From Olsenella profusa DSM 13989 (GTDB taxonomy: Bacteria; Actinomycetota; Coriobacteriia; Coriobacteriales; Atopobiaceae): a stretch of 64,000 nucleotides of DNA. The notes under the pieces were generated by a model. The model was not told the origin of the DNA. It made no database searches and was given only the letters and a program-made list of their open reading frames with translations. The position numbers were made by a program, and so were the translations under genes. Location of the stretch: the NCBI RefSeq assembly GCF_030811115.1, contig NZ_JAUSQK010000001.1, positions 2,046,001-2,110,000 of the forward strand. Direction: 5' to 3'. This document shows, one piece after another, positions 1 through 64,000 of the stretch. Each line of letters begins with the position of its first letter. Positions within the stretch are counted from its first letter, which is position 1.

Positions 1-50
1 CCTGCATGGCCTGGGCCCCCATAACCGTCGGCGGAAGGGTATAGGCATCC

Positions 51-956
51 ATGGATTTCAAGCAGCTCCAGTCCTTCGTGACGGTCATCCGGTACGGGAG
101 CTTTACGAAGGCGGCGGAAAGCCTCTCCATCTCGCAACCCACCATCTCCACCCATGTCCGTGCCCTTGAGGAGGAGCTGGGAACCCCCTTGGTGCTTCGG
201 ACGGCCAAGCATGTGGAGCTTACCCCCCAGGGCAATCGCGTGTTCGAGCAGGCCGTCACGATGCTCGCCATGCGCGACCGCATGCTCGAGGTCATGCAGA
301 GCCGCGAGCGCAATGCCATCTATCTGGGCACCTCCTCCATTCCCTCGGCATACATCCTGCCGGAGGCGCTGCCGGAGTACGCGCGCCTGCACCCAGAGAT
401 CCGCTTCCTGATATACCAGCATGACAGCCAGGACATCGTCAGTGGGCTGACCGAGGGCGTGTACGACGTGGGCCTCACGGGCATGCCAGCGGACGAGCCA
501 TCGCTCGAATGCGTCGCCTTCTGCAAGGATCACATGGTCATCGTCACCCCTCCCGACGAGCGCTTCTCAGCGTCGCAGGGCGCCCCGATGGAAGTCGCCC
601 AGAGGCTTCTGACCACGGAGCACATGGTCATTCGCAATGAGGGGAGCGGCAGCCGCGCAACCATGGACAGCATCCTCGACGGCATGGGCATCACAGACGA
701 GGCGCTCGACATCGTGGCGCGCGTGAACGACCAGGAGACCATCAAGAACCTGGTCGAGAGCGGCTTTGGCATCACCGTGGTATCGTCGCGCGCCGTGCGC
801 GACCGTGTGGCCGCAGGGCGGCTCCTCCAGTTCGAGATTCCGTGTCCCGCCGCGGAGCGCATGCTCTATCTGGCCTATCGCAAGAACTCGCTCTTTGACG
901 AGCACGCCCAGGACTTCGTGACCTTCCTGCGTCTCCACTATGCCAGCGAGGGCTGA
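51..956 (+). CDS. LysR-family transcriptional regulator
   Basis: A 301-residue LysR-type regulator. Residues 1 to about 60 form the winged helix-turn-helix (MDFKQLQSFVTV, SFTKAAESLSISQPTIS), and the rest is the periplasmic-binding-protein-like effector domain, of normal length for the family. The effector domain (SSIPSAYILPEALPEY, NEGSGSR) resembles the LysR group linked to selenium or CysB-like metabolism, but the ligand cannot be read from sequence. The gene is convergent with the small gene that follows, so its regulatory target probably lies to the left, outside the window. The start is the only ATG that gives the complete helix-turn-helix; its ribosome site is weak. Confidence 0.9.
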   Translation: MDFKQLQSFVTVIRYGSFTKAAESLSISQPTISTHVRALEEELGTPLVLRTAKHVELTPQGNRVFEQAVTMLAMRDRMLEVMQSRERNAIYLGTSSIPSAYILPEALPEYARLHPEIRFLIYQHDSQDIVSGLTEGVYDVGLTGMPADEPSLECVAFCKDHMVIVTPPDERFSASQGAPMEVAQRLLTTEHMVIRNEGSGSRATMDSILDGMGITDEALDIVARVNDQETIKNLVESGFGITVVSSRAVRDRVAAGRLLQFEIPCPAAERMLYLAYRKNSLFDEHAQDFVTFLRLHYASEG

Positions 957-993
957 GGGGCCGTGGGGCGTCCCGTGCGCCTCTCGCCAGGTC

Positions 994-1230
994 TTATGGG
1001 TCCATCACCCAGAACGTCGTGCCCAGCGTATCGAAGGCCACCTGCACGTGACGTGCGGCAAAGAACGCCTTGATCCTCTCCTTTGCCCCTGAGAGGTCCT
1101 CGGGGCCAGCCTCGAGGGAGAAGGTCTGCCCACCACAGGCATCATGCAGGTGCACGGTAACGGCAGGAAACGTTCCCGCCAGGGACTTCTTGAGATCGAT
1201 GACGTCGTCGAGGGGAATGACTCTACGCAT
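994..1230 (-). CDS. small HDACGGQ-motif protein (RDAC-like)
   Basis: A 78-residue cytoplasmic protein with no signal or membrane segment. It is preceded on the minus strand by a clear ribosome site (GAAGGAGGG, 3 bases before ATG), which supports translation. The central motif HLHDACGGQTF contains one Cys in a conserved-looking setting, followed by an acidic helix (EDLSGAKERIKAFFAA). It resembles the small RDAC family protein found in Coriobacteriia and Clostridia, whose function I do not know. It stands alone, convergent with the LysR gene. Confidence 0.6.
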   Translation of the reverse strand: MRRVIPLDDVIDLKKSLAGTFPAVTVHLHDACGGQTFSLEAGPEDLSGAKERIKAFFAARHVQVAFDTLGTTFWVMDP

Positions 1231-1340
1231 GACCCTCCTTCTCGTGGGTTGGGATGTGGGGGTTCTACCCGTTCGCGATGCCTGCTAAGCTGGTGACGGA
1301 TCCGATGCCACCGTCCCCGTCCGTCCCGTGCGCGTCTGGG

Positions 1341-1502
1341 TGCGCGTTTGGGCCCCAAGTGCGTGCTGCCTCGACTCGTCCTATGGCGTCCGTACCGCTC
1401 ATGCCCTTGTCTAGGGTGCCATTGACCGGTTTTTTGGTTTGTGAGGCGCGGAATCCTGGTGCTCAGGGCGAAGACACCGCGCACTTCGGGCCTTATCGCT
1501 CC
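1341..1502. repeat. inverted-repeat element, copy 1
   Basis: A non-coding element whose ends are imperfect inverted repeats. The left arm contains GGCCCCAAGTGCGTGCTG (1351-1368); the right arm (1475-1502) reads GGAGCGATAAGGCCCGAAGT on the minus strand. The 18-base left core is identical to one arm of the element at 49997-50170. The two interiors are not obviously alike. A non-autonomous MITE-like element or a structured RNA module are both possible. Confidence 0.55.
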
Positions 1503-1931
1503 CATGGGGTGGCCTTTGCGCGGGCGCGGGTGGGTTCTGGCAGATGAGTCATGGTCCTGTCATGGTTCTCATGGGGCGGCTCACGCGCTTTCGTCAGCGG
1601 CCTTGCCGTGTACGCTAGGGGGTGCTTGGAACAGGACGATGGGAGGCATGTGGGCGCGTGCGAGGAGATGAGGGCGACCTGTCACGTGGCGCGCTTGGGA
1701 TGCCCATCGTCAACCTCCGTCCCGTTGGCCTGGGACCCCTTGCGGGGTCCTGAGCGCTGGGTGGCCCCTGCAGGCGCTGGACCTCTTTGGCGGCGAGATC
1801 GAAGCGCACATCATCAGGAGGCAGTGCCCGGTGGGAGAGCTCAGGGCACCTGTTCGCCGAATATGTCGGTACGAGCGGGGGTGGCCAGGAGGGGCACGTG
1901 ACGCACCGGGTCGTGTGCAAGCTGTGAGCGC
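1503..1931. other. non-coding stretch, possible gene remnant
   Basis: No convincing gene is seen between the repeat element and the rimP promoter. One plus-strand frame at 1777-1860 reads LDLFGGEIEAHIIRRQCPVG, which recalls the C-terminal end of NuoF/HydB-type flavoprotein subunits (EYEAHI..KRCPAG), so a decayed fragment of such a gene is possible. The evidence is short and weak. Confidence 0.25.
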
Positions 1932-1959
1932 TTGACTTGAGCTGGGCGGATGCTACAGT
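1932..1959 (+). promoter_or_regulatory. sigma-70-type promoter of the rimP-nusA operon
   Basis: A -35 box TTGACT (1932-1937), a 16-base spacer and a -10 box TACAGT (1954-1959). Transcription would start near 1966, about 80 bases before the rimP start codon and just upstream of the leader hairpin. Confidence 0.6.
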
Positions 1960-1984
1960 AGTCACATAGCAGGATCGTAGTCGT

Positions 1985-2020
1985 AGGAAGTGGGGCAGAA
2001 CGCTTGCCCCGCTTCCTTTT
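1985..2020 (+). terminator. leader terminator/attenuator before rimP-nusA
   Basis: A 13-bp stem: AGGAAG pairs with CTTCCT, GGGGCA with TGCCCC, with one T-G wobble between them and a 7-base loop. A short TTTT run follows. It lies downstream of the promoter and upstream of the first gene, so it acts on the operon's own leader. In Bacillus subtilis the nusA operon is autoregulated by NusA-stimulated termination at a weak leader terminator; the same logic is inferred here. Confidence 0.6.
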
Positions 2021-2045
2021 GTATGAAGCGCGTGTTGGAGGGACT

Positions 2046-2519
2046 GTGGCACCAGAATCGCTCGTGAGAGAGCTGCTCGGCGTCCTCGAGAAGAGGGCGC
2101 CCGAGCATGGCGTGGACATCGTCGACCTCGAGGTCGTGGGATCCAGGAGGGCGCCGGTCGTGCGCGTGCGCATCGACCATGCCGACGAGGGTGCCCCCAC
2201 GATCACGCTGGACGAGATCTCGGCCGAGACCAGCTGGATCTCGGACGCCATCGACGAGGTGGATCCCATCGAGGGGCCCTTCACGCTCGAGGTCTCCTCT
2301 CCCGGCATGGCTCGCCCGCTGCGCAAGGAGCGCGACTTCGCGCGCTTTGCCGGCCAGACCGTGAGCCTCACCACCACGGCCACCGAGGGGCGGCGCCGCT
2401 TTACGGGCATGCTCGGGGGGATGCGCGACGGCAGCGTCATCCTCACGGTGGATGGCGACGAAGTCGCCATCCCCTTTGCCGAGGTGAGGTCCTGCAAGAT
2501 CAAGCCGAGCTTCGAATAG
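2046..2519 (+). CDS. rimP: ribosome maturation factor RimP
   Basis: About 157 residues; assists 30S subunit maturation in the cytoplasm. The N-terminal domain holds DIVDLEVVGS..APVVRVRID and the typical EVSSPGMARPL segment is present, followed by the SH3-like C-terminal domain (GQTVSLTT ... IPFAEVRSCKIKP). I chose GTG at 2046 because GGAGGG lies just upstream and the family starts near this point. The frame is open upstream to a TTG at 2004, but that falls inside the leader hairpin. First gene of the rimP-nusA-infB operon. Confidence 0.92.
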   Translation: MAPESLVRELLGVLEKRAPEHGVDIVDLEVVGSRRAPVVRVRIDHADEGAPTITLDEISAETSWISDAIDEVDPIEGPFTLEVSSPGMARPLRKERDFARFAGQTVSLTTTATEGRRRFTGMLGGMRDGSVILTVDGDEVAIPFAEVRSCKIKPSFE

Positions 2520-2580
2520 CCCGCACGGCATGTCGCACAGAGAGCGGGGTCGCAGGTCGGCCCCAGGGAAAGGAACACAT

Positions 2581-3825
2581 ATGGCATCAGAGATGATGGA
2601 AGCGCTCATGGCGCTCTGCGAAGAGAAGCACATCGACCAGCTCGAGCTCATCGATCGCCTCGAGGCCTCGCTCGCCGAGAGCTACGCCAAGGTGCTCAAG
2701 CTTCCCTTTGGCGCGCGCGTCACCATCGACCGCGCCACGGGCAAGGTCTACGTCTACGAGCTCGAGCCCGATGACGACTCCATGGACGAGGAGGGCAACT
2801 ACACCCACTTCTTCGAGAAGGACGTGACACCTCGGGACACGAGCCGCATCGCCGCCCAGCACGCCAAGAACGTCATCAGCGAGATGGTGCGCAACTCAGC
2901 CCGCGAGCAGATCTTCGAGGAGTTCTCCGAGCGCATCGGAGACATCATCACCGGCACCGTGCTGCAGACCACGCCCGACTTCGCCATCATCAAGATCCGT
3001 GAGGGCGTGGAGGCCGAGCTGCCCTACTTCGACCTCAACCGCTTCCCCAACGAGCGCAACGAGCGCCCCCAGGGTGAGCGCTACATGCACAACCAGCGCA
3101 TTCGCGCCATCATCATCGACGTGCGCGACCCCAACAGCAAGGAGCAGCCCGTCTCGGGCTCGCGTCAGCGCCCCACGATCGTGGTGTCGCGTACGCATCC
3201 CGACCTCATCCGCAGGCTCTTCGAGCTCGAGGTCCCGGAGGTCTACGAGGGCGTCGTGGAGATTCGCTCCATTGCCCGCGAGCCGGGCGTCCGCTCCAAG
3301 GTGGCCGTCTCCTCCATTGACGATCGCCTGGACCCCGTGGGCGCCTGCGTGGGACCCAAGGGCAGCCGCGTGCGCACCGTGGTCTCCGAGCTGCGTGGCG
3401 AGCGTGTGGACGTCGTCCTGTGGAGCGACGACCTCGCCACGTGCGTCGCCAATGCCCTCTCCCCGGCGAGGGTGAGTCGCGTCATCGTGAGCGACGAGGA
3501 CAATCATGCCACGGTCATCGTACCGGACGACCAGCTCTCCCTGGCCATCGGCAAGGAGGGCCAGAACGCCCGCCTGGCCGCCCGTCTCACGGGCATGCAC
3601 ATCGACATCAAGAACGAGACCCTCGCGGCCGACATCCTGCGTGAGATGCCCCAGGAGGTCGTCGAGGAGGGCGAGGAGGGCGAGCAGCGCTGTGAGTACG
3701 TGGGGCCCACGGGCATCCAGTGCCGCAACATGGCACGCCCCGGCTCTCGCTTCTGCGGCATCCACGAGAAGCTTGCACAGATGGGAGACGCCCCCGTCTC
3801 CAGCGACCCCGACTCTCTGATCTAG
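2581..3825 (+). CDS. nusA: transcription termination/antitermination factor NusA
   Basis: 414 residues. An N-terminal RNA-polymerase-binding domain, an S1 domain ([17 protein letters not shown]) and two KH domains ([32 protein letters not shown]) are present in order. The acidic AR repeats of E. coli NusA are absent, as is usual outside Proteobacteria. The C-terminal tail carries C371, C381, C392 and H395 ([18 protein letters not shown]), a compact zinc-knuckle-like arrangement that is not part of standard NusA. The start at 2581 has AGGGAAAGGA upstream; an in-frame ATG at 2530 lacks a site. The usual neighbour ylxR is missing between nusA and infB. Confidence 0.95.
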
Positions 3826-3874
3826 AGCTTCGACTGAGCGTATCCGCAGAGAAGCTAGGGAAAGGCAAAACCAC

Positions 3875-6505
3875 ATGGCAAAGACCCGTGTACATGACCT
3901 CGCCAAGGAATATGGCATGACGAGCAAGGAGATGCTCGCGCACCTCTCCGACATGATGATCCCGGCCAAGTCGGCATCATCCACCCTCGAGGATGCCTAC
4001 GTCTCCATCGTGCGCAAGAAGCTCAAGCCCATCCTCGAGGCGCGCGCCGCAGAGATCGAGGCCCAGAAGAAGGCGGCCGAGGAGGCCAGACGCGCCGAGG
4101 AGGAGGCCGCCCGCAAGAAGGCCGAGGCCGAGCGCCTGGAGGCCGAGCGTCGCCGCGAGGCCGAGCGTGCCGAGGAGGAGCGCCGCCGCCTGGAGGCCGA
4201 GCGCGTCCGCAGGGAGGCCGAGGCCAAGCGCGCCGAAGAGGAGCGCCTGCGCAAGGGGGAAGAGGAGCGTAACCGCGTGCATGACAACGCGCCGACCTCC
4301 GCCCCCTCGTTCTCGAGCCTCCTCGATCAGATCGCCCAGCAGGAGAAGGTCCTCAAGGAGCAGGCTGCTGAGAAGTCGGCCAAGAAGAGGGAGCGGCCTG
4401 CGCGCGAGGGCAGGGGCAGACGTCGCGGCAGGTCGGACAACTACCGCTCCCATGGTTCCGGCGAGGCCATCCCCACCCCCCCGTCCGATGGCGACGGCGA
4501 GGGTCGCGGTCGCGGTCGCAAGGGGGGCAAGCGCGGCAAGGGCGAGGATCGCTACAGCCGTATGGCCCGTGAGGCCGAGGAGTACACGCGCGAGCAGCGT
4601 CATGTCTTCGAGGAGGCCCGCGAGGCCGTCGAGGAGGCGTCGCGCGAGTCCACCGGCAGGCGTAGGAAGCGCAAGGAGCGCCGCCAGAGGCAGCAGGAGG
4701 AGGCCCGCGAGGAGGAGCGCATCCAAGAGGCCCTCAAGAACGACCAGGACCTCTCGCAGCTCGACACGGCGAAGGTTCCCCAGGGTGCTACGGTCGCCGA
4801 TCTCGCCAAGCTGTTGGGCGTGCCCGCCAACGACATCATCAAGCGGCTGTTCCTGCTGGGCACCCCGCTCACCGTCACGGAGTCCATGTCCGACGAGCTC
4901 ATCGAGCTCGTGGCCGATGACCTCGGCGCGAACGTCAAGATCATGAGCAAGGAGGAGGAGAACTCCTTCACCTTCTACGATGACCCGGCCGACCTCAAGC
5001 CCCGCCCACCCGTGGTTACCGTCATGGGCCACGTCGACCACGGCAAGACGTCGCTTCTGGATGCCATCCGCCACACCGGCGTGGCGGAGGGCGAGGCCGG
5101 TGGCATCACGCAGGCCATCGGCGCCTCCCAGGTCCAGATCAACGGCCGCACCATCACGTTCATTGACACCCCCGGCCATGAGACCTTCACGGCCATGCGC
5201 GCCCGCGGCGCCAGGGTGACCGACATCGTCATCCTGATCGTGGCGGCGGATGACGGCGTGATGCCCCAGACCATCGAGTCCATCAACCATGCCAAGGCCG
5301 CCGACGTGCCCATCATCGTGGCCGTCAACAAGATCGACAAGCCCGGCGCGGACCCCACCCGCGTGCGCCAGGAGCTCACCGGACACGGCGTCATCCCCGA
5401 GGAGTGGGGCGGACAGAACATGTTCGTCGACATCTCAGCCAAGAAGCATCAGAACATCGATGCCCTGCTCGAGGCCGTCCTGCTCGAGGCCGACGTGCTC
5501 GAGCTCAAGGCCAACCCCGACACCTTCGCCTCGGGCAACGTCCTCGAGGCCAAGCTCGACCGGGGTCGTGGCTCCGTGGCGACGCTGCTCGTGAACCGCG
5601 GCACGCTACACGTGGGCGATGCCATCGTGGCCGGCATGTGCTTTGGCAAGGTCCGTGCCATGGTCGACCCACACGGTGCCAGCGTGAGCGAGGCCAAGCC
5701 CTCCGACCCCGTCGAGGTGCTGGGCCTCTCGAGCGTCCCCATGGCGGGCGACGAGTTCCGCGTGTTCCAGGACGAGCGCGACGCCCGCTCGCTCGCCGAC
5801 GAGCGAGCCCTCAAGGCCCGCATCGAGGAGCAGAACAAGGTCAGGCACGTCACGCTCGAGAACCTCTTCTCCACGATGGCGGATGCCGACGTCAAGGAGC
5901 TCAACCTCATCATCAAGGCCGACGTCCAGGGCTCCATCGAGGCCCTCAAGGACTCGCTGGACAAGATGGACCAGAGCGAGGTGCGCATCAACACCATCCA
6001 CTCCGCCGTGGGCGCCATCACCGAGACCGACGTCACCCTCGCCGATGCCTCCAACGCCATCATCATCGGCTTCGGCGTGCGTCCCGAGGCCAAGGCCCGT
6101 GCCGCAGCCGAGCGCCAGGGCGTGGAGATCCGCACCTACAGCGTCATCTACAAGGCCATCGAGGACATCGACGCCGCCCGCATCGGCATGCTCAAGCCCA
6201 CCGAGGAGGAGCACCAGACGGCCACCGTGGAGGTGCGCAACACCTTCAAGGTGCCCAAGGTGGGCATCGCCGCCGGCTGCATGGTGCAGGATGGCGAGGT
6301 CTCCCGTGACGACCTCTGCCGCCTCGTGCGCGACGGCATCGTGGTCTTCGAGGGCAGGCTCGCCTCCCTCAGGCGCTACAAGGACGATGTCAAGAGCGTC
6401 AAGGCCGGCTTCGAATGCGGCATCAGCCTCGAGAGCTTCCAGGACATCCACGTGGGTGACGTCATCGAGAGCTACCGCATCGAAGAGGTAGCCCGTACGG
6501 AGTAG
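3875..6505 (+). CDS. infB: translation initiation factor IF-2
   Basis: 876 residues. The N-terminus has the IF2-N fold ([14 protein letters not shown]). A very long Glu/Arg/Ala-rich helical and Arg/Gly-rich linker follows (about residues 55-300), then a second IF2-N domain ([20 protein letters not shown]). The GTPase domain has G1 GHVDHGKT at 385-392, G3 DTPGHETF and G4 NKID. Domains II to IV bind initiator tRNA and the ribosome. The start follows AGGGAAAGG. The gene lies 49 bases after nusA and 2 bases before rbfA. Confidence 0.97.
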
Positions 6506-6507
6506 CC

Positions 6508-6957
6508 ATGAAACAGAACAGGAACTCGCGCAGGGTCAACCAGATCGCCCGCGAGAAGCTCGCCAGCATCCTCCTCCTTGAGGTGTCAGACCCCGACCTC
6601 GCGCTCGTGACGCTCACGGGCGTGGAGGTCTCGGTCGACAAGAGCGTGCTCAAGGCGTACGTCAGCTGCGACCACGACCGCTACGAGCCCGTCAGGCAGG
6701 CACTCGAGCGAGCCCGGGGCCGCGTCCGCAGCCTGTTGGGCCATGCCTTGGGGTGGCGCGTGACGCCCGAGCTCATCTTCGAGATCGACACGACGGCGGA
6801 CGAGGCGGAGCGCATCGCCCGTGCGCTCGAGCATGCCCCCGCCACGCTGGCGGTGGAGAAGGACGAGGCGGGCTACCCCATCACCACCCACAGGGACGAG
6901 CCTGTGCCCTCGGGTGAGGCGGACGGGAACCCGAAGGGGGATGAGCAGCCCGTATGA
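6508..6957 (+). CDS. rbfA: 30S ribosome-binding factor RbfA
   Basis: 149 residues. A KH-like fold protein that binds the 30S subunit during late assembly and cold adaptation. The conserved start (NSRRVNQIAREKLASILLLEVSDPDL) and the VSCDHDRYEPVRQALERARGRVRSLLGHAL helix are visible. It has a charged C-terminal extension of about 30 residues. It sits between infB (2-base gap) and the DHH gene (ATGA overlap), which indicates translational coupling. Confidence 0.95.
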   Translation: MKQNRNSRRVNQIAREKLASILLLEVSDPDLALVTLTGVEVSVDKSVLKAYVSCDHDRYEPVRQALERARGRVRSLLGHALGWRVTPELIFEIDTTADEAERIARALEHAPATLAVEKDEAGYPITTHRDEPVPSGEADGNPKGDEQPV

Positions 6958-7991
6958 CACTTCGCGTCACCCCACGGCAGACGAAGGTGCTCGGACGCAT
7001 GGCCGCCCTCATCGAGGACAGCCCGACCATCGCCATCTGCGCACACACCTCGCCCGATGGCGATGCCATAGGGTCGGGGCTTGCGCTTGCGATGATCATC
7101 CGCGCGCACTGCCCCCACTCCCAGGTGACCAACCTCCTGGCCGATGATGCGCCGGTGCCGCGCATCTACCGCTTCCTGCCGGGCGCGGACGGCTTCGTGC
7201 GCGCCCGGGACTACCACGAGGACCCCGACCTCTTCATCAGTGTGGACCTCTCCAGGGACAGCCGCCTGAACGAGGCGGAGGTCGTCCTCGGGCGCTCCGC
7301 CCACCACGCCATCATCGACCATCATCCCTGCACGTCGCATACGGGGGATGTCGCCCTCATCCGTCCGGATGCCGCCGCCGCAGGCGTCCTGGTGACGGAG
7401 TTCGCGCAGCAACTGGGCGTGACGCTCACCCCCGCCATGGCGCAGTGCCTCTTCTGTGCCATCACGACGGATACGGGGCGCTTCCAGTACCAGAACGCCG
7501 ACCCCGAGGCCTTTCAGGTGGCATCGCTCCTGGTGGACGCCGGTGCCCGCCCGTCCGAGGTGTCGCTCAACGTGTATCAGAGCTTCTCCCTGTCCTACCT
7601 GCACCTCGAGGCCGCTGTCATGGCGCGCATCACGACGTTCGCCCAGGGTCGCATCGCCTACAGCTATGCCACGGAGGAGGACTTCGAGCGCACGAACGCC
7701 CAGCTGGACGAGTGCGACGGCCTCATTGACGTCGTGCGGAGCGTTGCCGGGGGCGAGGTGGCGCTCTTCCTCAAGGAGGTGCCGGGCGGCCATGTGCGCG
7801 GCAACCTCCGCTCCAAGAACGACCTCGACGTCTCGCTCGTTGCCGCCGAGCTGGGCGGTGGCGGTCACAAGGCCGCCGCGGGCTTCACCTTCGACGGCGA
7901 GCTGGGGGAGGCCCTCTCGGCCGTGCTGCCGCTACTGCGCTCGCTCTTCGATGACGAGGGGCCCTCCCGTGCCACGAAGGCCGAGGCATAG
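6954..7991 (+). CDS. DHH-family phosphoesterase (NrnA-like oligoribonuclease/pAp phosphatase)
   Basis: 345 residues with both DHH-DHHA1 domains. Metal-binding motifs are TSPDGDAIGS near residue 33, DLSRDSRL and the IDHHPC signature; the DHHA1 domain ends with GGGGHKAAAG. NrnA enzymes degrade short RNA oligonucleotides and 3'-phosphoadenosine 5'-phosphate. The position between rbfA and truB matches the common arrangement in Gram-positive bacteria. The start overlaps the rbfA stop as ATGA. Confidence 0.9.
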   Translation: MTLRVTPRQTKVLGRMAALIEDSPTIAICAHTSPDGDAIGSGLALAMIIRAHCPHSQVTNLLADDAPVPRIYRFLPGADGFVRARDYHEDPDLFISVDLSRDSRLNEAEVVLGRSAHHAIIDHHPCTSHTGDVALIRPDAAAAGVLVTEFAQQLGVTLTPAMAQCLFCAITTDTGRFQYQNADPEAFQVASLLVDAGARPSEVSLNVYQSFSLSYLHLEAAVMARITTFAQGRIAYSYATEEDFERTNAQLDECDGLIDVVRSVAGGEVALFLKEVPGGHVRGNLRSKNDLDVSLVAAELGGGGHKAAAGFTFDGELGEALSAVLPLLRSLFDDEGPSRATKAEA

Positions 7992-7992
7992 G

Positions 7993-8916
7993 GTGCGCAG
8001 AGGTCCCGCGAAGATCAACCGCATCATTGCGCTCGACAAGCCCCTGGGCATGACCAGCCACGACGTCGTGGCACGCATGCGCCGTGCCGTGGGAGAGCGC
8101 CGCGTGGGCCATGCGGGCACGCTCGACCCCGCTGCCACGGGCGTGCTTGTGGTGGGCATCGGTCAGGCCACGCGCCTCCTGGGCAGGCTGGCGCTCGACC
8201 GCAAGGGGTATGACGCCCGCATCCTCTTCGGGTCGGAGACTGCGACGGAGGATGCCGAAGGGGAGGTCACGCATACGGCGCCCGTCCCATACGAGCTGCG
8301 CGACGAGGCGTGCGCCCGCTCGGCGCTCGACCGCATGATGGGACCCCAAAGTCAGGTGCCTCCCGCATACTCGGCCATCTCCGTCAGGGGCAGGCGCGCC
8401 TACGAGGTGGCGCGCAGCGGCGGACACGTCGACCTCGCGCCTCGCGGCATCGAGGTCTTCGAGGCGACGCTTCTGGGCATTGACGGGTCGCAGGGTGTCG
8501 CGTGGGACGTCCACTTCGAGGTCTCGAAGGGCACCTACGTGCGGAGCCTCGCGCGTGACCTCGGGCGCGCCGTGGGCAGCGCCGCACATCTCGCTGGCCT
8601 GAGGAGGACGAGCGCGGGTGTGGTGGCGCTCTCGCAGTGCGGGGCGCTCCCCGCCCTCGAGACGGGCGGCCTGTCGGCGCTCGATGCGTGTACGGTCGAC
8701 CCCATCAGCGTCCTGGGGGCGTTGCGCCGTGACGTCACGGAGGCGGAGGCGCGCCTGGCATCATGCGGCCAGGCGCTTGCGGCGTCGTCCGACGCCGCCT
8801 CGGGCGCGACATGCGCCCTCGTTCATGGGGGGCTGCTGGTCGGCCTGGCCGAGATAAGGGACGGCAGGCTGCGCCCACGGCTCAACTTCCCCCAGGGCAT
8901 CGAAGGGGTTCGGTAG
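7993..8916 (+). CDS. truB: tRNA pseudouridine(55) synthase TruB
   Basis: About 307 residues. Converts U55 to pseudouridine in the T-loop of tRNAs. The catalytic aspartate lies in GHAGTLDPAATGVL, and the partner motifs (VPPAYSAISVRGRRAYE and GTYVRSLARDLG) are present. The C-terminal part is longer than the catalytic core and resembles a PUA-like tail. The GTG at 7993, one base after the upstream stop, is chosen because the family begins at KINRIIALDKPLGMTSHDVV; the open frame extends further left only as a shadow of the DHH gene. Confidence 0.93.
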   Translation: MRRGPAKINRIIALDKPLGMTSHDVVARMRRAVGERRVGHAGTLDPAATGVLVVGIGQATRLLGRLALDRKGYDARILFGSETATEDAEGEVTHTAPVPYELRDEACARSALDRMMGPQSQVPPAYSAISVRGRRAYEVARSGGHVDLAPRGIEVFEATLLGIDGSQGVAWDVHFEVSKGTYVRSLARDLGRAVGSAAHLAGLRRTSAGVVALSQCGALPALETGGLSALDACTVDPISVLGALRRDVTEAEARLASCGQALAASSDAASGATCALVHGGLLVGLAEIRDGRLRPRLNFPQGIEGVR

Positions 8917-8919
8917 ACC

Positions 8920-9987
8920 ATGGCTGACGTCCGGAGGCTTCTGGTCGACCTTGGCTGCGCGGATGTGCGCGAGTTGGCTGCGCGTGCGACCCCGTCCCCC
9001 TTGGCGGACGCATGCCTACGGCATGACCATGGCTTCTATACGCTCTATGGGCGCGGGGGGACGGAAGTCGGGCCTCAGGCACCAGTCTGCGCGTGCATGG
9101 GGGGCTTCGATGGCGTCCATCGGGGGCACAGGGAGCTTGTGCGCGCCTGTCATGACGAGGCGCGGCTGAGGGGCGTCATCGCGCTCGCCATCACCTTTGA
9201 CCCTTTGCCCTCGCTCGTCCTCGAGGGGCGGGCGCATGGACACTGCCTGCTCTCCACCGAGCGGCGTGTCCGGCTCCTGCTGGATGCGGGCATGGATGCC
9301 GTCTGCGTGCTGGCGTTTGACAAGACCCTTGCGCATACCCCCTATGCCGACTTCGTCGATGGCCTGCTGCCGAAGGTTGCCCATGTCGAGTCCCTTCACG
9401 TGGGCGCCAACTTTCGCTTCGGCTTCGAGGGGGCGGGCACGCCAGCGGCGCTCGCGCGGCTGGGCCAGGCGCGGGGGTTCTCCGTCCACATCCACGACCT
9501 GCTGGCGCAGGGTGCAGCACCCGTCTCGTCCACGCGTACGCGCGCACTGCTCGCCCAGGGTAGCGTCGAGGATGCCGCACGCCTGTTGGGTCGCCCCCAT
9601 GTCGTGCATGGGGTCGTCGAGCACGGACGGGGGGAGGGGACCACCCTTGGCTTTCCCACGGCGAACGTGCATGTCGATGCCCGACTGTGCCTGCCGGCCG
9701 AGGGGGTGTATGCGGGCTTCGTCATCTGCGGTCCCACGGCATGGCCCGCCGCCATCAACGTGGGCGCGTCGCCCACGTTCTCGACACCGCGGGCGTCATT
9801 TCTGGAGGCCAACCTCATCGGCTTTGCGGGTAAGCTCTATGGGCGTGAGGTGGATGTGGCGTTCGTCTCGTGGCTGCGGCCCTCTCGCCCCTTCGATTCC
9901 ACCGTGAAGCTGGAACGTACGGTGCGCTCCAACATCGATTGGGTACGTACCAACCTAGGTGATGATGGGCTGGAGGTGCGCGGATGA
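8920..9987 (+). CDS. ribF: bifunctional riboflavin kinase/FAD synthetase RibF
   Basis: 355 residues. The N-terminal nucleotidyltransferase domain has the phosphate loop GGFDGVHRGH and the SSTRTRALLAQGSVEDAARLLGR segment. The C-terminal riboflavin kinase domain begins at GVVEHGRGEGTTLGFPTANV and ends with EVDVAFVSWLRPSRPFDS. Together they make FMN and then FAD. An N-terminal extension of about 45 residues precedes the usual start. It lies 3 bases after truB and overlaps dnaG as ATGA. Confidence 0.93.
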   Translation: MADVRRLLVDLGCADVRELAARATPSPLADACLRHDHGFYTLYGRGGTEVGPQAPVCACMGGFDGVHRGHRELVRACHDEARLRGVIALAITFDPLPSLVLEGRAHGHCLLSTERRVRLLLDAGMDAVCVLAFDKTLAHTPYADFVDGLLPKVAHVESLHVGANFRFGFEGAGTPAALARLGQARGFSVHIHDLLAQGAAPVSSTRTRALLAQGSVEDAARLLGRPHVVHGVVEHGRGEGTTLGFPTANVHVDARLCLPAEGVYAGFVICGPTAWPAAINVGASPTFSTPRASFLEANLIGFAGKLYGREVDVAFVSWLRPSRPFDSTVKLERTVRSNIDWVRTNLGDDGLEVRG

Positions 9988-11894
9988 TAACCGACGAGGA
10001 CAAGGAGCGCGTGCGCCAGGCCACCGACATCCTGCAGCTGGTGGGCGAGACGGTGGAGCTGCGCCAGCGTGGGCAGGACTTCTGGGGCTGCTGCCCCTTC
10101 CACCATGAGAAGAGTCCCTCCTTTCACGTGAACCCCCAGACGGGCCTGTGGAAGTGCTTTGGCTGCGGCGCGGGGGGCGACGTCTTTGCCTATGTCATGA
10201 AGCGCGAGAGCCTCGACTTCCCCGATTCCATCCGCTACCTGGCAGAGCGTGCCGGCATCGAGCTCACGGAGGAACGGGGGAGCCAGCGCAGGGGTCCCCG
10301 CCGCAACCGTCTCATGGAGTGTCTCGCCGATGCGGAGCGCTTCTTTGGCACCTACCTCATGCGAGGCAGGGGGGAGGGCGCCGCTGCCGCCCGGCACTAC
10401 CTGGCGGGCAGGGGCTTTGGCTCTGCCGTGTGCAGGCGCTGGGGCCTGGGCTATGCGCCGGGGCATGGCATGCTCGTGGCGCACCTGACGGCCCAGGGCT
10501 TCACGCCCCAGGAGATCCTCGCAGCCGACCTCGCCCTCTCAGGATCCGGACGGCTGCGCGACCGCTTCTTCGACCGGGCGATGTTTCCCATCCACGACGA
10601 GCAGGGCAAGTGCATCGGCTTTGGTGGGCGCGTGCTCACCGATGCCAAGCCCAAGTACCTCAACACCAAGGACACGGCCGTGTTCCATAAGGGCAAGCAC
10701 CTCTTTGCCTTCGATCGCGCGCGCGACGCCATGGTGTCCACGGGCACGGCCATCGTCTGCGAGGGCTATACGGACGTCATCTCCATGCACGAGGCGGGCC
10801 TCACCAACGTGGTGGCGGCGCTGGGCACGGCGCTCACGCTCGATCACGTGAAGATGATCTCGCGCTTCGCCAAGAGCCGCATCATCTGCATGTTCGATGG
10901 CGATGCGGCGGGGCAGCGCGCGGCCGAGCGCACCGTGCAGTATGTGGACAAGACGAACCTTGAGCTTCTGTGCGTGGTGCTTCCGGGCAACATGGATCCG
11001 GCGGAGTACCTTGCCGCCGAGGGCGCCGACGCCCTCAGGGGGCGCCTGGATGCCGCACGACCGCTCATGAGCTTCGTCTTCGAGCGGCACCTCGAGCGGT
11101 ATGACCTCTCGGTACCGGGTCAGCGCGTCGCGGCACTGGATGACCTTGCGGCGCTCCTGTCCCCGCTTTCCGACTCCATCCTCCTGAACGAGTATGCGAC
11201 GCAGCTCGCGGGTCTCGTAGGCGCCAATATGGAGGAGACGCGCCGTCGCATTCGCTCGGCGGGTGCCAAGGCCCGCTCGCGCACGCAGGCATCCCTGGGA
11301 CAGGGGCGGTCCGCCGAGGACGAGCCCCCGGCGAATGCCTATGGGCCGTATGTCTACGAGGGGGACGAGCTGGGTGGAGAGGGGACCGCCCCCGCCGGTG
11401 TCCCTCCCGCGATGGAGCCTGCCGTCACGTTCTCCGATGAGGAGCGCCGCCAACTCGATGCCGAGCGCGAGCTGTTGTCGCTCATGACCACGGACCTTGC
11501 CGTCGTGCGACCGCTGGGGGAACGCATCGGCTCGCTCTCATGGGCGGACGGGCGCCATGAGTCCATGGCCTGGGCCATGCTTGCCACGCCGATGGATGCC
11601 GCACCGCACGACGTGGTGCGCGCCGCCGAGGGCGTGGTGCCGGAGGCCCCGCAGATACTCTCCTCCGGGACGCTCGACGTCACGTCTGACATGTCGACCC
11701 AGCAGAAGGCCGCCTTTCTGGTGGACGTCATCGAACTCTGGGCGGACCGTCGCAGGGTGCGGCAGATTCAGGCACAGCTCAAGGCACTGGGTGCCGGTGA
11801 GCCGAGACAGGAGGCCCGCGACCTCTTCGCCGAGGCCACCACGATCCAACGGCGCATCAACGAGCTCGTGACGCAGCTTCCCGTGCGTGTGTAA
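9984..11894 (+). CDS. dnaG: DNA primase
   Basis: 636 residues. The zinc-binding domain uses C37, H40, C58 and C61 (CPFHHEKSP ... CFGCG). The catalytic TOPRIM domain contains VCEGYTDVIS and FDGDAAGQRAAER. The C-terminal part (YATQLAGLVGANMEETRRRI onwards) is the divergent helicase-binding region. The ATG overlaps the ribF stop. Having dnaG next to rpoD is the classical macromolecular-synthesis arrangement, here fused onto the rimP-nusA operon instead of following rpsU. Confidence 0.96.
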   Translation: MITDEDKERVRQATDILQLVGETVELRQRGQDFWGCCPFHHEKSPSFHVNPQTGLWKCFGCGAGGDVFAYVMKRESLDFPDSIRYLAERAGIELTEERGSQRRGPRRNRLMECLADAERFFGTYLMRGRGEGAAAARHYLAGRGFGSAVCRRWGLGYAPGHGMLVAHLTAQGFTPQEILAADLALSGSGRLRDRFFDRAMFPIHDEQGKCIGFGGRVLTDAKPKYLNTKDTAVFHKGKHLFAFDRARDAMVSTGTAIVCEGYTDVISMHEAGLTNVVAALGTALTLDHVKMISRFAKSRIICMFDGDAAGQRAAERTVQYVDKTNLELLCVVLPGNMDPAEYLAAEGADALRGRLDAARPLMSFVFERHLERYDLSVPGQRVAALDDLAALLSPLSDSILLNEYATQLAGLVGANMEETRRRIRSAGAKARSRTQASLGQGRSAEDEPPANAYGPYVYEGDELGGEGTAPAGVPPAMEPAVTFSDEERRQLDAERELLSLMTTDLAVVRPLGERIGSLSWADGRHESMAWAMLATPMDAAPHDVVRAAEGVVPEAPQILSSGTLDVTSDMSTQQKAAFLVDVIELWADRRRVRQIQAQLKALGAGEPRQEARDLFAEATTIQRRINELVTQLPVRV

Positions 11895-11946
11895 CGTCGG
11901 GAAAACGGGTATCATGGATAGGCTCTGACCCATAGAAAGGAAACTC

Positions 11947-13311
11947 GTGGCCAAGAAATCCGCCTCCGCAGCATCCACCCTCCCCGACAGGCTCCAGGGC
12001 GTCGCCGATACGCTGATACAGCAATCCGCATCCAACGGCCACAAGGTGAGTGAGGATGACATCCAGATCGCCCTTGCCGACATCGATGTCGATGACGAGG
12101 AGCTGTCCGCTCTCTACGACCAGGTCCGTGCCAAGGGCGTGGAGATCACCAGCGAGGTCGAGAGCCAAGACGATGCCACAGGCCCCTCAGACGAGGATGA
12201 CCTCGAAGGTTCGGACGACCTCGATGACGATCAGGGGCTCGCTGACGACGAGGAGGACGTCCGTCGCAACGAGGCGCGCGAGGAGGCCCGCGCGGCCAAC
12301 GAGATCCTGCGCAGCACATCCAAGAACAAGCAGCGCAAGCGCTCCAGCCGTGCCCGTGCCCGTCGCACGGACGCCTCCACCGTCATGCTCACGGGCGACC
12401 CCGTGCGCATGTACCTCAAGGAGATCGGCAAGGTCGACCTGCTGACCGCCTCCGAGGAGGTCCATCTGGCCATGAAGATCGAGGCGGGCACCGAGGCCGC
12501 CGACAAGCTCGAGGCCGCCGAGGATGGCGAGATCGAGCTCACCCGTGCCGAGCAGCGGCGCCTCATGCGCATCGAACAGGTGGGCCTCGAGGCCAAGCAG
12601 GCCCTCATCAGCGCCAACCTGCGTCTGACCGTCTCCATTGCCAAGCGCTATGTTGGCCGTGGCATGCTCTTCCTCGACCTCATCCAAGAGGGCAACCTCG
12701 GTCTCATCCGCGCGGTCGAGAAGTTCGACTACACCAAGGGCTTCAAGTTCTCGACGTATGCCACGTGGTGGATTCGCCAGGCCATCACGCGTGCCATCGC
12801 CGACCAGGCACGCACCATCCGCATCCCCGTGCACATGGTGGAGACCATCAACAAGCTCGTGCGCGTCCAGCGCCAGCTCCTCCAGGAGCTGGGTCGCGAC
12901 CCCACGCCCGAGGAGATCGGTGAGGAGATGGGCATCACGGCCGATCGCGTGCGCGAGATCCAGAAGATCAGCCAAGAGCCCGTCTCGCTCGAGACGCCCA
13001 TCGGCGAGGAGGAGGACTCCCAGCTGGGTGACTTCATCGAGGACTCCACGGCCGTGGCCCCCCCAGAGGCGGCGAGCGACTCCATGCTGCGCGAACAGCT
13101 TGAGCAGGTGCTCGATGGCCTGGCGGATCGCGAGCGCAAGGTCATCAGGTTCCGCTTTGGGCTTGAGGACGGCCATCCGCGCACGCTCGAGGAGGTCGGT
13201 CGCGAGTTTGGCGTCACGCGCGAGCGCATTCGCCAGATCGAGAGCAAGACGCTCGCAAAGCTGCGTCACCCGTCCCGCTCCGGCCGCCTCAAGGACTTCA
13301 TGGAGGACTAG
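11947..13311 (+). CDS. rpoD: principal sigma factor RpoD/SigA
   Basis: 454 residues. An acidic region 1.1 is followed by an Arg/Lys-rich linker. Then come region 1.2 ([18 protein letters not shown]), region 2 ([36 protein letters not shown]), region 3 and region 4 ([21 protein letters not shown]). It is the housekeeping sigma factor. The start is GTG at 11947 after AGAAAGG. There are 52 bases between dnaG and rpoD, and a strong terminator follows. Confidence 0.96.
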
Positions 13312-13356
13312 TGCCGCCCTCACATGCAGATGCCACGAGGAAGTCGTACACCATGA

Positions 13357-13390
13357 GGAGTCGTATGCAATTGCATACGACTCCCTTTTT
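13357..13390 (+). terminator. intrinsic terminator after rpoD
   Basis: A perfect 28-base palindrome: GGAGTCGTATGCAA (13357-13370) followed by its exact complement (13371-13384). CTTTTT comes next. The short distance to the rpoD stop and the U-run mark it as the end of the core operon. Confidence 0.85.
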
Positions 13391-13518
13391 ACAAATGTGC
13401 AGGTAAAAGACTTGTTGAGAGAAATCCGTATGATTATATCGTTAGAATTCAAACAAGATAATGCGAACGACTTATACGGGAGACCCACGTGAGAGACATG
13501 CATGGAGCGTTTGGAATG

Positions 13519-13540
13519 AAAAAAGACGGCCGAAGCCGTC
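13519..13540 (-). terminator. intrinsic terminator of tRNA-Asn
   Basis: On the minus strand GACGGC-TTCG-GCCGTC, a UUCG-type tetraloop hairpin, is followed by TTTTTT. It lies 11 bases beyond the CCA end of the tRNA. Confidence 0.85.
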
Positions 13541-13550
13541 TTGAAGTCTC

Positions 13551-13625
13551 TGGCTCCCCGGGCAGGATTCGAACCTGCGACACGCTGATTAACAGTCAGC
13601 TGCGCTACCGCTGCGCCACCGGGGA
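13551..13625 (-). tRNA. tRNA-Asn(GTT), CCA encoded
   Basis: 75 bases read on the minus strand. Acceptor stem TCCCCGG/CCGGGGA, D stem GCGC/GCGC, anticodon stem GCTGA/TCAGC with loop CTGTTAA (anticodon GTT), T stem GCAGG/CCTGC with loop TTCGAAT, discriminator G and an encoded CCA. All stems pair without mismatch. Confidence 0.97.
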
Positions 13626-13656
13626 ATGTGTGTGGTTGTGCATCGCACGAGCAATA

Positions 13657-13684
13657 ACTATAGCGGTTCGCCGGATTCTTGCAA
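13657..13684 (-). promoter_or_regulatory. tRNA-Asn promoter
   Basis: On the minus strand a -35 box TTGCAA (13679-13684), a 16-base spacer and a -10 box TATAGT (13657-13662) lie about 30 bases before the tRNA. Confidence 0.6.
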
Positions 13685-13864
13685 GGAGAAATTCGGCTCC
13701 AGCGTGCGCCCTTAAAACATCCACGAGTCGCATGTGAGGGCACGGACCCGTGGCCAGTCATGTCGGGTGTCTCTATGTCTCCATGCGCCACATGGCCCAC
13801 GCGTAGTCACCGCCCCCTGCTCTGACGATTGCTACCATTGCCCCAACAGTGAGGGAGAAGAAGC

Positions 13865-14512
13865 ATGGCAGATCAGGCCTCGAGGCAAAACAGAAAGCGC
13901 CTCCTCATCTCGGGGATGCTTCTTACCGGAATTTTATTGTATATGATGGTCCGGTTTTACTTTTTGTGCCTCAGTCTCCAACTAGAGTCGACAGGCTCCG
14001 TGCAGCAAACCATAGACCACCATGGGAGCTTGCTGATGGTCATGGGCGAGTTGCTCATGCTTTCGACCATTCTCTGTGGATGCACGTTCTACAACGTGCG
14101 TAAACTATATTTCCAGAACGAAAGGGTGCCGACAGGGCTTCTCGTGGTGAGCCTTGCGCTCCTGTCGATGGCATGGCTGGCCATAGTGGTGAAGACCGGC
14201 AGGCTCGTCTATCCCATCAACGGTCTGCCTGTCGTCACAGGCGACAGTCTCAAAACGACTTTGGCCGAAATCTATGCACTATGGCATGCGTGCGACATCC
14301 TGCTGGGGCTGTTCATGATCTCCTGGTCCGGGTTGGTATCACATTCCTTTTGGAAGTACAGCGGGGCGGCTGTTGGTTTGATGCAGATGCTCTGTACATA
14401 TTTCGCTCAAGGCATGAAGCCGATCCCCTTGTCGATGGCGATCGCCCTCTCGACGATATGGTTGCTAAGACGTGGCCTGTCCAGCGTCAATGACCTCTTT
14501 CCCACCATCTGA
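13865..14512 (+). CDS. hypothetical multi-pass membrane protein
   Basis: 215 residues with a strong ribosome site (AGGGAGAAG) before the ATG. Hydrophobic stretches suggest five or six transmembrane helices (for example LLISGMLLTGILLYMMV, LLVVSLALLSMAWLAIV, ILLGLFMISWSGLV). I do not recognise a family. It lies alone between the tRNA gene and the polysaccharide-export cluster on the same strand, so a link to the cell envelope is only a guess. Confidence 0.7.
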   Translation: MADQASRQNRKRLLISGMLLTGILLYMMVRFYFLCLSLQLESTGSVQQTIDHHGSLLMVMGELLMLSTILCGCTFYNVRKLYFQNERVPTGLLVVSLALLSMAWLAIVVKTGRLVYPINGLPVVTGDSLKTTLAEIYALWHACDILLGLFMISWSGLVSHSFWKYSGAAVGLMQMLCTYFAQGMKPIPLSMAIALSTIWLLRRGLSSVNDLFPTI

Positions 14513-14620
14513 TTTCACAGGCCGCACGCGAGGGCACGGGCGGGCAAGAGGCGCTGTGCTACCATGATTCGAAGTGTTTCACCATGCGAGCGTTCTCGCC
14601 GAGAGGCCCACGGAGGGACT

Positions 14621-15433
14621 TTGGAAGCTACAGCGCAGATCTCCGCCAAGGATGCCTGGTATTCGTCGGGTAAGAAGGACTGGTTCATCCTCAGGCAGCT
14701 CGTTGCCAAGGACTTCAAGCTCAAGTATCGCCGCAGCGCCCTGGGCGTCGTGTGGAGCGTGCTCAACCCGCTGCTCATGATGCTCGTGCTCGTGGCGGTG
14801 TTCGGCTCCTTCATGGCCAACCGCGACCCCGGCATCGGTAACTTCGCCGTCTACCTCATCCTGGGCAACACAGCCTTCCAGCTCATGAGCGACTCCACGA
14901 CACAGGGCATGACATCCATCATCACGGCGGCACCGCTGCTCAAGAAGGTCAAGGTCAACCGCTACGTGTTTCCCGTGCAGAAGGTCCTCTTCGCGGGCGT
15001 CAACTACGCATTCTCCATCATCGCCATCGCGCTCGTCATGGTCGTGGAGCGCACGCCCATCGGCATCACCGTCCTGCTGTGGCCCTTCGCGCTCGCTACC
15101 CTCATGATCTTCAGCATCGGCGTCTCACTGCTCCTCTCCGCGCTGTCGGTCTTCTTCCGTGATGTCATCCATCTGTGGGGCGTGGTCATCACGGCCTGGA
15201 TGTACCTCACGCCGCTGTTCTACTCCATCACCATCCTGCCCGACTGGCTGCAGCGCCTGGAGACCTTCAACCCCATGTACGTCTATGTGACCTACATCCG
15301 TGAGGCCGTGCTCTACCAGCGGGTTCCCTCCCTCGGCCTGCATCTTGCCTGCCTCGTGTTCGCCGGCTTCTTCCTGCTCGTCGGCTATCTGGTGTTCCAC
15401 CGCCACGAGCACAAGTTCATCCTGTTCATCTAG
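14621..15433 (+). CDS. ABC-2 polysaccharide export permease (Wzm/TagG type)
   Basis: About 270 residues. The cytoplasmic N-terminus (VAKDFKLKYRRSALGVVWSVLNPLLMMLVL) and six membrane segments are typical of the permease of teichoic-acid or O-antigen exporters; SALSVFFRDVIHLWGVVITAWMYLTPLFYS is the characteristic late segment. I favour TTG at 14621, 3 bases after GGAGGG. The ATG at 14564 would add 19 poorly conserved residues without a ribosome site. It forms a transporter with the next gene. Confidence 0.88.
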   Translation: MEATAQISAKDAWYSSGKKDWFILRQLVAKDFKLKYRRSALGVVWSVLNPLLMMLVLVAVFGSFMANRDPGIGNFAVYLILGNTAFQLMSDSTTQGMTSIITAAPLLKKVKVNRYVFPVQKVLFAGVNYAFSIIAIALVMVVERTPIGITVLLWPFALATLMIFSIGVSLLLSALSVFFRDVIHLWGVVITAWMYLTPLFYSITILPDWLQRLETFNPMYVYVTYIREAVLYQRVPSLGLHLACLVFAGFFLLVGYLVFHRHEHKFILFI

Positions 15434-15450
15434 CGCCCAAGGGGGCCTTC

Positions 15451-16236
15451 GTGTCCGATCAGAGCGTCCATCCCAAGCCAGAGATTCCCTCGCCCGGCGC
15501 CGAGACCATCATCGACGTCGACGGCGTCTCGATGATCTTCAACATCGCCTCCGAACAGTTCAACTCCCTCAAGGAGTACTTCATCGCCCTCATGCGCCAC
15601 GAGCTCAAGTTCAAGGAGTTCCGCGCGCTTGACCACATCAGCTTCCAGGTCAAGCGGGGAGAGGCCTTTGGCCTCGTGGGCACCAACGGATCCGGCAAGT
15701 CCACCATGCTCAAGATCATCGCGGGGGTGCTTGAGGCCTCAAGGGGCAGCTGCACGGTCAAGGGGACCATCGCACCACTCATCGAGCTGGGCGCTGGCTT
15801 CGACATGGAGCTCACGGCCAAGGAGAACATCTACCTCAACGGGGCGCTCCTGGGCTATCGTAGGGAGTTCATTGATGCGCACTTCCAGGACATCGTGGAC
15901 TTCGCCGAGCTTCAGGACTTCATGGACATGCCGCTCAAGAACTACTCCAGCGGCATGGTCGCCCGCATCGCCTTCGCCATCGCCACCATCACCGAGCCGG
16001 ACATCCTCATCGTGGACGAGACGCTCTCGGTGGGCGACTTCCTCTTCCAACAGAAGTGCGAGCGTCGCATCAAGGAGCTCGTCGATGCCGACAACGTGAC
16101 GGTGCTGCTTGTGAGCCACGACATCGAGCTCGTGGAGCGCATGTGCGACCGTGTCTGCTGGATCGAGAAGGGCCACGAGCGCATGCTCGGCCCCACCGAT
16201 GAGGTCTGCGCGGCATACCGGAGCCTAGGGGAGTAG
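15451..16236 (+). CDS. ABC polysaccharide export ATPase (Wzt/TagH type)
   Basis: 261 residues. Walker A is GTNGSGKST (77-85), the signature is YSSGM, Walker B is ILIVDE and the switch histidine lies in LLVSHDIELV. The FNIASEQFNSLKEYFIALM segment before the core is typical of TagH/Wzt ATPases, which drive export of undecaprenyl-linked glycans. The substrate-recognising C-terminal domain of some Wzt proteins is absent. It starts with GTG and lies 17 bases after the permease. Confidence 0.9.
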   Translation: MSDQSVHPKPEIPSPGAETIIDVDGVSMIFNIASEQFNSLKEYFIALMRHELKFKEFRALDHISFQVKRGEAFGLVGTNGSGKSTMLKIIAGVLEASRGSCTVKGTIAPLIELGAGFDMELTAKENIYLNGALLGYRREFIDAHFQDIVDFAELQDFMDMPLKNYSSGMVARIAFAIATITEPDILIVDETLSVGDFLFQQKCERRIKELVDADNVTVLLVSHDIELVERMCDRVCWIEKGHERMLGPTDEVCAAYRSLGE

Positions 16237-16239
16237 GCC

Positions 16240-17310
16240 ATGCCGCGCATCTCCGTCCTCATCCCCATCTACAACGTCGAGGACTACCTTGAGGAGTGCC
16301 TATGGTCACTCCGGAGGCAGAGCTTTGGCGACTTCGAGGCGCTGTGCATCAACGACGGCTCCACCGACTCCTCGCGTGCCATCATCGAGCGCTTCTGTGG
16401 GGAGGATCGGCGCTTCCGCCTGGTGGACAAGCCCAACTCCGGCTATGGTGCCTCCATGAACCGAGGCCTTGCCGAGGCGGCCGGCGAGCTCATCGCCATC
16501 CTCGAGTCCGACGACATCATGTATCCCATGGCACTGGGAGAGCTGACGGGTGCGCTCGATGGTCACGGTGCCGAGGTGGCCAAGGGGAGCTTCACGTTCT
16601 ATTGGTCCCAGGATGGCGGCAGGGATGTCCCTTGGGATGGCATCCCGTCCGACCTGTGCGACAGGCTGGTGGACACGCGCATCGACACGCGCATCTTCCG
16701 GCAGAAGGCCTCCATCTGGAGCGGCCTCTATCGGCGTGACTTCCTGGATGGGCACGACATCCGCTTCCAGGAGTCCCCCGGTGCGTCCTTCCAGGACACA
16801 TCCTTTGCCTTCAAGGTGTGGAGCTGTGCGGACGCCGCCACGTTCATAGAGCGGCCCATCATCCACTACCGCCAGGACCGTGAGGCGTCCTCCGTCAACT
16901 CCACGGGCAAGGCCTACGCCATCTGCGGCGAGTACGCGCATCTCGAGCGCTGGTTGGGCGAGCGGCCTGCTGACGGGCATACGGACACGCTCTGGACCGA
17001 GTTCCAGGTCTCGCGCCTGAACGCCTACCTCTGGAACCTCGACCGTCTTGACGCCGGCCTGCGGGTGGGGTTTGCCGAGCAGGCCGCCCAGGAGTTCGCG
17101 CGCAGCCGCAAGGACGGCACGCTCGACCTCTCGCGTCTCGACGGCTGGAAGCGCCTCAACCTCGAGCGCCTCATGGCCGACCCCGCAGGCTATGTTGCCG
17201 TCCGCAACCGCTCGACGGATGCGGGGACGGCGGACAAGCTTCGCTTCTGCCTGCGCCTCGGGGGCCTTCCCGCCCTGGTCGAGGTCCTGAGGGCAAGGCG
17301 GGGCGCATGA
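16240..17310 (+). CDS. glycosyltransferase family 2
   Basis: 356 residues. The GT-A fold core starts at once (RISVLIPIYNVEDYLEECLWSL). It has the nucleotide-binding NDGSTDSS and the metal-binding ESDD in place of the usual DADD or DSDD. The N-terminal 200 residues are the catalytic domain; the remainder is helical and has no transmembrane segments. It starts 3 bases after the ATPase gene, so it probably builds the glycan that the transporter exports. Confidence 0.88.
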   Translation: MPRISVLIPIYNVEDYLEECLWSLRRQSFGDFEALCINDGSTDSSRAIIERFCGEDRRFRLVDKPNSGYGASMNRGLAEAAGELIAILESDDIMYPMALGELTGALDGHGAEVAKGSFTFYWSQDGGRDVPWDGIPSDLCDRLVDTRIDTRIFRQKASIWSGLYRRDFLDGHDIRFQESPGASFQDTSFAFKVWSCADAATFIERPIIHYRQDREASSVNSTGKAYAICGEYAHLERWLGERPADGHTDTLWTEFQVSRLNAYLWNLDRLDAGLRVGFAEQAAQEFARSRKDGTLDLSRLDGWKRLNLERLMADPAGYVAVRNRSTDAGTADKLRFCLRLGGLPALVEVLRARRGA

Positions 17311-18380
17311 GCGGGCCACGCATCTCCATCATCGTCCCCGTCCACAACGCCGAGCGCACGCTGGGGAGCTGCCTCGACTCCCTGCTGGCGCAGACCTTTG
17401 GGGACATCGAGGTCATCTGCGTCGACGATGGCTCGCAGGACGCCTCGCTGGCGCTGCTGCGAGACCGTGCCAGGCGCGAGGGCCGCGTGCGCGTGCATCA
17501 CCAGGAGAACGCTGGTGTCTCCGTGGCGCGCAACGTGGGCATGCGGCTGGCACGGGGCCAGATCCTGATGTTCGTCGACGCGGATGACGAGCTGGTGAGC
17601 GAGGCCTGTGCGCGCGTGAGCGCCGTCTTCGACCGCGAGCGTCCCGAGGTGCTCACCTTTGGCCTGCGCTGTGTGCCCGCAGAGGCGGCACCGCTCAGCC
17701 TGCGCAGGGAGCTCTCCCCGCGCGCCATCACGTACGACGGCTTTGGGCCCGCCCTGCTCTTCAAGGAGCATGCGCGTCCCTATGCGTGCCGGACGGCCGT
17801 GAGCGCCTCGTTCGTGCGAAGGTGCCGCATCGGCTTCGAGCCGGGGCTGGCCCTGGGCGAGGACCAGGTCTTCTACTTCGTGGCCTATCCACTGTCCGCC
17901 AAGACCGTTCTCATGCCCGACGAGCTCTACCTCTACACCATGAACGAGCGGTCCAAGACGCACGAGTCCCAGGCGGGGCGCGAACGTCTGCTGGCCAAGC
18001 TCGACCAGCACCTGCGTATGGTGGAGGCCATTCTGCGCGAGTGGACGGATCGCGGCCTTGCCGGCAGGTGGGATGCGGAGCTCGTGGAGTGGATCTTGGA
18101 CCTGCTCATGCTGGACGTGAGCAAGCTCCCCCCCGTCGACCAGCACCGCACCTACGCCCGTCTCGTGGAGGACCTCAGGTCCTACCTCGGGCGCGAGGAC
18201 GTCGCCTCGTGCCTCGTGCGGGCCCCGTCGCGCACCTGCGCCCGCCGCATCGAGCGGGCGTCGGTGGACCCCGCCTCCAGCGCCCGCGTCTTCTCCCGCC
18301 TTGACCTGCCCGTCTTCTACCTCATGCGCCGTGGGCTCGTGCGCTGCCTCGAGCGTGTCTGGATGCGCGTCCGCACCTAG
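17307..18380 (+). CDS. glycosyltransferase family 2
   Basis: 357 residues. GT2 core RISIIVPVHNAERTLGSCLDSLL, nucleotide-binding VDDGSQDAS and metal-binding FVDADDEL. It overlaps the preceding transferase gene by 4 bases (ATGA) and closes the surface-polysaccharide cluster. A C-terminal helical region carries a Tyr/Arg-rich LYLYTMNERSKTHE segment seen in EpsJ/WaaB-like transferases. The sugar specificity cannot be told. Confidence 0.88.
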   Translation: MSGPRISIIVPVHNAERTLGSCLDSLLAQTFGDIEVICVDDGSQDASLALLRDRARREGRVRVHHQENAGVSVARNVGMRLARGQILMFVDADDELVSEACARVSAVFDRERPEVLTFGLRCVPAEAAPLSLRRELSPRAITYDGFGPALLFKEHARPYACRTAVSASFVRRCRIGFEPGLALGEDQVFYFVAYPLSAKTVLMPDELYLYTMNERSKTHESQAGRERLLAKLDQHLRMVEAILREWTDRGLAGRWDAELVEWILDLLMLDVSKLPPVDQHRTYARLVEDLRSYLGREDVASCLVRAPSRTCARRIERASVDPASSARVFSRLDLPVFYLMRRGLVRCLERVWMRVRT

Positions 18381-18447
18381 GCACCCCCACGCCAGCCACG
18401 TTTCTTCGCCACATGCGATTTCTTGCCGCGCGAGGCTCCCGCTCGTG

Positions 18448-18593
18448 TATAGTCGTGGTGTCCTTTAAGCGTGGTACGAGATGCCCGCAAGGCCAGAGGA
18501 GCACTGCCCCTCACAGAGCGAACCCTCGCTCATGCCGGTGTCTGGTATCGCGTCATCGCGCGGCTGGGCACTTCTTCTTGAGAGGGGACGCTC
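18448..18593 (+). promoter_or_regulatory. pyr operon promoter and structured leader
   Basis: A -10 box TATAGT lies at 18448-18453. The leader of about 135 bases contains CCAGAGGAGC in a small hairpin (18487-18507), which recalls the loop bound by PyrR (consensus with CCAGAGAGG). It also holds a GAGCGA/TCGCTC hairpin (18516-18531). CCCCTC (18507-18512) is complementary to the Shine-Dalgarno GAGGGG (18582-18587). This suggests PyrR-controlled masking of the pyrR ribosome site instead of transcription attenuation; no U-run is present. Confidence 0.5.
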
Positions 18594-19175
18594 ATGGAAC
18601 ACGGCAGGTGTAAGGCAACCATCATGGACGGGGCCACCATGGCTCGCGTGGAGGTGCGCATCGCCCATGAGGTGATAGAGCGCAACGAGGGCTCCTCCAC
18701 CATCGCCCTGGTCGGCATCATCCGCAGGGGGGAGACCCTCGCGCGCCGCCTGGCGGATGACATCGAGCGCATCGAGGGCGCACGTCCCCCCATCGGCTCC
18801 CTGGACATCAGCTTCTACCGCGATGACGTGCAGCGCGCCATCGCGCCGGTGCTGCATGCCACCAACATCCCCTTCGACATAGACAAGCGCGACATCATCC
18901 TCGTGGATGACGTGCTCTTCACGGGGCGCACCGTGCGCTCCGCCCTCAACGCCCTCATGGACTATGGCCGCCCCCAGAGCGTGCAGCTGGCCGTGATGGT
19001 GGATCGGGGCCATCGCGAGCTGCCCATACGTGCCGACTACGTGGGCAAGAACGTGCCCTCCTCACACGAGGAGGACGTGCGCGTGCTCGTGAGGGAGCTG
19101 GACGGTCGAGATGCCGTCGAGATCTGGACCGGCGACGTCACGGGTGGCGCGCGCGCCGAGGGGGGCGAGGCATAG
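18594..19175 (+). CDS. pyrR: PyrR, pyrimidine operon regulator and uracil phosphoribosyltransferase
   Basis: 193 residues. A type I phosphoribosyltransferase fold with the PRPP loop DIILVDDVLFTGRTVRSALNAL and the conserved SLDISFYRDD and VMVDRGHRELPIRADYVGKN segments of PyrR. It senses UMP/UTP and binds pyr mRNA. It heads the operon, one base before pyrB, and its own leader carries a plausible PyrR target. Confidence 0.94.
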   Translation: MEHGRCKATIMDGATMARVEVRIAHEVIERNEGSSTIALVGIIRRGETLARRLADDIERIEGARPPIGSLDISFYRDDVQRAIAPVLHATNIPFDIDKRDIILVDDVLFTGRTVRSALNALMDYGRPQSVQLAVMVDRGHRELPIRADYVGKNVPSSHEEDVRVLVRELDGRDAVEIWTGDVTGGARAEGGEA

Positions 19176-19176
19176 G

Positions 19177-20112
19177 ATGCTCTCCGTCAGGAACCTCGTC
19201 GACACCTACAGCCTCACGGCCGATGACATCACGCAGATCCTGGACACGGCCGCCTCGTTCGAATCCATCAACAGCCGGGCCATCAAGAAGGTGCCGGCAC
19301 TGCGCGGGCGCACCATCGTGAACCTCTTCCTCGAGCCCTCCACGCGTACCAAGAGCTCCTTCGAGCTGGCCGAGAAGCGCCTGTCGGCAGACAGCCTCTC
19401 CATGGGCGGCCCCACGAGCTCCGTGGTGAAGGGCGAGAGCCTCGCCGACACCATCCAGACCATCGACGCCATGAGCGTGGACATGTTCGTGTGCCGTGCG
19501 CGCCTGGCGGGCACGCCGCAGAAGATCACCGAGAACACGGACGCCGTGGTCATCAATGCCGGCGACGGCAAGCACCAGCATCCCACGCAGGCCATGCTCG
19601 ACCTCTACACCATGCGCAAGCACTTCGGCCACCTGGATGGCCTGAAGGTGGCCATCGTGGGCGACCTCGCGCACAGCCGCGTGTGTGGCTCGCTCGCCCC
19701 GGCACTCAAGACCATGGGCGCCGAGGTCACGCTCGTCGGCCCCCCCGCGTTTCAGGTGGATGATCCAGACTGGTTCGACTGCCCTCAGACCGCCAGCCTC
19801 GATGGCGTCATCGAGGGGATGGACGTGGTCTATATGCTGCGCGTGCAGCTCGAGCGCATGGAGGGCGCAACGATTCCCTCCAAGCGCGAGTACAACCGCC
19901 TCTATGGCTTGGACATGAGGCGCGTGGGTCGCATGAGGGATGACGCGATCATCTGCCATCCCGGCCCGCTCAACCGTGGGATGGAGATCAATGCCGATGT
20001 CGCCGACTGTGCGCGCTCGCGCATCCTCGAGCAGGTGAACGCGGGCGTCCTCACGCGCATGGCCGAGATGTACCTGCTTCTGGGAGGAGAGGGCAGTGGC
20101 GTATCTGCTTAG
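19177..20112 (+). CDS. pyrB: aspartate carbamoyltransferase catalytic subunit
   Basis: 311 residues. The carbamoyl-phosphate motif STRTKSSFELA, the HPTQAMLDLYT motif and the C-terminal HPGPLNRGMEI are all present. The first committed step of UMP synthesis. No pyrI follows, as expected for this lineage. The ATG at 19177 lies just after the pyrR stop; the frame continues upstream only within pyrR. Confidence 0.95.
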   Translation: MLSVRNLVDTYSLTADDITQILDTAASFESINSRAIKKVPALRGRTIVNLFLEPSTRTKSSFELAEKRLSADSLSMGGPTSSVVKGESLADTIQTIDAMSVDMFVCRARLAGTPQKITENTDAVVINAGDGKHQHPTQAMLDLYTMRKHFGHLDGLKVAIVGDLAHSRVCGSLAPALKTMGAEVTLVGPPAFQVDDPDWFDCPQTASLDGVIEGMDVVYMLRVQLERMEGATIPSKREYNRLYGLDMRRVGRMRDDAIICHPGPLNRGMEINADVADCARSRILEQVNAGVLTRMAEMYLLLGGEGSGVSA

Positions 20113-21391
20113 GGGTGCCCATGTGGTCGACCCACAGCTCGACCTCGATGGCACCTGTGACGTCCTCATCGACGGCACCAGGATCGCGGAGGTGGGCGAG
20201 GGCCTCGAGCCGCCCGCCGACGCCGAGGTCATGGACTGTGCGGGCCGGTACCTCGTACCGGGCCTCGTGGACATGCACGTGCACTTCCGCGACCCCGGCT
20301 TCGAGTACAAGGAGACCATCGAGACGGGCAGCCGTGCGGCGACGCACGGTGGCTTCACCGATGTCGCCACGATGCCCAACACCGACCCCGTCACCGACTC
20401 CGGGGCCGAGGTCCGCTATCAGAAGGACCATGCCCGCCAGGCCGGCCTCTGCCACGTGCGCCCCATCGGCGCCCTCACCGTGGGGGAGCGGGGCGAGGCG
20501 CTGGCCGAGATCGGCGACATGGTCATGGAGGGCGCCTGTGCCTTCTCCGATGACGGCCATGGCGTGCAGAGTGCGGGCATGATGCGCACCTGCATGGAGT
20601 ACGTCTCGCAGTTCGACCGCGCGGTGCTGGCGCACTGCGAGGTCAACTCGCTCACCGCCAACGGCGTCGTCAACGAGGGGCGCGCCTCCACGCGCCTCGG
20701 CATGTTCGGCTGGCCGGCCCTGGGCGAGGAGCTGGAGATCGAGCGCGACATCGAGCTGGCCCGCCTCACGGGCTGCCCCTTCCATGTGTGCCACATCTCC
20801 ACGGCCCGCGGGCTCGAGGCGGTGCGGCGCGCCAAGGAGGAGGGCCTCGCCATAACCTGCGAGGTCACGCCCCACCATCTCTTCCTCAACGAGGACGACA
20901 TCACGGATCGCTACGACACCAATCTCAAGATGAACCCGCCCCTGCGCACGTGCGAGGACATGGACGCCCTGCTCGAGGGCATCGTCGACGGTTCCATCGA
21001 CTGCCTGGTGAGTGACCACGCGCCCCATGCCCGCCACGAGAAGGAGTGCGAGTGGGAGATCGCCTCCTTCGGCATCATCGGCCTGGAGACCTCGCTGCCC
21101 CTCATGCTCACGCACCTCGTGGGTCCCAGGCGCATGAGCTGGCAGCGTCTCATCGAGGTCATGGCGGTCAATCCCCGTCGCATCCTGCGTCTGGACGAGG
21201 TCAAGGCGCAGCGCGGCTCCGCTGCGGACCTCACGCTCATCGATCCCACGAGGAAGGTCACGATCACGGCGGGCTACTTCCAGAGCAAGTCCAAGAACTC
21301 CGCCTTCCTGGGGCGGGAGCTCATGGGTGTTGCAACGGACGTCTTCGTGGACGGTAGGCGCACGCTGGCGGACGGTGCCGTATGTCAGTAG
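20096..21391 (+). CDS. pyrC: dihydroorotase
   Basis: 431 residues, a class I dihydroorotase. Metal ligands H61 and H63 lie in VDMHVHFRDPG, with later CHISTA, EVTPHH and SDHAPH motifs. It closes carbamoyl aspartate to dihydroorotate. It starts with GTG inside the last codons of pyrB, preceded by GGGAGGAGAGG, so translation is coupled. Confidence 0.95.
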   Translation: MAYLLRGAHVVDPQLDLDGTCDVLIDGTRIAEVGEGLEPPADAEVMDCAGRYLVPGLVDMHVHFRDPGFEYKETIETGSRAATHGGFTDVATMPNTDPVTDSGAEVRYQKDHARQAGLCHVRPIGALTVGERGEALAEIGDMVMEGACAFSDDGHGVQSAGMMRTCMEYVSQFDRAVLAHCEVNSLTANGVVNEGRASTRLGMFGWPALGEELEIERDIELARLTGCPFHVCHISTARGLEAVRRAKEEGLAITCEVTPHHLFLNEDDITDRYDTNLKMNPPLRTCEDMDALLEGIVDGSIDCLVSDHAPHARHEKECEWEIASFGIIGLETSLPLMLTHLVGPRRMSWQRLIEVMAVNPRRILRLDEVKAQRGSAADLTLIDPTRKVTITAGYFQSKSKNSAFLGRELMGVATDVFVDGRRTLADGAVCQ

Positions 21392-22176
21392 GGAGCGCGG
21401 CCGTTGGCCTCCACGGCTTCGAGGTCGTCTCCAACGGCGAGGTGGCCGAGGGCGTGTTCCGTCTCGTCCTTCGGTCCCCGGATGTGGCGCGCTCCATCGT
21501 GCCGGGGCAGTTCATGAACCTCAGGGTGCCGGGAGACGCATCCCACATCCTGCGCATCCCGCTCTCGTTCTCCCATGCGGACGCGCAGGCGGGAACGGTG
21601 GAGGTGGTCTACGCCGTCGTGGGGGAGGGCACGGGGCGCCTGTCCCTCATGCGCGCAGGCAAGCGCTCCGACCTCATCGGCCCTGCCGGCACCGGCTGGC
21701 GCGGGGGCGCCTCAGGCCGCGCCCTGCTCGTTGCCGGAGGTGTGGGCGCACCGCCCCTCGTGGCGGCGGCGGGCATGCTTGCCAAGGAGGGCGCGGCATT
21801 TGATGCCATCCTGGGCGCCCAGAGCGCCTCCAGGCTCTGGGGACGGGAGTGCCTGCTGGAGCTGGGTGCCGGCACCGTGACGACAACCACCGATGATGGC
21901 ACCGCGGGGCTCAGGGGCCTCACGACCGACGCCATGGCGCAGCTGCTGGCGGCCAGGACGTATGCCCAGGTCTACACCTGCGGCCCTGCCCCCATGATGG
22001 CGGGCGTCGCACGGTTGGCGGCAGTGCATGACATTGCCTGCCAGGTCTCCTGCGAACAGCTCATGGGCTGTGGCTTTGGGGTCTGTGCCTGCTGCAACGT
22101 GCGTGCGGCGCACGGCGGCTACAAGTCGTGCTGCACGGACGGCCCCGTCTTCGATGCCCGGGAGGTGGTGCTGTGA
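21382..22176 (+). CDS. pyrK: dihydroorotate dehydrogenase electron-transfer subunit
   Basis: 264 residues. A ferredoxin-reductase-like FAD/NAD-binding protein with RIPLSFSHAD, the GPAGTGW loop and a [2Fe-2S] site near the C-terminus (CEQLMGCGFGVCACC plus a later Cys in KSCCTDGPVF). It passes electrons from PyrD to NAD, which defines a class 1B enzyme. It overlaps pyrC by 10 bases and pyrD by 4. Confidence 0.93.
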   Translation: MSVGSAAVGLHGFEVVSNGEVAEGVFRLVLRSPDVARSIVPGQFMNLRVPGDASHILRIPLSFSHADAQAGTVEVVYAVVGEGTGRLSLMRAGKRSDLIGPAGTGWRGGASGRALLVAGGVGAPPLVAAAGMLAKEGAAFDAILGAQSASRLWGRECLLELGAGTVTTTTDDGTAGLRGLTTDAMAQLLAARTYAQVYTCGPAPMMAGVARLAAVHDIACQVSCEQLMGCGFGVCACCNVRAAHGGYKSCCTDGPVFDAREVVL

Positions 22177-23096
22177 GTGCGGTGAGCATGGCCGTCAACC
22201 TGGGCGGTGTCAGGATGAAAAACCCCCTCAACACGGCCTCGGGCACCTATGGCTTCGGCAATCAGTTCGAGGGGTTCTATGATGTCTCGTGCCTGGGGGC
22301 CATCACCTGCAAGGGATGCTCGGCCGTACCGTGGGAGGGCAATCCCGCGCCTCGCCTCGCCGAGGTGCCGAGCGGCATGATGAACTCCGTCGGCCTCGCC
22401 AACCCCGGCATAGCGGCCCTCGCGCACGAGGGCGCAGCCTACCTCTCCGAGCTCCGTTCCAGAGGCACGCAGGTCATCTGCCAGGTGATCGGCCACTCCA
22501 TCGAGGAGTATGTGCGGGCTGTGGAGCTGTACGAGGAGTTCGCCCCCTTTGCCAGTGCGCTCGAGCTCAACATCAGCTGTCCCAACGTCTCGGCGGGCGG
22601 CGCCGCCATGGGGTCGACCCCCCGGTCGGCGGCCGAGGCCATGCGCGCGGTGCGGCCGCACACCAGACGCCCCGTCATCGTCAAGATGGCCCCGCACGAC
22701 GTGGCCGAGATAGGCCGTGCCCTCGAGGATGCCGGTGCTGACGCCCTCTCGCTCATCAACACCATCCCCGCCATGGCCATTGACGTCCACACGCGCAGAA
22801 GCAGGCTCGCACGTCCCACGGCGGGGCTCTCGGGCCCCTGCGTCCACCCCATCGCCGTGCGCATGGTATGGGAGGCCTCCCGTGCCGTCAGCATACCGCT
22901 CTGCGGCATCGGTGGCGTGGCGTCGGGCGAGGATGCCGCCGAGTTCATCCTGGCCGGCGCCACGGCCGTCTCGGTGGGCACCGCCAACCTCTATGACCCC
23001 ACGTGCGCCCCCCGCATCCTGGACGAGCTGAGGGAGTGGGCGGCCTCGCAGGGCGTCCGTGACATCAACGAGCTGATTGGAGCCTTCGAATGCTAG
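22173..23096 (+). CDS. pyrD: dihydroorotate dehydrogenase catalytic subunit (class 1B)
   Basis: 307 residues, a TIM-barrel FMN enzyme. NPLNTASGTYGFG, the NSVGLANPG loop, catalytic NISCPN and FMN-phosphate binding CGIGGVASGEDAAEF are present. I placed the start at GTG 22173, which overlaps the pyrK stop (GTGA) and follows GGGAGG. It works as a heterotetramer with PyrK. Confidence 0.94.
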   Translation: MSAVSMAVNLGGVRMKNPLNTASGTYGFGNQFEGFYDVSCLGAITCKGCSAVPWEGNPAPRLAEVPSGMMNSVGLANPGIAALAHEGAAYLSELRSRGTQVICQVIGHSIEEYVRAVELYEEFAPFASALELNISCPNVSAGGAAMGSTPRSAAEAMRAVRPHTRRPVIVKMAPHDVAEIGRALEDAGADALSLINTIPAMAIDVHTRRSRLARPTAGLSGPCVHPIAVRMVWEASRAVSIPLCGIGGVASGEDAAEFILAGATAVSVGTANLYDPTCAPRILDELREWAASQGVRDINELIGAFEC

Positions 23097-23815
23097 ACGA
23101 GAGGCAGGCACGCGACAGCATCATCGTCGCCCTTGATTGTGGGGCCCAGGAGGCGAGAGAGCTCGCTGGGCGCCTTTCGGGCAGGGTGGGCTGGGTCAAG
23201 GTGGGCATGACCCTCTACTACGCCGAGGGGCCCTCCATCGTCGCCGCCCTGCACGAGGTGGGGTTCAAGGTCTTCCTGGACCTCAAGCTGCATGACATCC
23301 CGTTCCAGGTCCATGGTGCGGCCTGCGCCGCCTCGCGTGCCGGCGCGGACCTCCTCTCCATCCATGGCCTGGGCGGCCCTGCGATGGTCAGCGAGGCGCG
23401 CGCGGGCGTGGAGGAGGAGGCGTCCGGGCGAGCGGAGCGCACCCGTCTCGTGGCCATATCCGTGCTCACGAGCATGAGTGCGCAGGCGCTGGCCGAGATA
23501 GGCATCGCCTGCTCGGTCGAGGAGGAGGTGGCACGTCTCGCACGCCTCTCCGTGGGGGCGGGGTCCGATGGCATCGTCTGCTCGCCGCAGGAGGCCGCGG
23601 CGATGCGCACGCTCCTGGGCCCCGAGGCGCTCATCGTGACACCGGGCGTGAGGCCAGCGGGCGCTGCGACGGGCGACCAGCGGCGCGTGGCGACGCCGGC
23701 GGCCGCCATCGAGGCGGGGGCATCGAAGCTCGTCATCGGCAGGCCCATCACACGGAGCGCGGACCCCGTCCGCGCCATTGGCGCCATCGTCGAGGAGCTC
23801 CTGGGGGTGGCATAG
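23090..23815 (+). CDS. pyrF: orotidine 5'-phosphate decarboxylase
   Basis: 241 residues. The catalytic DLKLHDIP motif, the N-terminal ALDCG and the C-terminal TPGVRPAG and VIGRPITRS loops are in place. It overlaps pyrD by 7 bases and ends the operon. The preceding enzyme pyrE and the carbamoyl-phosphate synthase genes carAB are not in this window, so orotate phosphoribosyltransferase must be encoded elsewhere. Confidence 0.95.
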   Translation: MLDERQARDSIIVALDCGAQEARELAGRLSGRVGWVKVGMTLYYAEGPSIVAALHEVGFKVFLDLKLHDIPFQVHGAACAASRAGADLLSIHGLGGPAMVSEARAGVEEEASGRAERTRLVAISVLTSMSAQALAEIGIACSVEEEVARLARLSVGAGSDGIVCSPQEAAAMRTLLGPEALIVTPGVRPAGAATGDQRRVATPAAAIEAGASKLVIGRPITRSADPVRAIGAIVEELLGVA

Positions 23816-23870
23816 GACCTTCAGGTCCCGACCTTTTATTTTACTTTAAGGGTATTTTTGTGAAGTTAGG

Positions 23871-23889
23871 GCCCCACATCGGGCTTTTT
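23871..23889 (+). terminator. weak intrinsic terminator after pyrF
   Basis: GCCC, a 6-base loop and GGGC followed by TTTTT, about 55 bases after pyrF. The stem is only 4 bp, so efficiency is doubtful. Confidence 0.4.
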
Positions 23890-23931
23890 GGGCCTGGCGA
23901 TTGAAAAAGCGCCCGTCAATACGCACAATGC

Positions 23932-23960
23932 TTGCTTGTACTGCCTTGACCTGCTATTCT
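23932..23960 (+). promoter_or_regulatory. mihF promoter
   Basis: TTGCTT (23932-23937), a 17-base spacer and TATTCT (23955-23960), with about 50 bases of leader before the mihF start codon. Confidence 0.5.
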
Positions 23961-24014
23961 CGTCACGGCAGATACGCGCAACTGCGTATGTGTAACCCGA
24001 TGTTTGGAGGAACC

Positions 24015-24323
24015 ATGGCACTACCTCAGCTTACTGATGAGCAGCGTAAGGCAGCCCTCGAGAAGGCCGCGGCCGCGCGTCACGCTCGCGCTGAGCTTCG
24101 CGAGAAGATCAAGAAGGGTGAGACCTCCCTCGAGGACGTCCTCGACTCCGATGACCCCATTGCTGCCCGCATGAAGGTTTCCGCCCTCATCGAGTCCCTG
24201 CCTGGCTATGGCAAGGCCAAGGCCACCAAGGTCATGGACGAGCTGGGTATCTCTGCTACGCGTCGCGTCAAGGGTCTGGGCGCCCGCCAGCGCGAGCAGC
24301 TCCTTGGGGTTCTCTCCAAGTAA
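24015..24323 (+). CDS. mihF: integration host factor, actinobacterial type
   Basis: 102 residues. A nucleoid-associated DNA-binding protein unrelated to HU/IHF, with a helical N-terminus (LTDEQRKAALEKAAAARHAR) and a helix-two-turn-helix core (IESLPGYGKAKATKVMDELGI, RRVKGLGARQREQLL). The ATG at 24015 follows TTTGGAGGAA; an upstream open frame from 23901 spans the promoter and is not used. The order mihF-gmk-rpoZ is characteristic of Actinobacteria. Confidence 0.95.
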   Translation: MALPQLTDEQRKAALEKAAAARHARAELREKIKKGETSLEDVLDSDDPIAARMKVSALIESLPGYGKAKATKVMDELGISATRRVKGLGARQREQLLGVLSK

Positions 24324-24887
24324 GTGGGCCAGACGCCTCGACTCTTTGTCATCTCTGGGCCGTCAGGCGCCGGGAAGGGCACGCTTCTTGCGCGCGTGCG
24401 CAAGCGTCATCCCAACCTGGGCCTGGCGGTTTCGGCTACTACGAGGGAGCCGCGCCCAGGCGAGGTGGATGGTGTCTCGTACCACTTCCTGGACGAGGAG
24501 GAGTTCTCCCGTCGCGTGCGCGCGGGTGAGTTCCTCGAGTGGGCCAACGTGCACGGTCATCGCTATGGTACGCTCAAGGGCGACGTGGACGCCCTGCTCG
24601 CCTCGGGTACGTCGGTCATCCTCGAGATCGATGTCCAAGGCGCCCTCAACGTGCTGCGCCTCATGCCCGATGCGGTCCTCATCTTCATCGAGCCGCCGTC
24701 GCTCGAGGAGCTGGAGCGACGGCTGCGCCAGCGCGGCACCGAAGACGAGGGCCAGCTGCGGCTTCGGCTCAGGAACGCCCGCAGCGAGCTTGAGCTTGCC
24801 GACAAGTACGACGAACGTATCGTGAACGATGACGTCGATGCCGCCTCCGATAGGCTGCTTCAAATAATCCGCTCATACGAAGGATAG
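24324..24887 (+). CDS. gmk: guanylate kinase
   Basis: 187 residues. P-loop SGPSGAGKGT, GMP-binding SATTREPRPGEVDGVSYHF and the LID/core motifs are complete. It phosphorylates GMP to GDP. GTG at 24324 directly follows the mihF stop codon; the next ATG would remove the P-loop. Confidence 0.95.
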   Translation: MGQTPRLFVISGPSGAGKGTLLARVRKRHPNLGLAVSATTREPRPGEVDGVSYHFLDEEEFSRRVRAGEFLEWANVHGHRYGTLKGDVDALLASGTSVILEIDVQGALNVLRLMPDAVLIFIEPPSLEELERRLRQRGTEDEGQLRLRLRNARSELELADKYDERIVNDDVDAASDRLLQIIRSYEG

Positions 24888-24896
24888 GGGACTCCC

Positions 24897-25190
24897 ATGG
24901 CCGTTACCAAGCCTGAAATTGACAACCTTCTCGAGCATACGGAGCACAATCCCTTTCTTCTCTGCTCCATTGCCTCCAAGCGCGCCTGTGACATCAACAG
25001 CATGATTCGTGGCCAGCACCTCCGGGTGACTGCCGTTCAGGAGTTCGACGACATCACTCCGATCGTCTCCGGCAAGGATACCGTCTCCGTCGCCATGGAG
25101 GAGATCGAGGAGGGGACGCTGAGCTTCGTGCGCGAGGACTTCGACCGTGACATCAAGGGCTCCAACGAGCGTGTCGAGCACAACCTCTGA
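24897..25190 (+). CDS. rpoZ: RNA polymerase omega subunit
   Basis: 97 residues. FLLCSIASKRACDINSMIRG corresponds to the conserved omega core (LV..A..RARQIN). It assists assembly of beta-prime. It sits 9 bases after gmk and shares its last base with the thiI start (TGATG). Confidence 0.9.
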   Translation: MAVTKPEIDNLLEHTEHNPFLLCSIASKRACDINSMIRGQHLRVTAVQEFDDITPIVSGKDTVSVAMEEIEEGTLSFVREDFDRDIKGSNERVEHNL

Positions 25191-26467
25191 TGAGCGACAG
25201 GGTCTGCCTCGTCCACTACCATGAGATCGGGCTCAAGGGAAAGAACCGTTCGACCTTCGAGCGTCGGCTCGTCACCAACCTGCACCGGGCGCTCAGAGAC
25301 CATCCTGTACGCGCCGTCAGACGCATCTCGGGCCATGTGCTCGTGAGCGTCGACGGGGGGCAGGCGACGCCCGAGATGGCGCACGTGATATCCCGCGTGC
25401 CCGGCGTCGCGCGCGTCTCTCTGGCCTACCTATGCACGTTGGACGAGGAGGAGTACTGCGCCGCGGCCGTCACGGCACTGCACGAGGCGGGGGAGTTCGA
25501 CTCGTTCAAGGTCCACGCCCGTCGCTCCTCCACCGCATACGGCCGCCATACGCTTGAGATCAACCGACTGGTGGGAGACGTGCTCTGCCAGGAGTTTCCC
25601 ACCAAGCGGGTCCAGATGCACAAGCCCGACGTCACGGTCTGCGTGAACGTGATCAACGCGAGCGTGTACGTATATGCCGCGAGCGGCCCGGGCGTGGGCG
25701 GCCTTCCCGTGGGCACGGCCGGCAAGGTGGTCACGCTGCTCTCCAGTGGCTTCGACTCTCCGGTTGCCACCTGGATGGTGGGACGCCGCGGCGCCGTGTG
25801 CGTGCCCGTCCACTTCTCGGGTCGTCCCATGACGCCCGACACGAGTGAGTGGCTCTGCCAGGACATCATCAATGCACTGGCGCCCTCCGGTATGATCGGT
25901 CGTCTCTATGTGGTGCCCTTTGGCGAGCGTCAGCGCCAGATATCCCTGGCCGTGCCCCAGAGCCTGCGCATCATCACCTATCGGCGCGTGATGTTTGCCG
26001 TAGGCGAGCGCGTCGCCCGGCTCGAGGGGGCAAAGGCACTTGTGACGGGCGAGTCGTTGGGCCAGGTCGCCTCGCAGACGCTCGACAACATCGCCGCGGT
26101 CAACGAGACGGTCTCCCTGCCCGTGCTCCGCCCGCTCATCGGCTCCGACAAGCAGGAGATCATGCGCCGTGCCCAGGAGATCGGGACCTTTGAGCTGAGT
26201 TCGCAGTCGGTGGATGACTGCTGCACGCTCTTCATGCCGCGTCGCCCCGAGACGCACGCGCGCCTGCGCGAGGTGCACGAGGCGTGGGACTCCTTCGATC
26301 ACGATGCTATGATCGACGGTCTGGTGGCCTCCACAGAGTATGTCGACTTTGACCAATGCCCCAGCTACAAGCCACCACAGGAGCTCAAGGAGCGCCACCC
26401 TGCGCTTGCGCCGCGCCCATGGCAGGGCAGAACGCCGCAGACTGGCGCAGAATCGGCCCGATTTTAA
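25190..26467 (+). CDS. thiI: tRNA 4-thiouridine synthase ThiI
   Basis: 425 residues. An N-terminal ferredoxin-like and THUMP region is followed by the PP-loop ATPase motif SSGFDSPVATWM, a variant of SGGxDS. The later segment VDDCCTLFMPRRPETHA is conserved. The C-terminal rhodanese domain of the E. coli enzyme is missing, as in many Gram-positive ThiI proteins, so sulfur must be handed over by a separate cysteine desulfurase. The C-terminal 25 residues are Arg/Pro-rich and variable. Confidence 0.92.
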   Translation: MSDRVCLVHYHEIGLKGKNRSTFERRLVTNLHRALRDHPVRAVRRISGHVLVSVDGGQATPEMAHVISRVPGVARVSLAYLCTLDEEEYCAAAVTALHEAGEFDSFKVHARRSSTAYGRHTLEINRLVGDVLCQEFPTKRVQMHKPDVTVCVNVINASVYVYAASGPGVGGLPVGTAGKVVTLLSSGFDSPVATWMVGRRGAVCVPVHFSGRPMTPDTSEWLCQDIINALAPSGMIGRLYVVPFGERQRQISLAVPQSLRIITYRRVMFAVGERVARLEGAKALVTGESLGQVASQTLDNIAAVNETVSLPVLRPLIGSDKQEIMRRAQEIGTFELSSQSVDDCCTLFMPRRPETHARLREVHEAWDSFDHDAMIDGLVASTEYVDFDQCPSYKPPQELKERHPALAPRPWQGRTPQTGAESARF

Positions 26468-26526
26468 GCCGCCACCTGAGAATCTCGATGTGTTCTCGCC
26501 TCACCATGGTGTGAGGAGGTGTTCGT

Positions 26527-27219
26527 ATGGCCCAGAGGACACGAGGAAGGTCACGTCGAAGGGGATGGCGTGCGGGGGTGGCACTCGCCGTAGCCGCCGC
26601 CGTGGCAGTGGGTGCGGTCGTCATCTGGCGTGCGGGTGGCATGACGGATGGCGCAGAGCTTGTCGAGCACCGGGCCGAGGCGTCTTTCGACGACGCGGAA
26701 GCGGCGACGGTGCCACGTGACGCACCGGTGGGCACCGACAACGGTGCCACACAGGATCCCGCCACGCTGGTGGTTGATGTTGATGGTGCCGTCATGTCGC
26801 CCGGCGTCTACGAACTTGCTGCCGAGGGAGCCCGCGTGCGCGATGCGATAGCGGCCGCCGGGGGCCTGGCAGAGGACGCGGACACCACACAGCTCAACCT
26901 CGCGACCCTGCTCCAGGATGGCCAGAAGGTGCATGTCCCCCGCATGGGGGAGGCGCCGTCTGCGAGCCCGACCACGGACACTGCAGGCCGGACGAACGCC
27001 GCCCCCTCCGGCTCGTCAGGTTCGACCGCCCCGATCAACATCAACACGGCAGGCGAAGAGGAGCTCAAGCAGCTCCCCGGCGTGGGGGATGCCACGGCGG
27101 CGGCCATCGTCAGGGATCGGCGGGAGCACGGGCGCTTCGCATCCGTCGATGATCTCATGCGCGTCTCGGGCATAGGGCAGAAGAAGCTCGAGAAGCTCCG
27201 TCCACGCATCTGCGTCTAG
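26527..27219 (+). CDS. comEA: competence protein ComEA
   Basis: 230 residues. One N-terminal transmembrane helix (AGVALAVAAAVAVGAVVIW), an acidic linker, an SLBB domain (LVVDVDGAVMSPGVYEL) and two C-terminal helix-hairpin-helix motifs (ININTAGEEELKQLPGVGDATAAAI; SGIGQKKLEKLR). It binds double-stranded DNA at the outer face of the membrane during uptake. It lies 1 base before comEC. Confidence 0.93.
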   Translation: MAQRTRGRSRRRGWRAGVALAVAAAVAVGAVVIWRAGGMTDGAELVEHRAEASFDDAEAATVPRDAPVGTDNGATQDPATLVVDVDGAVMSPGVYELAAEGARVRDAIAAAGGLAEDADTTQLNLATLLQDGQKVHVPRMGEAPSASPTTDTAGRTNAAPSGSSGSTAPININTAGEEELKQLPGVGDATAAAIVRDRREHGRFASVDDLMRVSGIGQKKLEKLRPRICV

Positions 27220-27220
27220 C

Positions 27221-29611
27221 ATGGAACGCCCCGTCAGGCCCTCCGTGCCACCAGCCCTGGGAGCCCTCGCGTGCGTGCTCGCGGGCGAGCAGCTCCTGCT
27301 GCGGGACATGGTCGTCCCTGCGTTCGGGCTGTGCCTCCTTGCGCTGCCGGCGGCCGGCGCATGCGTGCTGTGGGGCTGGCGCCGAGGGACGGCGGTGCGG
27401 ACGGCACGCAGCGCGGTCGCATTGACGGGGGCTCTTGTTATGGGCTGCGCGCTGGGCGGCATGCGGGCCGAGGCCGATGCCATGGTGGCCAGGCGCCTTG
27501 GGGACATTCCGATATCGAGCTGTCGCATAGAGGTCATCGGCGACCCACGCATCAGCGCCGCGGGTGGCCTGAGCTCCCGCGGAAGGGTGCACCTGCCCGA
27601 TGGCGCCACCGCTGACGTGTGGCTGGGCCTTCCCGAGGAGGCTCAGCGTGGCAGCACGCTCTCGTGCGTGGGACGCTTTGCGCCCAATGAGGATGACGCA
27701 TGGGGCATGACGTCCGCAGCCCAGGGCATCATTGGCCGCGTGCGCGTCGTGAGCGTGCGATCCGTCCAGATGCCCTCGGGACCCTATGGCCTCATCCTGC
27801 GTCTCAGGCAGCGGATGGTGCGGGCGATGGGCGCAGGCGAGAGTGGGGAGGGGGCGCTCGTCGCGGGCAGCGTGGGCGGCTACGCTGCGGCACTGTCATC
27901 CTTTGGGATCGATGGGGACTGTGCCCGTGCGGGCGTATCGCACCTTGTTGCAGTGTCCGGCGGTCATCTCGTCATCCTCACGTGGCTGATCATGGCAGCG
28001 CTCTCGCACACCCGGCTGCAGCCTGCGCCGCGCATCGCGCTGTTGCAGGTTGCCTGCGGCCTCTTCGTGCTCTTCTGTGGGCTGCCCGTCTCTGCGGTGA
28101 GGTCCTGGGCCATGTGTGGCGTGGCCGGGGCGGCGCAGCTTGTGGGACGCAGGTCGCATGGCACCTCTGCCGCGGCCCTTGCGGGCCTGGCGCTCGCCCT
28201 GCTCGACCCCGCCGTCTCCGGCCAGCTCTCCTTCCTCCTGTCGCTCGCCTCCGTCCTCGCGCTCTGCCTCTTCGCGCGCTATGGGGCCTATGCGCTCGAG
28301 GAGCTGCTGGTACCCCGAGCGTTGCGCCGAACCGTGGCCCATCTCCCCCGTGCGGCGAGGGCTCCGCTCACGACAGCTGGCGAGGCCGTGCGTGACACGG
28401 TGGCGGCGACGCTCTGCTGCCAGGTGGCCACGCTGCCGCTCACCATCCAGGCATTCGGCCAGGTCTCGCTGGTGGCGCCCCTTGCGAACCTGGTGCTGGG
28501 CCCACCCTTTGCACTCATGATCGGGTCGGGCGTCCTGGGATATGCCGCCGCGACGGTTCCCCCGCTGGAAGGGGTGGCGTTCGCTCCCGCGCGATGGGTG
28601 TCACGGGCTGTGCTGCGAGCCGTACGCCTGCTGGCGGGCATGCCCTGTGCGAGCATCCCAGCGGCCCCTCATCCGTTGGCAGTCACGGTGGTTGTCGCGA
28701 CGTGCGCATTGGGGCTCTACCTCACCTGGCCGCATGTCAGGAGGCGCGCAGTGGCTCGGGCACTCGCGCTTGGGCTTGCCATCCCAACGTTCGTCGTGGT
28801 GCAGGGCAGCCTGTTGGCCCCCGCACGCATCTGTGTGCTCGACGTGGGGCAGGGCGATGCCATCCTGATCCAGGACGGCCCCCATGCGCTGCTGGTGGAT
28901 ACGGGATCCGACGCCTCGGCCGCCCATGGCCTTGCGAGGCTGGGCGTCCTCAGGCTCGATGGCGTGCTCCTCACCCACCTGCACGATGACCATGTGGGAG
29001 GGCTGGACGAGCTTGCGGTGCCGCTTGGGAGGCCTGAGGTTCTGGTCGCCCGCGGTGTGGCACCCTCCATGGGGGCTGAGCTGCGGGAGGCCGTGCATGT
29101 CGTCAGCGGTGCCGACCCCGTCGAGGTGTCTTGGGGGGATGCCATCCACGTGGGACGGTTCACGCTCGTGGCCATCTGGCCACGGGGGCGGGTCTCGGGC
29201 AACGAGAACCGGGACTCTCTCGAGCTTGCGCTTTCATACGATGCGGACCGCGATGGCGTCATCGATTTCACGGGACTCCTCACGGGGGACGCGGAACGGG
29301 ACGAGACGGCCGCAGCCCTGCAGGCGGCGCACCTGGGCAGCTTGGACTTCCTCAAGGTGGGCCACCACGGCTCACGCGTCTCGCTCTCGCAGGAGCTGGC
29401 ATCGCGCCTTTCACCTGGCGTCGCCGTGGCATCGGCCGGGGAGGGTAACGAGTATGGGCATCCCGACCCCACCTGTGTCTCGTTGCTCAAGAGGGCTGGG
29501 GCGAGCTTCTACTGCACCAAGGATGTGGGCACGGTCACGCTCCTGCCTCGGGAGAGGGGCTGCCTCGTGCGCACGGAGCGAGGTGCGGAGAGGGGCGGCG
29601 ATGTGTCATAG
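27221..29611 (+). CDS. comEC: DNA uptake channel ComEC/Rec2
   Basis: 796 residues. An N-terminal membrane domain with an OB-like loop, the competence-domain helices (VSGGHLVILTWLIM) and a C-terminal metallo-beta-lactamase-like domain. The latter holds CVLDVGQGDAILIQDGPHAL, THLHDDHVGGL and GHHGSR, the nuclease-like metal site. It moves single-stranded DNA across the membrane. Intact comEA and comEC suggest that transformation may be possible. Confidence 0.93.
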   Translation: MERPVRPSVPPALGALACVLAGEQLLLRDMVVPAFGLCLLALPAAGACVLWGWRRGTAVRTARSAVALTGALVMGCALGGMRAEADAMVARRLGDIPISSCRIEVIGDPRISAAGGLSSRGRVHLPDGATADVWLGLPEEAQRGSTLSCVGRFAPNEDDAWGMTSAAQGIIGRVRVVSVRSVQMPSGPYGLILRLRQRMVRAMGAGESGEGALVAGSVGGYAAALSSFGIDGDCARAGVSHLVAVSGGHLVILTWLIMAALSHTRLQPAPRIALLQVACGLFVLFCGLPVSAVRSWAMCGVAGAAQLVGRRSHGTSAAALAGLALALLDPAVSGQLSFLLSLASVLALCLFARYGAYALEELLVPRALRRTVAHLPRAARAPLTTAGEAVRDTVAATLCCQVATLPLTIQAFGQVSLVAPLANLVLGPPFALMIGSGVLGYAAATVPPLEGVAFAPARWVSRAVLRAVRLLAGMPCASIPAAPHPLAVTVVVATCALGLYLTWPHVRRRAVARALALGLAIPTFVVVQGSLLAPARICVLDVGQGDAILIQDGPHALLVDTGSDASAAHGLARLGVLRLDGVLLTHLHDDHVGGLDELAVPLGRPEVLVARGVAPSMGAELREAVHVVSGADPVEVSWGDAIHVGRFTLVAIWPRGRVSGNENRDSLELALSYDADRDGVIDFTGLLTGDAERDETAAALQAAHLGSLDFLKVGHHGSRVSLSQELASRLSPGVAVASAGEGNEYGHPDPTCVSLLKRAGASFYCTKDVGTVTLLPRERGCLVRTERGAERGGDVS

Positions 29612-29639
29612 TGGACGGGTGAGAGGAGAGGAGAGATCC

Positions 29640-30596
29640 ATGGCACAGCGCACGTTGCTTCCCGCATACCTCATCGTGGGCGAGGACGAGCTCAAGAGCC
29701 GCACCGCCCTCACGCGGCTCAAGGGCAGGCTCGACGAGGGGCTTGCCGCCTTCAACCTGGACGAGCATGCGGCTTCGGGAACCCTCGAGGCGCAGGCCGT
29801 GCTCATCTCGCTCAACACGCTGCCTGTGGGAGATGGCTTTCGCCTCGTGGTCATCGAGCGCGCGGAGCGGCTTTCCAAGTCCGTGAGCGAGGCGCTCGTC
29901 GCGTATCTGAAGAATCCCAACGAGGGCTGCGTGCTGTGCCTGGTGGCCTCGAAACTTGCCAAGAACACGCGCCTCTACAAGGCCGTCGCGGCCGTGGGCA
30001 GGCAGGCCATCATAGACTGCACGCCCAAGAGACGCTGGGAGCTGGCCCCCCTGGTGCAGAGCCTCGCCCGCGCACATGGCATGCGGATGGGCGAGGCTGC
30101 GGCAGGCGAGCTCGTGGGCAGGGTGGGGGAGTCCACTACCCTGTTGGACACGCAGGTGAGGAGCCTTGCAGCCCTCAAGGGGGATGCCGGCGAGATCACG
30201 CTTGAGGACGTGCGCGCCCACGTGGCGCGCGTGGCCGAGGTCAAGCCCTGGGACTTCCTGGATGCGCTCTCCCAGCGCGACCTTCCCCGCGCCCTCGAGC
30301 TCTACGGGCTCATGGACAATCCCTCCGAGGTCGCACTCACCTCACTCGTGGAGGGGCGCCTGCGCGAGCTGATATGCGCCCGGAGCCTGGACCGGCGCGG
30401 CGAGGGCGGCTCGCTGGCAACGGCCCTGGGCCGCGCGCCCTGGATGGTGAAGCACCACCTTGGTTGGTCGCGTCGCTTTGGTGCCGGCGAGCTCGAGCAG
30501 GCGCTTGCCGCATGCGCCGCCTGCGAACGGCGCCTCAAGGGGGGGCTCGACCAGAAGACGGCCTTCCTGGAGCTCATGGCAGTCGTCTGTGCCTGA
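29640..30596 (+). CDS. holA: DNA polymerase III delta subunit
   Basis: 318 residues. The clamp-loader delta N-terminal domain (AYLIVGEDELKSRTALTRL) is followed by AAA+ and collar domains (LEKLDTQ-like LLDTQVRSLAAL, VKPWDFLDALSQRD). The ATG at 29640 is preceded by GAGGAGAGGAGAG; upstream open frame lies within comEC in another frame. It is the last gene before the mobile block; its convergent partner before the insertion would have been rpsT. Confidence 0.9.
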   Translation: MAQRTLLPAYLIVGEDELKSRTALTRLKGRLDEGLAAFNLDEHAASGTLEAQAVLISLNTLPVGDGFRLVVIERAERLSKSVSEALVAYLKNPNEGCVLCLVASKLAKNTRLYKAVAAVGRQAIIDCTPKRRWELAPLVQSLARAHGMRMGEAAAGELVGRVGESTTLLDTQVRSLAALKGDAGEITLEDVRAHVARVAEVKPWDFLDALSQRDLPRALELYGLMDNPSEVALTSLVEGRLRELICARSLDRRGEGGSLATALGRAPWMVKHHLGWSRRFGAGELEQALAACAACERRLKGGLDQKTAFLELMAVVCA

Positions 30597-31420
30597 CGAC
30601 GTTCCTCGACACTAAAAAGAGGCTCTTTACGGTTTCTAGTGGGTAGCACATGCCAGCTTCTTCTGGGCCGTGAGGTCCAGACGGCCCAGCCTGAGGAGGA
30701 TCATCGTCCTGAAGTGGGCGATGCTCCTGAAGCCCCTGGCGGCGCTGCGGACCGACTGGACGACAAAACTGAGGCCTTCCAGGAACGAGTCGGTCGAGCC
30801 CCTCTTCCACCAGTCGGGGATGCCCTCGCGCTCCTTCCCGAGCGTCCTCGCCACGGTCTTCATCTTTCGGACATTGGAGTGCATCATCCACGAGCAGAGG
30901 CGCTCCAGGGCCCTGGCCGCCGACCCCCTGTCGGGGCACGGGTAGACGTCCTGCAGCGCCTCTCCCATCTGGCAGGCCCTCGCCGTCCTGGGGCGGGTCC
31001 TCGCGGGGTCGGGCTCCTCCCCCGTCGCGAGCTGGCGCTCCGTGAGGCTCTCCCTCCGCTCGGGCCAGACGCACTTCGTCCCCGCGAGCTGCCGGCGCCT
31101 CTCGGCGGACTCGCGCCTCCCCTGGCACCTCACGTGGTCGATCGCCCTGTTCGGGAGCTGCACCGCGTGGGACCTGCCCGCGGCCTGGGCGGCCCGGGGC
31201 GCGGCGCGGCGCGCGATCGTCCCGTGCTGCCAGACGCCGGGGTGCCTCCAGGCCCTCTCGCACGTGTCGCAGGCGCCGCACCTCCCGTGGCACACGGGGC
31301 ACCCCGCCGCCTGGTGTGTTTAGTCAAGCCCCAGTTTCGGGAATGTGCACGCATTTCTTTCGGGTCCGTGCACGAAACTTTTGCGGGTTTGCGCACGGAC
31401 CCGCCGACCCTTGCAACCTC

Positions 31421-31615
31421 CTAGAACGGGACCTCGCGGACGCCGGGGTCCGGCGGCGCAGGGGGCCCGGTCGGCCCCAGCTCCTCCGGGTCCGCGACGC
31501 ACTCGGGGCAGTCGAAGCCCCTGCAGAGCGTCACGACGTCGTGGTGCTCCAGCACCCATTCGTCGAGGTCCCAGATGGGGCACGAGGCGCGGCGCGCCCC
31601 GGGCTTCTCCCTCAC
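31421..31615 (-). CDS. small Cys-containing protein after istB in IS21
   Basis: A 64-residue frame starting with GTG 1 base after the istB stop, so translation could be coupled. The sequence has CPIWDLDEWVLEHHDVVTLC and CRGFDCPEC, giving four Cys and two His that could bind zinc, followed by a Pro-rich tail. It lies wholly inside the IS21 ends. I do not recognise a family; it may be an accessory IS protein. Confidence 0.45.
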   Translation of the reverse strand: MREKPGARRASCPIWDLDEWVLEHHDVVTLCRGFDCPECVADPEELGPTGPPAPPDPGVREVPF

Positions 31616-33873
31616 GTCACTCGCCTCCCTTCCCGAGCATCAGCGAGTTCTCCAGCCTGTGGCTGGGCCCGCCGAACTCCACGAGCCTGCCGTGGCGCGC
31701 GACCCTGTCGACGATCGCCGCGGCCAGCTCGTCGCCCGCGAGGACCGTGCCCCACCTGGAGAACTCCACGTTGGTGGTGAACACGATGCTCCGGCACTCG
31801 TAGCTGTCGGATATGACCTGGCAGGGCGGCCGCGCGCCGTCCACGTCGAAGGGCACGTGGCCGAACTCGCCCAGGATCACCAGCCGGGCCTTCGCGACGT
31901 CCGCGAGAACCCTGTCGAGCGTGCCGTCGCGCTTCGCCTTCCCGAGGGCGAGCACCAGCCGCGCGGTCTGGTAGGACCGCACGGGGGTGCCGGCGGCCAC
32001 GGCGGCCATGCCAAGGCCTATCGAGGCATGCGACTTGCCCCTGCCCGTCTTCCCGAAGAACACGAGGTCCTCCGCTGCGTCCACGAACGAGAGGCTGCGC
32101 ATCTCGTCGGCGCCCCAGCCGTCTGGGAACCTGACGTTGGGCCAGTCGAAGCCCCCGAGCGTCTCGGGGACGGGGAACCCCGCCTGCCTGAGGAGCCGCC
32201 CGCGCTTGGCGCGCTCCCTGTGCGACAGCTCGTCCTCGAGCAGCGACGTGCAGGCGGCGAGCTGGCCCGGGGTGGCCCTGCCGAGGAACGCGTCTATGGA
32301 GTCGCAAGATATGAAGAGCGCACGCGCGCACGCGCGGAGGAGGCCCTCGGCCTCCGACCTCTGCCTGCTGCCAGGCTGCATCGCCGGCGCCCCCCTCCAC
32401 CAGCCCGAACGCGCGGTCGTAGGCCCCGAGGTCGACGTCCTCGCCGTACTCGCGGCGCGCCTCCCCCGAGGCGATGCGCGCCGCGGAGAGGCCGACGGTC
32501 GCGGCGTCTATGCCGCCCGTCGCGGACAGGGACTCGGCCATGGCCTCGACGGCGCTGGCGAACCCGTGGGCGCCGGCCTCGTCCCTGAGGATGCGCAGGT
32601 CGCGCCCCGGGCCCGGGGCGTCCTCGCCGTCCAGGTGTGCGACGAGCTCGCCGGGCAGGGACATCCTCACGATGCCGTCGCGCCAGCCGGCGGGCCTCAT
32701 GCACAGCAGCTTGAGCTGCAGCATGGGGTCCGACGAGTCGGCTGGCGCGTCGCCCCACTCCCGCTCGTAGGTGGCGACCACCTCGCCGGTCTCCTGGTCG
32801 ACCACCGTGACGTCGAAGGCGCCGAGCGCGACGTTGGCCTCCCTGCGGGCGTAGGCGGGGCCCGCGGAGTAGCGGTGGACGCCGCCCATCGTGAACACGC
32901 CCTGCCTGCTGCACCTGCGGACCTCCCACCTCGCGCACGAGAAGGCGGCGGGCGGCAGCTCGCGCAGGGCGGCCCTGTCCTCCTCGAACAGCTCGGGCTC
33001 GGGGGTGCCGAGGCGGTAGTGGGGCTTGTCGCTCATGTCCAGGCAGTCCGCGAGCAGGCGCCGGTCGAAGGCCCTGACGTCGTGGAAGCTCGGGACCGGG
33101 ACGAAGGCGTCGCGCCTGTGGCAGCCGACCTCGTTCTCGACGTTGCCCTTCTCGTTGCCCGAGTAGGGGTCGGCGAGGGCGTGGTCGAGCCCGTAGTGGG
33201 CGGCGAACAGCCTGAAGAGCTCGCTGGTGCGCACCTCCCCGCACACCCTCCTGCCGACCTCCGTCGCGTTGTCGAGCACCGCGCGCGCGGGCACGCCGCC
33301 CACGAACGCGAGGACGCCCGCGAGCCCCTCGCGCACGCACTCGGCGGCCTCGCCCCAGAAGACCTGCGTGAGGCCCACGTCGGGGTGCGGGAAGCTCACC
33401 GCGAGGCAGTGGCCGCGCGTGAGCGCGCCCCTCACCCCGGAGTCCGCCTGGCCGAAGTCGACCTGGCACTCGCCGGCGAGCCAGTCCAGCTGCAGGAAGC
33501 CCTGGGCGTCCCTCTGGTCCGCCTCGCGGGCCATCTCCCCGCGGCGCCTCCTCACGTACCTCTGCACAGTCGAGTACGACCCGTCGTAGCCCTCCTCGTC
33601 CCTCAGACGCACGTACACGCGCACGGCCGTGTGGCGCTGCCTCCTCCAGTGCCTGGCGTCGTCGGCGAGCCACCTGTCGATGGTGCCGGCATAGGGCGCG
33701 AGCAGCTCGCTCTCGCCCCCCGTCCTTCTGGGCGGCTCCGGCGACAGGTCCTCCATGTCCCTGTGCTTGCGCACCGTGGGCTCGGACACGCCGGCGGCTC
33801 GCGCGATGTCAGCCACCGAGACGCCTCTCCTCCACATCCTCCTGATGTCCTCGATCTTGTCCACGCCGATCAT
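31612..33873 (-). CDS. istA: IS21 transposase IstA (frame open through istB)
   Basis: An N-terminal helix-turn-helix (SVADIARAAGVSEPTVRKH), then a DDE integrase core with D in CQVDFGQADSG, D in RAVLDNATEVG and E in GNEKGNVENEVG, and a C-terminal DNA-binding domain. The recognisable protein ends near 32375, at about 500 residues, where istB begins. However, the frame has no stop until 31612 and would add about 250 residues of Arg/Ala-rich shadow sequence. The ATG at 33873 follows GAGGAGGCCAAGAGAGG. Either the stop was lost or a very long tail is made. Confidence 0.82.
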   Translation of the reverse strand: MIGVDKIEDIRRMWRRGVSVADIARAAGVSEPTVRKHRDMEDLSPEPPRRTGGESELLAPYAGTIDRWLADDARHWRRQRHTAVRVYVRLRDEEGYDGSYSTVQRYVRRRRGEMAREADQRDAQGFLQLDWLAGECQVDFGQADSGVRGALTRGHCLAVSFPHPDVGLTQVFWGEAAECVREGLAGVLAFVGGVPARAVLDNATEVGRRVCGEVRTSELFRLFAAHYGLDHALADPYSGNEKGNVENEVGCHRRDAFVPVPSFHDVRAFDRRLLADCLDMSDKPHYRLGTPEPELFEEDRAALRELPPAAFSCARWEVRRCSRQGVFTMGGVHRYSAGPAYARREANVALGAFDVTVVDQETGEVVATYEREWGDAPADSSDPMLQLKLLCMRPAGWRDGIVRMSLPGELVAHLDGEDAPGPGRDLRILRDEAGAHGFASAVEAMAESLSATGGIDAATVGLSAARIASGEARREYGEDVDLGAYDRAFGLVEGGAGDAAWQQAEVGGRGPPPRVRACALHILRLHRRVPRQGHPGPARRLHVAARGRAVAQGARQARAAPQAGGVPRPRDARGLRLAQRQVPRRLGRRRDAQPLVRGRSGGPRVLREDGQGQVACLDRPWHGRRGRRHPRAVLPDRAAGARPREGEARRHARQGSRGRREGPAGDPGRVRPRALRRGRRAAALPGHIRQLRVPEHRVHHQRGVLQVGHGPRGRRAGRGDRRQGRAPRQARGVRRAQPQAGELADAREGRRVT
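31617..32381 (-). CDS. istB: IS21 helper ATPase IstB
   Basis: 254 residues, a normal length. An N-terminal helical domain is followed by an AAA+ core with Walker A GKTGRGKSH, sensor/arginine segment FTTNVEFSRW and C-terminal RVARHGRLVEF. IstB assembles on target DNA and activates IstA. The Walker B segment reads LVILGEFGHVPFD, where the usual acidic pair is DE; Gly replaces the Asp, which may impair ATP hydrolysis. The start overlaps the istA reading frame. Confidence 0.9.
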   Translation of the reverse strand: MQPGSRQRSEAEGLLRACARALFISCDSIDAFLGRATPGQLAACTSLLEDELSHRERAKRGRLLRQAGFPVPETLGGFDWPNVRFPDGWGADEMRSLSFVDAAEDLVFFGKTGRGKSHASIGLGMAAVAAGTPVRSYQTARLVLALGKAKRDGTLDRVLADVAKARLVILGEFGHVPFDVDGARPPCQVISDSYECRSIVFTTNVEFSRWGTVLAGDELAAAIVDRVARHGRLVEFGGPSHRLENSLMLGKGGE

Positions 33874-34162
33874 CCTCTCTTGGCCTCCTCGTGTCGAAAA
33901 CGGACGCATCGACAAAGGTAGGCCACATCAACGGGTGGTCGGCGTGCCCATGCACACATGCGAAAGATTTTCGTGCTCAGACCCGAAAGACTTCGGTGCT
34001 CAAACCCGCAACTGAGAGGCTATCAAACACACCTGGCCCCTCCTGTGGGCCACCCCCACGTGGGGCTCGTCCTGCGCCCCCTCGCGCTCCCCGAGCCAGA
34101 CGTCGGAGACCTCCCGCTCGTCCCCGGGCCCCGTCGACCTCTCGAAGGGCCTTGCCGGCATG

Positions 34163-34284
34163 CCTGCCCGAGCATCCACATCGCGCCTCCGGGACGGAGC
34201 CTCCAGTCGGGGGAAGCCCTACCGTTCGGAGGCCACGCCCTCAAGGGGCGCAGGAGTGCTGCCCACCAGAAGTGACGAAGAGCC
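34163..34284. repeat. ISL3 end, internal copy
   Basis: 122 bp about 95% identical (6 differences) to 38139-38260 and in the same orientation. It ends in AAGAGCC at 34284 next to the PTS fragment. The 8 bases beyond it (GGTTTTAT) do not match the duplication that flanks the whole block, so this end was not the one used in the last transposition. Confidence 0.9.
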
Positions 34285-34390
34285 GGTTTTATTAGGCATC
34301 GACCTCTTGGAGCCACGGCTTCCAAGGATGGCACCTCCTCGGAACGATCAGAGCAGCAGGGGAAGCAACGCTCTGATACGGGAGGCAAAG

Positions 34391-35329
34391 ATGGCAGACA
34401 ACGAGAGAATCGCGAAAAAGGTCCTCGCCGCAATCGGCGGCAAGGACAACGTCACAAGCATCGCGCACTGCATGACAAGGCTGAGGATCAACCTCAAGGA
34501 CGAATCGGCCCCCGACGACGACAAGATCAAGGCAATCAAGGGCGCCCTCGGCTGCCAGTGGTCCGGCGGTCAGTACCAGGTCATCATCGGCCAGAACGTC
34601 CCGAAGGTCTACGATGCGATCGTGAAGCTCGGCGTCTCTGCCGGCGGCGCAATAGACGAGAACCTCGACACCAATCTGCCGAAGAAGCCTTGGAGCGCCA
34701 AGCGCGTCGGCCAGGCAATCCTTGACTATCTTTCCAAGACCATGGTCGCTGCTATCCCTGTCATGATGGGCGCTGCCATGTTCCGCACAATTGCTGTCAT
34801 CGCTGGTCCCGGCATGCTCAATCTCTGGGCAGCAGATTCTGATATCTACAACCTCTTCTACAACTGGATCTACGATGCAGGCTACTACTTCATGCCAATA
34901 TATCTGGGATACTCGGCAGCACAGCAGCTCGGCTGCCCGAAGATGCTCGGCATGATGATGGGCGGCGTCCTGATCGCTCCTGACTTCGTGAACATCGTCA
35001 CGGCAGCAGCCGAGACCGGCCAGACCTTCACGTCGATCTATGGCATCCCCGCGATGCTCAACATCTACTCCTCTACCGTGCTTCCGATTCTTCTCTGCAT
35101 GCCGGTGCTCTGGCAGGTCGAGAAGTTCTTCAAGCGTGTCATCCCCGACATGCTTTCCACGGCCTTTGTGCCCTTCCTCACGATGTTCGTGATGGTCCCT
35201 GTGGGCCTCTGCGCTCTTGTTCCGATTGGCTCTGTCCTCGGCAATGCAATCGGCGACTTCATGTTCTCGTTCGGCAACGGCGAGGATACAGGCGTTGCAG
35301 ACAGCGGAACGTGCCTCTTGTCGTCCTGA
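34391..35329 (+). pseudogene. truncated beta-glucoside-type PTS EIIBC
   Basis: An EIIB domain with the phosphorylated Cys in IAHCMTRLRINLKD near residue 30, followed by the first membrane helices of EIIC (AILDYLSKTMVAAIPVMMGAAMF onwards). The family is over 600 residues; here the reading breaks after MFSFGNG near 35278 and ends with an unrelated-looking DTGVADSGTCLLSS. The rest of EIIC and any EIIA domain are gone. It has a proper ribosome site (GGGAGGCAAAG). Codon use and lower GC resemble metE, not the host genes. Confidence 0.8.
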
Positions 35330-35457
35330 CAATGCAGCTTCCGTCCATAGTCTCACGCTATATCTTGAGGCAGCGAATAGATAATAGATATTATTCAGAC
35401 GATACCTGCATGCTTATACTCTGATGCGAAGAAAGGACATCGAGTGAAAGGCAGCTC

Positions 35458-37764
35458 ATGAAGACGACCATAGTCGGATATCCCCGCATCGGACAAAAAC
35501 GCGAACTCAAGCGTGCGGAAGAAGCCTACTTCAAGGGGCAGCTCGGCAAGGACAAGCTTGCCGCAGAGGCAGCCAGGCTCAGAGCCGAGAACCGCACCGT
35601 GCAGCTCGAGTGCGGGCTCGACCTTGTACCGGTAGGCGACTTCTCGCTCTACGACAACGTCCTCGATGCTGCCATGATGCTCGGCGCCGTGCCGGAGCGC
35701 TACCAGAAGCTCGGCCTCGATGCCCTCGATACCTATTTCGCTATGGCTCATGGCTACCAGGGCACGCACGGCGATGTGCATGCCCTCGCAATGAAGAAGT
35801 GGTTCAACACGAACTATCACTATCTCGTACCCGAACTCGAAGAAAGCATGGAGCTCCACCTCGTGCCGGATGCCCTGCGTGGCCAGATCGGGGAAGCATG
35901 TGCTGCGGGGCTTGCAGCAGAACAGCTCAAGATCTCCGTCGCGGGCCCCTTCACGTTCCTGAAACTTGCCCAGCTGCCCAAGGGTGCCGACGAGAACGTA
36001 TGGGCAAAAAAGATTGCTTCTGTCTATGCGGAGCTTCTGGCGCTCGTACCAGAAGGTGCCTGGCTCGAGCTCGACGAGCCCTGGCTCGTACATGACATCA
36101 GCAAAGAGGATGAGATGCTCTTCGTGAGGATCGCCCGCACCCTCTTGAACCAAAAGCACAGCTGCAAGATCCTGCTTCAGACCTATTTCGGCGACATCCG
36201 CGATATCTATGGGACTGTCACGAAGCTCGGCTTCGACGGCATCGGCCTCGACTTCGTCGAAGGCACGAAGACCGACGAGCTCGTCTCGTCCGGCTTCCCA
36301 AAAGATACCGTCCTCTTCGCCGGCATCGTGAACGGCAAGAACATTTGGCGCACGAACTACCGCCAAGCCCTCTCGCATCTGAAGAGCCTTGCACCTGACA
36401 GCAAGGTCGTGCTTTCCACAAGCTGCTCGCTTCTGCATGTGCCCTACACCACATCCGCCGAAACCCAGCTCGAACCTGACCGCTTGAAGCATCTCGCTTT
36501 CGCCGAGGAAAAGCTTGCAGAGCTGAATGAGTTCCACGTTATCCTGGACCGTGCGGCAGGCAGCGGCACGAGCGTAGAAGGGCTACTCGACAGTCCAGCA
36601 TCCGACCCTGCCCTCGCTGCCAACGATGCACTCTTCCATGAAGGGCACGCAGCACCGAACAAGGCCGTGCACGAACGCCTTGCCACCCTCACCGAGGAGA
36701 GCTTCCATCGCACACCCGCCTTCGCTGAGCGCGAGAAAATCCAGCACCGAGAGCTGGGGCTGCCGCTTCTTCCGACCACGACGATCGGTTCCTTCCCCCA
36801 GACGAGCGATGTGCGCGCAAGCCGCAGGGCCAAAAGAAAAGGTGAGATCTCCGAGGAGCAGTACGACGAGTTCATCAAGGGCAAGATTGCCGACTGTATC
36901 AAGCTCCAGGAAGAGCTCAGTCTCGATGTCCTCGTGCACGGCGAGTACGAGCGCAACGATATGGTCGAGTACTTCGGCGACAATCTCGAAGGCTTTCTCT
37001 TCACAAACAACGGCTGGGTCCAGTCCTACGGCACGCGCTGCGTGAAGCCTCCCATCATCTGGGGAGACATCTGGCGCAGCCATCCCATTACGGTCGGCTG
37101 GAGCACCTATGCGCAGAGCCTCACGGACAAGCCCGTGAAGGGCATGCTGACCGGACCCGTCACGATCCTGAACTGGTCCTTCCCGCGCGAGGACATCCCG
37201 CGCCGCGAGAGTACGCTCCAGATCGCCCTTGCTATCCGCGACGAGGTCCTCGACCTCGAGCGTGCAGGCATCCGCATCATCCAGATCGACGAGGCAGCCC
37301 TGCGCGAGAAGCTGCCGCTACGTAGGAGCGATTGGCACAGGGAATACCTCGACTGGGCCATTCCCGCCTTCCGCCTCGTCCATAGCGGCGTGAAGCCTGA
37401 GACACAGATCCACACCCACATGTGCTACAGCGAGTTCTCTGACATCATCCATGAGATTGACGAGATGGATGCCGACGTGATCACGTTCGAGGCATCGCGG
37501 TCGAACCTCTCGATCCTCAAGAGCCTCACAGAAGCAGGCTTCAGGACCGAAGTCGGCCCCGGCGTCTACGACATCCACTCGCCGCGTGTGCCCTCCAAGG
37601 AAGAGATCGTCGATGCTCTCCACCGCATGCTCGAGCACATCCCGAAAGAGAAGCTCTGGGTGAACCCCGACTGCGGCCTCAAGACGAGAGGCACAAAGGA
37701 GACGGTGGCAAGCCTCAGGAACCTCGTGGCTGCTGCGCACAAGGTCCGCGCCGAGCTCTCCTGA
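35458..37764 (+). CDS. metE: cobalamin-independent methionine synthase MetE
   Basis: 768 residues, full length. Transfers the methyl group of methyltetrahydrofolate (polyglutamate) to homocysteine. The two-barrel architecture is intact: an N-terminal homocysteine/folate-binding half (VGYPRIGQKRELKRAEEAYF) and a catalytic half with zinc ligands H654 and C656 (HTHMCYSEF) and C739 (NPDCGLKTR), plus DIHSPRVPS. A -10-like TATACT lies at 35415-35420. Its codon use and GC are lower than the flanking chromosome, fitting import with the transposon. No S-box or other methionine riboswitch is apparent upstream. Confidence 0.95.
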   Translation: MKTTIVGYPRIGQKRELKRAEEAYFKGQLGKDKLAAEAARLRAENRTVQLECGLDLVPVGDFSLYDNVLDAAMMLGAVPERYQKLGLDALDTYFAMAHGYQGTHGDVHALAMKKWFNTNYHYLVPELEESMELHLVPDALRGQIGEACAAGLAAEQLKISVAGPFTFLKLAQLPKGADENVWAKKIASVYAELLALVPEGAWLELDEPWLVHDISKEDEMLFVRIARTLLNQKHSCKILLQTYFGDIRDIYGTVTKLGFDGIGLDFVEGTKTDELVSSGFPKDTVLFAGIVNGKNIWRTNYRQALSHLKSLAPDSKVVLSTSCSLLHVPYTTSAETQLEPDRLKHLAFAEEKLAELNEFHVILDRAAGSGTSVEGLLDSPASDPALAANDALFHEGHAAPNKAVHERLATLTEESFHRTPAFAEREKIQHRELGLPLLPTTTIGSFPQTSDVRASRRAKRKGEISEEQYDEFIKGKIADCIKLQEELSLDVLVHGEYERNDMVEYFGDNLEGFLFTNNGWVQSYGTRCVKPPIIWGDIWRSHPITVGWSTYAQSLTDKPVKGMLTGPVTILNWSFPREDIPRRESTLQIALAIRDEVLDLERAGIRIIQIDEAALREKLPLRRSDWHREYLDWAIPAFRLVHSGVKPETQIHTHMCYSEFSDIIHEIDEMDADVITFEASRSNLSILKSLTEAGFRTEVGPGVYDIHSPRVPSKEEIVDALHRMLEHIPKEKLWVNPDCGLKTRGTKETVASLRNLVAAAHKVRAELS

Positions 37765-37918
37765 CAGCCTGTATATACGTCCACGTCAGCGCCCTCTCTG
37801 CAGACATCTCTCAGGGAGGGCGTCTGTTCTGTGCCTACCATCAGCAGAATGCTCTTTCTCCGCCCGCAAGGGCCTTCGCTACAATGCAGGAGCCATCGTT
37901 GTCGGACCGAAAAGCTCC

Positions 37919-38138
37919 ATGCGCGTCATCAAGAGCATCAACAACAATGCCGCCATCTGCGCCGACGGCAAAGGGCACGAGCTCATCGCGCTTGGCACTA
38001 GCTTCGGCACGATACCGCGCGAGATTCCGCTCTTCGACATCAAGCGCACGTTCTACGGCATCGATCCCAAGTCTTTGGGACTGGTGAGCGAGCTTCCAGA
38101 AGACGTGCTCGAGTTTGCGGCACAGCTCGCAGACCTTG
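37919..38138 (+). pseudogene. LicT/BglG-type antiterminator, N-terminal fragment
   Basis: About 73 residues: MRVIKSINNNAAICADGKGHELIALGTSFGTIPRE is the CAT RNA-binding domain of BglG/LicT antiterminators, followed by the linker VSELPEDVLEFAAQLADLA. Both PRD regulatory domains are missing because the gene runs into the ISL3 end at 38139; the frame reads through it to 38251. The natural partner of such a protein is a beta-glucoside PTS, and a PTS fragment lies at the other end of the cargo. Confidence 0.8.
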
Positions 38139-38260
38139 CCTGCACGAGCATCCACATCGCGCCTCCAGGACGGAGCCTCCAGTCGGGGGAAATCCTACCA
38201 TTCGGAGGCCACGCCCTCAAGGGGCGCAGGAGTGCTACCCACCAGAAGTGACGAAGAGCC
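38139..38260. repeat. ISL3 end, outer copy
   Basis: The second copy of the 122-bp ISL3 terminal segment. On the minus strand it begins GGCTCTTCGTCACTTCTGG and shares GGGTAGCAC with the opposite end at 30621, a better match than the internal copy (GGGCAGCAC). It is followed directly by the TAAAAAGA duplication. Confidence 0.9.
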
Positions 38261-38290
38261 TAAAAAGAGCCCCCCGGATGTCCGGGAGAC
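38261..38290 (-). terminator. intrinsic terminator of rpsT, also the transposon target
   Basis: On the minus strand CTCCCGG-acat-CCGGGGG is followed by GCTCTTTTTA. The T-run overlaps the 8-bp duplicated target TAAAAAGA, so the transposon landed at the end of this terminator and regenerated it. Confidence 0.65.
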
Positions 38291-38318
38291 CCTGCGACTG
38301 CGGTGTGTTGTGGGCGAT

Positions 38319-38582
38319 CTACCTGAGTGAGTTCACAAGCCTCTGGACGCCGCTCTTGCGCCCGGCGGCCTGGTTCTTGTGGATGATGCCCCTGGAGGCA
38401 GCCTTGTCAAGCAGGCGGTTAGCCTGGTTGGCATACTGCTGCGCATGCTCGGCGTCGCTGTTCTCGACGGCCACGCGCACCTTCTTCACGGCAGTCTTGA
38501 GCTCGGAACGGACGGCCTTGTTGCGGACGCGTGCCTTCTCGGCAGTGATGATGCGCTTCTTCTGAGACTTGATGTTTGCCAC
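38319..38582 (-). CDS. rpsT: 30S ribosomal protein S20
   Basis: 87 residues, highly basic: ANIKSQKKRIITAEKARVRN is the S20 signature, binding 16S rRNA. The start is GTG at 38582 with AAAGGA upstream; the in-frame ATG at 38600 would precede the family start. It is divergent from lepA, the usual pairing. A -10-like TATACT lies on the minus strand at 38677-38682. Confidence 0.95.
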   Translation of the reverse strand: MANIKSQKKRIITAEKARVRNKAVRSELKTAVKKVRVAVENSDAEHAQQYANQANRLLDKAASRGIIHKNQAAGRKSGVQRLVNSLR

Positions 38583-38717
38583 GTGCGGTTCCTTTCGCAT
38601 TCTGACTCGTGAGGCCTCTATCTGATGGGGACGGACGTGGGGTGCCCGTACCCGACACGGCGAGGTCAGCTCCGGAAGTATAGCATGGGCCTGGGGACTT
38701 ACGCTATCATCAACGCC

Positions 38718-40529
38718 ATGAACAACAACGACACCTCACATATCCGCAACTTCTCGATCGTTGCGCATATAGACCATGGCAAGTCCACCATCTCGGACCG
38801 CATCCTCGAGCTCACGCACACGGTGGAGGAGCGTGAGCTCACGAGCCAGATGCTCGACTCCATGGACATCGAGCAGGAACGTGGCATCACCATCAAGTCC
38901 AACGCCGTGCGCGTGGAGTACGACGCGGACGATGGCCAACGCTACCAGTTCAACCTCATCGACACGCCGGGTCATGTGGACTTCACCTACGAGGTCTCGC
39001 GCTCCCTGGCTGCCTGTGAGGGCGCCGTGCTCGTGGTGGATGCCACCCAGGGCGTGGAGGCCCAGACCGTCTCCAACGCCGCCTTGGCCATGAACGCCAA
39101 CCTGGACATCGTGCCCTGCATCAACAAGATCGACCTGCCCAGCGCCCATCCCGAGGAGGTCAAGCGGGAGATCGAGGACGAGCTGGCCATTCCCGCCGAC
39201 GATGCGGTGCTCGTCTCGGGCAAGACGGGCGAGGGCATCCACGAACTCCTGGAGGCCATCGTCTATCTGGTCTCGTCGCCCACGGGCGCTGCGGACGCCC
39301 CGCTCAAGGCCCTCATCCTGGACTCCTACTTCGATGAGTACCGCGGCGTCATCGCCACGGTGCGCGTGTTTGACGGGCACGTTCGCAGGGGTGACCACCT
39401 GCGCATGATGGCGCTGGGCGACAGCTTCCTCTGCGACGGCGTGGGCTGCAGGCGTCTGCTCGAGACGCCCCTCGACGAGCTGGGCGTGGGCGAGGTGGGC
39501 TTCGTGGTCACGGGCCTCAAGGACACGGCCCTCGTGAAGACGGGCGACACCATCACTTCCGAGGGCCATCCCTGTGCCGAGGCCTGCCCCGGCTACCAGG
39601 AGGCCAAGCCCATGGTCTACACGGGACTCTTCCCCATGGACAACAAGCAGTGCGAGAACCTCCGCGACGCGCTTGAGAAGCTCAAGGTCAACGACCCCTC
39701 GCTCGTGTGGACGCCCGAGACTTCGGTGGCGCTGGGCTTCGGCTTCCGCGTGGGCTTTCTGGGGCTGCTCCACATGGAGGTCGTCAAGGAGCGCCTCGAG
39801 CGCGAGTTCGCGCTCGACCTCATCGCCACCTCGCCCTCCGTCAACTATCACGTGTACAGGACGGATGGCACCATGGCGGAGGTCACGAGCCCGCAGGACC
39901 TGCCTGACGTCACGCGCATCGACCGCATCGAGGAGCCCTACCTCAAGGCCAAGGTCATCGTGCCCCCCACCTTCATGGGTGCCGTCATGCAGCTGGTGGT
40001 GGAGCATCGCGGCGAGTGCGGCAACATGGTCTACCTCTCCGAGAAGTCCGTTGAGATGCACTTCGACATACCGTTGGCCGAGCTCATATTGGACTTCTTC
40101 GACCAGCTCAAGAGCCGCACAAAGGGCTATGCCTCGCTCGACTACGAGATCGGCTCCTATCGCAGGAGCGACCTCGTGAGGCTGGACATCCTCTTGGCGG
40201 GTGACGAGGTGGATGCCCTCTCGTTCATCGTGCACAGGGACAAGGCCTACGGGATGGCCCGTCGCCTCTGCGACAGGCTCAAGGACATCATCCCGCGCCA
40301 GCAGTTCGAGGTGCCCATCCAGGGTGCCATCGGCAACAAGATCATCAGCCGCTCCACGGTGCGCGCCGTGCGCAAGGACGTGCTGGCCAAGTGCTACGGC
40401 GGCGACATCTCGCGTAAGCGCAAGCTGCTCGAGAAGCAGAAGGAGGGCAAGAGGCGCATGAAGGCCATCGGCTCGGTGGAGGTGCCGCAGGAGGCCTTCC
40501 TGGCCGTGCTGAAGGTGGATGACGCGTGA
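38718..40529 (+). CDS. lepA: elongation factor 4 (LepA)
   Basis: 603 residues. A ribosomal back-translocase-like GTPase: G1 AHIDHGKST, switch [16 protein letters not shown] and NKIDLP, then domain II, the EF-G-like III and V domains and the LepA-specific C-terminal domain ([21 protein letters not shown]). The ATG at 38718 gives the family-typical start ([16 protein letters not shown]) but has no Shine-Dalgarno; TATCAT at 38705-38710 is placed for a nearly leaderless mRNA. The in-frame ATG at 38685 is an alternative. Confidence 0.94.
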
Positions 40530-41581
40530 CGCCCCTGGAGCTGCTGCGGGCCTATGGCCCCGCCGCTGACCTGAGCACGGGGGTCGCACCCTTTGCGTCC
40601 ACGCTCGGGGACACCCTGGGCGCGCGCCTTGCCCACAACCCCTTCCTCATGGCACCCATGGCGGGCGTCTCCGACGGGGCGTACCGCCTGATGGCGCGCG
40701 CTGGCGGAGCGGCCCTCGCCTACACCGAGATGGTCTCTGTGGCAGGCATCCACTACGGTGGGGAGAAGACATGGGATCTCGTATATCCCATCGAGGGCGA
40801 GCCTGACATTGCGGTGCAGCTCTTTGGCAGCAGGCCGGAGCAGTTCCGCGAGGCCGCCGCCGCCGTGCAGCAGCGCCTGAAGGAGCGCCTCGTGCTCATC
40901 GACGTCAACATGGCCTGTCCCGTACCCAAGGTCACGCGCAAGGGCGAGGGCTCGGCGCTGCTGGACGACCCCAAGCGTGCCACGGACATCGTGCGGGCCT
41001 GCCTGGCCGAGACAACGGTACCCGTCACCTGCAAGATCAGACGGGGACGCCGGGCGGGCGAGGAGGTGGCGCCCGAGTTTGCCCGTGCCATGGAGGCGGC
41101 GGGCGTCTCGGCCCTTACCGTGCACGGGCGGACGGCCTCGCAGCTCTATCGGGGCCAGGCGGACTGGGATGTGGTGGGCCGTGTCGTGCAGGCCGTGAGG
41201 GTGCCGGTCATTGGTTCGGGGGACGTCCTGAGCGCCGAGCGCGCCGTGCGCATGCTGCGGGAGACGGGGGCCACGGCCGTGATGGTGGCCCGCGGCTCCT
41301 ATGGCAACCCGTGGCTCTTTGGCGAGGCCCGTGACATCCTTGCGCGGCGCGAGCACCACGTGCCCACGCTTGCCGAGCGTCTTTCCGCGCTGGAGCTCCA
41401 GCTCAGGCTCCTTGATGCCACAGGTGCCCACATGGCACGGGGACGCAGCATCGCCGGCTGGTATCTCAAGGGCCTGCCCCATGCCACCTCGTGGCGCGGG
41501 CGCTTCATGGGCTGCACGTCGATCGAGGAGTTCGTCGAGCTGTGCCAGGAGCTGCGCGAGGTGGCACATGAGGTGGGCTGA
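40526..41581 (+). CDS. dus: tRNA-dihydrouridine synthase (DusB-like)
   Basis: 351 residues, a flavin-dependent TIM barrel. [20 protein letters not shown], the catalytic Cys in [22 protein letters not shown], and [17 protein letters not shown] are Dus signatures. It reduces uridines in tRNA D-loops. It starts with GTG inside the lepA stop (GTGA) and overlaps the next gene by 14 bases. Confidence 0.92.
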
Positions 41582-42881
41582 GCGCTATCATCGGCGCCGT
41601 GCCGAGGCCCTCTACCTGCACGTGCCCTTCTGTGCCAACAAGTGCGCCTACTGCGACTTCGCCTCGTGGGCGATGCCTGAGGGCGATCCGCTCATGGATG
41701 CCTATGCGCGTGCACTGCGGGCCCAGCTTGCGGAGCTTGGCGGGCTGGGGATGCTGGACGGCATTGGGACGGCCTACATCGGGGGCGGTACGCCCACGCT
41801 GTTGGGGGCGCGCGCACTTGCCTCGCTCGTGGCAGGCATACGGGAGCTCTGCCCTCACGTCGTCGAGCTCAGCGTGGAGGCCAACCCCGATTCGCTCTCC
41901 GACGAGGTGCTGGCGGCGCTGGTACGGTCTGGCGCCACGCGTGTCTCCATAGGCGTTCAGAGCCTGCATGACCAGGAGCTGCATGCGCTGGGCCGCATCC
42001 ACACGGCCCGCCAGGCGTGCGAGCGGGTGGGCGCGGCCGTGGAAGCGGGCCTTGACGTCTCGTGCGACCTCATGTGCGCCATACCACACCAGACGGATGC
42101 CAGCTGGCGAGACTCCCTCGGGGGCGCACTCGAGCTGGGTGTGGACCATGTGAGCGTGTACCCGCTCGCCATCGAGGAGGGCACGGCCCTGGCACGGCGC
42201 GTGGGCGCGGGCGAGCCCGCATGGAACGACCCGGACGTGCAGGCGTCCCGCATGGAGCAGGCGGCGCGCAGGCTCGCTGCGGCAGGGCTCGTGCGCTACG
42301 AGGTTGCCAGCTATGCGCGTCCCGGCAGGACGTGCGCCCACAACCGCATGTACTGGACGGGAAGGCCCTACCTGGGGCTTGGTACGAGCGCGGCCTCCAT
42401 GCTCACGCGCGAGGGCTACGGGCTGCTGCGCACGCGGTGCCCCCAGCTGCCCGAGGCGCCTGCCGGCGCGGTGCGCGCGCGGCTCACCGTCACGACGGGG
42501 CGACGCGAGTTGGCGGCTCATCCCGCTCTGGACGCGCTCTCCTTCGACCTCGAGTTCCTGGGGGAACGGCAGGCACTCGCCGAGGATCTCATGTTGGGCG
42601 CGCGGCGCTCCTCGGGTATGGCCCCCGCGCTGGCGTGCGCGGCAGAGGACGCCTTTGGCACGACATGGCAGGACGTGCGGCGCGTCGCCCTCGACCGTCA
42701 CCTCGTCCGCGCCGCCTCCGATGGGGCGCTGGTGCCCACGGAGGCGGGCTGGCTTTTGGGCAACGAGCTCTACGGGCTCATGTGGGGCCTGGCGGATGGT
42801 GACGTCCGCCAGACCCCTAGCTGCCGATGCAGGGGCAGCTGGCCCAGGCGCGCGTCGCAGCGAGGGCATACGACCCTGTAA
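41568..42881 (+). CDS. hemW: radical SAM protein HemW
   Basis: About 437 residues. The cluster motif is CANKCAYC near the start, with the additional FxS-type segment CAYCDFASW. YIGGGTPTLL, SVEANPDSL and HNRMYWTGRPYLGLGTSA are family motifs, and the HemN C-terminal domain is present. HemW is a heme chaperone, not a coproporphyrinogen oxidase. ATG at 41568 lies within the end of the dus gene; the longer open frame is a shadow of that gene. The last about 25 residues (PSCRCRGSWPRRAS) look unusual. Confidence 0.9.
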   Translation: MRWAERYHRRRAEALYLHVPFCANKCAYCDFASWAMPEGDPLMDAYARALRAQLAELGGLGMLDGIGTAYIGGGTPTLLGARALASLVAGIRELCPHVVELSVEANPDSLSDEVLAALVRSGATRVSIGVQSLHDQELHALGRIHTARQACERVGAAVEAGLDVSCDLMCAIPHQTDASWRDSLGGALELGVDHVSVYPLAIEEGTALARRVGAGEPAWNDPDVQASRMEQAARRLAAAGLVRYEVASYARPGRTCAHNRMYWTGRPYLGLGTSAASMLTREGYGLLRTRCPQLPEAPAGAVRARLTVTTGRRELAAHPALDALSFDLEFLGERQALAEDLMLGARRSSGMAPALACAAEDAFGTTWQDVRRVALDRHLVRAASDGALVPTEAGWLLGNELYGLMWGLADGDVRQTPSCRCRGSWPRRASQRGHTTL

Positions 42882-42908
42882 GGGCATCGCTACCCGACAT
42901 ACCTCAAC

Positions 42909-42978
42909 GTGTACGTCTCCGCCGATTCGCGCGACGTCTGCCCAGTTGACGGATTCTGGCATCAATGGAAACGTACAC
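42909..42978. repeat. spaced inverted repeat
   Basis: GTGTACGTCTCC (42909-42920) and GGAAACGTACAC (42967-42978) are inverted copies with one mismatch, 46 bases apart, in the 195-base gap before the YwaF-like gene. They could be an operator pair or the ends of a tiny inserted fragment. Confidence 0.35.
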
Positions 42979-43076
42979 TTTGAAGTGGTCCGCCATCGAG
43001 ACAGCGACCGTAACGCGCCGAGAAGCTGATGAGGACCCCGACAGGCGCTCGCGACGGGGTGGAGGGGAGGCCACAG

Positions 43077-43880
43077 ATGGCATCTGGGTTGCTCGATGCC
43101 TTCTTCGTGCCCGAACCCGTCCTGCTCGAGCGGGGTCACGGCTTTGCGCTCTTCGGTCCGGAGCATCGTATGGCGCTTGGCATCTGTCTGGTCTGCGCCG
43201 GACTGCTGGTGCACCGCTACACGTGCCTCCCCAAGGGGCTGGCATGGGGCCGCCCGCGTCGGCGCATGCTTCTGGCATTGGCCGTGATTCCCCTTGCCCT
43301 GCTGGCCTCACGCGATGTGGCAGCTGCGGTCCTGGGGCTGCTGTCACCCATCTTCTGGCCGCTTCACATCTGCAACTTCTGCGAGTACTTGGCGCTTGCC
43401 TTTGTCCTCACCTGCGATCGCCCCGCTGCGCACGTGGTGGGCGAGCTCTTCTTTGCATGGAGCGCGACGGGCGCGTTGGCTGCCCTACTGTTTCCGGGAT
43501 GGAGCTACTGCCCCCTGTGGACCTATGCCTCGCTGGGAGGATTTGTCGAGCATACGCTGCTCTTGGTCATGGTCTGGGCGCCTGTTCTGGGTGGGGACTT
43601 CGTGCCCCGTAGGTGCCACCTCTGGATTCCGCTCGTTGCCGCCATCGTGGGTGGTGCGCTGTTCCGTCCGTTCAACGCCGCCTTTGGCACCAACTTCTTC
43701 TTTGTGACGCACCCGCTTGTGGGCACGCCGTTCGAGTGGTTGTCGGACACCTGGGGCAATCCGGGCTACCTCGTGCCGTACCTGCTGCTGTCCTGCCTCC
43801 TGTGGGCCGGCTGGCATGCGCTGGCGGCTTATGTCAGCCAATGTGGTGGCAGGGGTCTGCGCCGGACGGACCCTCGCTGA
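43077..43880 (+). CDS. YwaF/TMEM164-like integral membrane protein
   Basis: About 267 residues with six or seven hydrophobic helices. SPIFWPLHICNFCEYLALAF, FFAWSATGALAALLFPGWSYCPLWTY and FGTNFFFVTHPLVGTPFEWL resemble the conserved blocks of the YwaF (TIGR02206) membrane family, of unknown function in bacteria. The start at ATG 43077 follows GGAGGGGAGG; an in-frame ATG at 43029 lacks a site. It stands before the AMMECR1 operon on the same strand. Confidence 0.75.
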   Translation: MASGLLDAFFVPEPVLLERGHGFALFGPEHRMALGICLVCAGLLVHRYTCLPKGLAWGRPRRRMLLALAVIPLALLASRDVAAAVLGLLSPIFWPLHICNFCEYLALAFVLTCDRPAAHVVGELFFAWSATGALAALLFPGWSYCPLWTYASLGGFVEHTLLLVMVWAPVLGGDFVPRRCHLWIPLVAAIVGGALFRPFNAAFGTNFFFVTHPLVGTPFEWLSDTWGNPGYLVPYLLLSCLLWAGWHALAAYVSQCGGRGLRRTDPR

Positions 43881-44006
43881 GGTGCTGGAAGAGCGTCACG
43901 TACGGACAGGGCTGCACGACGCACCCCTGATTGGTACCGTTGGCGTCGTTCGTCCCTCTCCCGCCATGCGGCGTGCTAGGCTCATCATAGTGAGAGGGGA
44001 GTTGCC

Positions 44007-45446
44007 ATGGCAATCGTCGCTGCATTTGCAGTTCCGCATCCGCCCTTGATCATCCCGGCCGTGGGTCGCGGACAGGAGCGGGGCATCCAGGCCACCATCG
44101 ATGCCTATATGGAGGTAGGGCGCCGTGTTGCCGCGTGTGCGCCCGACACGCTCGTCATCTCGTCGCCGCACTCGATCATGTACCGAGACTACGTCCACAT
44201 CTCTCCCGGTGCCCATGCACGGGGCAGCTTCGCACGATTCGGTGCGCCAGAGGCCGCCTACCAGTGTGACTACGATCGGGAGTTCGTGGACGGCCTCTGC
44301 GATGCGGCGGAGGATGCCGGTCTCCCTGCCGGCACGAAGGGGGAGCAGGACCCCGCGCTCGATCACGCGACGATGATCCCGCTCCACTTCGTCTGGAGGG
44401 CATGGCCCGAGGGACGGCCGCGTCCCAAGGTGGTGCGCATGGGAATCTCGGGCCTCTCGCCAGCGGTTCACTATCGCTTGGGCCAATGCGTCCAGAGGGT
44501 GGCCGACGCGCTGGACAGGAGGGTCGTCTACATCGCTTCGGGTGACCTGAGCCACAAGCTCACGCCCGACGGCCCGTACGGCTTCGCACCCGAGGGCCCC
44601 CAGTTTGACGAGAGGATGCAGGACATCTTTCTCACGGGCAACTTCCTGGAACTGCTTGCCATGGACGCGAGCCTGGCGGAGCGTGCTGCCGAATGTGGGC
44701 TGAGGAGCTTTCAGATCATGGCCGGTGCCCTTGATCGCACGGCGGTATCCGCGGAGCTGTTGAGCTACGAGGGGCCGTTCGGCGTGGGCTATGGGGTGGC
44801 TGCGTTCACACCCATGTCCGCGGTGGGCGCCGACCAGGAGCGCGACTTCCTCGAGCAGTACGAGGACTTCCATGCGAACAGGATGGCCGACCACAAGGCA
44901 CGCGAGGACCTGCTGGTGCGGCTCGCGCGCCTTTCCATCGAGAGCTACGTGCGGGATGGCAGGCGCATCGACCCTCATGACCCCAACGACGTAGCGCCCC
45001 TGGGCGGCCCTCTGCCCGCCAAGCTCTACAAGACGCGAGCCGGATGCTTCGTCTCGCTCAAGGAGGACGGCGAGCTGCGCGGCTGCATTGGGACGATCCT
45101 TCCCACGCGGGCGAGCCTGGCAGAGGAGATCTGCGCCAACGCGATCAGTGCGGCCACGCGTGACCCGCGCTTCTCGGCCGTGCAGCCCTCGGAGCTGTCC
45201 GAGCTTGTCTACGACGTGGACGTGCTCACGACGCCTGAGCCCATCGAGTCCATGGATGAGCTCGACGTGAGGCGCTATGGCGTGATCGTCTCCACGTGCG
45301 ACGGGCGGCGGGGGCTGCTCCTGCCCGACCTGGATGGTGTGGACTCCGTTGAGGACCAGGTGGGCATTGCCGCACGCAAGGGTGGCATCGACCTGGATCA
45401 TGATGACTGGTCGCTGGAGCGCTTCAAGGTCGCGAGGCACACATGA
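44007..45446 (+). CDS. LigB-like/AMMECR1 fusion protein (AmmeMemoRadiSam A+B)
   Basis: 479 residues with two domains. Residues 1 to about 275 form a class III extradiol-dioxygenase/MEMO-like fold with candidate metal ligands in AVPHPPL, SSPHS, DHATMIPLHF and ASGDLSHKL. Residues about 300-475 form an AMMECR1 domain with the invariant LRGCIG (GELRGCIGTILPT) and AATRDPRF. The two are often separate genes; here they are joined. The radical-SAM gene overlaps by 4 bases, completing the AmmeMemoRadiSam set. The reaction is not known to me; redox chemistry or modification of an unidentified substrate is inferred. Confidence 0.88.
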   Translation: MAIVAAFAVPHPPLIIPAVGRGQERGIQATIDAYMEVGRRVAACAPDTLVISSPHSIMYRDYVHISPGAHARGSFARFGAPEAAYQCDYDREFVDGLCDAAEDAGLPAGTKGEQDPALDHATMIPLHFVWRAWPEGRPRPKVVRMGISGLSPAVHYRLGQCVQRVADALDRRVVYIASGDLSHKLTPDGPYGFAPEGPQFDERMQDIFLTGNFLELLAMDASLAERAAECGLRSFQIMAGALDRTAVSAELLSYEGPFGVGYGVAAFTPMSAVGADQERDFLEQYEDFHANRMADHKAREDLLVRLARLSIESYVRDGRRIDPHDPNDVAPLGGPLPAKLYKTRAGCFVSLKEDGELRGCIGTILPTRASLAEEICANAISAATRDPRFSAVQPSELSELVYDVDVLTTPEPIESMDELDVRRYGVIVSTCDGRRGLLLPDLDGVDSVEDQVGIAARKGGIDLDHDDWSLERFKVARHT

Positions 45447-46294
45447 GCGCCCTGCGCGCCACCGCGGTGTGCCACACCTGTCCGCGCTCCTGCTCCATCC
45501 CCACGGGCGGCGTGGGGTTCTGCCGTGCGCGACGGAACGTCGACGGGACCATCACGGCGGGCAACTACGGACGCGTCACCTCGCTAGCCGTCGATCCCGT
45601 GGAGAAGAAGCCCCTGGCGCGCTTCCATCCCGGCTCCCTGCTGCTGTCGGTGGGGAGCTATGGCTGCAACCTGAGGTGTCCCTTCTGCCAGAACCATCAG
45701 ATCGCACAGGCGGGGGAGGATGACGTGCCCTGGCGGCAGGTGTCGCCCAGCCAGCTCGTCGAGCTTGCGTGTGCGGAACGGGACCGCGACGGGCGCGTGA
45801 TCGGCATCGCCTACACCTACAACGAGCCCCTGGTGGGGTGGGAGTACGTGCGCGACTGTGCGCGGCTGGCCCATGAACACGGCCTCGTCAACGTGCTCGT
45901 GTCGAACGGCTACGCGCATGCCGAGGTGATAGACCAGCTGGTTGGCCTCATCGACGCGGCCAACATCGACCTCAAGGGCATCACGCCCCGCTTCTGCGAC
46001 GAGTGTGGCTTCGACCCCGCCATCGTGCGTCAGACGATAGCGCGACTCGCCGCGGCGGGCGTTCACGTCGAGGTGACCACACTCATCGTACCGGGAAGGA
46101 GCGACACGCCCGCAGAGATCGCGACCATTGCGCAGTGGCTGCATGGGACCAGCGATGACATCGTCTACCACGTGACACGCTTCTTTCCCTGCTGGCACCT
46201 GCTGGACGTGCCACCCACACCTGTGGAGAAGGTATACGAGCTGGCTGATGTGGCACGTCGGTACGTCTCCCACGTGTGCGTGGGGAACTGCTAG
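45443..46294 (+). CDS. AmmeMemoRadiSam-system radical SAM enzyme
   Basis: 283 residues. The radical-SAM cluster is CNLRCPFC, followed by QNHQIAQ. An N-terminal CHTCPRSC plus GFCRARRN segment may hold a second metal. AYTYNEPLVGWEYV, NIDLKG and TTLIVPG are typical of this pyruvate-formate-lyase-activating-like family. The start overlaps the fusion gene as ATGA, so the two proteins are made together. It ends with a conserved-looking CVGNC. Confidence 0.92.
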   Translation: MSALRATAVCHTCPRSCSIPTGGVGFCRARRNVDGTITAGNYGRVTSLAVDPVEKKPLARFHPGSLLLSVGSYGCNLRCPFCQNHQIAQAGEDDVPWRQVSPSQLVELACAERDRDGRVIGIAYTYNEPLVGWEYVRDCARLAHEHGLVNVLVSNGYAHAEVIDQLVGLIDAANIDLKGITPRFCDECGFDPAIVRQTIARLAAAGVHVEVTTLIVPGRSDTPAEIATIAQWLHGTSDDIVYHVTRFFPCWHLLDVPPTPVEKVYELADVARRYVSHVCVGNC

Positions 46295-46327
46295 GGACGA
46301 TGCGCATCGATCCTGCCCCAGGCCATC

Positions 46328-46353
46328 GCGGTGCCGGGGTAGGCTGGCACCGC
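46328..46353. terminator. hairpin between convergent genes
   Basis: GCGGTGCC, a 10-base loop and GGCACCGC make a perfect 8-bp stem between the radical-SAM gene and the convergent flavodoxin gene. No U-run follows on either strand, so it may end mRNAs by another mechanism or protect their 3' ends. Confidence 0.45.
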
Positions 46354-46364
46354 TGCGCCAACCG

Positions 46365-46760
46365 CTAGGCCACGAATCGCGCGGCGAACTCCCTGACCTG
46401 GCCCTCGGCAGAGTCGACGGCGCCGCTCCTGAGGTAGAGCGTCGTATCCTCCACGGTGATGCCCCTGGCCTCGAGCTCCTTGCGCATGAGGTCGAGCGCG
46501 TGCTTGGACAGCCACGAGGTGGAGAAGAGCACGGCCCTGCCCACCTTGCTGGCGTCGAGGGTGCCGAGGTAGGAGGACAGGTTCCTGTCAAGCCCGTAGG
46601 CGTAGAGCGCGCCACCCACAAAGAGCACATCGACGTGGTCGGCGAGTGCGGCGTCGGGCGCATCGGTGGAGATGGCCTCGACGCCGGCAGCGCGCGCGAT
46701 GGTGTCGGCAACGGCCTTGGTCTTCCCGGATCGGGAGTAGTACCTGACGGCAACGGTCAT
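46365..46760 (-). CDS. flavodoxin-family protein
   Basis: 131 residues. The FMN phosphate loop YYSRSGKTKAVADTIA, then VLFVGGALYAYGLDRNLSSYL and FSTSWLSKHALDLMRKEL, fit a short flavodoxin. ATG at 46760 has AAGGAGGAT upstream on the minus strand; an upstream in-frame GTG would add a few residues. A role as electron donor to the nearby radical-SAM enzyme is attractive but only inferred. Confidence 0.85.
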   Translation of the reverse strand: MTVAVRYYSRSGKTKAVADTIARAAGVEAISTDAPDAALADHVDVLFVGGALYAYGLDRNLSSYLGTLDASKVGRAVLFSTSWLSKHALDLMRKELEARGITVEDTTLYLRSGAVDSAEGQVREFAARFVA

Positions 46761-46943
46761 GCTGATCCTCCTTCTCTCGCTTGCAACGCTCACGATTGTA
46801 CCCGGCTGTCGGGTGTCTGTCCGTGCAACCGTGCTGGCACGGACTTTCCATGTGCATCCTTACAAAGGGGTAAGCTCCCCGTCACCCTATCCCATGGCTC
46901 GGAGTGGCCTCCTTCGCTACCATCTCCTGAGAGGAGGTCCCCC

Positions 46944-47936
46944 ATGTCCACCATCCTGTTCGTCTGTCTTCCAGCGCTTGTGTTCTCCGTGCTCTTCGTC
47001 CGGTCGTACGCCCGCGAGCCGCGGCAGTTCCGAAATGCGCTCTACCTGCTTGCGGCTGTCATCTGCCTGCTCGGTGCGGGCATCGTGCTGCTCAGGAACC
47101 AGACCTGGCTCCTCCTCGTCATCTTTCTGCTCATCTTCCTCTTTCCCCTGGTCGCAGTCGTCCTCCTGACGATCAACGGCGTCACCGTGGTGAGGAGGGA
47201 GGGCCGCTCCGTGACGAACGCCCTGCCGTTCATGCTGGCCGCGTTCATCCTGGTGCTCTATGTCTCCTTTCCCATCCTGAGCGGTCTGGGCGAGCCAGGG
47301 TGGCTCGTGACCCTCGGCGAGCTCTTCGTGTTCGAGGGCCTGTGGTTCTCGTTCACCCTGGTCGCACTGTTTCTCTACTCGTGGCTGTACCGACGCCTGC
47401 CCAAGAGGCGCCTCTATGACTACATCGTCATCCATGGCGCGGGACTCGTGGGCGACAGGCCCAGCCCGCTTCTGGCCGGGCGCATCGACAAGGCCATCGA
47501 GCTCTGGCACGATCAGGGAGGGCATGGGGTCATCGTCGTCTCGGGCGGGCAGGGGCCGGACGAGGTGGTCTCGGAGGCCCAGGCCATGCACGGCTACCTC
47601 GTGCGCCATGGGGTTCCCGAGACGGCCATCCTCGATGAGAATCGCTCGACGAACACGATGGAGAACCTGCGCCTCTCCAAGGAGCTGATGGACGGGCGCT
47701 CGTCGGGCCGCCCGTACCGCTGCGCCGTGGTCACGAGCGACTTCCACGTGTTCCGCTGCGTCGAGTACGCGCGCAGGCTGGGCATCGCCGCGGATGGCGT
47801 CGGCAGCAGGACGAGCAGGTGGTACTGGCCCGCGGCATTCATCCGTGAGTTCGTTGCCATCACGCGGGAGCACTACAGCCCCTATGTCGTCATCGCCTGC
47901 CTGTGGGCTCTTGTCACGCTCATGCGCCTGCTGTAG
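46944..47936 (+). CDS. YdcF/DUF218-family membrane protein
   Basis: 330 residues. About five transmembrane helices occupy residues 1-150. A DUF218 domain follows: YIVIHGAGLVGDRPSPLLAGRIDKAI, VVSGGQGPDEVVSEAQAM, STNTMENLRLSKELM, VVTSDFHVFRC. The family includes SanA/ElyC proteins tied to envelope integrity, with an undefined reaction. A last hydrophobic segment closes the protein. The ATG at 46944 follows GAGGAGG; the longer open frame is a shadow of upstream genes. Confidence 0.9.
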   Translation: MSTILFVCLPALVFSVLFVRSYAREPRQFRNALYLLAAVICLLGAGIVLLRNQTWLLLVIFLLIFLFPLVAVVLLTINGVTVVRREGRSVTNALPFMLAAFILVLYVSFPILSGLGEPGWLVTLGELFVFEGLWFSFTLVALFLYSWLYRRLPKRRLYDYIVIHGAGLVGDRPSPLLAGRIDKAIELWHDQGGHGVIVVSGGQGPDEVVSEAQAMHGYLVRHGVPETAILDENRSTNTMENLRLSKELMDGRSSGRPYRCAVVTSDFHVFRCVEYARRLGIAADGVGSRTSRWYWPAAFIREFVAITREHYSPYVVIACLWALVTLMRLL

Positions 47937-47951
47937 CGGCTTGCAAATCGC

Positions 47952-48395
47952 TCAGAGCCCAAGTGCCGCGTCCAGGCGTACCTTGAGGAGCTCGTAGCGT
48001 AGGCGCTTCTCGTCCTGGGAGAAGTGGGCCTTGCGCGACTGCTCGGGGTTGTCCGCGTAATCGAGCACTTGGTCTGCGAACTGCTCGCTCGTGAGGTCGA
48101 ACGTGCGGCCGCGCACCACATTGTAGCAGTGGAAGTTGCCGTCTGCGAGCGGCACGCCATGCACCCTCCCGCCAAAGATGTCCTGGGCAAGGAAGGCTGT
48201 GATGGAGCACTGGCCGAGCGTCCGATTTCTGGGCGACCACCGGTCGCGCATCCTGGGCGCGCAGGTCTCCGCGCACCAGACGCCGTCGAGCAGGTCGTAA
48301 AGCTCCCGTGGGGTGCGGATGGACGCATAGCGCAGGTTGGTGGGCGCCACGTCCGCCTGCTCCCAGCCAAAGAAGTGGTAGCGCATGAGTCGCAT
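47952..48395 (-). CDS. YunG-like small protein with Cys/His motif
   Basis: 147 residues, soluble. RTLGQCSITAFLAQDIFGGRV, DGNFHCYNVVRG and TFDLTSEQFAD resemble the YunG family and, more loosely, a papain-like Cys...His...Asp order. The function is unknown. Convergent with the YdcF-like gene, 15 bases away. Two start codons (48395 and 48386) are possible and neither has a strong ribosome site. Confidence 0.7.
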   Translation of the reverse strand: MRLMRYHFFGWEQADVAPTNLRYASIRTPRELYDLLDGVWCAETCAPRMRDRWSPRNRTLGQCSITAFLAQDIFGGRVHGVPLADGNFHCYNVVRGRTFDLTSEQFADQVLDYADNPEQSRKAHFSQDEKRLRYELLKVRLDAALGL

Positions 48396-48527
48396 GGGGG
48401 GCTCCCATCTGCCGTGCGGCCAAGGTGAGACGAGCTGGTGACATGCTACATGAGTGCGCAGCCGTCGGCCTCGTCAGGTCCATGGCCTGGTTGTTTGGGC
48501 CTCCCGACATTCGGCCAGCCATGCGAC

Positions 48528-48695
48528 GTCGCATTTGTGGTGGGCAGCGGCAACATCTTCTTCGATGTCGCGTGTCAGGCGTACCTTCCCGACATCGTCC
48601 AGGAGGACAGGCTCGTACAGTCGAACGGCGCCTCGCAAACCGCAAATGGGATGGCGACGTTCGGAGCGTCTAACACTGGGGGAACGTGGGTATGG
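48528..48695 (+). pseudogene. MFS transporter remnant
   Basis: A plus-strand segment reads FVVGSGNIFFDVACQAYLPDIV and then QEDRLVQSNGASQTANGMATF and GGTWVW. This matches the helix 4 to 5 region of major-facilitator drug exporters (F..A..ALLP.LV....L..AN). Nothing before or after continues a 400-residue transporter, so it is a degraded fragment. Confidence 0.6.
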
Positions 48696-48750
48696 AGGGT
48701 AGGGAGCTCGTTTATCTCAGGTCTTTGGAACTTCGTGATGGAGGCGCCTC

Positions 48751-49092
48751 ATGTCCGTCGACCTTGGTCGCATCGTGGGTCTCGTGGTGTGTGTGTCGGT
48801 CGGTGCGTATCTCCTCTGGGTCTCCCTCAAGCTCGTCAGGACGGGGGACGTCAGCCTGATACACGACTACAACTACGGCAACGTTCCCACGAGCAAGCGC
48901 CCCGAGTTTGCGAGACAGGCCGGTCGGCGCATGCTGCCTATGAGCATGACCTGCCTGTTCATGCCGCTCGTCCTCTGGCTCCCCATGGAGTGGCTTAGCG
49001 TCGTCGCCGTTGCGGTTGTCGTGGCCATGCTGGTCGAGGGCATCCTCCTGTGTCGCGTGGTCATGCGGTACAGCGGCTCGCTCTTCAGTTAG
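48751..49092 (+). CDS. small membrane protein, three helices
   Basis: 113 residues. An N-terminal helix (IVGLVVCVSVGAYLLWVSL), a polar loop (LIHDYNYGNVPTSKRPEFARQAGR) and two further helices (MSMTCLFMPLVLWL; VVAVAVVVAMLVEGILL). It has a ribosome site (TGGAGG) and normal codon use. I do not recognise a family with certainty; DUF3784-like proteins have the same plan. Confidence 0.65.
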   Translation: MSVDLGRIVGLVVCVSVGAYLLWVSLKLVRTGDVSLIHDYNYGNVPTSKRPEFARQAGRRMLPMSMTCLFMPLVLWLPMEWLSVVAVAVVVAMLVEGILLCRVVMRYSGSLFS

Positions 49093-49099
49093 GGCGTGG

Positions 49100-49163
49100 C
49101 ACGTCGAACGCACCTACGGAGAACGGTGCGTTCGACGTGTAGAATCACACCAGTCCGGTGTGA
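49100..49163. promoter_or_regulatory. two tandem inverted repeats before the acetyltransferase
   Basis: CACGTCGAACGCACC (49100-49114) pairs perfectly with 49125-49139 around a 10-base loop. It is followed by TCACACC/GGTGTGA (49145-49163). A -10-like TAGAAT (49140-49145) sits between the two. The first could end the upstream gene; both could be operators for the acetyltransferase. Confidence 0.5.
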
Positions 49164-49205
49164 ACCTGTCCCCTCACAAGAGGACAATCCGAGAAGGGGA
49201 AGAGC

Positions 49206-49784
49206 ATGGGCACTGACAGGGATGCCCGTACCGAGCTCGAGCGGCTTGAGGCGGGGGACATCTACCACTACGACGCGCCCGAGATTGCCGCGCGGAAGGA
49301 TCGCGCAAGCGCGGCCTGCGCGAGACTCAACGCCTGTGACCCCCTTGACGCCGAGGCCAGGGACGTCGCCGCGCGCGACCTCCTCGGCCCCTGCGGCGTC
49401 GGACTCGACGTGCAGCCCGGCTTCCAGTGCGACGTGGGCACCAACATCAGCTGCGGTGACCGCTGCACCTTCAACTTCAACGTGACGATCCTCGATGGGG
49501 CACCCGTGACCTTTGGCGACAACTGCATGGTGGGACCTGGCTGCCTCATCTCCACGACGGGGCATCCGCTCTCGGCGGCGGGCCGTCGCGACCGCGAGGC
49601 CTATTCCAAGCCCGTGCATGTGGGCAGCGACGTCTGGCTTGGCGGGAACGTCTCGGTGATGCCCGGCGTTACGATTGGCGACAACGTGGTGGTGGGGGCG
49701 GGTGCCGTGGTCACCCACGACATCCCCTCCAACTCCCTGGCGCTGGGTGTGCCGGCGCGCGTCGTGCGCACGCTGGAGGAGTAG
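49206..49784 (+). CDS. maltose/galactoside-type O-acetyltransferase
   Basis: 192 residues, a left-handed beta-helix (hexapeptide) acetyltransferase of the LacA/Maa/NodL group. An N-terminal Mac domain (MGTDRDARTELERLEAGDIY) precedes NISCGDRCTFNFNVTILD, the catalytic His in ISTTGHPLS, and GNVSVMPGVTIGDNVVVGAG. It acetylates a sugar hydroxyl using acetyl-CoA; the substrate is unknown. The gene stands alone with its own inverted repeats upstream and a long palindrome at its stop codon. Confidence 0.92.
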   Translation: MGTDRDARTELERLEAGDIYHYDAPEIAARKDRASAACARLNACDPLDAEARDVAARDLLGPCGVGLDVQPGFQCDVGTNISCGDRCTFNFNVTILDGAPVTFGDNCMVGPGCLISTTGHPLSAAGRRDREAYSKPVHVGSDVWLGGNVSVMPGVTIGDNVVVGAGAVVTHDIPSNSLALGVPARVVRTLEE

Positions 49785-49821
49785 GCCTCCGTCTGCGCCG
49801 CCGGCGGCGCAGACGGAGGCC
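49784..49821. terminator. perfect 38-base palindrome at gene end
   Basis: GGCCTCCGTCTGCGCCGCC followed directly by its exact complement, 19 bp with no spacer, beginning at the last base of the acetyltransferase stop codon. There is no U-run, so it differs from a standard intrinsic terminator. Confidence 0.55.
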
Positions 49822-49996
49822 TTCGACCCCGCTATCAAGGCCCTCGAGCCGGGCATCGTGATCGACTGGCTGTCTCGCTTGTCGGAGTCATCTCCTCGTG
49901 CGGTGGACCCTCTTCGTTCAGGATACCCAACCCTGTGCCGCGCGGGACGTGCGGCATCAAGGATCACTCATCATGCGGGTGGTTAGGACTCTTGAA

Positions 49997-50170
49997 GGAG
50001 CGAAACGGTCCCAAGTGCGCGCTGGGGCGCGTGCTCGTGGTGTGTCGGCAGCGTCCATTGCCAGCAAACAGCCAGGATTTTTGTCCGTAAGGGAGTCGAA
50101 GTGGCTCCGATTGACCGCGCAAGCCCCTTTGAGCCCCGATGTCAGCACGCACTTGGGGCCGTTTCGCTCC
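49997..50170. repeat. inverted-repeat element, copy 2
   Basis: 174 bp bounded by 28-base inverted repeats matching at 26 positions. The left arm begins GGAGCGAAACGGTCCCAAGT; the right arm on the minus strand reads GGAGCGAAACGGCCCCAAGT. The right-arm core GGCCCCAAGTGCGTGCTG also occurs in copy 1. No gene is inside. It lies just beyond the 3' end of the radical-SAM pseudogene. Confidence 0.65.
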
Positions 50171-50188
50171 CATGCCGCCATGCGACGT

Positions 50189-51704
50189 CTATGACAGCGC
50201 CTCCCTCGCGAGGGTGATGGCACCCGTGATGGCACCCGTGACCACCCCCAGGGCGAGGGCGGCGGCATCAAGTGGTCCGAGGCCATGTCGCGCGGGCCCG
50301 GCCTTGGGCTCCCGCCCGCCCTCGCTGGCGAACATCCAGGGCGCATGCCTGAGGAAGTGGTAGTAGCTTCCCCGCGCCACCCTGCTCGCGATGCGCACGG
50401 CCACGCCTCCCAGGCGCGCGACCACGGCCAGCCCGAGCATGGAGATTCCCTGGTCGCGCCCGTGGCGTCGCCACTCGTCGATGGCGTGCCCAAGGGTGTA
50501 GAAGGCGTCGGCACAGACGAAGAACTCCATCTCGAGGCCCCACGGCGAGAGGTGCTTGGGCTGGAACGTGGCGTTCATCATGTCGAACGATTCCCAGTCG
50601 CGCTCGTCGCGCACGAGCATGCGACCCTCCCGCTGGTACTGGTCGTAGGTCGCCGTGCCGGGGAACGGGGTGAGGATGGCAGGCTGCAGCTTGCTCGCGC
50701 CGATCTCCCTCGCGAACTCCACCGAGCGCATGATGTCCTTGTGCGTGTCGGTGTCGATGCCCAGCACGATGCTCGCGATGAGTTGGATGCCGTGGTCGCG
50801 GCAGGCGGCGCCGGCCCGCCTGATGTCTTCGACGCTCTGGTGCTTGTCGACCTCGTCGAGGGAGGCCTGGTTGAGCGACTCGATGCCGATGAGCACCCAG
50901 TTGAGGTTCGCGGCCGCGAGCAGGTCGAGCAGCTCCGGGTCTTTGGCCATGTCGGTGCGCCCGAAGAAGAACGTCTCCCTGAACTGCAGGTGCTCCGCGA
51001 CGATGCGTCGGCAGATCTCCTTGGCGCGCCCCTTGTCGGCCGTGAAGTTGTCGTCCTCGAAGTTCATGTACTCGAAGCCCATGGCCTTGTAGTGCCTGAT
51101 CTCGGCTATCACGGAATCCACGCTGCGCTTGCGGTAGGGGTGGAACATCCGCGTGGTGGTGCAGAAGGCACAGCGGAAGGGGCAGCCGCGCGAGGTCATG
51201 ACGTCGGCCGCGTCGCAGGGGGTCTTGAGCACCGAGTAGTCCGGCCAGGGAACCGCATCGAGGTCGAGCACGGGCGCGCATTCGACGACGGGCTCGGTGC
51301 GGCGGCCCTCGACGACGTCGAGAATCGTATGCTCCCCTCGCCGACGAGCACCTGGTCGGCGTGTGCGAGCGCCTCCTCGGGCAGGGCCGAGGCGTGCAGG
51401 CCTCCGATGAGGACGCGGGCGTGGCCCTGTGCATGGAAGCGGTCGGCGATGTCATAGGCGCGGGGCGCATTGGATGTCATCGTGTAGAGGCAGGCCACGT
51501 CCGCCCACCCGTACAGCCGCTCGTAGTCGACCGTGCCACGCAGCTCCTCGTAGACTTCCACCTCATGGCCCGCCCGACGGACGATGCCGGCGAGGATGAG
51601 CGGGCCGGTGATGGCATCGCGTGTGCCGTAGAGGGACGACCCCCACCGGTAGACGGGCGATCTTCTCAGCGTCGACGCCGGGGTGATGAAGACGACCCTC
51701 ATGA
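50189..51704 (-). pseudogene. B12-binding-domain radical SAM protein, frameshifted
   Basis: The first part (51704 to about 51335) encodes a B12-binding domain (MRVVFITPASTLRRSPVY, HEVEVYEELRG, VLIGGLHASALPEEAL, DQVLVGEG). The second part (to 50189) encodes the radical-SAM domain with CPFRCAFC, NFEDDNFTAD and WVLIGIESLNQ, and two C-terminal hydrophobic stretches. The frames are offset by one base at a CCCC run (51333-51336); one more C would join VGEGEHTILDVVEG. The ATG at 51704 follows GGGGAGG. It could be a true mutation, a slippage switch or an assembly error. Confidence 0.8.
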
Positions 51705-51817
51705 GACGCGCCTCCCCGTCGCACCTCTCTCGGGTGGCAGGTACCCTCTGGGCCAGAAGCGCCACCCATGGACTTTGCTCGATTCCATTCCCACTTTCCC
51801 TGGGCCCCATACGCGAA

Positions 51818-51841
51818 ATGCGTGAACAGCACGCATTTTTT
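51818..51841 (+). terminator. orphan terminator-like hairpin
   Basis: ATGCGTG-aacag-CACGCAT followed by TTTTTT on the plus strand. It is enclosed by a wider imperfect repeat (ACTTTCC/GGAAAGT). No plus-strand gene precedes it; it lies upstream of the radical-SAM pseudogene on the opposite strand. Confidence 0.5.
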
Positions 51842-51997
51842 GCGAGTGGAAAGTTCCTGGTAGAAAGGGTGGTGACATGATGGTGAACGGCGAGGAGGGG
51901 TTGTGCGGACGCGCGAAGCCCGTCACACGGGTCGACTCTAAAGGACATATATGTATGTTATGGTCGGTTATGGTTGGGCATGGCGGAGTATAAGCCA

Positions 51998-53673
51998 TGC
52001 CGCTTTAGGGCCGGTACCGCTTTTCCGTACCTTGCTGCTAGGCTGCGAGGCCCAAGCTCTGCCTGTATTGTAGGGGGCTCATCGAGCCCAGCGAGCGCTT
52101 GATCCTCGTCTTGTTGTAACGCTCTATATAGGCGTCTATCCTCTCCTTGAGCTCATCCAACGTGACGCCCGCCCAGTCCCTGCCATAGAGCATCTCGACC
52201 TTCATGGTGCCGAAAAAGCCCTCCATGCGGGAGTTGTCAGGGCTGCACCCCTTGCGCGACATGGAGCGCATGATGCCGGCCTTCTCGCAGATGGAGATCC
52301 ACTCGGGCCAGCGGTAGTGGCAGCCGCAGTCCGAATGGATCACGAGATGGCGGCGCTCCTCGTCTGTCGTAGTGGCCAAAGCCGCCTTGAGCATGGAGTT
52401 GGCCATCTCGGCGTTGGGCGAGGTCGAGGTCGTCCAGCTTACGATGGCGCCGTCGAAGCAGTCCAAAACCGGGCTCAGATAGAGCTTGCCGGCCGGTATC
52501 GAGAGCTGCGTGACGTCGGTGAGCCATAGGAAGTTGGGAAGTCCGGCTTCGAAGTCCTGGCAGACCTTGTTGCCGGGGTGTTCCGAGACCTCGCCCTTGT
52601 AGGAGCTGTAGGCCTTCCCGGGCTTTGCCTTGCCGTGCGCCTCGAGCTTCTCCTCAGCCATTATTCGCCCTATCCTGCGCTCGCCGATGACATGTCCTCG
52701 TGCCTCGAGCTCGTCGTGGATGCGGCGCCTTCCGTAGGCGCCGTCGTTGGCGTTGAAGACGGCGCAGACCAGCTCCCGCGCCCCGGCGTCCCTGTCCCCG
52801 GCGGCGATGGCCGAGAGTTGGTACTGGTGGCTCGATCGGGCCATGTCGAGCGCCGAGAGAAGCTCGCACAGCCTCCATTTGGGGCGCAGCGACTCAATCA
52901 GCAGAGTCTTCTCCCTGTTCGTGAGCTCGTTTGCCGGGTCGGCGCCCGTCCCTTTTCCCAGGATCTCGAGGGCGCCCTCCAGGATGTCGCGCTTGAGCTC
53001 GAGTTGGCGCAGCTCTTTCTCGAGTTCGGCCTTCCTGGCCTCGAGGGCATCTATTTCTGTCTGCGTGACGGGAGCCGCTCTGGCGGCTCCGGCGTCGGAC
53101 GCGCCATTTGAGACGGCGTTGCTTGTGTCGGGCATCGGGGGCTCCTTCTCAGGCAATAGCTCTCGCTTCCACTTGTAGAGGGTACAACGCGTGGAGCCGA
53201 CCTCGTCGGCGATCTGTTGCGCGCTTCCGGCTCGTCTGACAAGCGCTGTCACGGCTTTCTGCTTCTCTTCGAGAGTGAACGTCCTGGGCTCGGCTGTCCG
53301 CCTCTCGCCAGGTGCCAGCTCGTCTATCCACTCTCTGAGCTTTTGCGTACTTCCGGGGTATCCCAGCTCGCGTCTCGTATAGGCGTTGCAGCGGCCGTGC
53401 TCCAGATAGTGGTTGACGGCGGCCCGCCTTTGCCCTTCTGAGTAGCGTTCTAGGTTGCGCCCCCTGAGCGCGCCTCCGTTGTCCTGCCATTCCCGATACC
53501 ATCCTACAAGCTGTGCCCGGCTTGGATATCCCAACTCGCGTATCGTAGCCGTGGCTTTAAAACCATACTTGATATAGAGCTCGACCGCTCTTGTCCTCTG
53601 CTCAAGGGAGTACACGCCATCCTCCAAACATCATCGTTTGGTACGGATTTCCGGTACCGGCCCCTTTTTGACA
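51998..53673 (-). mobile_element. IS3-family insertion sequence
   Basis: About 1676 bp. The ends are TGCCGCTTTAGGGCCGGTACC at the left and, on the minus strand, TGTCAAAAAGGGGCCGGTAC at the right, sharing GGGCCGGTACCG at the same distance from TG. A further TCCGTACC is shared inside. I see no clear direct duplication next to these ends, so the exact borders are tentative. Confidence 0.7.
52038..53627 (-). CDS. IS3-family transposase, single reading frame
   Basis: 529 residues. Three N-terminal helix-turn-helix modules (YSLEQRTRAVELYIKYG; YSEGQRRAAVNHYLEHG; FTLEEKQKAVTALV), a coiled coil (TEIDALEARKAELEKELRQL) and an rve integrase domain with D in LTDVTQ, D in IHSDCGCHY and E in SRMEGFFGTMK. 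Most IS3 elements make OrfAB by frameshifting, but here one continuous frame carries both parts. The catalytic residues are intact, so it may be active. Confidence 0.9.
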   Translation of the reverse strand: MEDGVYSLEQRTRAVELYIKYGFKATATIRELGYPSRAQLVGWYREWQDNGGALRGRNLERYSEGQRRAAVNHYLEHGRCNAYTRRELGYPGSTQKLREWIDELAPGERRTAEPRTFTLEEKQKAVTALVRRAGSAQQIADEVGSTRCTLYKWKRELLPEKEPPMPDTSNAVSNGASDAGAARAAPVTQTEIDALEARKAELEKELRQLELKRDILEGALEILGKGTGADPANELTNREKTLLIESLRPKWRLCELLSALDMARSSHQYQLSAIAAGDRDAGARELVCAVFNANDGAYGRRRIHDELEARGHVIGERRIGRIMAEEKLEAHGKAKPGKAYSSYKGEVSEHPGNKVCQDFEAGLPNFLWLTDVTQLSIPAGKLYLSPVLDCFDGAIVSWTTSTSPNAEMANSMLKAALATTTDEERRHLVIHSDCGCHYRWPEWISICEKAGIMRSMSRKGCSPDNSRMEGFFGTMKVEMLYGRDWAGVTLDELKERIDAYIERYNKTRIKRSLGSMSPLQYRQSLGLAA

Positions 53674-53708
53674 GTTTAATGTTCTGAGACACCACGGGAG
53701 GAGCCCAC

Positions 53709-54215
53709 ATGCGCGTGGCCGTTTTTGTCGATGGGGCAAACTACACCTACATGCAGAGGAATCTTGGGTGGTATGTCGACACCAGGAAGCTCTTGGACTA
53801 CTGTGCGCGCTTTGGGACCATAGATGACGCCTACTACTACACGGGGACGGACGCCTCCTCAGACTCGCAGCAGGGGTATCTGACGGCCCTGACACATATG
53901 GGATATGCGCTGGTAACCAAGCCGGTCAAGGTGATCTATGACTCCGAGACCGACAGCTCGATACGAAAGGCCAACCTCGACGTCGAGATCGTGCTCGACA
54001 TGTTCACCACGATTGACACATATGACATGGCCGTTCTGGTGAGCGGCGACGGCGACTTCAAGAGGGCGCTGGAACTCCTGAGAGCCCGCGGGAAGAAGTT
54101 CAAGGTCATAGCCACAGATGGTCTTGTTGCCCGAGAGATTCGCGGCATCTGCGGCATGCACTACGTCAAGCTCGAGGACATCAGGGACGAGGTCGAGAAG
54201 GTCGAGAGGGGCTAG
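53709..54215 (+). CDS. NYN-domain (LabA/DUF88-like) protein
   Basis: 168 residues. A PIN-like NYN fold: acidic AVFVDGANYTYM, RKANLDVEIVLDMFTTID and VLVSGDGDFKRALELLRARGKKF, then EIRGICGMHYVKLEDI. Members are predicted ribonucleases in RNA processing. The ATG follows GGGAGGAG. It lies next to the IS3 element, on the opposite strand. Confidence 0.88.
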   Translation: MRVAVFVDGANYTYMQRNLGWYVDTRKLLDYCARFGTIDDAYYYTGTDASSDSQQGYLTALTHMGYALVTKPVKVIYDSETDSSIRKANLDVEIVLDMFTTIDTYDMAVLVSGDGDFKRALELLRARGKKFKVIATDGLVAREIRGICGMHYVKLEDIRDEVEKVERG

Positions 54216-54261
54216 CTGCCCCCATGCGAGTATGGGTGGGTTCATGTGGCCTCCCTTTATC

Positions 54262-54445
54262 CCATGGCCCTGTCGGTGACGGTTCCCGGCGGCCTCCATA
54301 CCTGGGCCGCCGCACGCTTCGTCGATGCGGCCAGGTGTTCTGCCTCCGTCGTGTTCCTGAGGAGCGTGACGTCTGGCGGAAACAGGACAACCTCATCGAG
54401 ATCGAGGCCGAGGGCGATGACGAGAGGGGGACGTCGTGGGGATCC
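54262..54445 (+). pseudogene. HPr-like phosphocarrier domain remnant
   Basis: One plus-strand frame reads SVTVPGGLHTWAAARFVDAA and FLRSVTSG, close to the HPr start (V.N..GLHARPAA.FV..A). A second frame reads DNLIEIEAEGDDE, like the HPr end (GD.I.I.AEGDDE). The middle is shortened, the frames are offset, and the active-site His-Ala-Arg reads His-Thr-Trp. The fragment is consistent with a former PTS phosphocarrier next to the PTS operon. Confidence 0.5.
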
Positions 54446-54488
54446 TGGCAGACATCGCTCAGGAGAGGAAGGGCCAGACATGACCGCG

Positions 54489-55334
54489 CTACTTCGAATC
54501 GTCGGTACGGTACGCCTGTAGAGTTGGAATCCCCCTGCGCTGGAGCTTCACAAGCACGTCTGGGTTCTGGGTGTCCGTGATGATGCCGGTGAAGTCATTG
54601 AGCGAGGCAAAGCGATAGAGTCCCTGGCGTCCGAACTTCTCCTCGTCAGCCAGAAGGAACTTGAACGATGCGTTCTGCACGACACGCGACTTCACGGCAC
54701 CGTCATCGAAGCTCTCCGCCAGAACGGCGTTGCGGCCGAGGTCGATTCCGTTGGCGCCTACGAAGGCCTTGGAGAACAGTATGGGCTCGAGCAGGCTGAC
54801 GGTGGCCGACCCCACGAAGCCGGTGAGGTCCTGGTTGAGGAAGCCGCCCGTGGAGAGCGCCGTGATGTTGGGGTGGTTGGCCACCGCGCGCATGACGTCG
54901 ATCATGTTGGTGGTGAGGATGGCGTGCTTGTCGCTCTCGGCGAGGAGCCGTGCGAGCAGGACGTTGGTGCGGGAGACGTCGAGGAAGATCGAGTCGCCGT
55001 CGTTGATCTCCATGAAGGCGCGCTTGGCCACGGCAAGCCGTCCGGCCCCGCTGCCCGCGAGGTCAGGGATGTGTTTGGTGGGGAAGGCGTCCTCAAGGGA
55101 GCGGGGATCTTGCCTTGTCGTATCGCCGTCGCTGCCGTTGGCGGTCACAGAGCCGTCCAGCCGCACCGCCCCCCCGTACACACGTTGGCACTTGCCTGCC
55201 TTTACGAGGGCCTGCAGGTCCTTGCGGATGCTCTCCACGCTCACGTCATAGTGGCTGGCAAGCTCGTCGACGACGACGTGTCCCTCGCGCTCGATGGTGG
55301 CGAGTATCTCCGCGCGTCGCTGCCGTTGGAACAT
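54489..55334 (-). CDS. DeoR/GlpR-family regulator of the PTS operon
   Basis: 281 residues. An N-terminal helix-turn-helix (RAEILATIEREGHVVVDELASHYDVSVESIRKDL) and the DeoR sensor domain (DGDSIFLDVSRTNVLLARLL, ANHPNITALSTGGFLNQ). The latter binds a sugar phosphate. I chose ATG 55334, preceded by GGAGAC; the longer frame covers the promoter region. It is divergent from the PTS genes and is the likely controller of that operon. Confidence 0.9.
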   Translation of the reverse strand: MFQRQRRAEILATIEREGHVVVDELASHYDVSVESIRKDLQALVKAGKCQRVYGGAVRLDGSVTANGSDGDTTRQDPRSLEDAFPTKHIPDLAGSGAGRLAVAKRAFMEINDGDSIFLDVSRTNVLLARLLAESDKHAILTTNMIDVMRAVANHPNITALSTGGFLNQDLTGFVGSATVSLLEPILFSKAFVGANGIDLGRNAVLAESFDDGAVKSRVVQNASFKFLLADEEKFGRQGLYRFASLNDFTGIITDTQNPDVLVKLQRRGIPTLQAYRTDDSK

Positions 55335-55439
55335 GTCTCCTGCGTGCCTCCTGATTGGGTGCTGCTGGGTGATGGGATGATGCCAATCATACCTTTTCCT
55401 CCCGTTTTTGACGCAGGATGGCCTCTGGGTCGCTAAGAC

Positions 55440-55525
55440 AGTAAGCGGAATCTGGATTAAGTGGTAGCAATAAAGCGGTAAATGGTAATAAATCTTGTAA
55501 TCAGTAATAAACAGTAATACTGTGA
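55440..55525. promoter_or_regulatory. AT-rich intergenic region with repeated GTAATAA-like motifs
   Basis: A low-GC stretch between the divergent DeoR gene and the PTS genes. Related motifs TGGTAGCAATAA (55462), TGGTAATAAATC (55483), CAGTAATAAAC (55502) and CAGTAATACT (55512) recur at 10-20 base steps. They are candidate DeoR operators overlapping one or both promoters. Confidence 0.45.
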
Positions 55526-55593
55526 TAGCGCAAGGGGAGTTCGTGTCGTGGCTCCCCGCCCACAGAACTCCCAAGGATGAAGGGAGGATGTCC

Positions 55594-56043
55594 ATGAATG
55601 CCATGGCAGAGGTGCTCAAGCGCGAGAACGTCCAGATCGTCGATGCCTGCCAGGACTGGAAGGACGCCGTGCACGTTGCCGTCCAGCCCCTGGTCGACCA
55701 GGGGTATGTCACGGCCGGCTACATCGATGGGATCATCTCCAACGCCGAGGAGTATGGCCCCTATTTCGTGATCGCACCCGAGCTCGCGCTCCTTCACGCC
55801 CGACCCGAGCAGGGCGTCATCAGGCGTCAGCTTGCGGTCAGCGTGGTGCGCGCCGGCATCGTTTTCAAGGAGGGGGCCCAGCCCGTGCATCTGCTCGTCA
55901 CCCTTGCGGCGACCGACCCGGATGGTCACATCGAGGCGATGAGGACGCTTGCGACCATGTTCTCCGACCCAGCAAGCATCCGGGCCATCATCGACGCCAA
56001 GACGCCCGATGAGATATACGAGCTGTTCACGAGGGACATCTGA
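55594..56043 (+). CDS. PTS EIIA component, ascorbate/fructose-mannitol type
   Basis: 149 residues, a PTS EIIA type 2 domain. The phosphorylated histidine is H69 in ELALLHARPEQGV. The ATG at 55594 lies 6 bases after GGGAGG; an in-frame ATG at 55588 overlaps that site, and the longer frame to 55522 includes the leader. It passes phosphate from HPr to the EIIB protein encoded downstream. First gene of the ulaC-ulaA-ulaB-like operon. Confidence 0.88.
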   Translation: MNAMAEVLKRENVQIVDACQDWKDAVHVAVQPLVDQGYVTAGYIDGIISNAEEYGPYFVIAPELALLHARPEQGVIRRQLAVSVVRAGIVFKEGAQPVHLLVTLAATDPDGHIEAMRTLATMFSDPASIRAIIDAKTPDEIYELFTRDI

Positions 56044-56120
56044 CCCCACGATTCGCTGGTGCAGACCGTTCCGACGACCTGCGTGCCGTCGAGGCACAAG
56101 ACCCAAAGATGGGAGAGCAC

Positions 56121-57584
56121 ATGCCAGTTCTCGAGTTCATCGTCAACATTCTGTCAACCCCGGCGATTCTCGTCGGCCTGCTGGCCCTTGTGGGCCTGGT
56201 GCTGCAGAGGAAGTCCCCCGAGGACGTCATCAAGGGGACACTCAAGACGATCGTCGGCTTCCTCGTCCTGACGGCTGGGTCCAGCTTCCTCCAGTCCGGC
56301 TCGCTGCTGGCCTTTGGCGAGGTCTTCAACTACGCATTCAACATGCAGGGGGTCGTGCCCAACAACGAGGCGGTCGTGTCCGACGCCCTCCAGAACTTCG
56401 GTACCGACTCCGCCATCATCATGGCCCTTGGCATGATGCTCAACATCGTCATCGCTCGCTTCTCGCGTTGGAACTACATCTTCCTGACCGGACATCACAC
56501 CCTCTACATGGCGTGCATGCTCGCGGTCATCCTCGGCGGGGCGGGTCACCTCACCGGCTGGATGCTGTGGGTCGCCGGCGGCTGCCTCCTTGGGTTTGCC
56601 ATGGCCCTCTCTCCGGCCTACTGCCAGGTGACGTTCAGGAAAGTCACCAAGTCCGAGGGCGTGGCGCTCGGTCACTTCGGAGGCGTCGGCTACTGGCTTG
56701 CCGGCCGCGTGGGCTCGCTGTTTGCCAACGACCCCAAGCGCAGAAGCACCGAGGAGATGGGGTTTTCCAAGCGGCTCGTCTTCCTGCGTGACACCACCGT
56801 GTCCATTGGCATCACGATGGTCGTGTTCTTCCTGGTCGTCACTGGCGTCGCGGTCGCCCGCGGCATCCTAGCGGCCGTGCCGGCCGGAACCACCGCCACC
56901 CAGCTCGCCACCGACTACCCTGACTTCCAGTATCTGGGGAACCTCCTCAACATAGGCACCGAGACCAAGACCAACTGGATCGTCTGGGCACTCACTTCCG
57001 GACTGTCCTTTGCAGGCGGGGTCTACATCATCCTCTCCGGCGTGCGCCTGATCATCGGCGAGATCGTCCCCGCGTTCAAGGGGATAGCCGACAAGCTCGT
57101 CCCCGGCGCCAAGCCTGCCTTGGACTGCCCCGTCGCCTTCACCTATGCCCCCAACGCCGTCATCATCGGCTTCATCGTCTCCTTCCTCGGAGGCCTTGTC
57201 GGCCTCTTCGTCCTCGCCGGCATCGATGCCGCGATCGCGCCCGTCGCCCTCATCCTACCCGGCGTCGTACCCCACTTCTTCTGCGGGGCAACGGCCGGCG
57301 TCTTCGGCAACGCGGAGGGCGGCATCAAGGGATGCGTCGCCGGTGCCTTTGCCCACGGCCTGCTCATCACCTTCCTGCCTGCCATCTGCATGCCGGTCTT
57401 CTCCGCACTCGGATATGTCGGCACGACCTTCTCTGACGCCGACTTCTCTTGGATGGGCATCGTCTTTGGAAACGTGGTGAGCGTTGCTCAAGGCGGCTTC
57501 CTGCTCGCCCTCTGTGCCCTCGTCTACCTGGCACCCATCGTCTACAACCTCGCGATCCCCAAGAGGGATGCCGTCGCGGAGTAG
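56121..57584 (+). CDS. PTS EIIC component, UlaA/SgaT (ascorbate) family
   Basis: About 487 residues with around 10-11 transmembrane helices. Signature blocks are VGLVLQRKSPEDVIKGTLKT, FLTGHHTLYMACM, YCQVTFRKVTKSEGVALGHF and FFCGATAGVFGNAEGG. UlaA transports L-ascorbate in E. coli; related proteins take other sugars, so the substrate is only inferred. The ATG at 56121 is favoured because GGGAGAG lies just before it; an in-frame ATG at 56109 starts 12 bases earlier. Confidence 0.9.
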   Translation: MPVLEFIVNILSTPAILVGLLALVGLVLQRKSPEDVIKGTLKTIVGFLVLTAGSSFLQSGSLLAFGEVFNYAFNMQGVVPNNEAVVSDALQNFGTDSAIIMALGMMLNIVIARFSRWNYIFLTGHHTLYMACMLAVILGGAGHLTGWMLWVAGGCLLGFAMALSPAYCQVTFRKVTKSEGVALGHFGGVGYWLAGRVGSLFANDPKRRSTEEMGFSKRLVFLRDTTVSIGITMVVFFLVVTGVAVARGILAAVPAGTTATQLATDYPDFQYLGNLLNIGTETKTNWIVWALTSGLSFAGGVYIILSGVRLIIGEIVPAFKGIADKLVPGAKPALDCPVAFTYAPNAVIIGFIVSFLGGLVGLFVLAGIDAAIAPVALILPGVVPHFFCGATAGVFGNAEGGIKGCVAGAFAHGLLITFLPAICMPVFSALGYVGTTFSDADFSWMGIVFGNVVSVAQGGFLLALCALVYLAPIVYNLAIPKRDAVAE

Positions 57585-57678
57585 CCGAGGTACGGCATGC
57601 TGCTCAAGGTTTGCATACGGGGCCGATGGCCTCAGGTATCGGTCCAACCACCCAATCCATGGCAAGGAGGAACAAACA

Positions 57679-57966
57679 ATGCCAGACATCAACAAGATCA
57701 TGTGTGCGTGCGGATCCGGCCTCGGATCGAGCCTCATCGTCCACATGAACACCGAGGAGGTCCTCAAGGAGCTGGGCGTCAGTGACGTCGAGGTCGTGCA
57801 CTCTACGATCTCCGACATCCATCCCGGTGCGGCCGACCTCTTTGTGGTCGGTGGTGACCTCGGGGACTTCATCGAGGGCGTCGGTGACGACCAGAAGATC
57901 GTACTCAGCAACATCCTCGACAAGGAGGAGCTCAAGACCAAGCTCAAGGAGCGCCTCGACCTCTAG
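57679..57966 (+). CDS. PTS EIIB component, UlaB-like
   Basis: 95 residues. The phospho-cysteine loop MCACGSGLGSS (probably Cys11) is followed by VVHSTISDIHPGAADLFVVGGDL. It receives phosphate from EIIA and delivers it to the sugar bound by EIIC. The ATG at 57679 follows AAGGAGGAA. No metabolic genes of ascorbate catabolism (UlaD/E/F types) are seen in the window. Confidence 0.92.
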   Translation: MPDINKIMCACGSGLGSSLIVHMNTEEVLKELGVSDVEVVHSTISDIHPGAADLFVVGGDLGDFIEGVGDDQKIVLSNILDKEELKTKLKERLDL

Positions 57967-57972
57967 GTCCAT

Positions 57973-58410
57973 TTACTCCTCGAGAATCTCGGGCGGATAG
58001 AGCGAGAGCTCCTTCCGCTGTCGGTAGACCACCCTGCATTCGAGCGTCAGGGGGAGCTCGGCGATGCCGGGGACGCTGACCACGTCGGAGTCGACGAGGG
58101 AGAGGCTGGCCAATGCGACCTCGTCGCCTCGCTTGCTGCCGCAGATGCCGACGACTCTGCGGTCGAGGTCACCCACGGGGGTTGACGTGAACTCGGGACT
58201 TTTGTCGAGAAGGGCGACGGTCGAACGGTGCGTCCTGACATAGGCCACGAAGACGGGCCTGTTCCAGTTGGTGCCGAGCGTGCCCCAACCGATGGTCATG
58301 GAGTTGACCTTGTCGCCTGCTTTGTTGGTGAGAAGGACGCCCTTGGGGATTGCCCTGTCGATCTGGTTGGCGTAGTCGCTCACGTTCTCGATATGCTGCT
58401 TGCGTACCAT
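57973..58410 (-). CDS. flavin reductase family protein, C-terminally short
   Basis: About 145 residues of an FMN-binding split-barrel flavoprotein: IPKGVLLTNKAGDKVNSMTIGWGTLGTNWNRP, FVAYVRTHRSTVALLDKSPEF and LECRVVYRQR. The family normally continues about 25-30 residues to a His-rich G-E-I end; here it stops at PPEILEE, 6 bases from the convergent EIIB gene. This suggests that the 3' end was lost when the PTS operon arrived. The ATG at 58410 has AAAAGG upstream; two longer starts are possible. Confidence 0.82.
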   Translation of the reverse strand: MVRKQHIENVSDYANQIDRAIPKGVLLTNKAGDKVNSMTIGWGTLGTNWNRPVFVAYVRTHRSTVALLDKSPEFTSTPVGDLDRRVVGICGSKRGDEVALASLSLVDSDVVSVPGIAELPLTLECRVVYRQRKELSLYPPEILEE

Positions 58411-58547
58411 GTGTGTGGACCTTTTCGCCATCCGCCGGAACTTTGTCCCCGGATGCGCCCCCATCTTTTGACTTCCAGTTTAGGACTCGGTTATAGATAT
58501 ATGGGTGTGATTGGCCGCGTGCCTCTCGGAGTGGTGATGGCCTGATC

Positions 58548-60296
58548 CTAGCCGATGCCAAGCAGTTCCTTGAAGAAGCTTACGATGTCGTCCCACCAGG
58601 AGCCGCCGTCCGTCTTAGAGGCGTCATCCGGTCCGATGGGCGAAGCCGCCTGGGCGCTGTCGTCTCCCATGGAGAAGTCGGTGTCGGTCCCGTACTGGCC
58701 GTCGAAGTCGGAACGGTCGATCGTCTCGGTCGCGAGGGCGCCTGCGCCCGACGCGTCGTAGCTCGTGGAGTAGCTGCCCCTGACCGTGACGGTGACGTCG
58801 GACGTACCCCGGACGAGGACGTTGCCTGACGCATCGACTATCGTTACGGCATTGCCATCGCCATCGACCACCTTGCCACCCTCGGCCACGGTGAGGTTGG
58901 TGAGCGTCGAGTCGGCCGAGACGACCCATGTGGACGTGCCGTCGACGTCGACGCTGATGGGTGCGTCGCTCGTGCTTGTCGCACTCGCGTTCTCTATGAT
59001 CGTCGCCGCACCGGTCCATATGCTGCCCTCGGTCAGGTATGCGGTGACGGAGCTGATGGTATCAGCGGAGATGGTGCCCCTCAGCGTCTGTCCGATGCCT
59101 GTGAGGGTGACCGTCGCGCCGTTGGAACCGGCCGTTCCCCAGCCGTTGGAATCGTTGCCCTCGGCCTGCAGGAGGTTTGCTGCGCTGGAATCGAAGTCGA
59201 GCGTAGTGTTGGACAGGACGATGCTCGCCGTCGTGTTGGTGAGGTAGAACATCGAACCGGAGCTGATGGCGCTCCTGAGCGTGGAGTTCGCCGCCTGGAA
59301 CGAGGCCGCCTCGCCCGTGGTCGACTCGGCGTCGCCCGAGGTGGACTGATAGATGATGATGCCGTCGGCAATGGGGTCCGAGGCGGTCTTATCGGTGATC
59401 GTAGACTCGAGCGTCGAGTTGTTGATCAGAATGGTGTTGAGCCCCTCCATGCCGGCGATCTGGCTGCCCGTCGCGGTTCCCGTGACGTTATTGACCTCGA
59501 TGTCTCCGGTCGAGTAGAGCAGGGGAGAGCCCGACCCGGCCGTCTGGAGGCTCGAGTCTGTAAGCGAGATGTCACCGCCGCCGCGGTCGGTCGCGACGGA
59601 GGCGCTGTGGTCCCCCTGCGTCGAGATGTCCATCTTGTTGGCGACGATCGTGCCCCCATAGGTGGCGTCCAGCCCGCGGGAGTTTCCGGCGCTGGTGGTG
59701 ATGGCGTCATCGTTCGCGTAGACGGTCGCCCCATCGGTCGCAAAGATGGCATTGGAACCCTCGGAGTTGGCGTTGAGTCTGCTCGAGGATACGTTTATCT
59801 GCGAGCCTGTCCCAACGCCCAGCAGGATGGAGTTCAGCCCATAGAAGTTGCAGCTGTCCCCGTTGGTGTCGTCTCCCGACTTGTCCAGGCTCCCGTTCGT
59901 GATGGCGAGTATGCCGCCGTTCTGTGCGAGCGCCACGTTCTGGCCGGCATCGGTTGCCGAGGAGGACTCGCCCTCAGAGCTGACGGACTCCCCGTCTGCG
60001 GTAAGCACTCCCGAATAGCTGCCGTTGTAGTCGAAGGTCATGGTGTTGGCGCCGCCAGGGCCGCCGGAACCTGCATCGTCACTGGGGGGTGCACCGCCGG
60101 GAGCCGTCCCCCCGTTGGGTGCAGGGCTGCTGGAGGTCGTGCCTTGCGAACTGCTTGACGCAGACGACGACGTGTCGCTCTCGGCTGCGAATGCGCCGGT
60201 TGGTATCAGTGAAAGCACAAGGGCTCCCGTCACGACTGCCATACCAGCACGCCGGACCAAATCGTTGCAGTCCCTGTTGCTGTTTTTTGTTGTCAT
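58548..60296 (-). CDS. secreted repeat-rich beta-helix-like surface protein
   Basis: About 582 residues. A signal peptide (basic start, AGMAVVTGALVLSLIPTG, cleavage after AFA at 37), a Ser-rich linker, then a Ser/Thr/Asn/Gly-rich region with repeated short strands (NGGILAITNGSLDKSG, STLESTITDKTASD, NTTLDFDSSAANLLQAEG). This is typical of right-handed beta-helix adhesins or glycan-binding proteins. There is no LPXTG anchor; the C-terminus is an amphipathic WWDDIVSFFKELLGIG. The ATG at 60296 follows GGGGGGAG; the longer frame is leader. Confidence 0.8.
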   Translation of the reverse strand: MTTKNSNRDCNDLVRRAGMAVVTGALVLSLIPTGAFAAESDTSSSASSSSQGTTSSSPAPNGGTAPGGAPPSDDAGSGGPGGANTMTFDYNGSYSGVLTADGESVSSEGESSSATDAGQNVALAQNGGILAITNGSLDKSGDDTNGDSCNFYGLNSILLGVGTGSQINVSSSRLNANSEGSNAIFATDGATVYANDDAITTSAGNSRGLDATYGGTIVANKMDISTQGDHSASVATDRGGGDISLTDSSLQTAGSGSPLLYSTGDIEVNNVTGTATGSQIAGMEGLNTILINNSTLESTITDKTASDPIADGIIIYQSTSGDAESTTGEAASFQAANSTLRSAISSGSMFYLTNTTASIVLSNTTLDFDSSAANLLQAEGNDSNGWGTAGSNGATVTLTGIGQTLRGTISADTISSVTAYLTEGSIWTGAATIIENASATSTSDAPISVDVDGTSTWVVSADSTLTNLTVAEGGKVVDGDGNAVTIVDASGNVLVRGTSDVTVTVRGSYSTSYDASGAGALATETIDRSDFDGQYGTDTDFSMGDDSAQAASPIGPDDASKTDGGSWWDDIVSFFKELLGIG

Positions 60297-60704
60297 GGCT
60301 CCCCCCTCGCCGTGGTCGACCCTGGAGGCAGGGCGTGGCCGATGAGGGTCTTGTACCGTTGTCCGGGATCGCCTTAGCGGCTTAAGACTCAGGTAACACC
60401 TTCGGGTCACGATGCTGTACGTAAGCTGGAAGGAAGGTGGAAGGGCTAGATGCCCTATCGCTTCATGTCGTGACCCTAGCGTGCCTTGGAGACGACCGTC
60501 TCCGTCGAGGTGTGACGGCAGCATGGAAGCGCCTGCGCGTCCGTCACCCCTCGCTCGTGCGCTGGGCAATCTTGAGGTAAGCCTCACACTTCGTGGCATC
60601 CATCCGGCATGCCTCCTTGCTACCCTTCGATACGAGCCAACCTCATTGACAGTTCTGCTGTTTGAAAAGCGCGATCATCGACACGGCGCTCGTCCCCTGG
60701 CAGG
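60297..60704. other. non-coding region upstream of the secreted protein
   Basis: About 400 bases with no supported gene. It must hold the minus-strand promoter of the secreted protein, but I cannot point to a convincing -10/-35 pair. Short open frames here have neither ribosome sites nor recognisable sequence. Confidence 0.5.
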
Positions 60705-60929
60705 GTGTGGTGGCTTGCGGAACTCGATGGGCTCTCCGAGACCTGCCACCGTTATGACATGAGGCTGTTCGTGGACGGTGCGCGCCTGGCCTACGCGCTC
60801 GCCGCAGATGGGAACGACGTGACGCTCGCCGACCTGAGTCGCCTGCCAGATGGCCGCACGATCGTGCGCGTCGCGACCATCTGGGCGATGACGCCCGAGG
60901 ACGTGGACGCGCTTGTGGCGGCTCTGTGA
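60705..60929 (+). pseudogene. threonine aldolase-like remnant
   Basis: The frame reads HRYDMRLFVDGARLAYALAA and DGNDVTLADLSRL, the PLP-enzyme segment of low-specificity L-threonine aldolase (LDGARL.YAL). It then passes straight to RTIVRVATIWAMTPEDVDAL, which resembles the enzyme's final 25 residues. The N-terminal half and the stretch with the catalytic lysine are missing, so at least two deletions occurred. Confidence 0.6.
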
Positions 60930-60965
60930 GGGATGGAAGGCTCCGTCTCGGCCCTTGGCCTTCTG

Positions 60966-60995
60966 TTGTTTCCAACCCGTTTCGGATGGTAGACT
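60966..60995 (+). promoter_or_regulatory. promoter of the alcohol dehydrogenase gene
   Basis: TTGTTT (60966-60971), an 18-base spacer and TAGACT (60990-60995), giving a leader of roughly 80 bases that includes a TTTTTT run at 61005. Confidence 0.4.
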
Positions 60996-61082
60996 CATAA
61001 CGGTTTTTTAGCACGTTCAGGGGACGTCCTGCGACCGTTCGGAAGCGGAATCAGTGCTTTTCAAAGAGAAAGAGGGTGTTTC

Positions 61083-62141
61083 ATGAAAGGTTACGCAATG
61101 CTCAGGATCGGCGAGTCCGGTTGGATCGAGAAGGAGACGCCCAAGTGCGGCCCGCTCGATGCCATCGTCAAGCCGCTCGCCGTCGCCATCTGTACCTCCG
61201 ACGTCCACACGCTGTGGGAGGGCGCGCTCGGCGACCGCCACGACATGATCCTCGGCCACGAGGCCTCCGGCGAGGTCGTCGAGGTGGGCTCCGAGGTCAA
61301 GGACTTCAAGCCCGGAGACCGCGTGCTCGTTCCCGCCATCACCCCCGACTGGAACTCCCTCGAGGCCCAGGCCGGCTATTCCATGCACTCCGGCGGCATG
61401 CTGGCCGGCTGGAAGTTCTCCAACTTCAAGGATGGTGTCTTCTCCGAGTACTTCCACGTCAACGACGCCGACGGCAACCTCGCCCTCATGCCCGAGGGCA
61501 TGGATCCCGCCGATGCCTGCATCCTCTCCGACATGGTCCCCACCGGCTTTCACGCCGTCGAGCTCGCCGACGTGCAGTTTGGCGACGTCGTCCTCGTCAT
61601 CGGCATCGGCCCCGTGGGCCTCATGAGCGTCGCCGGCGCGGCCCTGCGCGGCGCCTCCCGCATCATCGCCGTGGGCACGCGTCCCGTCTGCATCGAGGCG
61701 GCCAAGGGCTATGGCGCCACCGACTTCGTCTCCTACAAGAACGGGCCCATCGACGAGCAGGTCATGGAGCTCACCGGCGGCAAGGGCGTCGACCGCGTCT
61801 GCATCGCGGGCGGAACCGTGGAGACCTTCGAGCCGGCCATCAAGGCCCTCAAGGCTGGCGGCAAGATCGGCAACGTCAACTACCTCGGCTCGGGCGATTA
61901 CATCAACATCCCACGTGTGGAGTGGGGCGTCGGCATGGGCCACAAGGACATCCGTGGTGGCCTCATGCCCGGCGGCCGCCTGCGCATGGAGAAGCTTGCC
62001 AGCCTCGTCTCGTCCGGCCGCCTCGACCTGCACCCCGAGGTCACGCATGCGTTCCACGGCTGGGACCACCTTGAGGAGGCGCTCTTCCTCATGAGGGACA
62101 AGCCCGCCGATCTCATCAAGCCGGTCGTCGTGATCGACTAG
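61083..62141 (+). CDS. NADP-type secondary alcohol dehydrogenase (zinc)
   Basis: 352 residues, very close in pattern to the Thermoanaerobacter brockii isopropanol dehydrogenase: MKGYAMLRIGESGWIEKE, zinc ligands in VAICTSD, GHEASGE and LSDMVPTGFH, and the SGGMLAGWKFSNFKDGVF segment. The nucleotide fold is GIGPVGLMSVAG with VGTRP at the NADP-phosphate pocket (SRP in the reference enzyme). It interconverts secondary alcohols and ketones or reduces aldehydes. It follows AGAAAGAGGG and is monocistronic. Confidence 0.93.
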   Translation: MKGYAMLRIGESGWIEKETPKCGPLDAIVKPLAVAICTSDVHTLWEGALGDRHDMILGHEASGEVVEVGSEVKDFKPGDRVLVPAITPDWNSLEAQAGYSMHSGGMLAGWKFSNFKDGVFSEYFHVNDADGNLALMPEGMDPADACILSDMVPTGFHAVELADVQFGDVVLVIGIGPVGLMSVAGAALRGASRIIAVGTRPVCIEAAKGYGATDFVSYKNGPIDEQVMELTGGKGVDRVCIAGGTVETFEPAIKALKAGGKIGNVNYLGSGDYINIPRVEWGVGMGHKDIRGGLMPGGRLRMEKLASLVSSGRLDLHPEVTHAFHGWDHLEEALFLMRDKPADLIKPVVVID

Positions 62142-62222
62142 CTCGTCTCGCCTGTCGGGGGCCATCGCCTCGTGCGGTGGCCCCTTCTTCATGCCGCTCG
62201 CGTCCCCAGGGGGTATCGCATA

Positions 62223-63218
62223 GTGAGGGTCCTTGTCGTCTCGGGATTTTTGGGCGCGGGCAAGACGACGTTCATCCAGGAGCTCGTGCACCGCACGGGC
62301 AAGGACGTCGTTATCTACGAGAACGAGTACGGTGAGGCCGATGTCGACGCCAGGCGCCTGAGGGCCGACTCGGACATCAAGGTGTGGGAGTCGGCCGAGA
62401 ACTGCATCTGCTGCTCGGGTAGGCAGGACTTCGCCACCTCTGTGCTCACGATCTCCAACACGCTCGACCCCGAGTACCTCATCGTGGAGCCTACGGGCGT
62501 GGCGCGGCTCGGTCGCGTGATGAAAAACCTCGTGCAGGTGGTCTGGGAGCGCATCGAGCTTCTGGCGCCCGTCACCATCGTGGATGCCGGTGCCTGGGAA
62601 GCGCAGCGCAGAAACGCTCCCGAGGTTTTTGACGACCAAGTGGGGAGCGCCGCGACCATCGTCGTTTCGAAGCTTGGCGTCATCGGTGCCGAGCGAGCCG
62701 CCATGGGGCTGGCGGCAGAGCTCAACCCAAGTGCGGAGCTTGTGGCCAGCGCCTGGTCCGAGCTGCCGGACGAGTGGTGGGCATCCCTCCTGACGCGAGG
62801 CTTAGGCTGTAGCTCCAACGTGGACGCGGGTGCCGGCGGCAAGGAGGACCCCGAGGCCGACGAGCTGGAGACCATGGCGCTCGAACATGCGAGTCTCCCC
62901 ACGTTGGGTCACCTCGCATGGGTTCTGGACGCCTTGTCAGCCGGCGTCTTCGGACGGCTCGACCGTGCCAAGGGTGCCCTGCCCTGCGGCAATCAGTGGC
63001 TGCGCTTCGATTTGGTGGAGCGCGCCTGGGCAATCACGGGGGCGGACGAGGCCGAGGAGGCCCGCTGCGTCTTCATCGGGCGTGACCTCTACCGCAGCGG
63101 TCTGCGCGAGGTGTTCGTCCCGGCGCTCTGGCGCGACGATGCCGAGATCCACCACGAGCATCACCATGAGCACGAACAGGGGCATGACCATCGTGGACAC
63201 CACGAGAAGGAGCGTTGA
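62223..63218 (+). CDS. CobW/COG0523-family GTPase with His-rich tail
   Basis: About 331 residues. P-loop GFLGAGKTT (8-16), the metal-binding CxCC in AENCICCSGRQDF, and the G3E signature in LIVEPTGVARL. The C-terminal domain holds LRFDLVERAW. The last 25 residues are extremely rich in His (HHEHHHEHEQGHDHRGHH), as in zinc or nickel metallochaperones. The start is GTG at 62223, which puts the P-loop at the expected distance. It may serve the zinc-dependent dehydrogenase just upstream, but that is inference. Confidence 0.88.
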   Translation: MRVLVVSGFLGAGKTTFIQELVHRTGKDVVIYENEYGEADVDARRLRADSDIKVWESAENCICCSGRQDFATSVLTISNTLDPEYLIVEPTGVARLGRVMKNLVQVVWERIELLAPVTIVDAGAWEAQRRNAPEVFDDQVGSAATIVVSKLGVIGAERAAMGLAAELNPSAELVASAWSELPDEWWASLLTRGLGCSSNVDAGAGGKEDPEADELETMALEHASLPTLGHLAWVLDALSAGVFGRLDRAKGALPCGNQWLRFDLVERAWAITGADEAEEARCVFIGRDLYRSGLREVFVPALWRDDAEIHHEHHHEHEQGHDHRGHHEKER

Positions 63219-63431
63219 GCGTCGCTCATTGCCCCTGATGTGCCCGTACGGGTGGGCAGCCGGCTCGGTGCCCTGGCGCCCGTTGCGCAACCTCAACGCA
63301 AGCTCCTCCGAATAAATGGTACTGTTTTAATAGGAATTTATCCGCGGCATGCGTAGGCGCTTCATCCTCTGGGTAGAGTAAGTTAAGACAAACAAAACTC
63401 GTCCGAGAACGCCCCACGGAAGGAGCCACGG

Positions 63432-64000
63432 ATGAAGCAGCGCACAGAGAGCATGGCCAGCCACGTGCCCACCGCCGACATGGACAAGCTCAGGTTTGTC
63501 CTCGAGGTCAAGCGGGCATACAACGAGGGATCCATAACGCTCGAGGAGGGGCGCCGTCGTCTGCGCGAGAGGGTCGACTCCATCAAGCCCTACGAGGTTG
63601 CCCTCGCCGAGCAGGAGCTCGAGGAGTTCGAGGAGGGGCAGTGCCAGAAGGAGGACATCCAGGGCATGCTCGACCTCTTCGAGGGGCTCATCGACCGCTC
63701 CCGTCCAGATCTGCCGGCAGGCCACCCCATCGCCCGCTACTACGCCGAGAACGACGAGCTCGAGAAGATCTGCCTCTCCATAGAGGACCTCGTCCAGTAC
63801 CCCGTCATCAAGAACCAGTGGCTCGAGATCTATGACCGCCTGCGCGCGTACAAGCGCCACCTCTCACGCAAGCAGAACCAGCTCTACTCCGTGCTCGAGC
63901 GCAAGGGCTTCGACCGCCCCACGACCACAATGTGGACGCTCGACGACTTTGTCTGGGACGAGATCGGCCAAGCACGCGAGCTCCTAGACGACGGCGACGA
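63432..64000 (+). CDS. DUF438/hemerythrin-like protein, 5' part
   Basis: An open frame from ATG 63432 (AAGGAGCC upstream) to the window end, 189 residues so far and incomplete at the right. DUF438 features are visible: an N-terminal helical module (RAYNEGSITLEEGRRRL), GHPIARYYAENDELEKI and KRHLSRKQNQLYSVLERKG, with TMWTLDDFVWDEI. The last resembles the H.RKEN.LFP.LE motif of hemerythrin-like domains with some ligands changed. Full-length members often carry a C-terminal PAS domain. Confidence 0.82.
   Translation, partial: MKQRTESMASHVPTADMDKLRFVLEVKRAYNEGSITLEEGRRRLRERVDSIKPYEVALAEQELEEFEEGQCQKEDIQGMLDLFEGLIDRSRPDLPAGHPIARYYAENDELEKICLSIEDLVQYPVIKNQWLEIYDRLRAYKRHLSRKQNQLYSVLERKGFDRPTTTMWTLDDFVWDEIGQARELLDDGD

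Follow-up and report, generated by a model that had tools for sequence, protein, structure and literature searches.

The window, a stretch of 64,000 nucleotides from Olsenella profusa DSM 13989 (genome size 2.62 Mb), contains two overlapping genes on the plus strand. The first one (44007–45446) encodes a protein of 479 amino acids. Its open reading frame, the profile matches and an alignment with 25 related fusions show a LigB domain and an AMMECR1 domain on one polypeptide, as the original prediction had stated. The LigB domain covers residues 6–264 (44022–44798, plus strand; PF02900, 139.8 bits, cut-off 26.3) and the AMMECR1 domain residues 304–476 (44916–45434, plus strand; PF01871, 142.5 bits, cut-off 25; TIGR04335, 118.1 bits, cut-off 99). 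A purine-rich stretch resembling a ribosome-binding site is located 5′ of the ATG at 43993–44001 on the same strand. The second gene (45443–46294, plus strand) encodes the radical SAM enzyme AmmeMemoSam_rS with 283 amino acids. It passes the cut-off of TIGR04337 narrowly (221.4 vs. 220 bits) and matches PF04055 (Radical_SAM) with 74.5 bits in the Pfam profile search. Stop codon of the fusion gene and start codon of the radical SAM gene share the four nucleotides ATGA (45443–45446, plus strand), which bears out the predicted overlap and likely couples the translation of both genes. The fusion protein and its counterpart in Olsenella profusa F0195 (locus L033) have 100 % sequence identity. A promoter and terminator scan gave two promoter-like sites compared to 0.5 (sd 0.7) in shuffled sequences and two terminator-like sites compared to 1.3, none of them helpful. 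Fold prediction of the window protein without an alignment resulted in a mean pLDDT of 34.7 and a pTM of 0.25, and the model was discarded.

A flavodoxin-like gene at 46365–46793 runs convergent to the system on the minus strand and had been proposed as possible electron donor. Its top Pfam match of 25.7 bits stays below the cut-off of 27. No such gene was found beside the system in the 40 wide loci L074–L113, and among L033–L113 only the same-species locus L033 has one. With the opposite strand, the weak match and adjacency in no other locus searched, the proposed donor role is not supported. The TMEM164-family gene upstream in the window likewise occurs beside the system elsewhere only in the same species among L033–L113. 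Both genes were left out as parts of the system, their adjacency being limited to this species in the loci searched.

Contrary to the presumed novelty, the set already bears the NCBIfam name 'AmmeMemoRadiSam system' with the proteins A (TIGR04335), B (TIGR04336) and rS (TIGR04337), all three models being typed hypoth_equivalog. The window's proteins match A and rS above cut-off and B below. For the Memo protein B, the fusion reaches only 17.9 bits with TIGR04336 (cut-off 26), and a PF01875 (Memo) search of the window's genome returned zero matches. From the initial label 'LigB/MEMO-like', the LigB part could hence be kept, whereas the MEMO part could not. Judged by these profile matches, the fusion corresponds to protein A of the AmmeMemoRadiSam system, extended by LigB, which presumably stands in for protein B. 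Because LigB replaces the Memo protein, we file the set as a LigB-type AmmeMemoRadiSam variant. Similar to the named system, A and rS are encoded by adjacent genes and score above cut-off, and the function is unassigned in both. Unlike it, the window lacks Memo and instead joins LigB (PF02900) to AMMECR1 in one chain. The alignment further shows that its radical SAM protein is short and lacks the C-terminal cysteine pairs. As far as seen, the statement that the set has no established bacterial reaction holds: beyond the hypothetical typing of the models, our literature search found no paper describing which reaction the set carries out or what the modelled proteins do. The name of the system occurs in five of the PMC papers searched, once in each.

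Conserved residues were taken from two alignments. The fusion alignment comprises 26 sequences including the window's; matches below 250 bits, the identical L033 and L050/L051 as duplicates of L091/L090 were left out. For the radical SAM protein 50 proteins were aligned, leaving out matches below 160 bits. In the latter, C75, C79 and C82 of the CxxxCxxC motif (45665–45688, plus strand) are invariant (50/50). The N-terminus carries the motif C10-x2-C13-x3-C17-x9-C27 (45470–45523, plus strand), with C10, C13 and C27 in 50/50 and C17 in 49/50 proteins, a possible extra metal or Fe-S site. All 26 fusions share R358-G-C360-x-G362, D386, R388 and K458 in AMMECR1, the window having I361 at the position outside the invariant set. 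In LigB, H11, H55, H155, D180, H183, E229-C230-G231 and E255 are invariant (26/26).

By analogy, H11, H55 and E255 form a putative 2-His-1-carboxylate metal site. The accessible part of PMC11081632 gives H12, H61 and E242 as metal ligands of LigB; for human MEMO1, a member of the same superfamily, it reports iron binding and coordination by H49, H81 and C244, in contrast to the carboxylate E255 found here. A profile comparison of LigB with bacterial Memo (E 2.1e-12) supports a common superfamily, with residues not placed exactly. We compared 32 different Memo sequences from prokaryotic and phage-record loci (pieces below 180 amino acids left out). At the apparently matching motif, 31 have Ser-Gly/Ala-Asp, whereas the phage-like sequence reads Ser-Gly-His. 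Judging from these sequences, most bacterial Memo proteins would have a carboxylate at the position of C244 in human MEMO1.

In principle, the LigB domain could act as an ordinary O2-dependent extradiol (catechol) dioxygenase. It belongs to the same PF02900 family as the LigB/protocatechuate and HpaD-type enzymes, its putative His-His-Glu triad is intact, and it shows sequence homology to solved dioxygenases. Against this, it is fused to AMMECR1 and tied to a radical SAM enzyme, and all dioxygenase models stay below cut-off, the top one (HpaD_Fe) with 53.9 bits being far from the 315.95 bits required. Further, at the position of the invariant C230, which aligns with a Cys in Memo, the two structures compared have Gly (HpaD 8iq8) and a residue other than Cys (5hee). 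The host Olsenella is an anaerobe. AMMECR1 (PF01871) is found among the anaerobe-indicating families in the portion of PMC13386939 at hand, with values of 3.38 and 50.66 that we take, without column headings, as percentages of aerobes and anaerobes. For human MEMO1, the accessible text of PMC11081632 reports no O2 uptake with a panel of catechols. A dioxygenase function is therefore regarded as very improbable.

To describe the inheritance of the genes, 127 genomes of the window's order with at least 95 % completeness were surveyed, a strong radical SAM match being defined by at least 184 bits. AMMECR1 was present in 74 genomes, 71 of which also have a strong radical SAM match, compared to 0 of the 53 genomes without AMMECR1. 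In 66 of the 71 genomes the radical SAM gene follows directly downstream on the same strand. Within the genera g3 and g178 presence and absence of the pair alternate; AMMECR1 and the radical SAM gene were therefore gained or lost jointly. In g3, G312 lacks AMMECR1 and 11 others carry it; in g178, the set is present in G285 and absent from G297. In the survey of 246 Actinomycetota genomes, with the radical SAM protein counted over cut-off, 77 genomes have both genes, 10 only AMMECR1 and 13 only the radical SAM gene. A Memo match is present in 9 of these 13. Across the phylum the radical SAM gene is close to AMMECR1 in only 17 of 88 cases, and around eight solitary radical SAM loci no other neighbour recurs in more than three. 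The p-values for co-occurrence (1.3e-32 in the order, 2.1e-38 in the phylum) ignore relatedness and are not usable as probabilities. Whether the domains are frequently found apart thus has two answers. For AMMECR1 and the radical SAM protein the association is tight: among the 87 phylum genomes with AMMECR1, 10 have no radical SAM match over cut-off, and among the 74 in the order, 3 have no strong one. LigB, in contrast, is often separate: it exceeds its cut-off in 119 of the 246 phylum genomes and lies next to AMMECR1 in 58 cases.

The three order genomes with AMMECR1 only (G251, G320 and G332) differ from each other. G251 retains a radical SAM fragment of 33 bits on a separate contig. In G320, without a radical SAM match, AMMECR1 is decayed (C360F, D386N, R388 lost, K458N); the LigB residues H11, H55 and E255 are intact, yet D180E and E229Q are found beside the site, so that the decay is not limited to AMMECR1. 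G332, also without a radical SAM match, has an intact LigB-AMMECR1 protein with all residues kept. One case thus speaks for and one against a strict dependence on the radical SAM protein.

The strongest sign that Memo, AMMECR1 and radical SAM form one unit is a single protein of 733 amino acids comprising all three, encoded on a phage-like contig of 33.7 kb (IMGVR_UViG_3300024262_001784, loci L118/L121). All three parts exceed their NCBIfam cut-offs: Memo with 159.9 bits (26), AMMECR1 with 140.9 bits (99) and radical SAM with 255 bits (220). Together with the co-inheritance in the order, this protein supports the earlier idea that the domains work together.

Outside the window's order, the position of the AMMECR1 gene offers a hint on function. 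The genes miaA and miaB serve the prenylation and methylthiolation of A37 in tRNA. In the 87 phylum genomes 88 AMMECR1 matches were considered; one fragment of 24.9 bits (G180:C46) was left out, and G198 was counted twice for two partial matches on two contigs. LigB is the partner next to 58 of them (33 fused) and Memo next to 23 (7 fused), while 7 have neither. At least 47 of the 88 adjoin miaA and/or miaB on the same strand, across 18 family labels. By type, these are at least 40 of 58 with LigB, at least 2 of 23 with Memo and at least 5 of 7 with neither. The adjacency is a lower bound, because miaA entries for 13 and miaB entries for 32 of the 87 genomes are missing, mostly through truncated match lists (G147 has no miaA match), and one miaB entry per genome was used. 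A typical order is recA, rny, SpoVS, PHP, miaB, LigB-AMMECR1, miaA, dapF, aminotransferase, hflX-like GTPase and nrdR. One representative of each gene in this order was checked, the Mia neighbours being confirmed with NCBIfam models (MiaA 241 bits, MiaB 545 bits). Gene picking dropped genes overlapped by longer frames; it was repeated without that step for 18 loci. The partner varies in this position: L123 shows miaB-Memo-AMMECR1-miaA, L124 miaB-Memo-AMMECR1 with miaA about 4 kb further on, L125 AMMECR1-miaA without LigB, and L126 miaB-AMMECR1 with miaA about 3.5 kb further on. The Mia link tracks AMMECR1 and not its LigB or Memo partner.

In family f4 of the window's class the order miaB-LigB-AMMECR1-miaA is found in 3 of 3 cases. 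In the window's own order (f1–f3), AMMECR1 is beside miaA or miaB in 0 of 13 cases among the matches listed and adjoins the radical SAM gene rather than a Mia gene. The window's genome has miaB-miaA at C1:2157318-2159521, about 65–67 kb from the system. Of 106 radical SAM entries, none lies closer than 6 kb to any of the miaA or miaB entries listed. In the Memo loci L127–L139 Mia genes were not recognised; the neighbours that recur there are mostly shared inside a single family label and pointed to no function.

The Mia position is itself part of a conserved superoperon (recA, rny, miaB, miaA, dapF, hflX-like, nrdR), and part of the signal is possibly inherited gene order for this reason. AMMECR1 could have come to lie near miaA and miaB through this old arrangement, its true target being a different molecule such as a peptide, a small metabolite or an isoprenoid. 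This arrangement seriously confounds the signal, and all gene-order evidence comes from one phylum, the Actinomycetota. Several observations agree with this explanation. The cluster also holds genes other than those of tRNA modification (dapF, aminotransferase, hflX-like GTPase, recA, rny), and four archaeal control genomes carry AMMECR1 and lack MiaA. In addition, PMC7159879 reports that systems which process peptides contain a radical SAM domain akin to the Memo-Ammecr1 type. However, AMMECR1 stays by miaA or miaB as other neighbours change (L089, L093, L101, L124–L126) and in all three partner states. We consider inherited gene order doubtful as the whole explanation and regard it as the main rival.

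The reading we prefer, with a probability of roughly 0.4, is that the LigB-type AmmeMemoRadiSam system modifies the (ms2)i6A37 side chain of tRNA in an additional, anaerobic step. An O2-independent radical enzyme would alter the prenylated adenosine that MiaA and MiaB produce at position 37. The radical SAM protein would generate a 5′-deoxyadenosyl radical, which abstracts a hydrogen atom from the substrate; the allylic C−H of the dimethylallyl group would be a suitable site. AMMECR1 may use its invariant residues (R-G-C-x-G, D386/R388 and K458) to bind the tRNA loop or an intermediate or product. The metal in the LigB/Memo pocket could then finish the reaction, e.g. by delivery of a hydroxyl or other ligand; hydroxylation, methylation or another change are conceivable as product type. 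The absence of Mia neighbours in the window's order (0/13), the archaea without MiaA, the presence of MiaA in 237 of the 246 phylum genomes compared to 87 with AMMECR1, the few Memo-type cases (at least 2/23), the radical SAM gene away from the listed Mia genes and the superoperon all count against a role at A37 and keep our confidence tentative. Thermotoga maritima has AMMECR1, Memo and MiaA matches over cut-off and matches the radical SAM family with E 0.001 or better, though not necessarily above its cut-off.

The same prenyl-adenosine is the substrate of MiaE, the tRNA-ms2io6A hydroxylase. This known prenyl hydroxylase requires O2 according to the accessible parts of PMC7680852 and PMC7466049, the latter describing an O2-dependent diiron monooxygenase; no homology to it is claimed. 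Since MiaE needs O2 and AMMECR1 is listed as an anaerobe marker, an anaerobic counterpart is chemically sensible. More specifically, AmmeMemoRadiSam might be the missing O2-free tailoring enzyme of the A37 prenyl group, in which the radical SAM protein abstracts the allylic hydrogen, the LigB/Memo metal delivers the new group, and which phages acquired, once as three-in-one protein. We consider this wider version rather unlikely.

Two further alternatives concern the target. The side chain of t6A or ms2t6A, or both classes of A37 modification, could be altered instead of i6A. A rare carbon-extended t6A variant exists, and the archaeal controls without MiaA would fit such a target; the neighbours found are, however, MiaA and MiaB, which leaves it a slim chance. 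The radical SAM protein could also resemble the activases of glycyl radical enzymes and put a radical or a modification on a protein. The nearest solved structure by sequence is the PFL-activating enzyme 3c8f (E 1.1e-5), and activase models rank next after TIGR04337. These models are nevertheless far below their cut-offs (YjjW 46.2/250.2 bits, PFLA 43.7/231.75 bits), and the three PFL-like genes of the genome (C1:214839, 1256150 and 1810212) all lie more than 250 kb from the system. Moreover, AMMECR1 and PFL-like genes do not coincide in the control genomes: five, including four archaea, have the former and three others the latter. An activase-like role is accordingly judged improbable.

With regard to the preferred modification of A37, no paper joining AMMECR1 with MiaB was found in the literature search. 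The abstract of Burroughs et al. 2019 is said to link the Memo set to the modification of nucleotide bases and aliphatic isoprenoids, and the tRNA or prenyl direction may therefore already be in print. Nucleotide base and isoprenoid modification would be the theme common to the Memo-AMMECR1-radical SAM contexts described there and to our reading. The available part of PMC7159879 cites the same work for 'Memo-Ammecr1 systems'. Added here are a testable function and the all-in-one phage-like form of a real, widespread, named and unsolved set.

The families of MEMO1 and AMMECR1 reach from archaea to humans. We know of no agreed molecular function for AMMECR1. If the set acts on tRNA A37, it could provide a first reaction for both families. 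It could also show how radicals make, in the absence of O2, a modification otherwise not known to form without it. Should it replace MiaE under anaerobic conditions, RNA or prenyl chemistry would be the original task of the families to which human MEMO1 and AMMECR1 belong. MEMO1, too, has no agreed molecular function according to PMC11081632.

The one-protein version would be a compact enzyme for biochemistry. Its contig also encodes a homing endonuclease and a phage-type DNA methyltransferase, neighbours that fit a phage without proving it. Viral sequences scanned with the triple fusion and with the AMMECR1 alignment gave nothing beyond this contig, and 17 stretches found with the LigB-AMMECR1 alignment contained 0 confirmed relatives. 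The radical SAM alignment led to four viral loci. Plasmids gave LigB-half matches only, all below 60 % identity (20 of 24 records listed). Among phages, there was a single match to the LigB half, a giant phage present as two entries, and one Memo-AMMECR1 contig. One scan of genome contigs with the fusion gave only O. profusa itself.

All three domains of the AmmeMemoRadiSam set, Memo, AMMECR1 and radical SAM, were found in a single protein of 733 aa encoded on the 33.7-kb phage-like contig IMGVR_UViG_3300024262_001784 (L118:8609-10810; L121:10001-12202 comes from the same contig). In a comparison of this protein with PHROGs v4 only its radical SAM part gave matches, all of them weak. Radical SAM proteins of the AmmeMemoSam family were also observed on two further IMG/VR contigs, with scores of 296 bits (L117:9950-10807) and 202 bits (L119:9950-10993), the latter lying under the cut-off of 220. 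On the very large viral contig IMGVR_UViG_3300033145_003233 (548 kb) a gene of this type is split into two pieces (L120:9821-13760), both of which exhibit intein splicing domains at their inner ends.

AMMECR1 is likewise present in phage records. The 735-kb genome of an uncultured giant phage, LR756501, encodes a stand-alone AMMECR1 protein of 182 aa (L116:5902-6450; 168.5 bits), and a Memo-AMMECR1 fusion, in which a membrane segment appears to precede the fused domains at the N-terminus, occurs in MT836786 from human faeces (L115:3696-5294). The latter record is filed as 'Bacteriophage sp.' and looks more bacterial than phage in character.

In the one-contig genome G332 no radical SAM partner could be found for the LigB-AMMECR1 fusion, which is intact (L148:6596-8173). 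Genomes of family f18 with a LigB-AMMECR1-miaA locus carry a separate Memo gene elsewhere as well (e.g. G187, contigs C23 and C33).

Another radical SAM protein of the window (50189-51271, minus strand) resembles B12-binding types such as HpnJ and BchE; among the matches listed for it, no NCBIfam model scored over its cut-off. Directly upstream of the system and on the same strand, a TMEM164-family membrane protein is encoded (window 43029-43880; PF14808, 72.4 bits). Within the searched loci L033-L113, such a gene adjoins the system in Olsenella profusa only.
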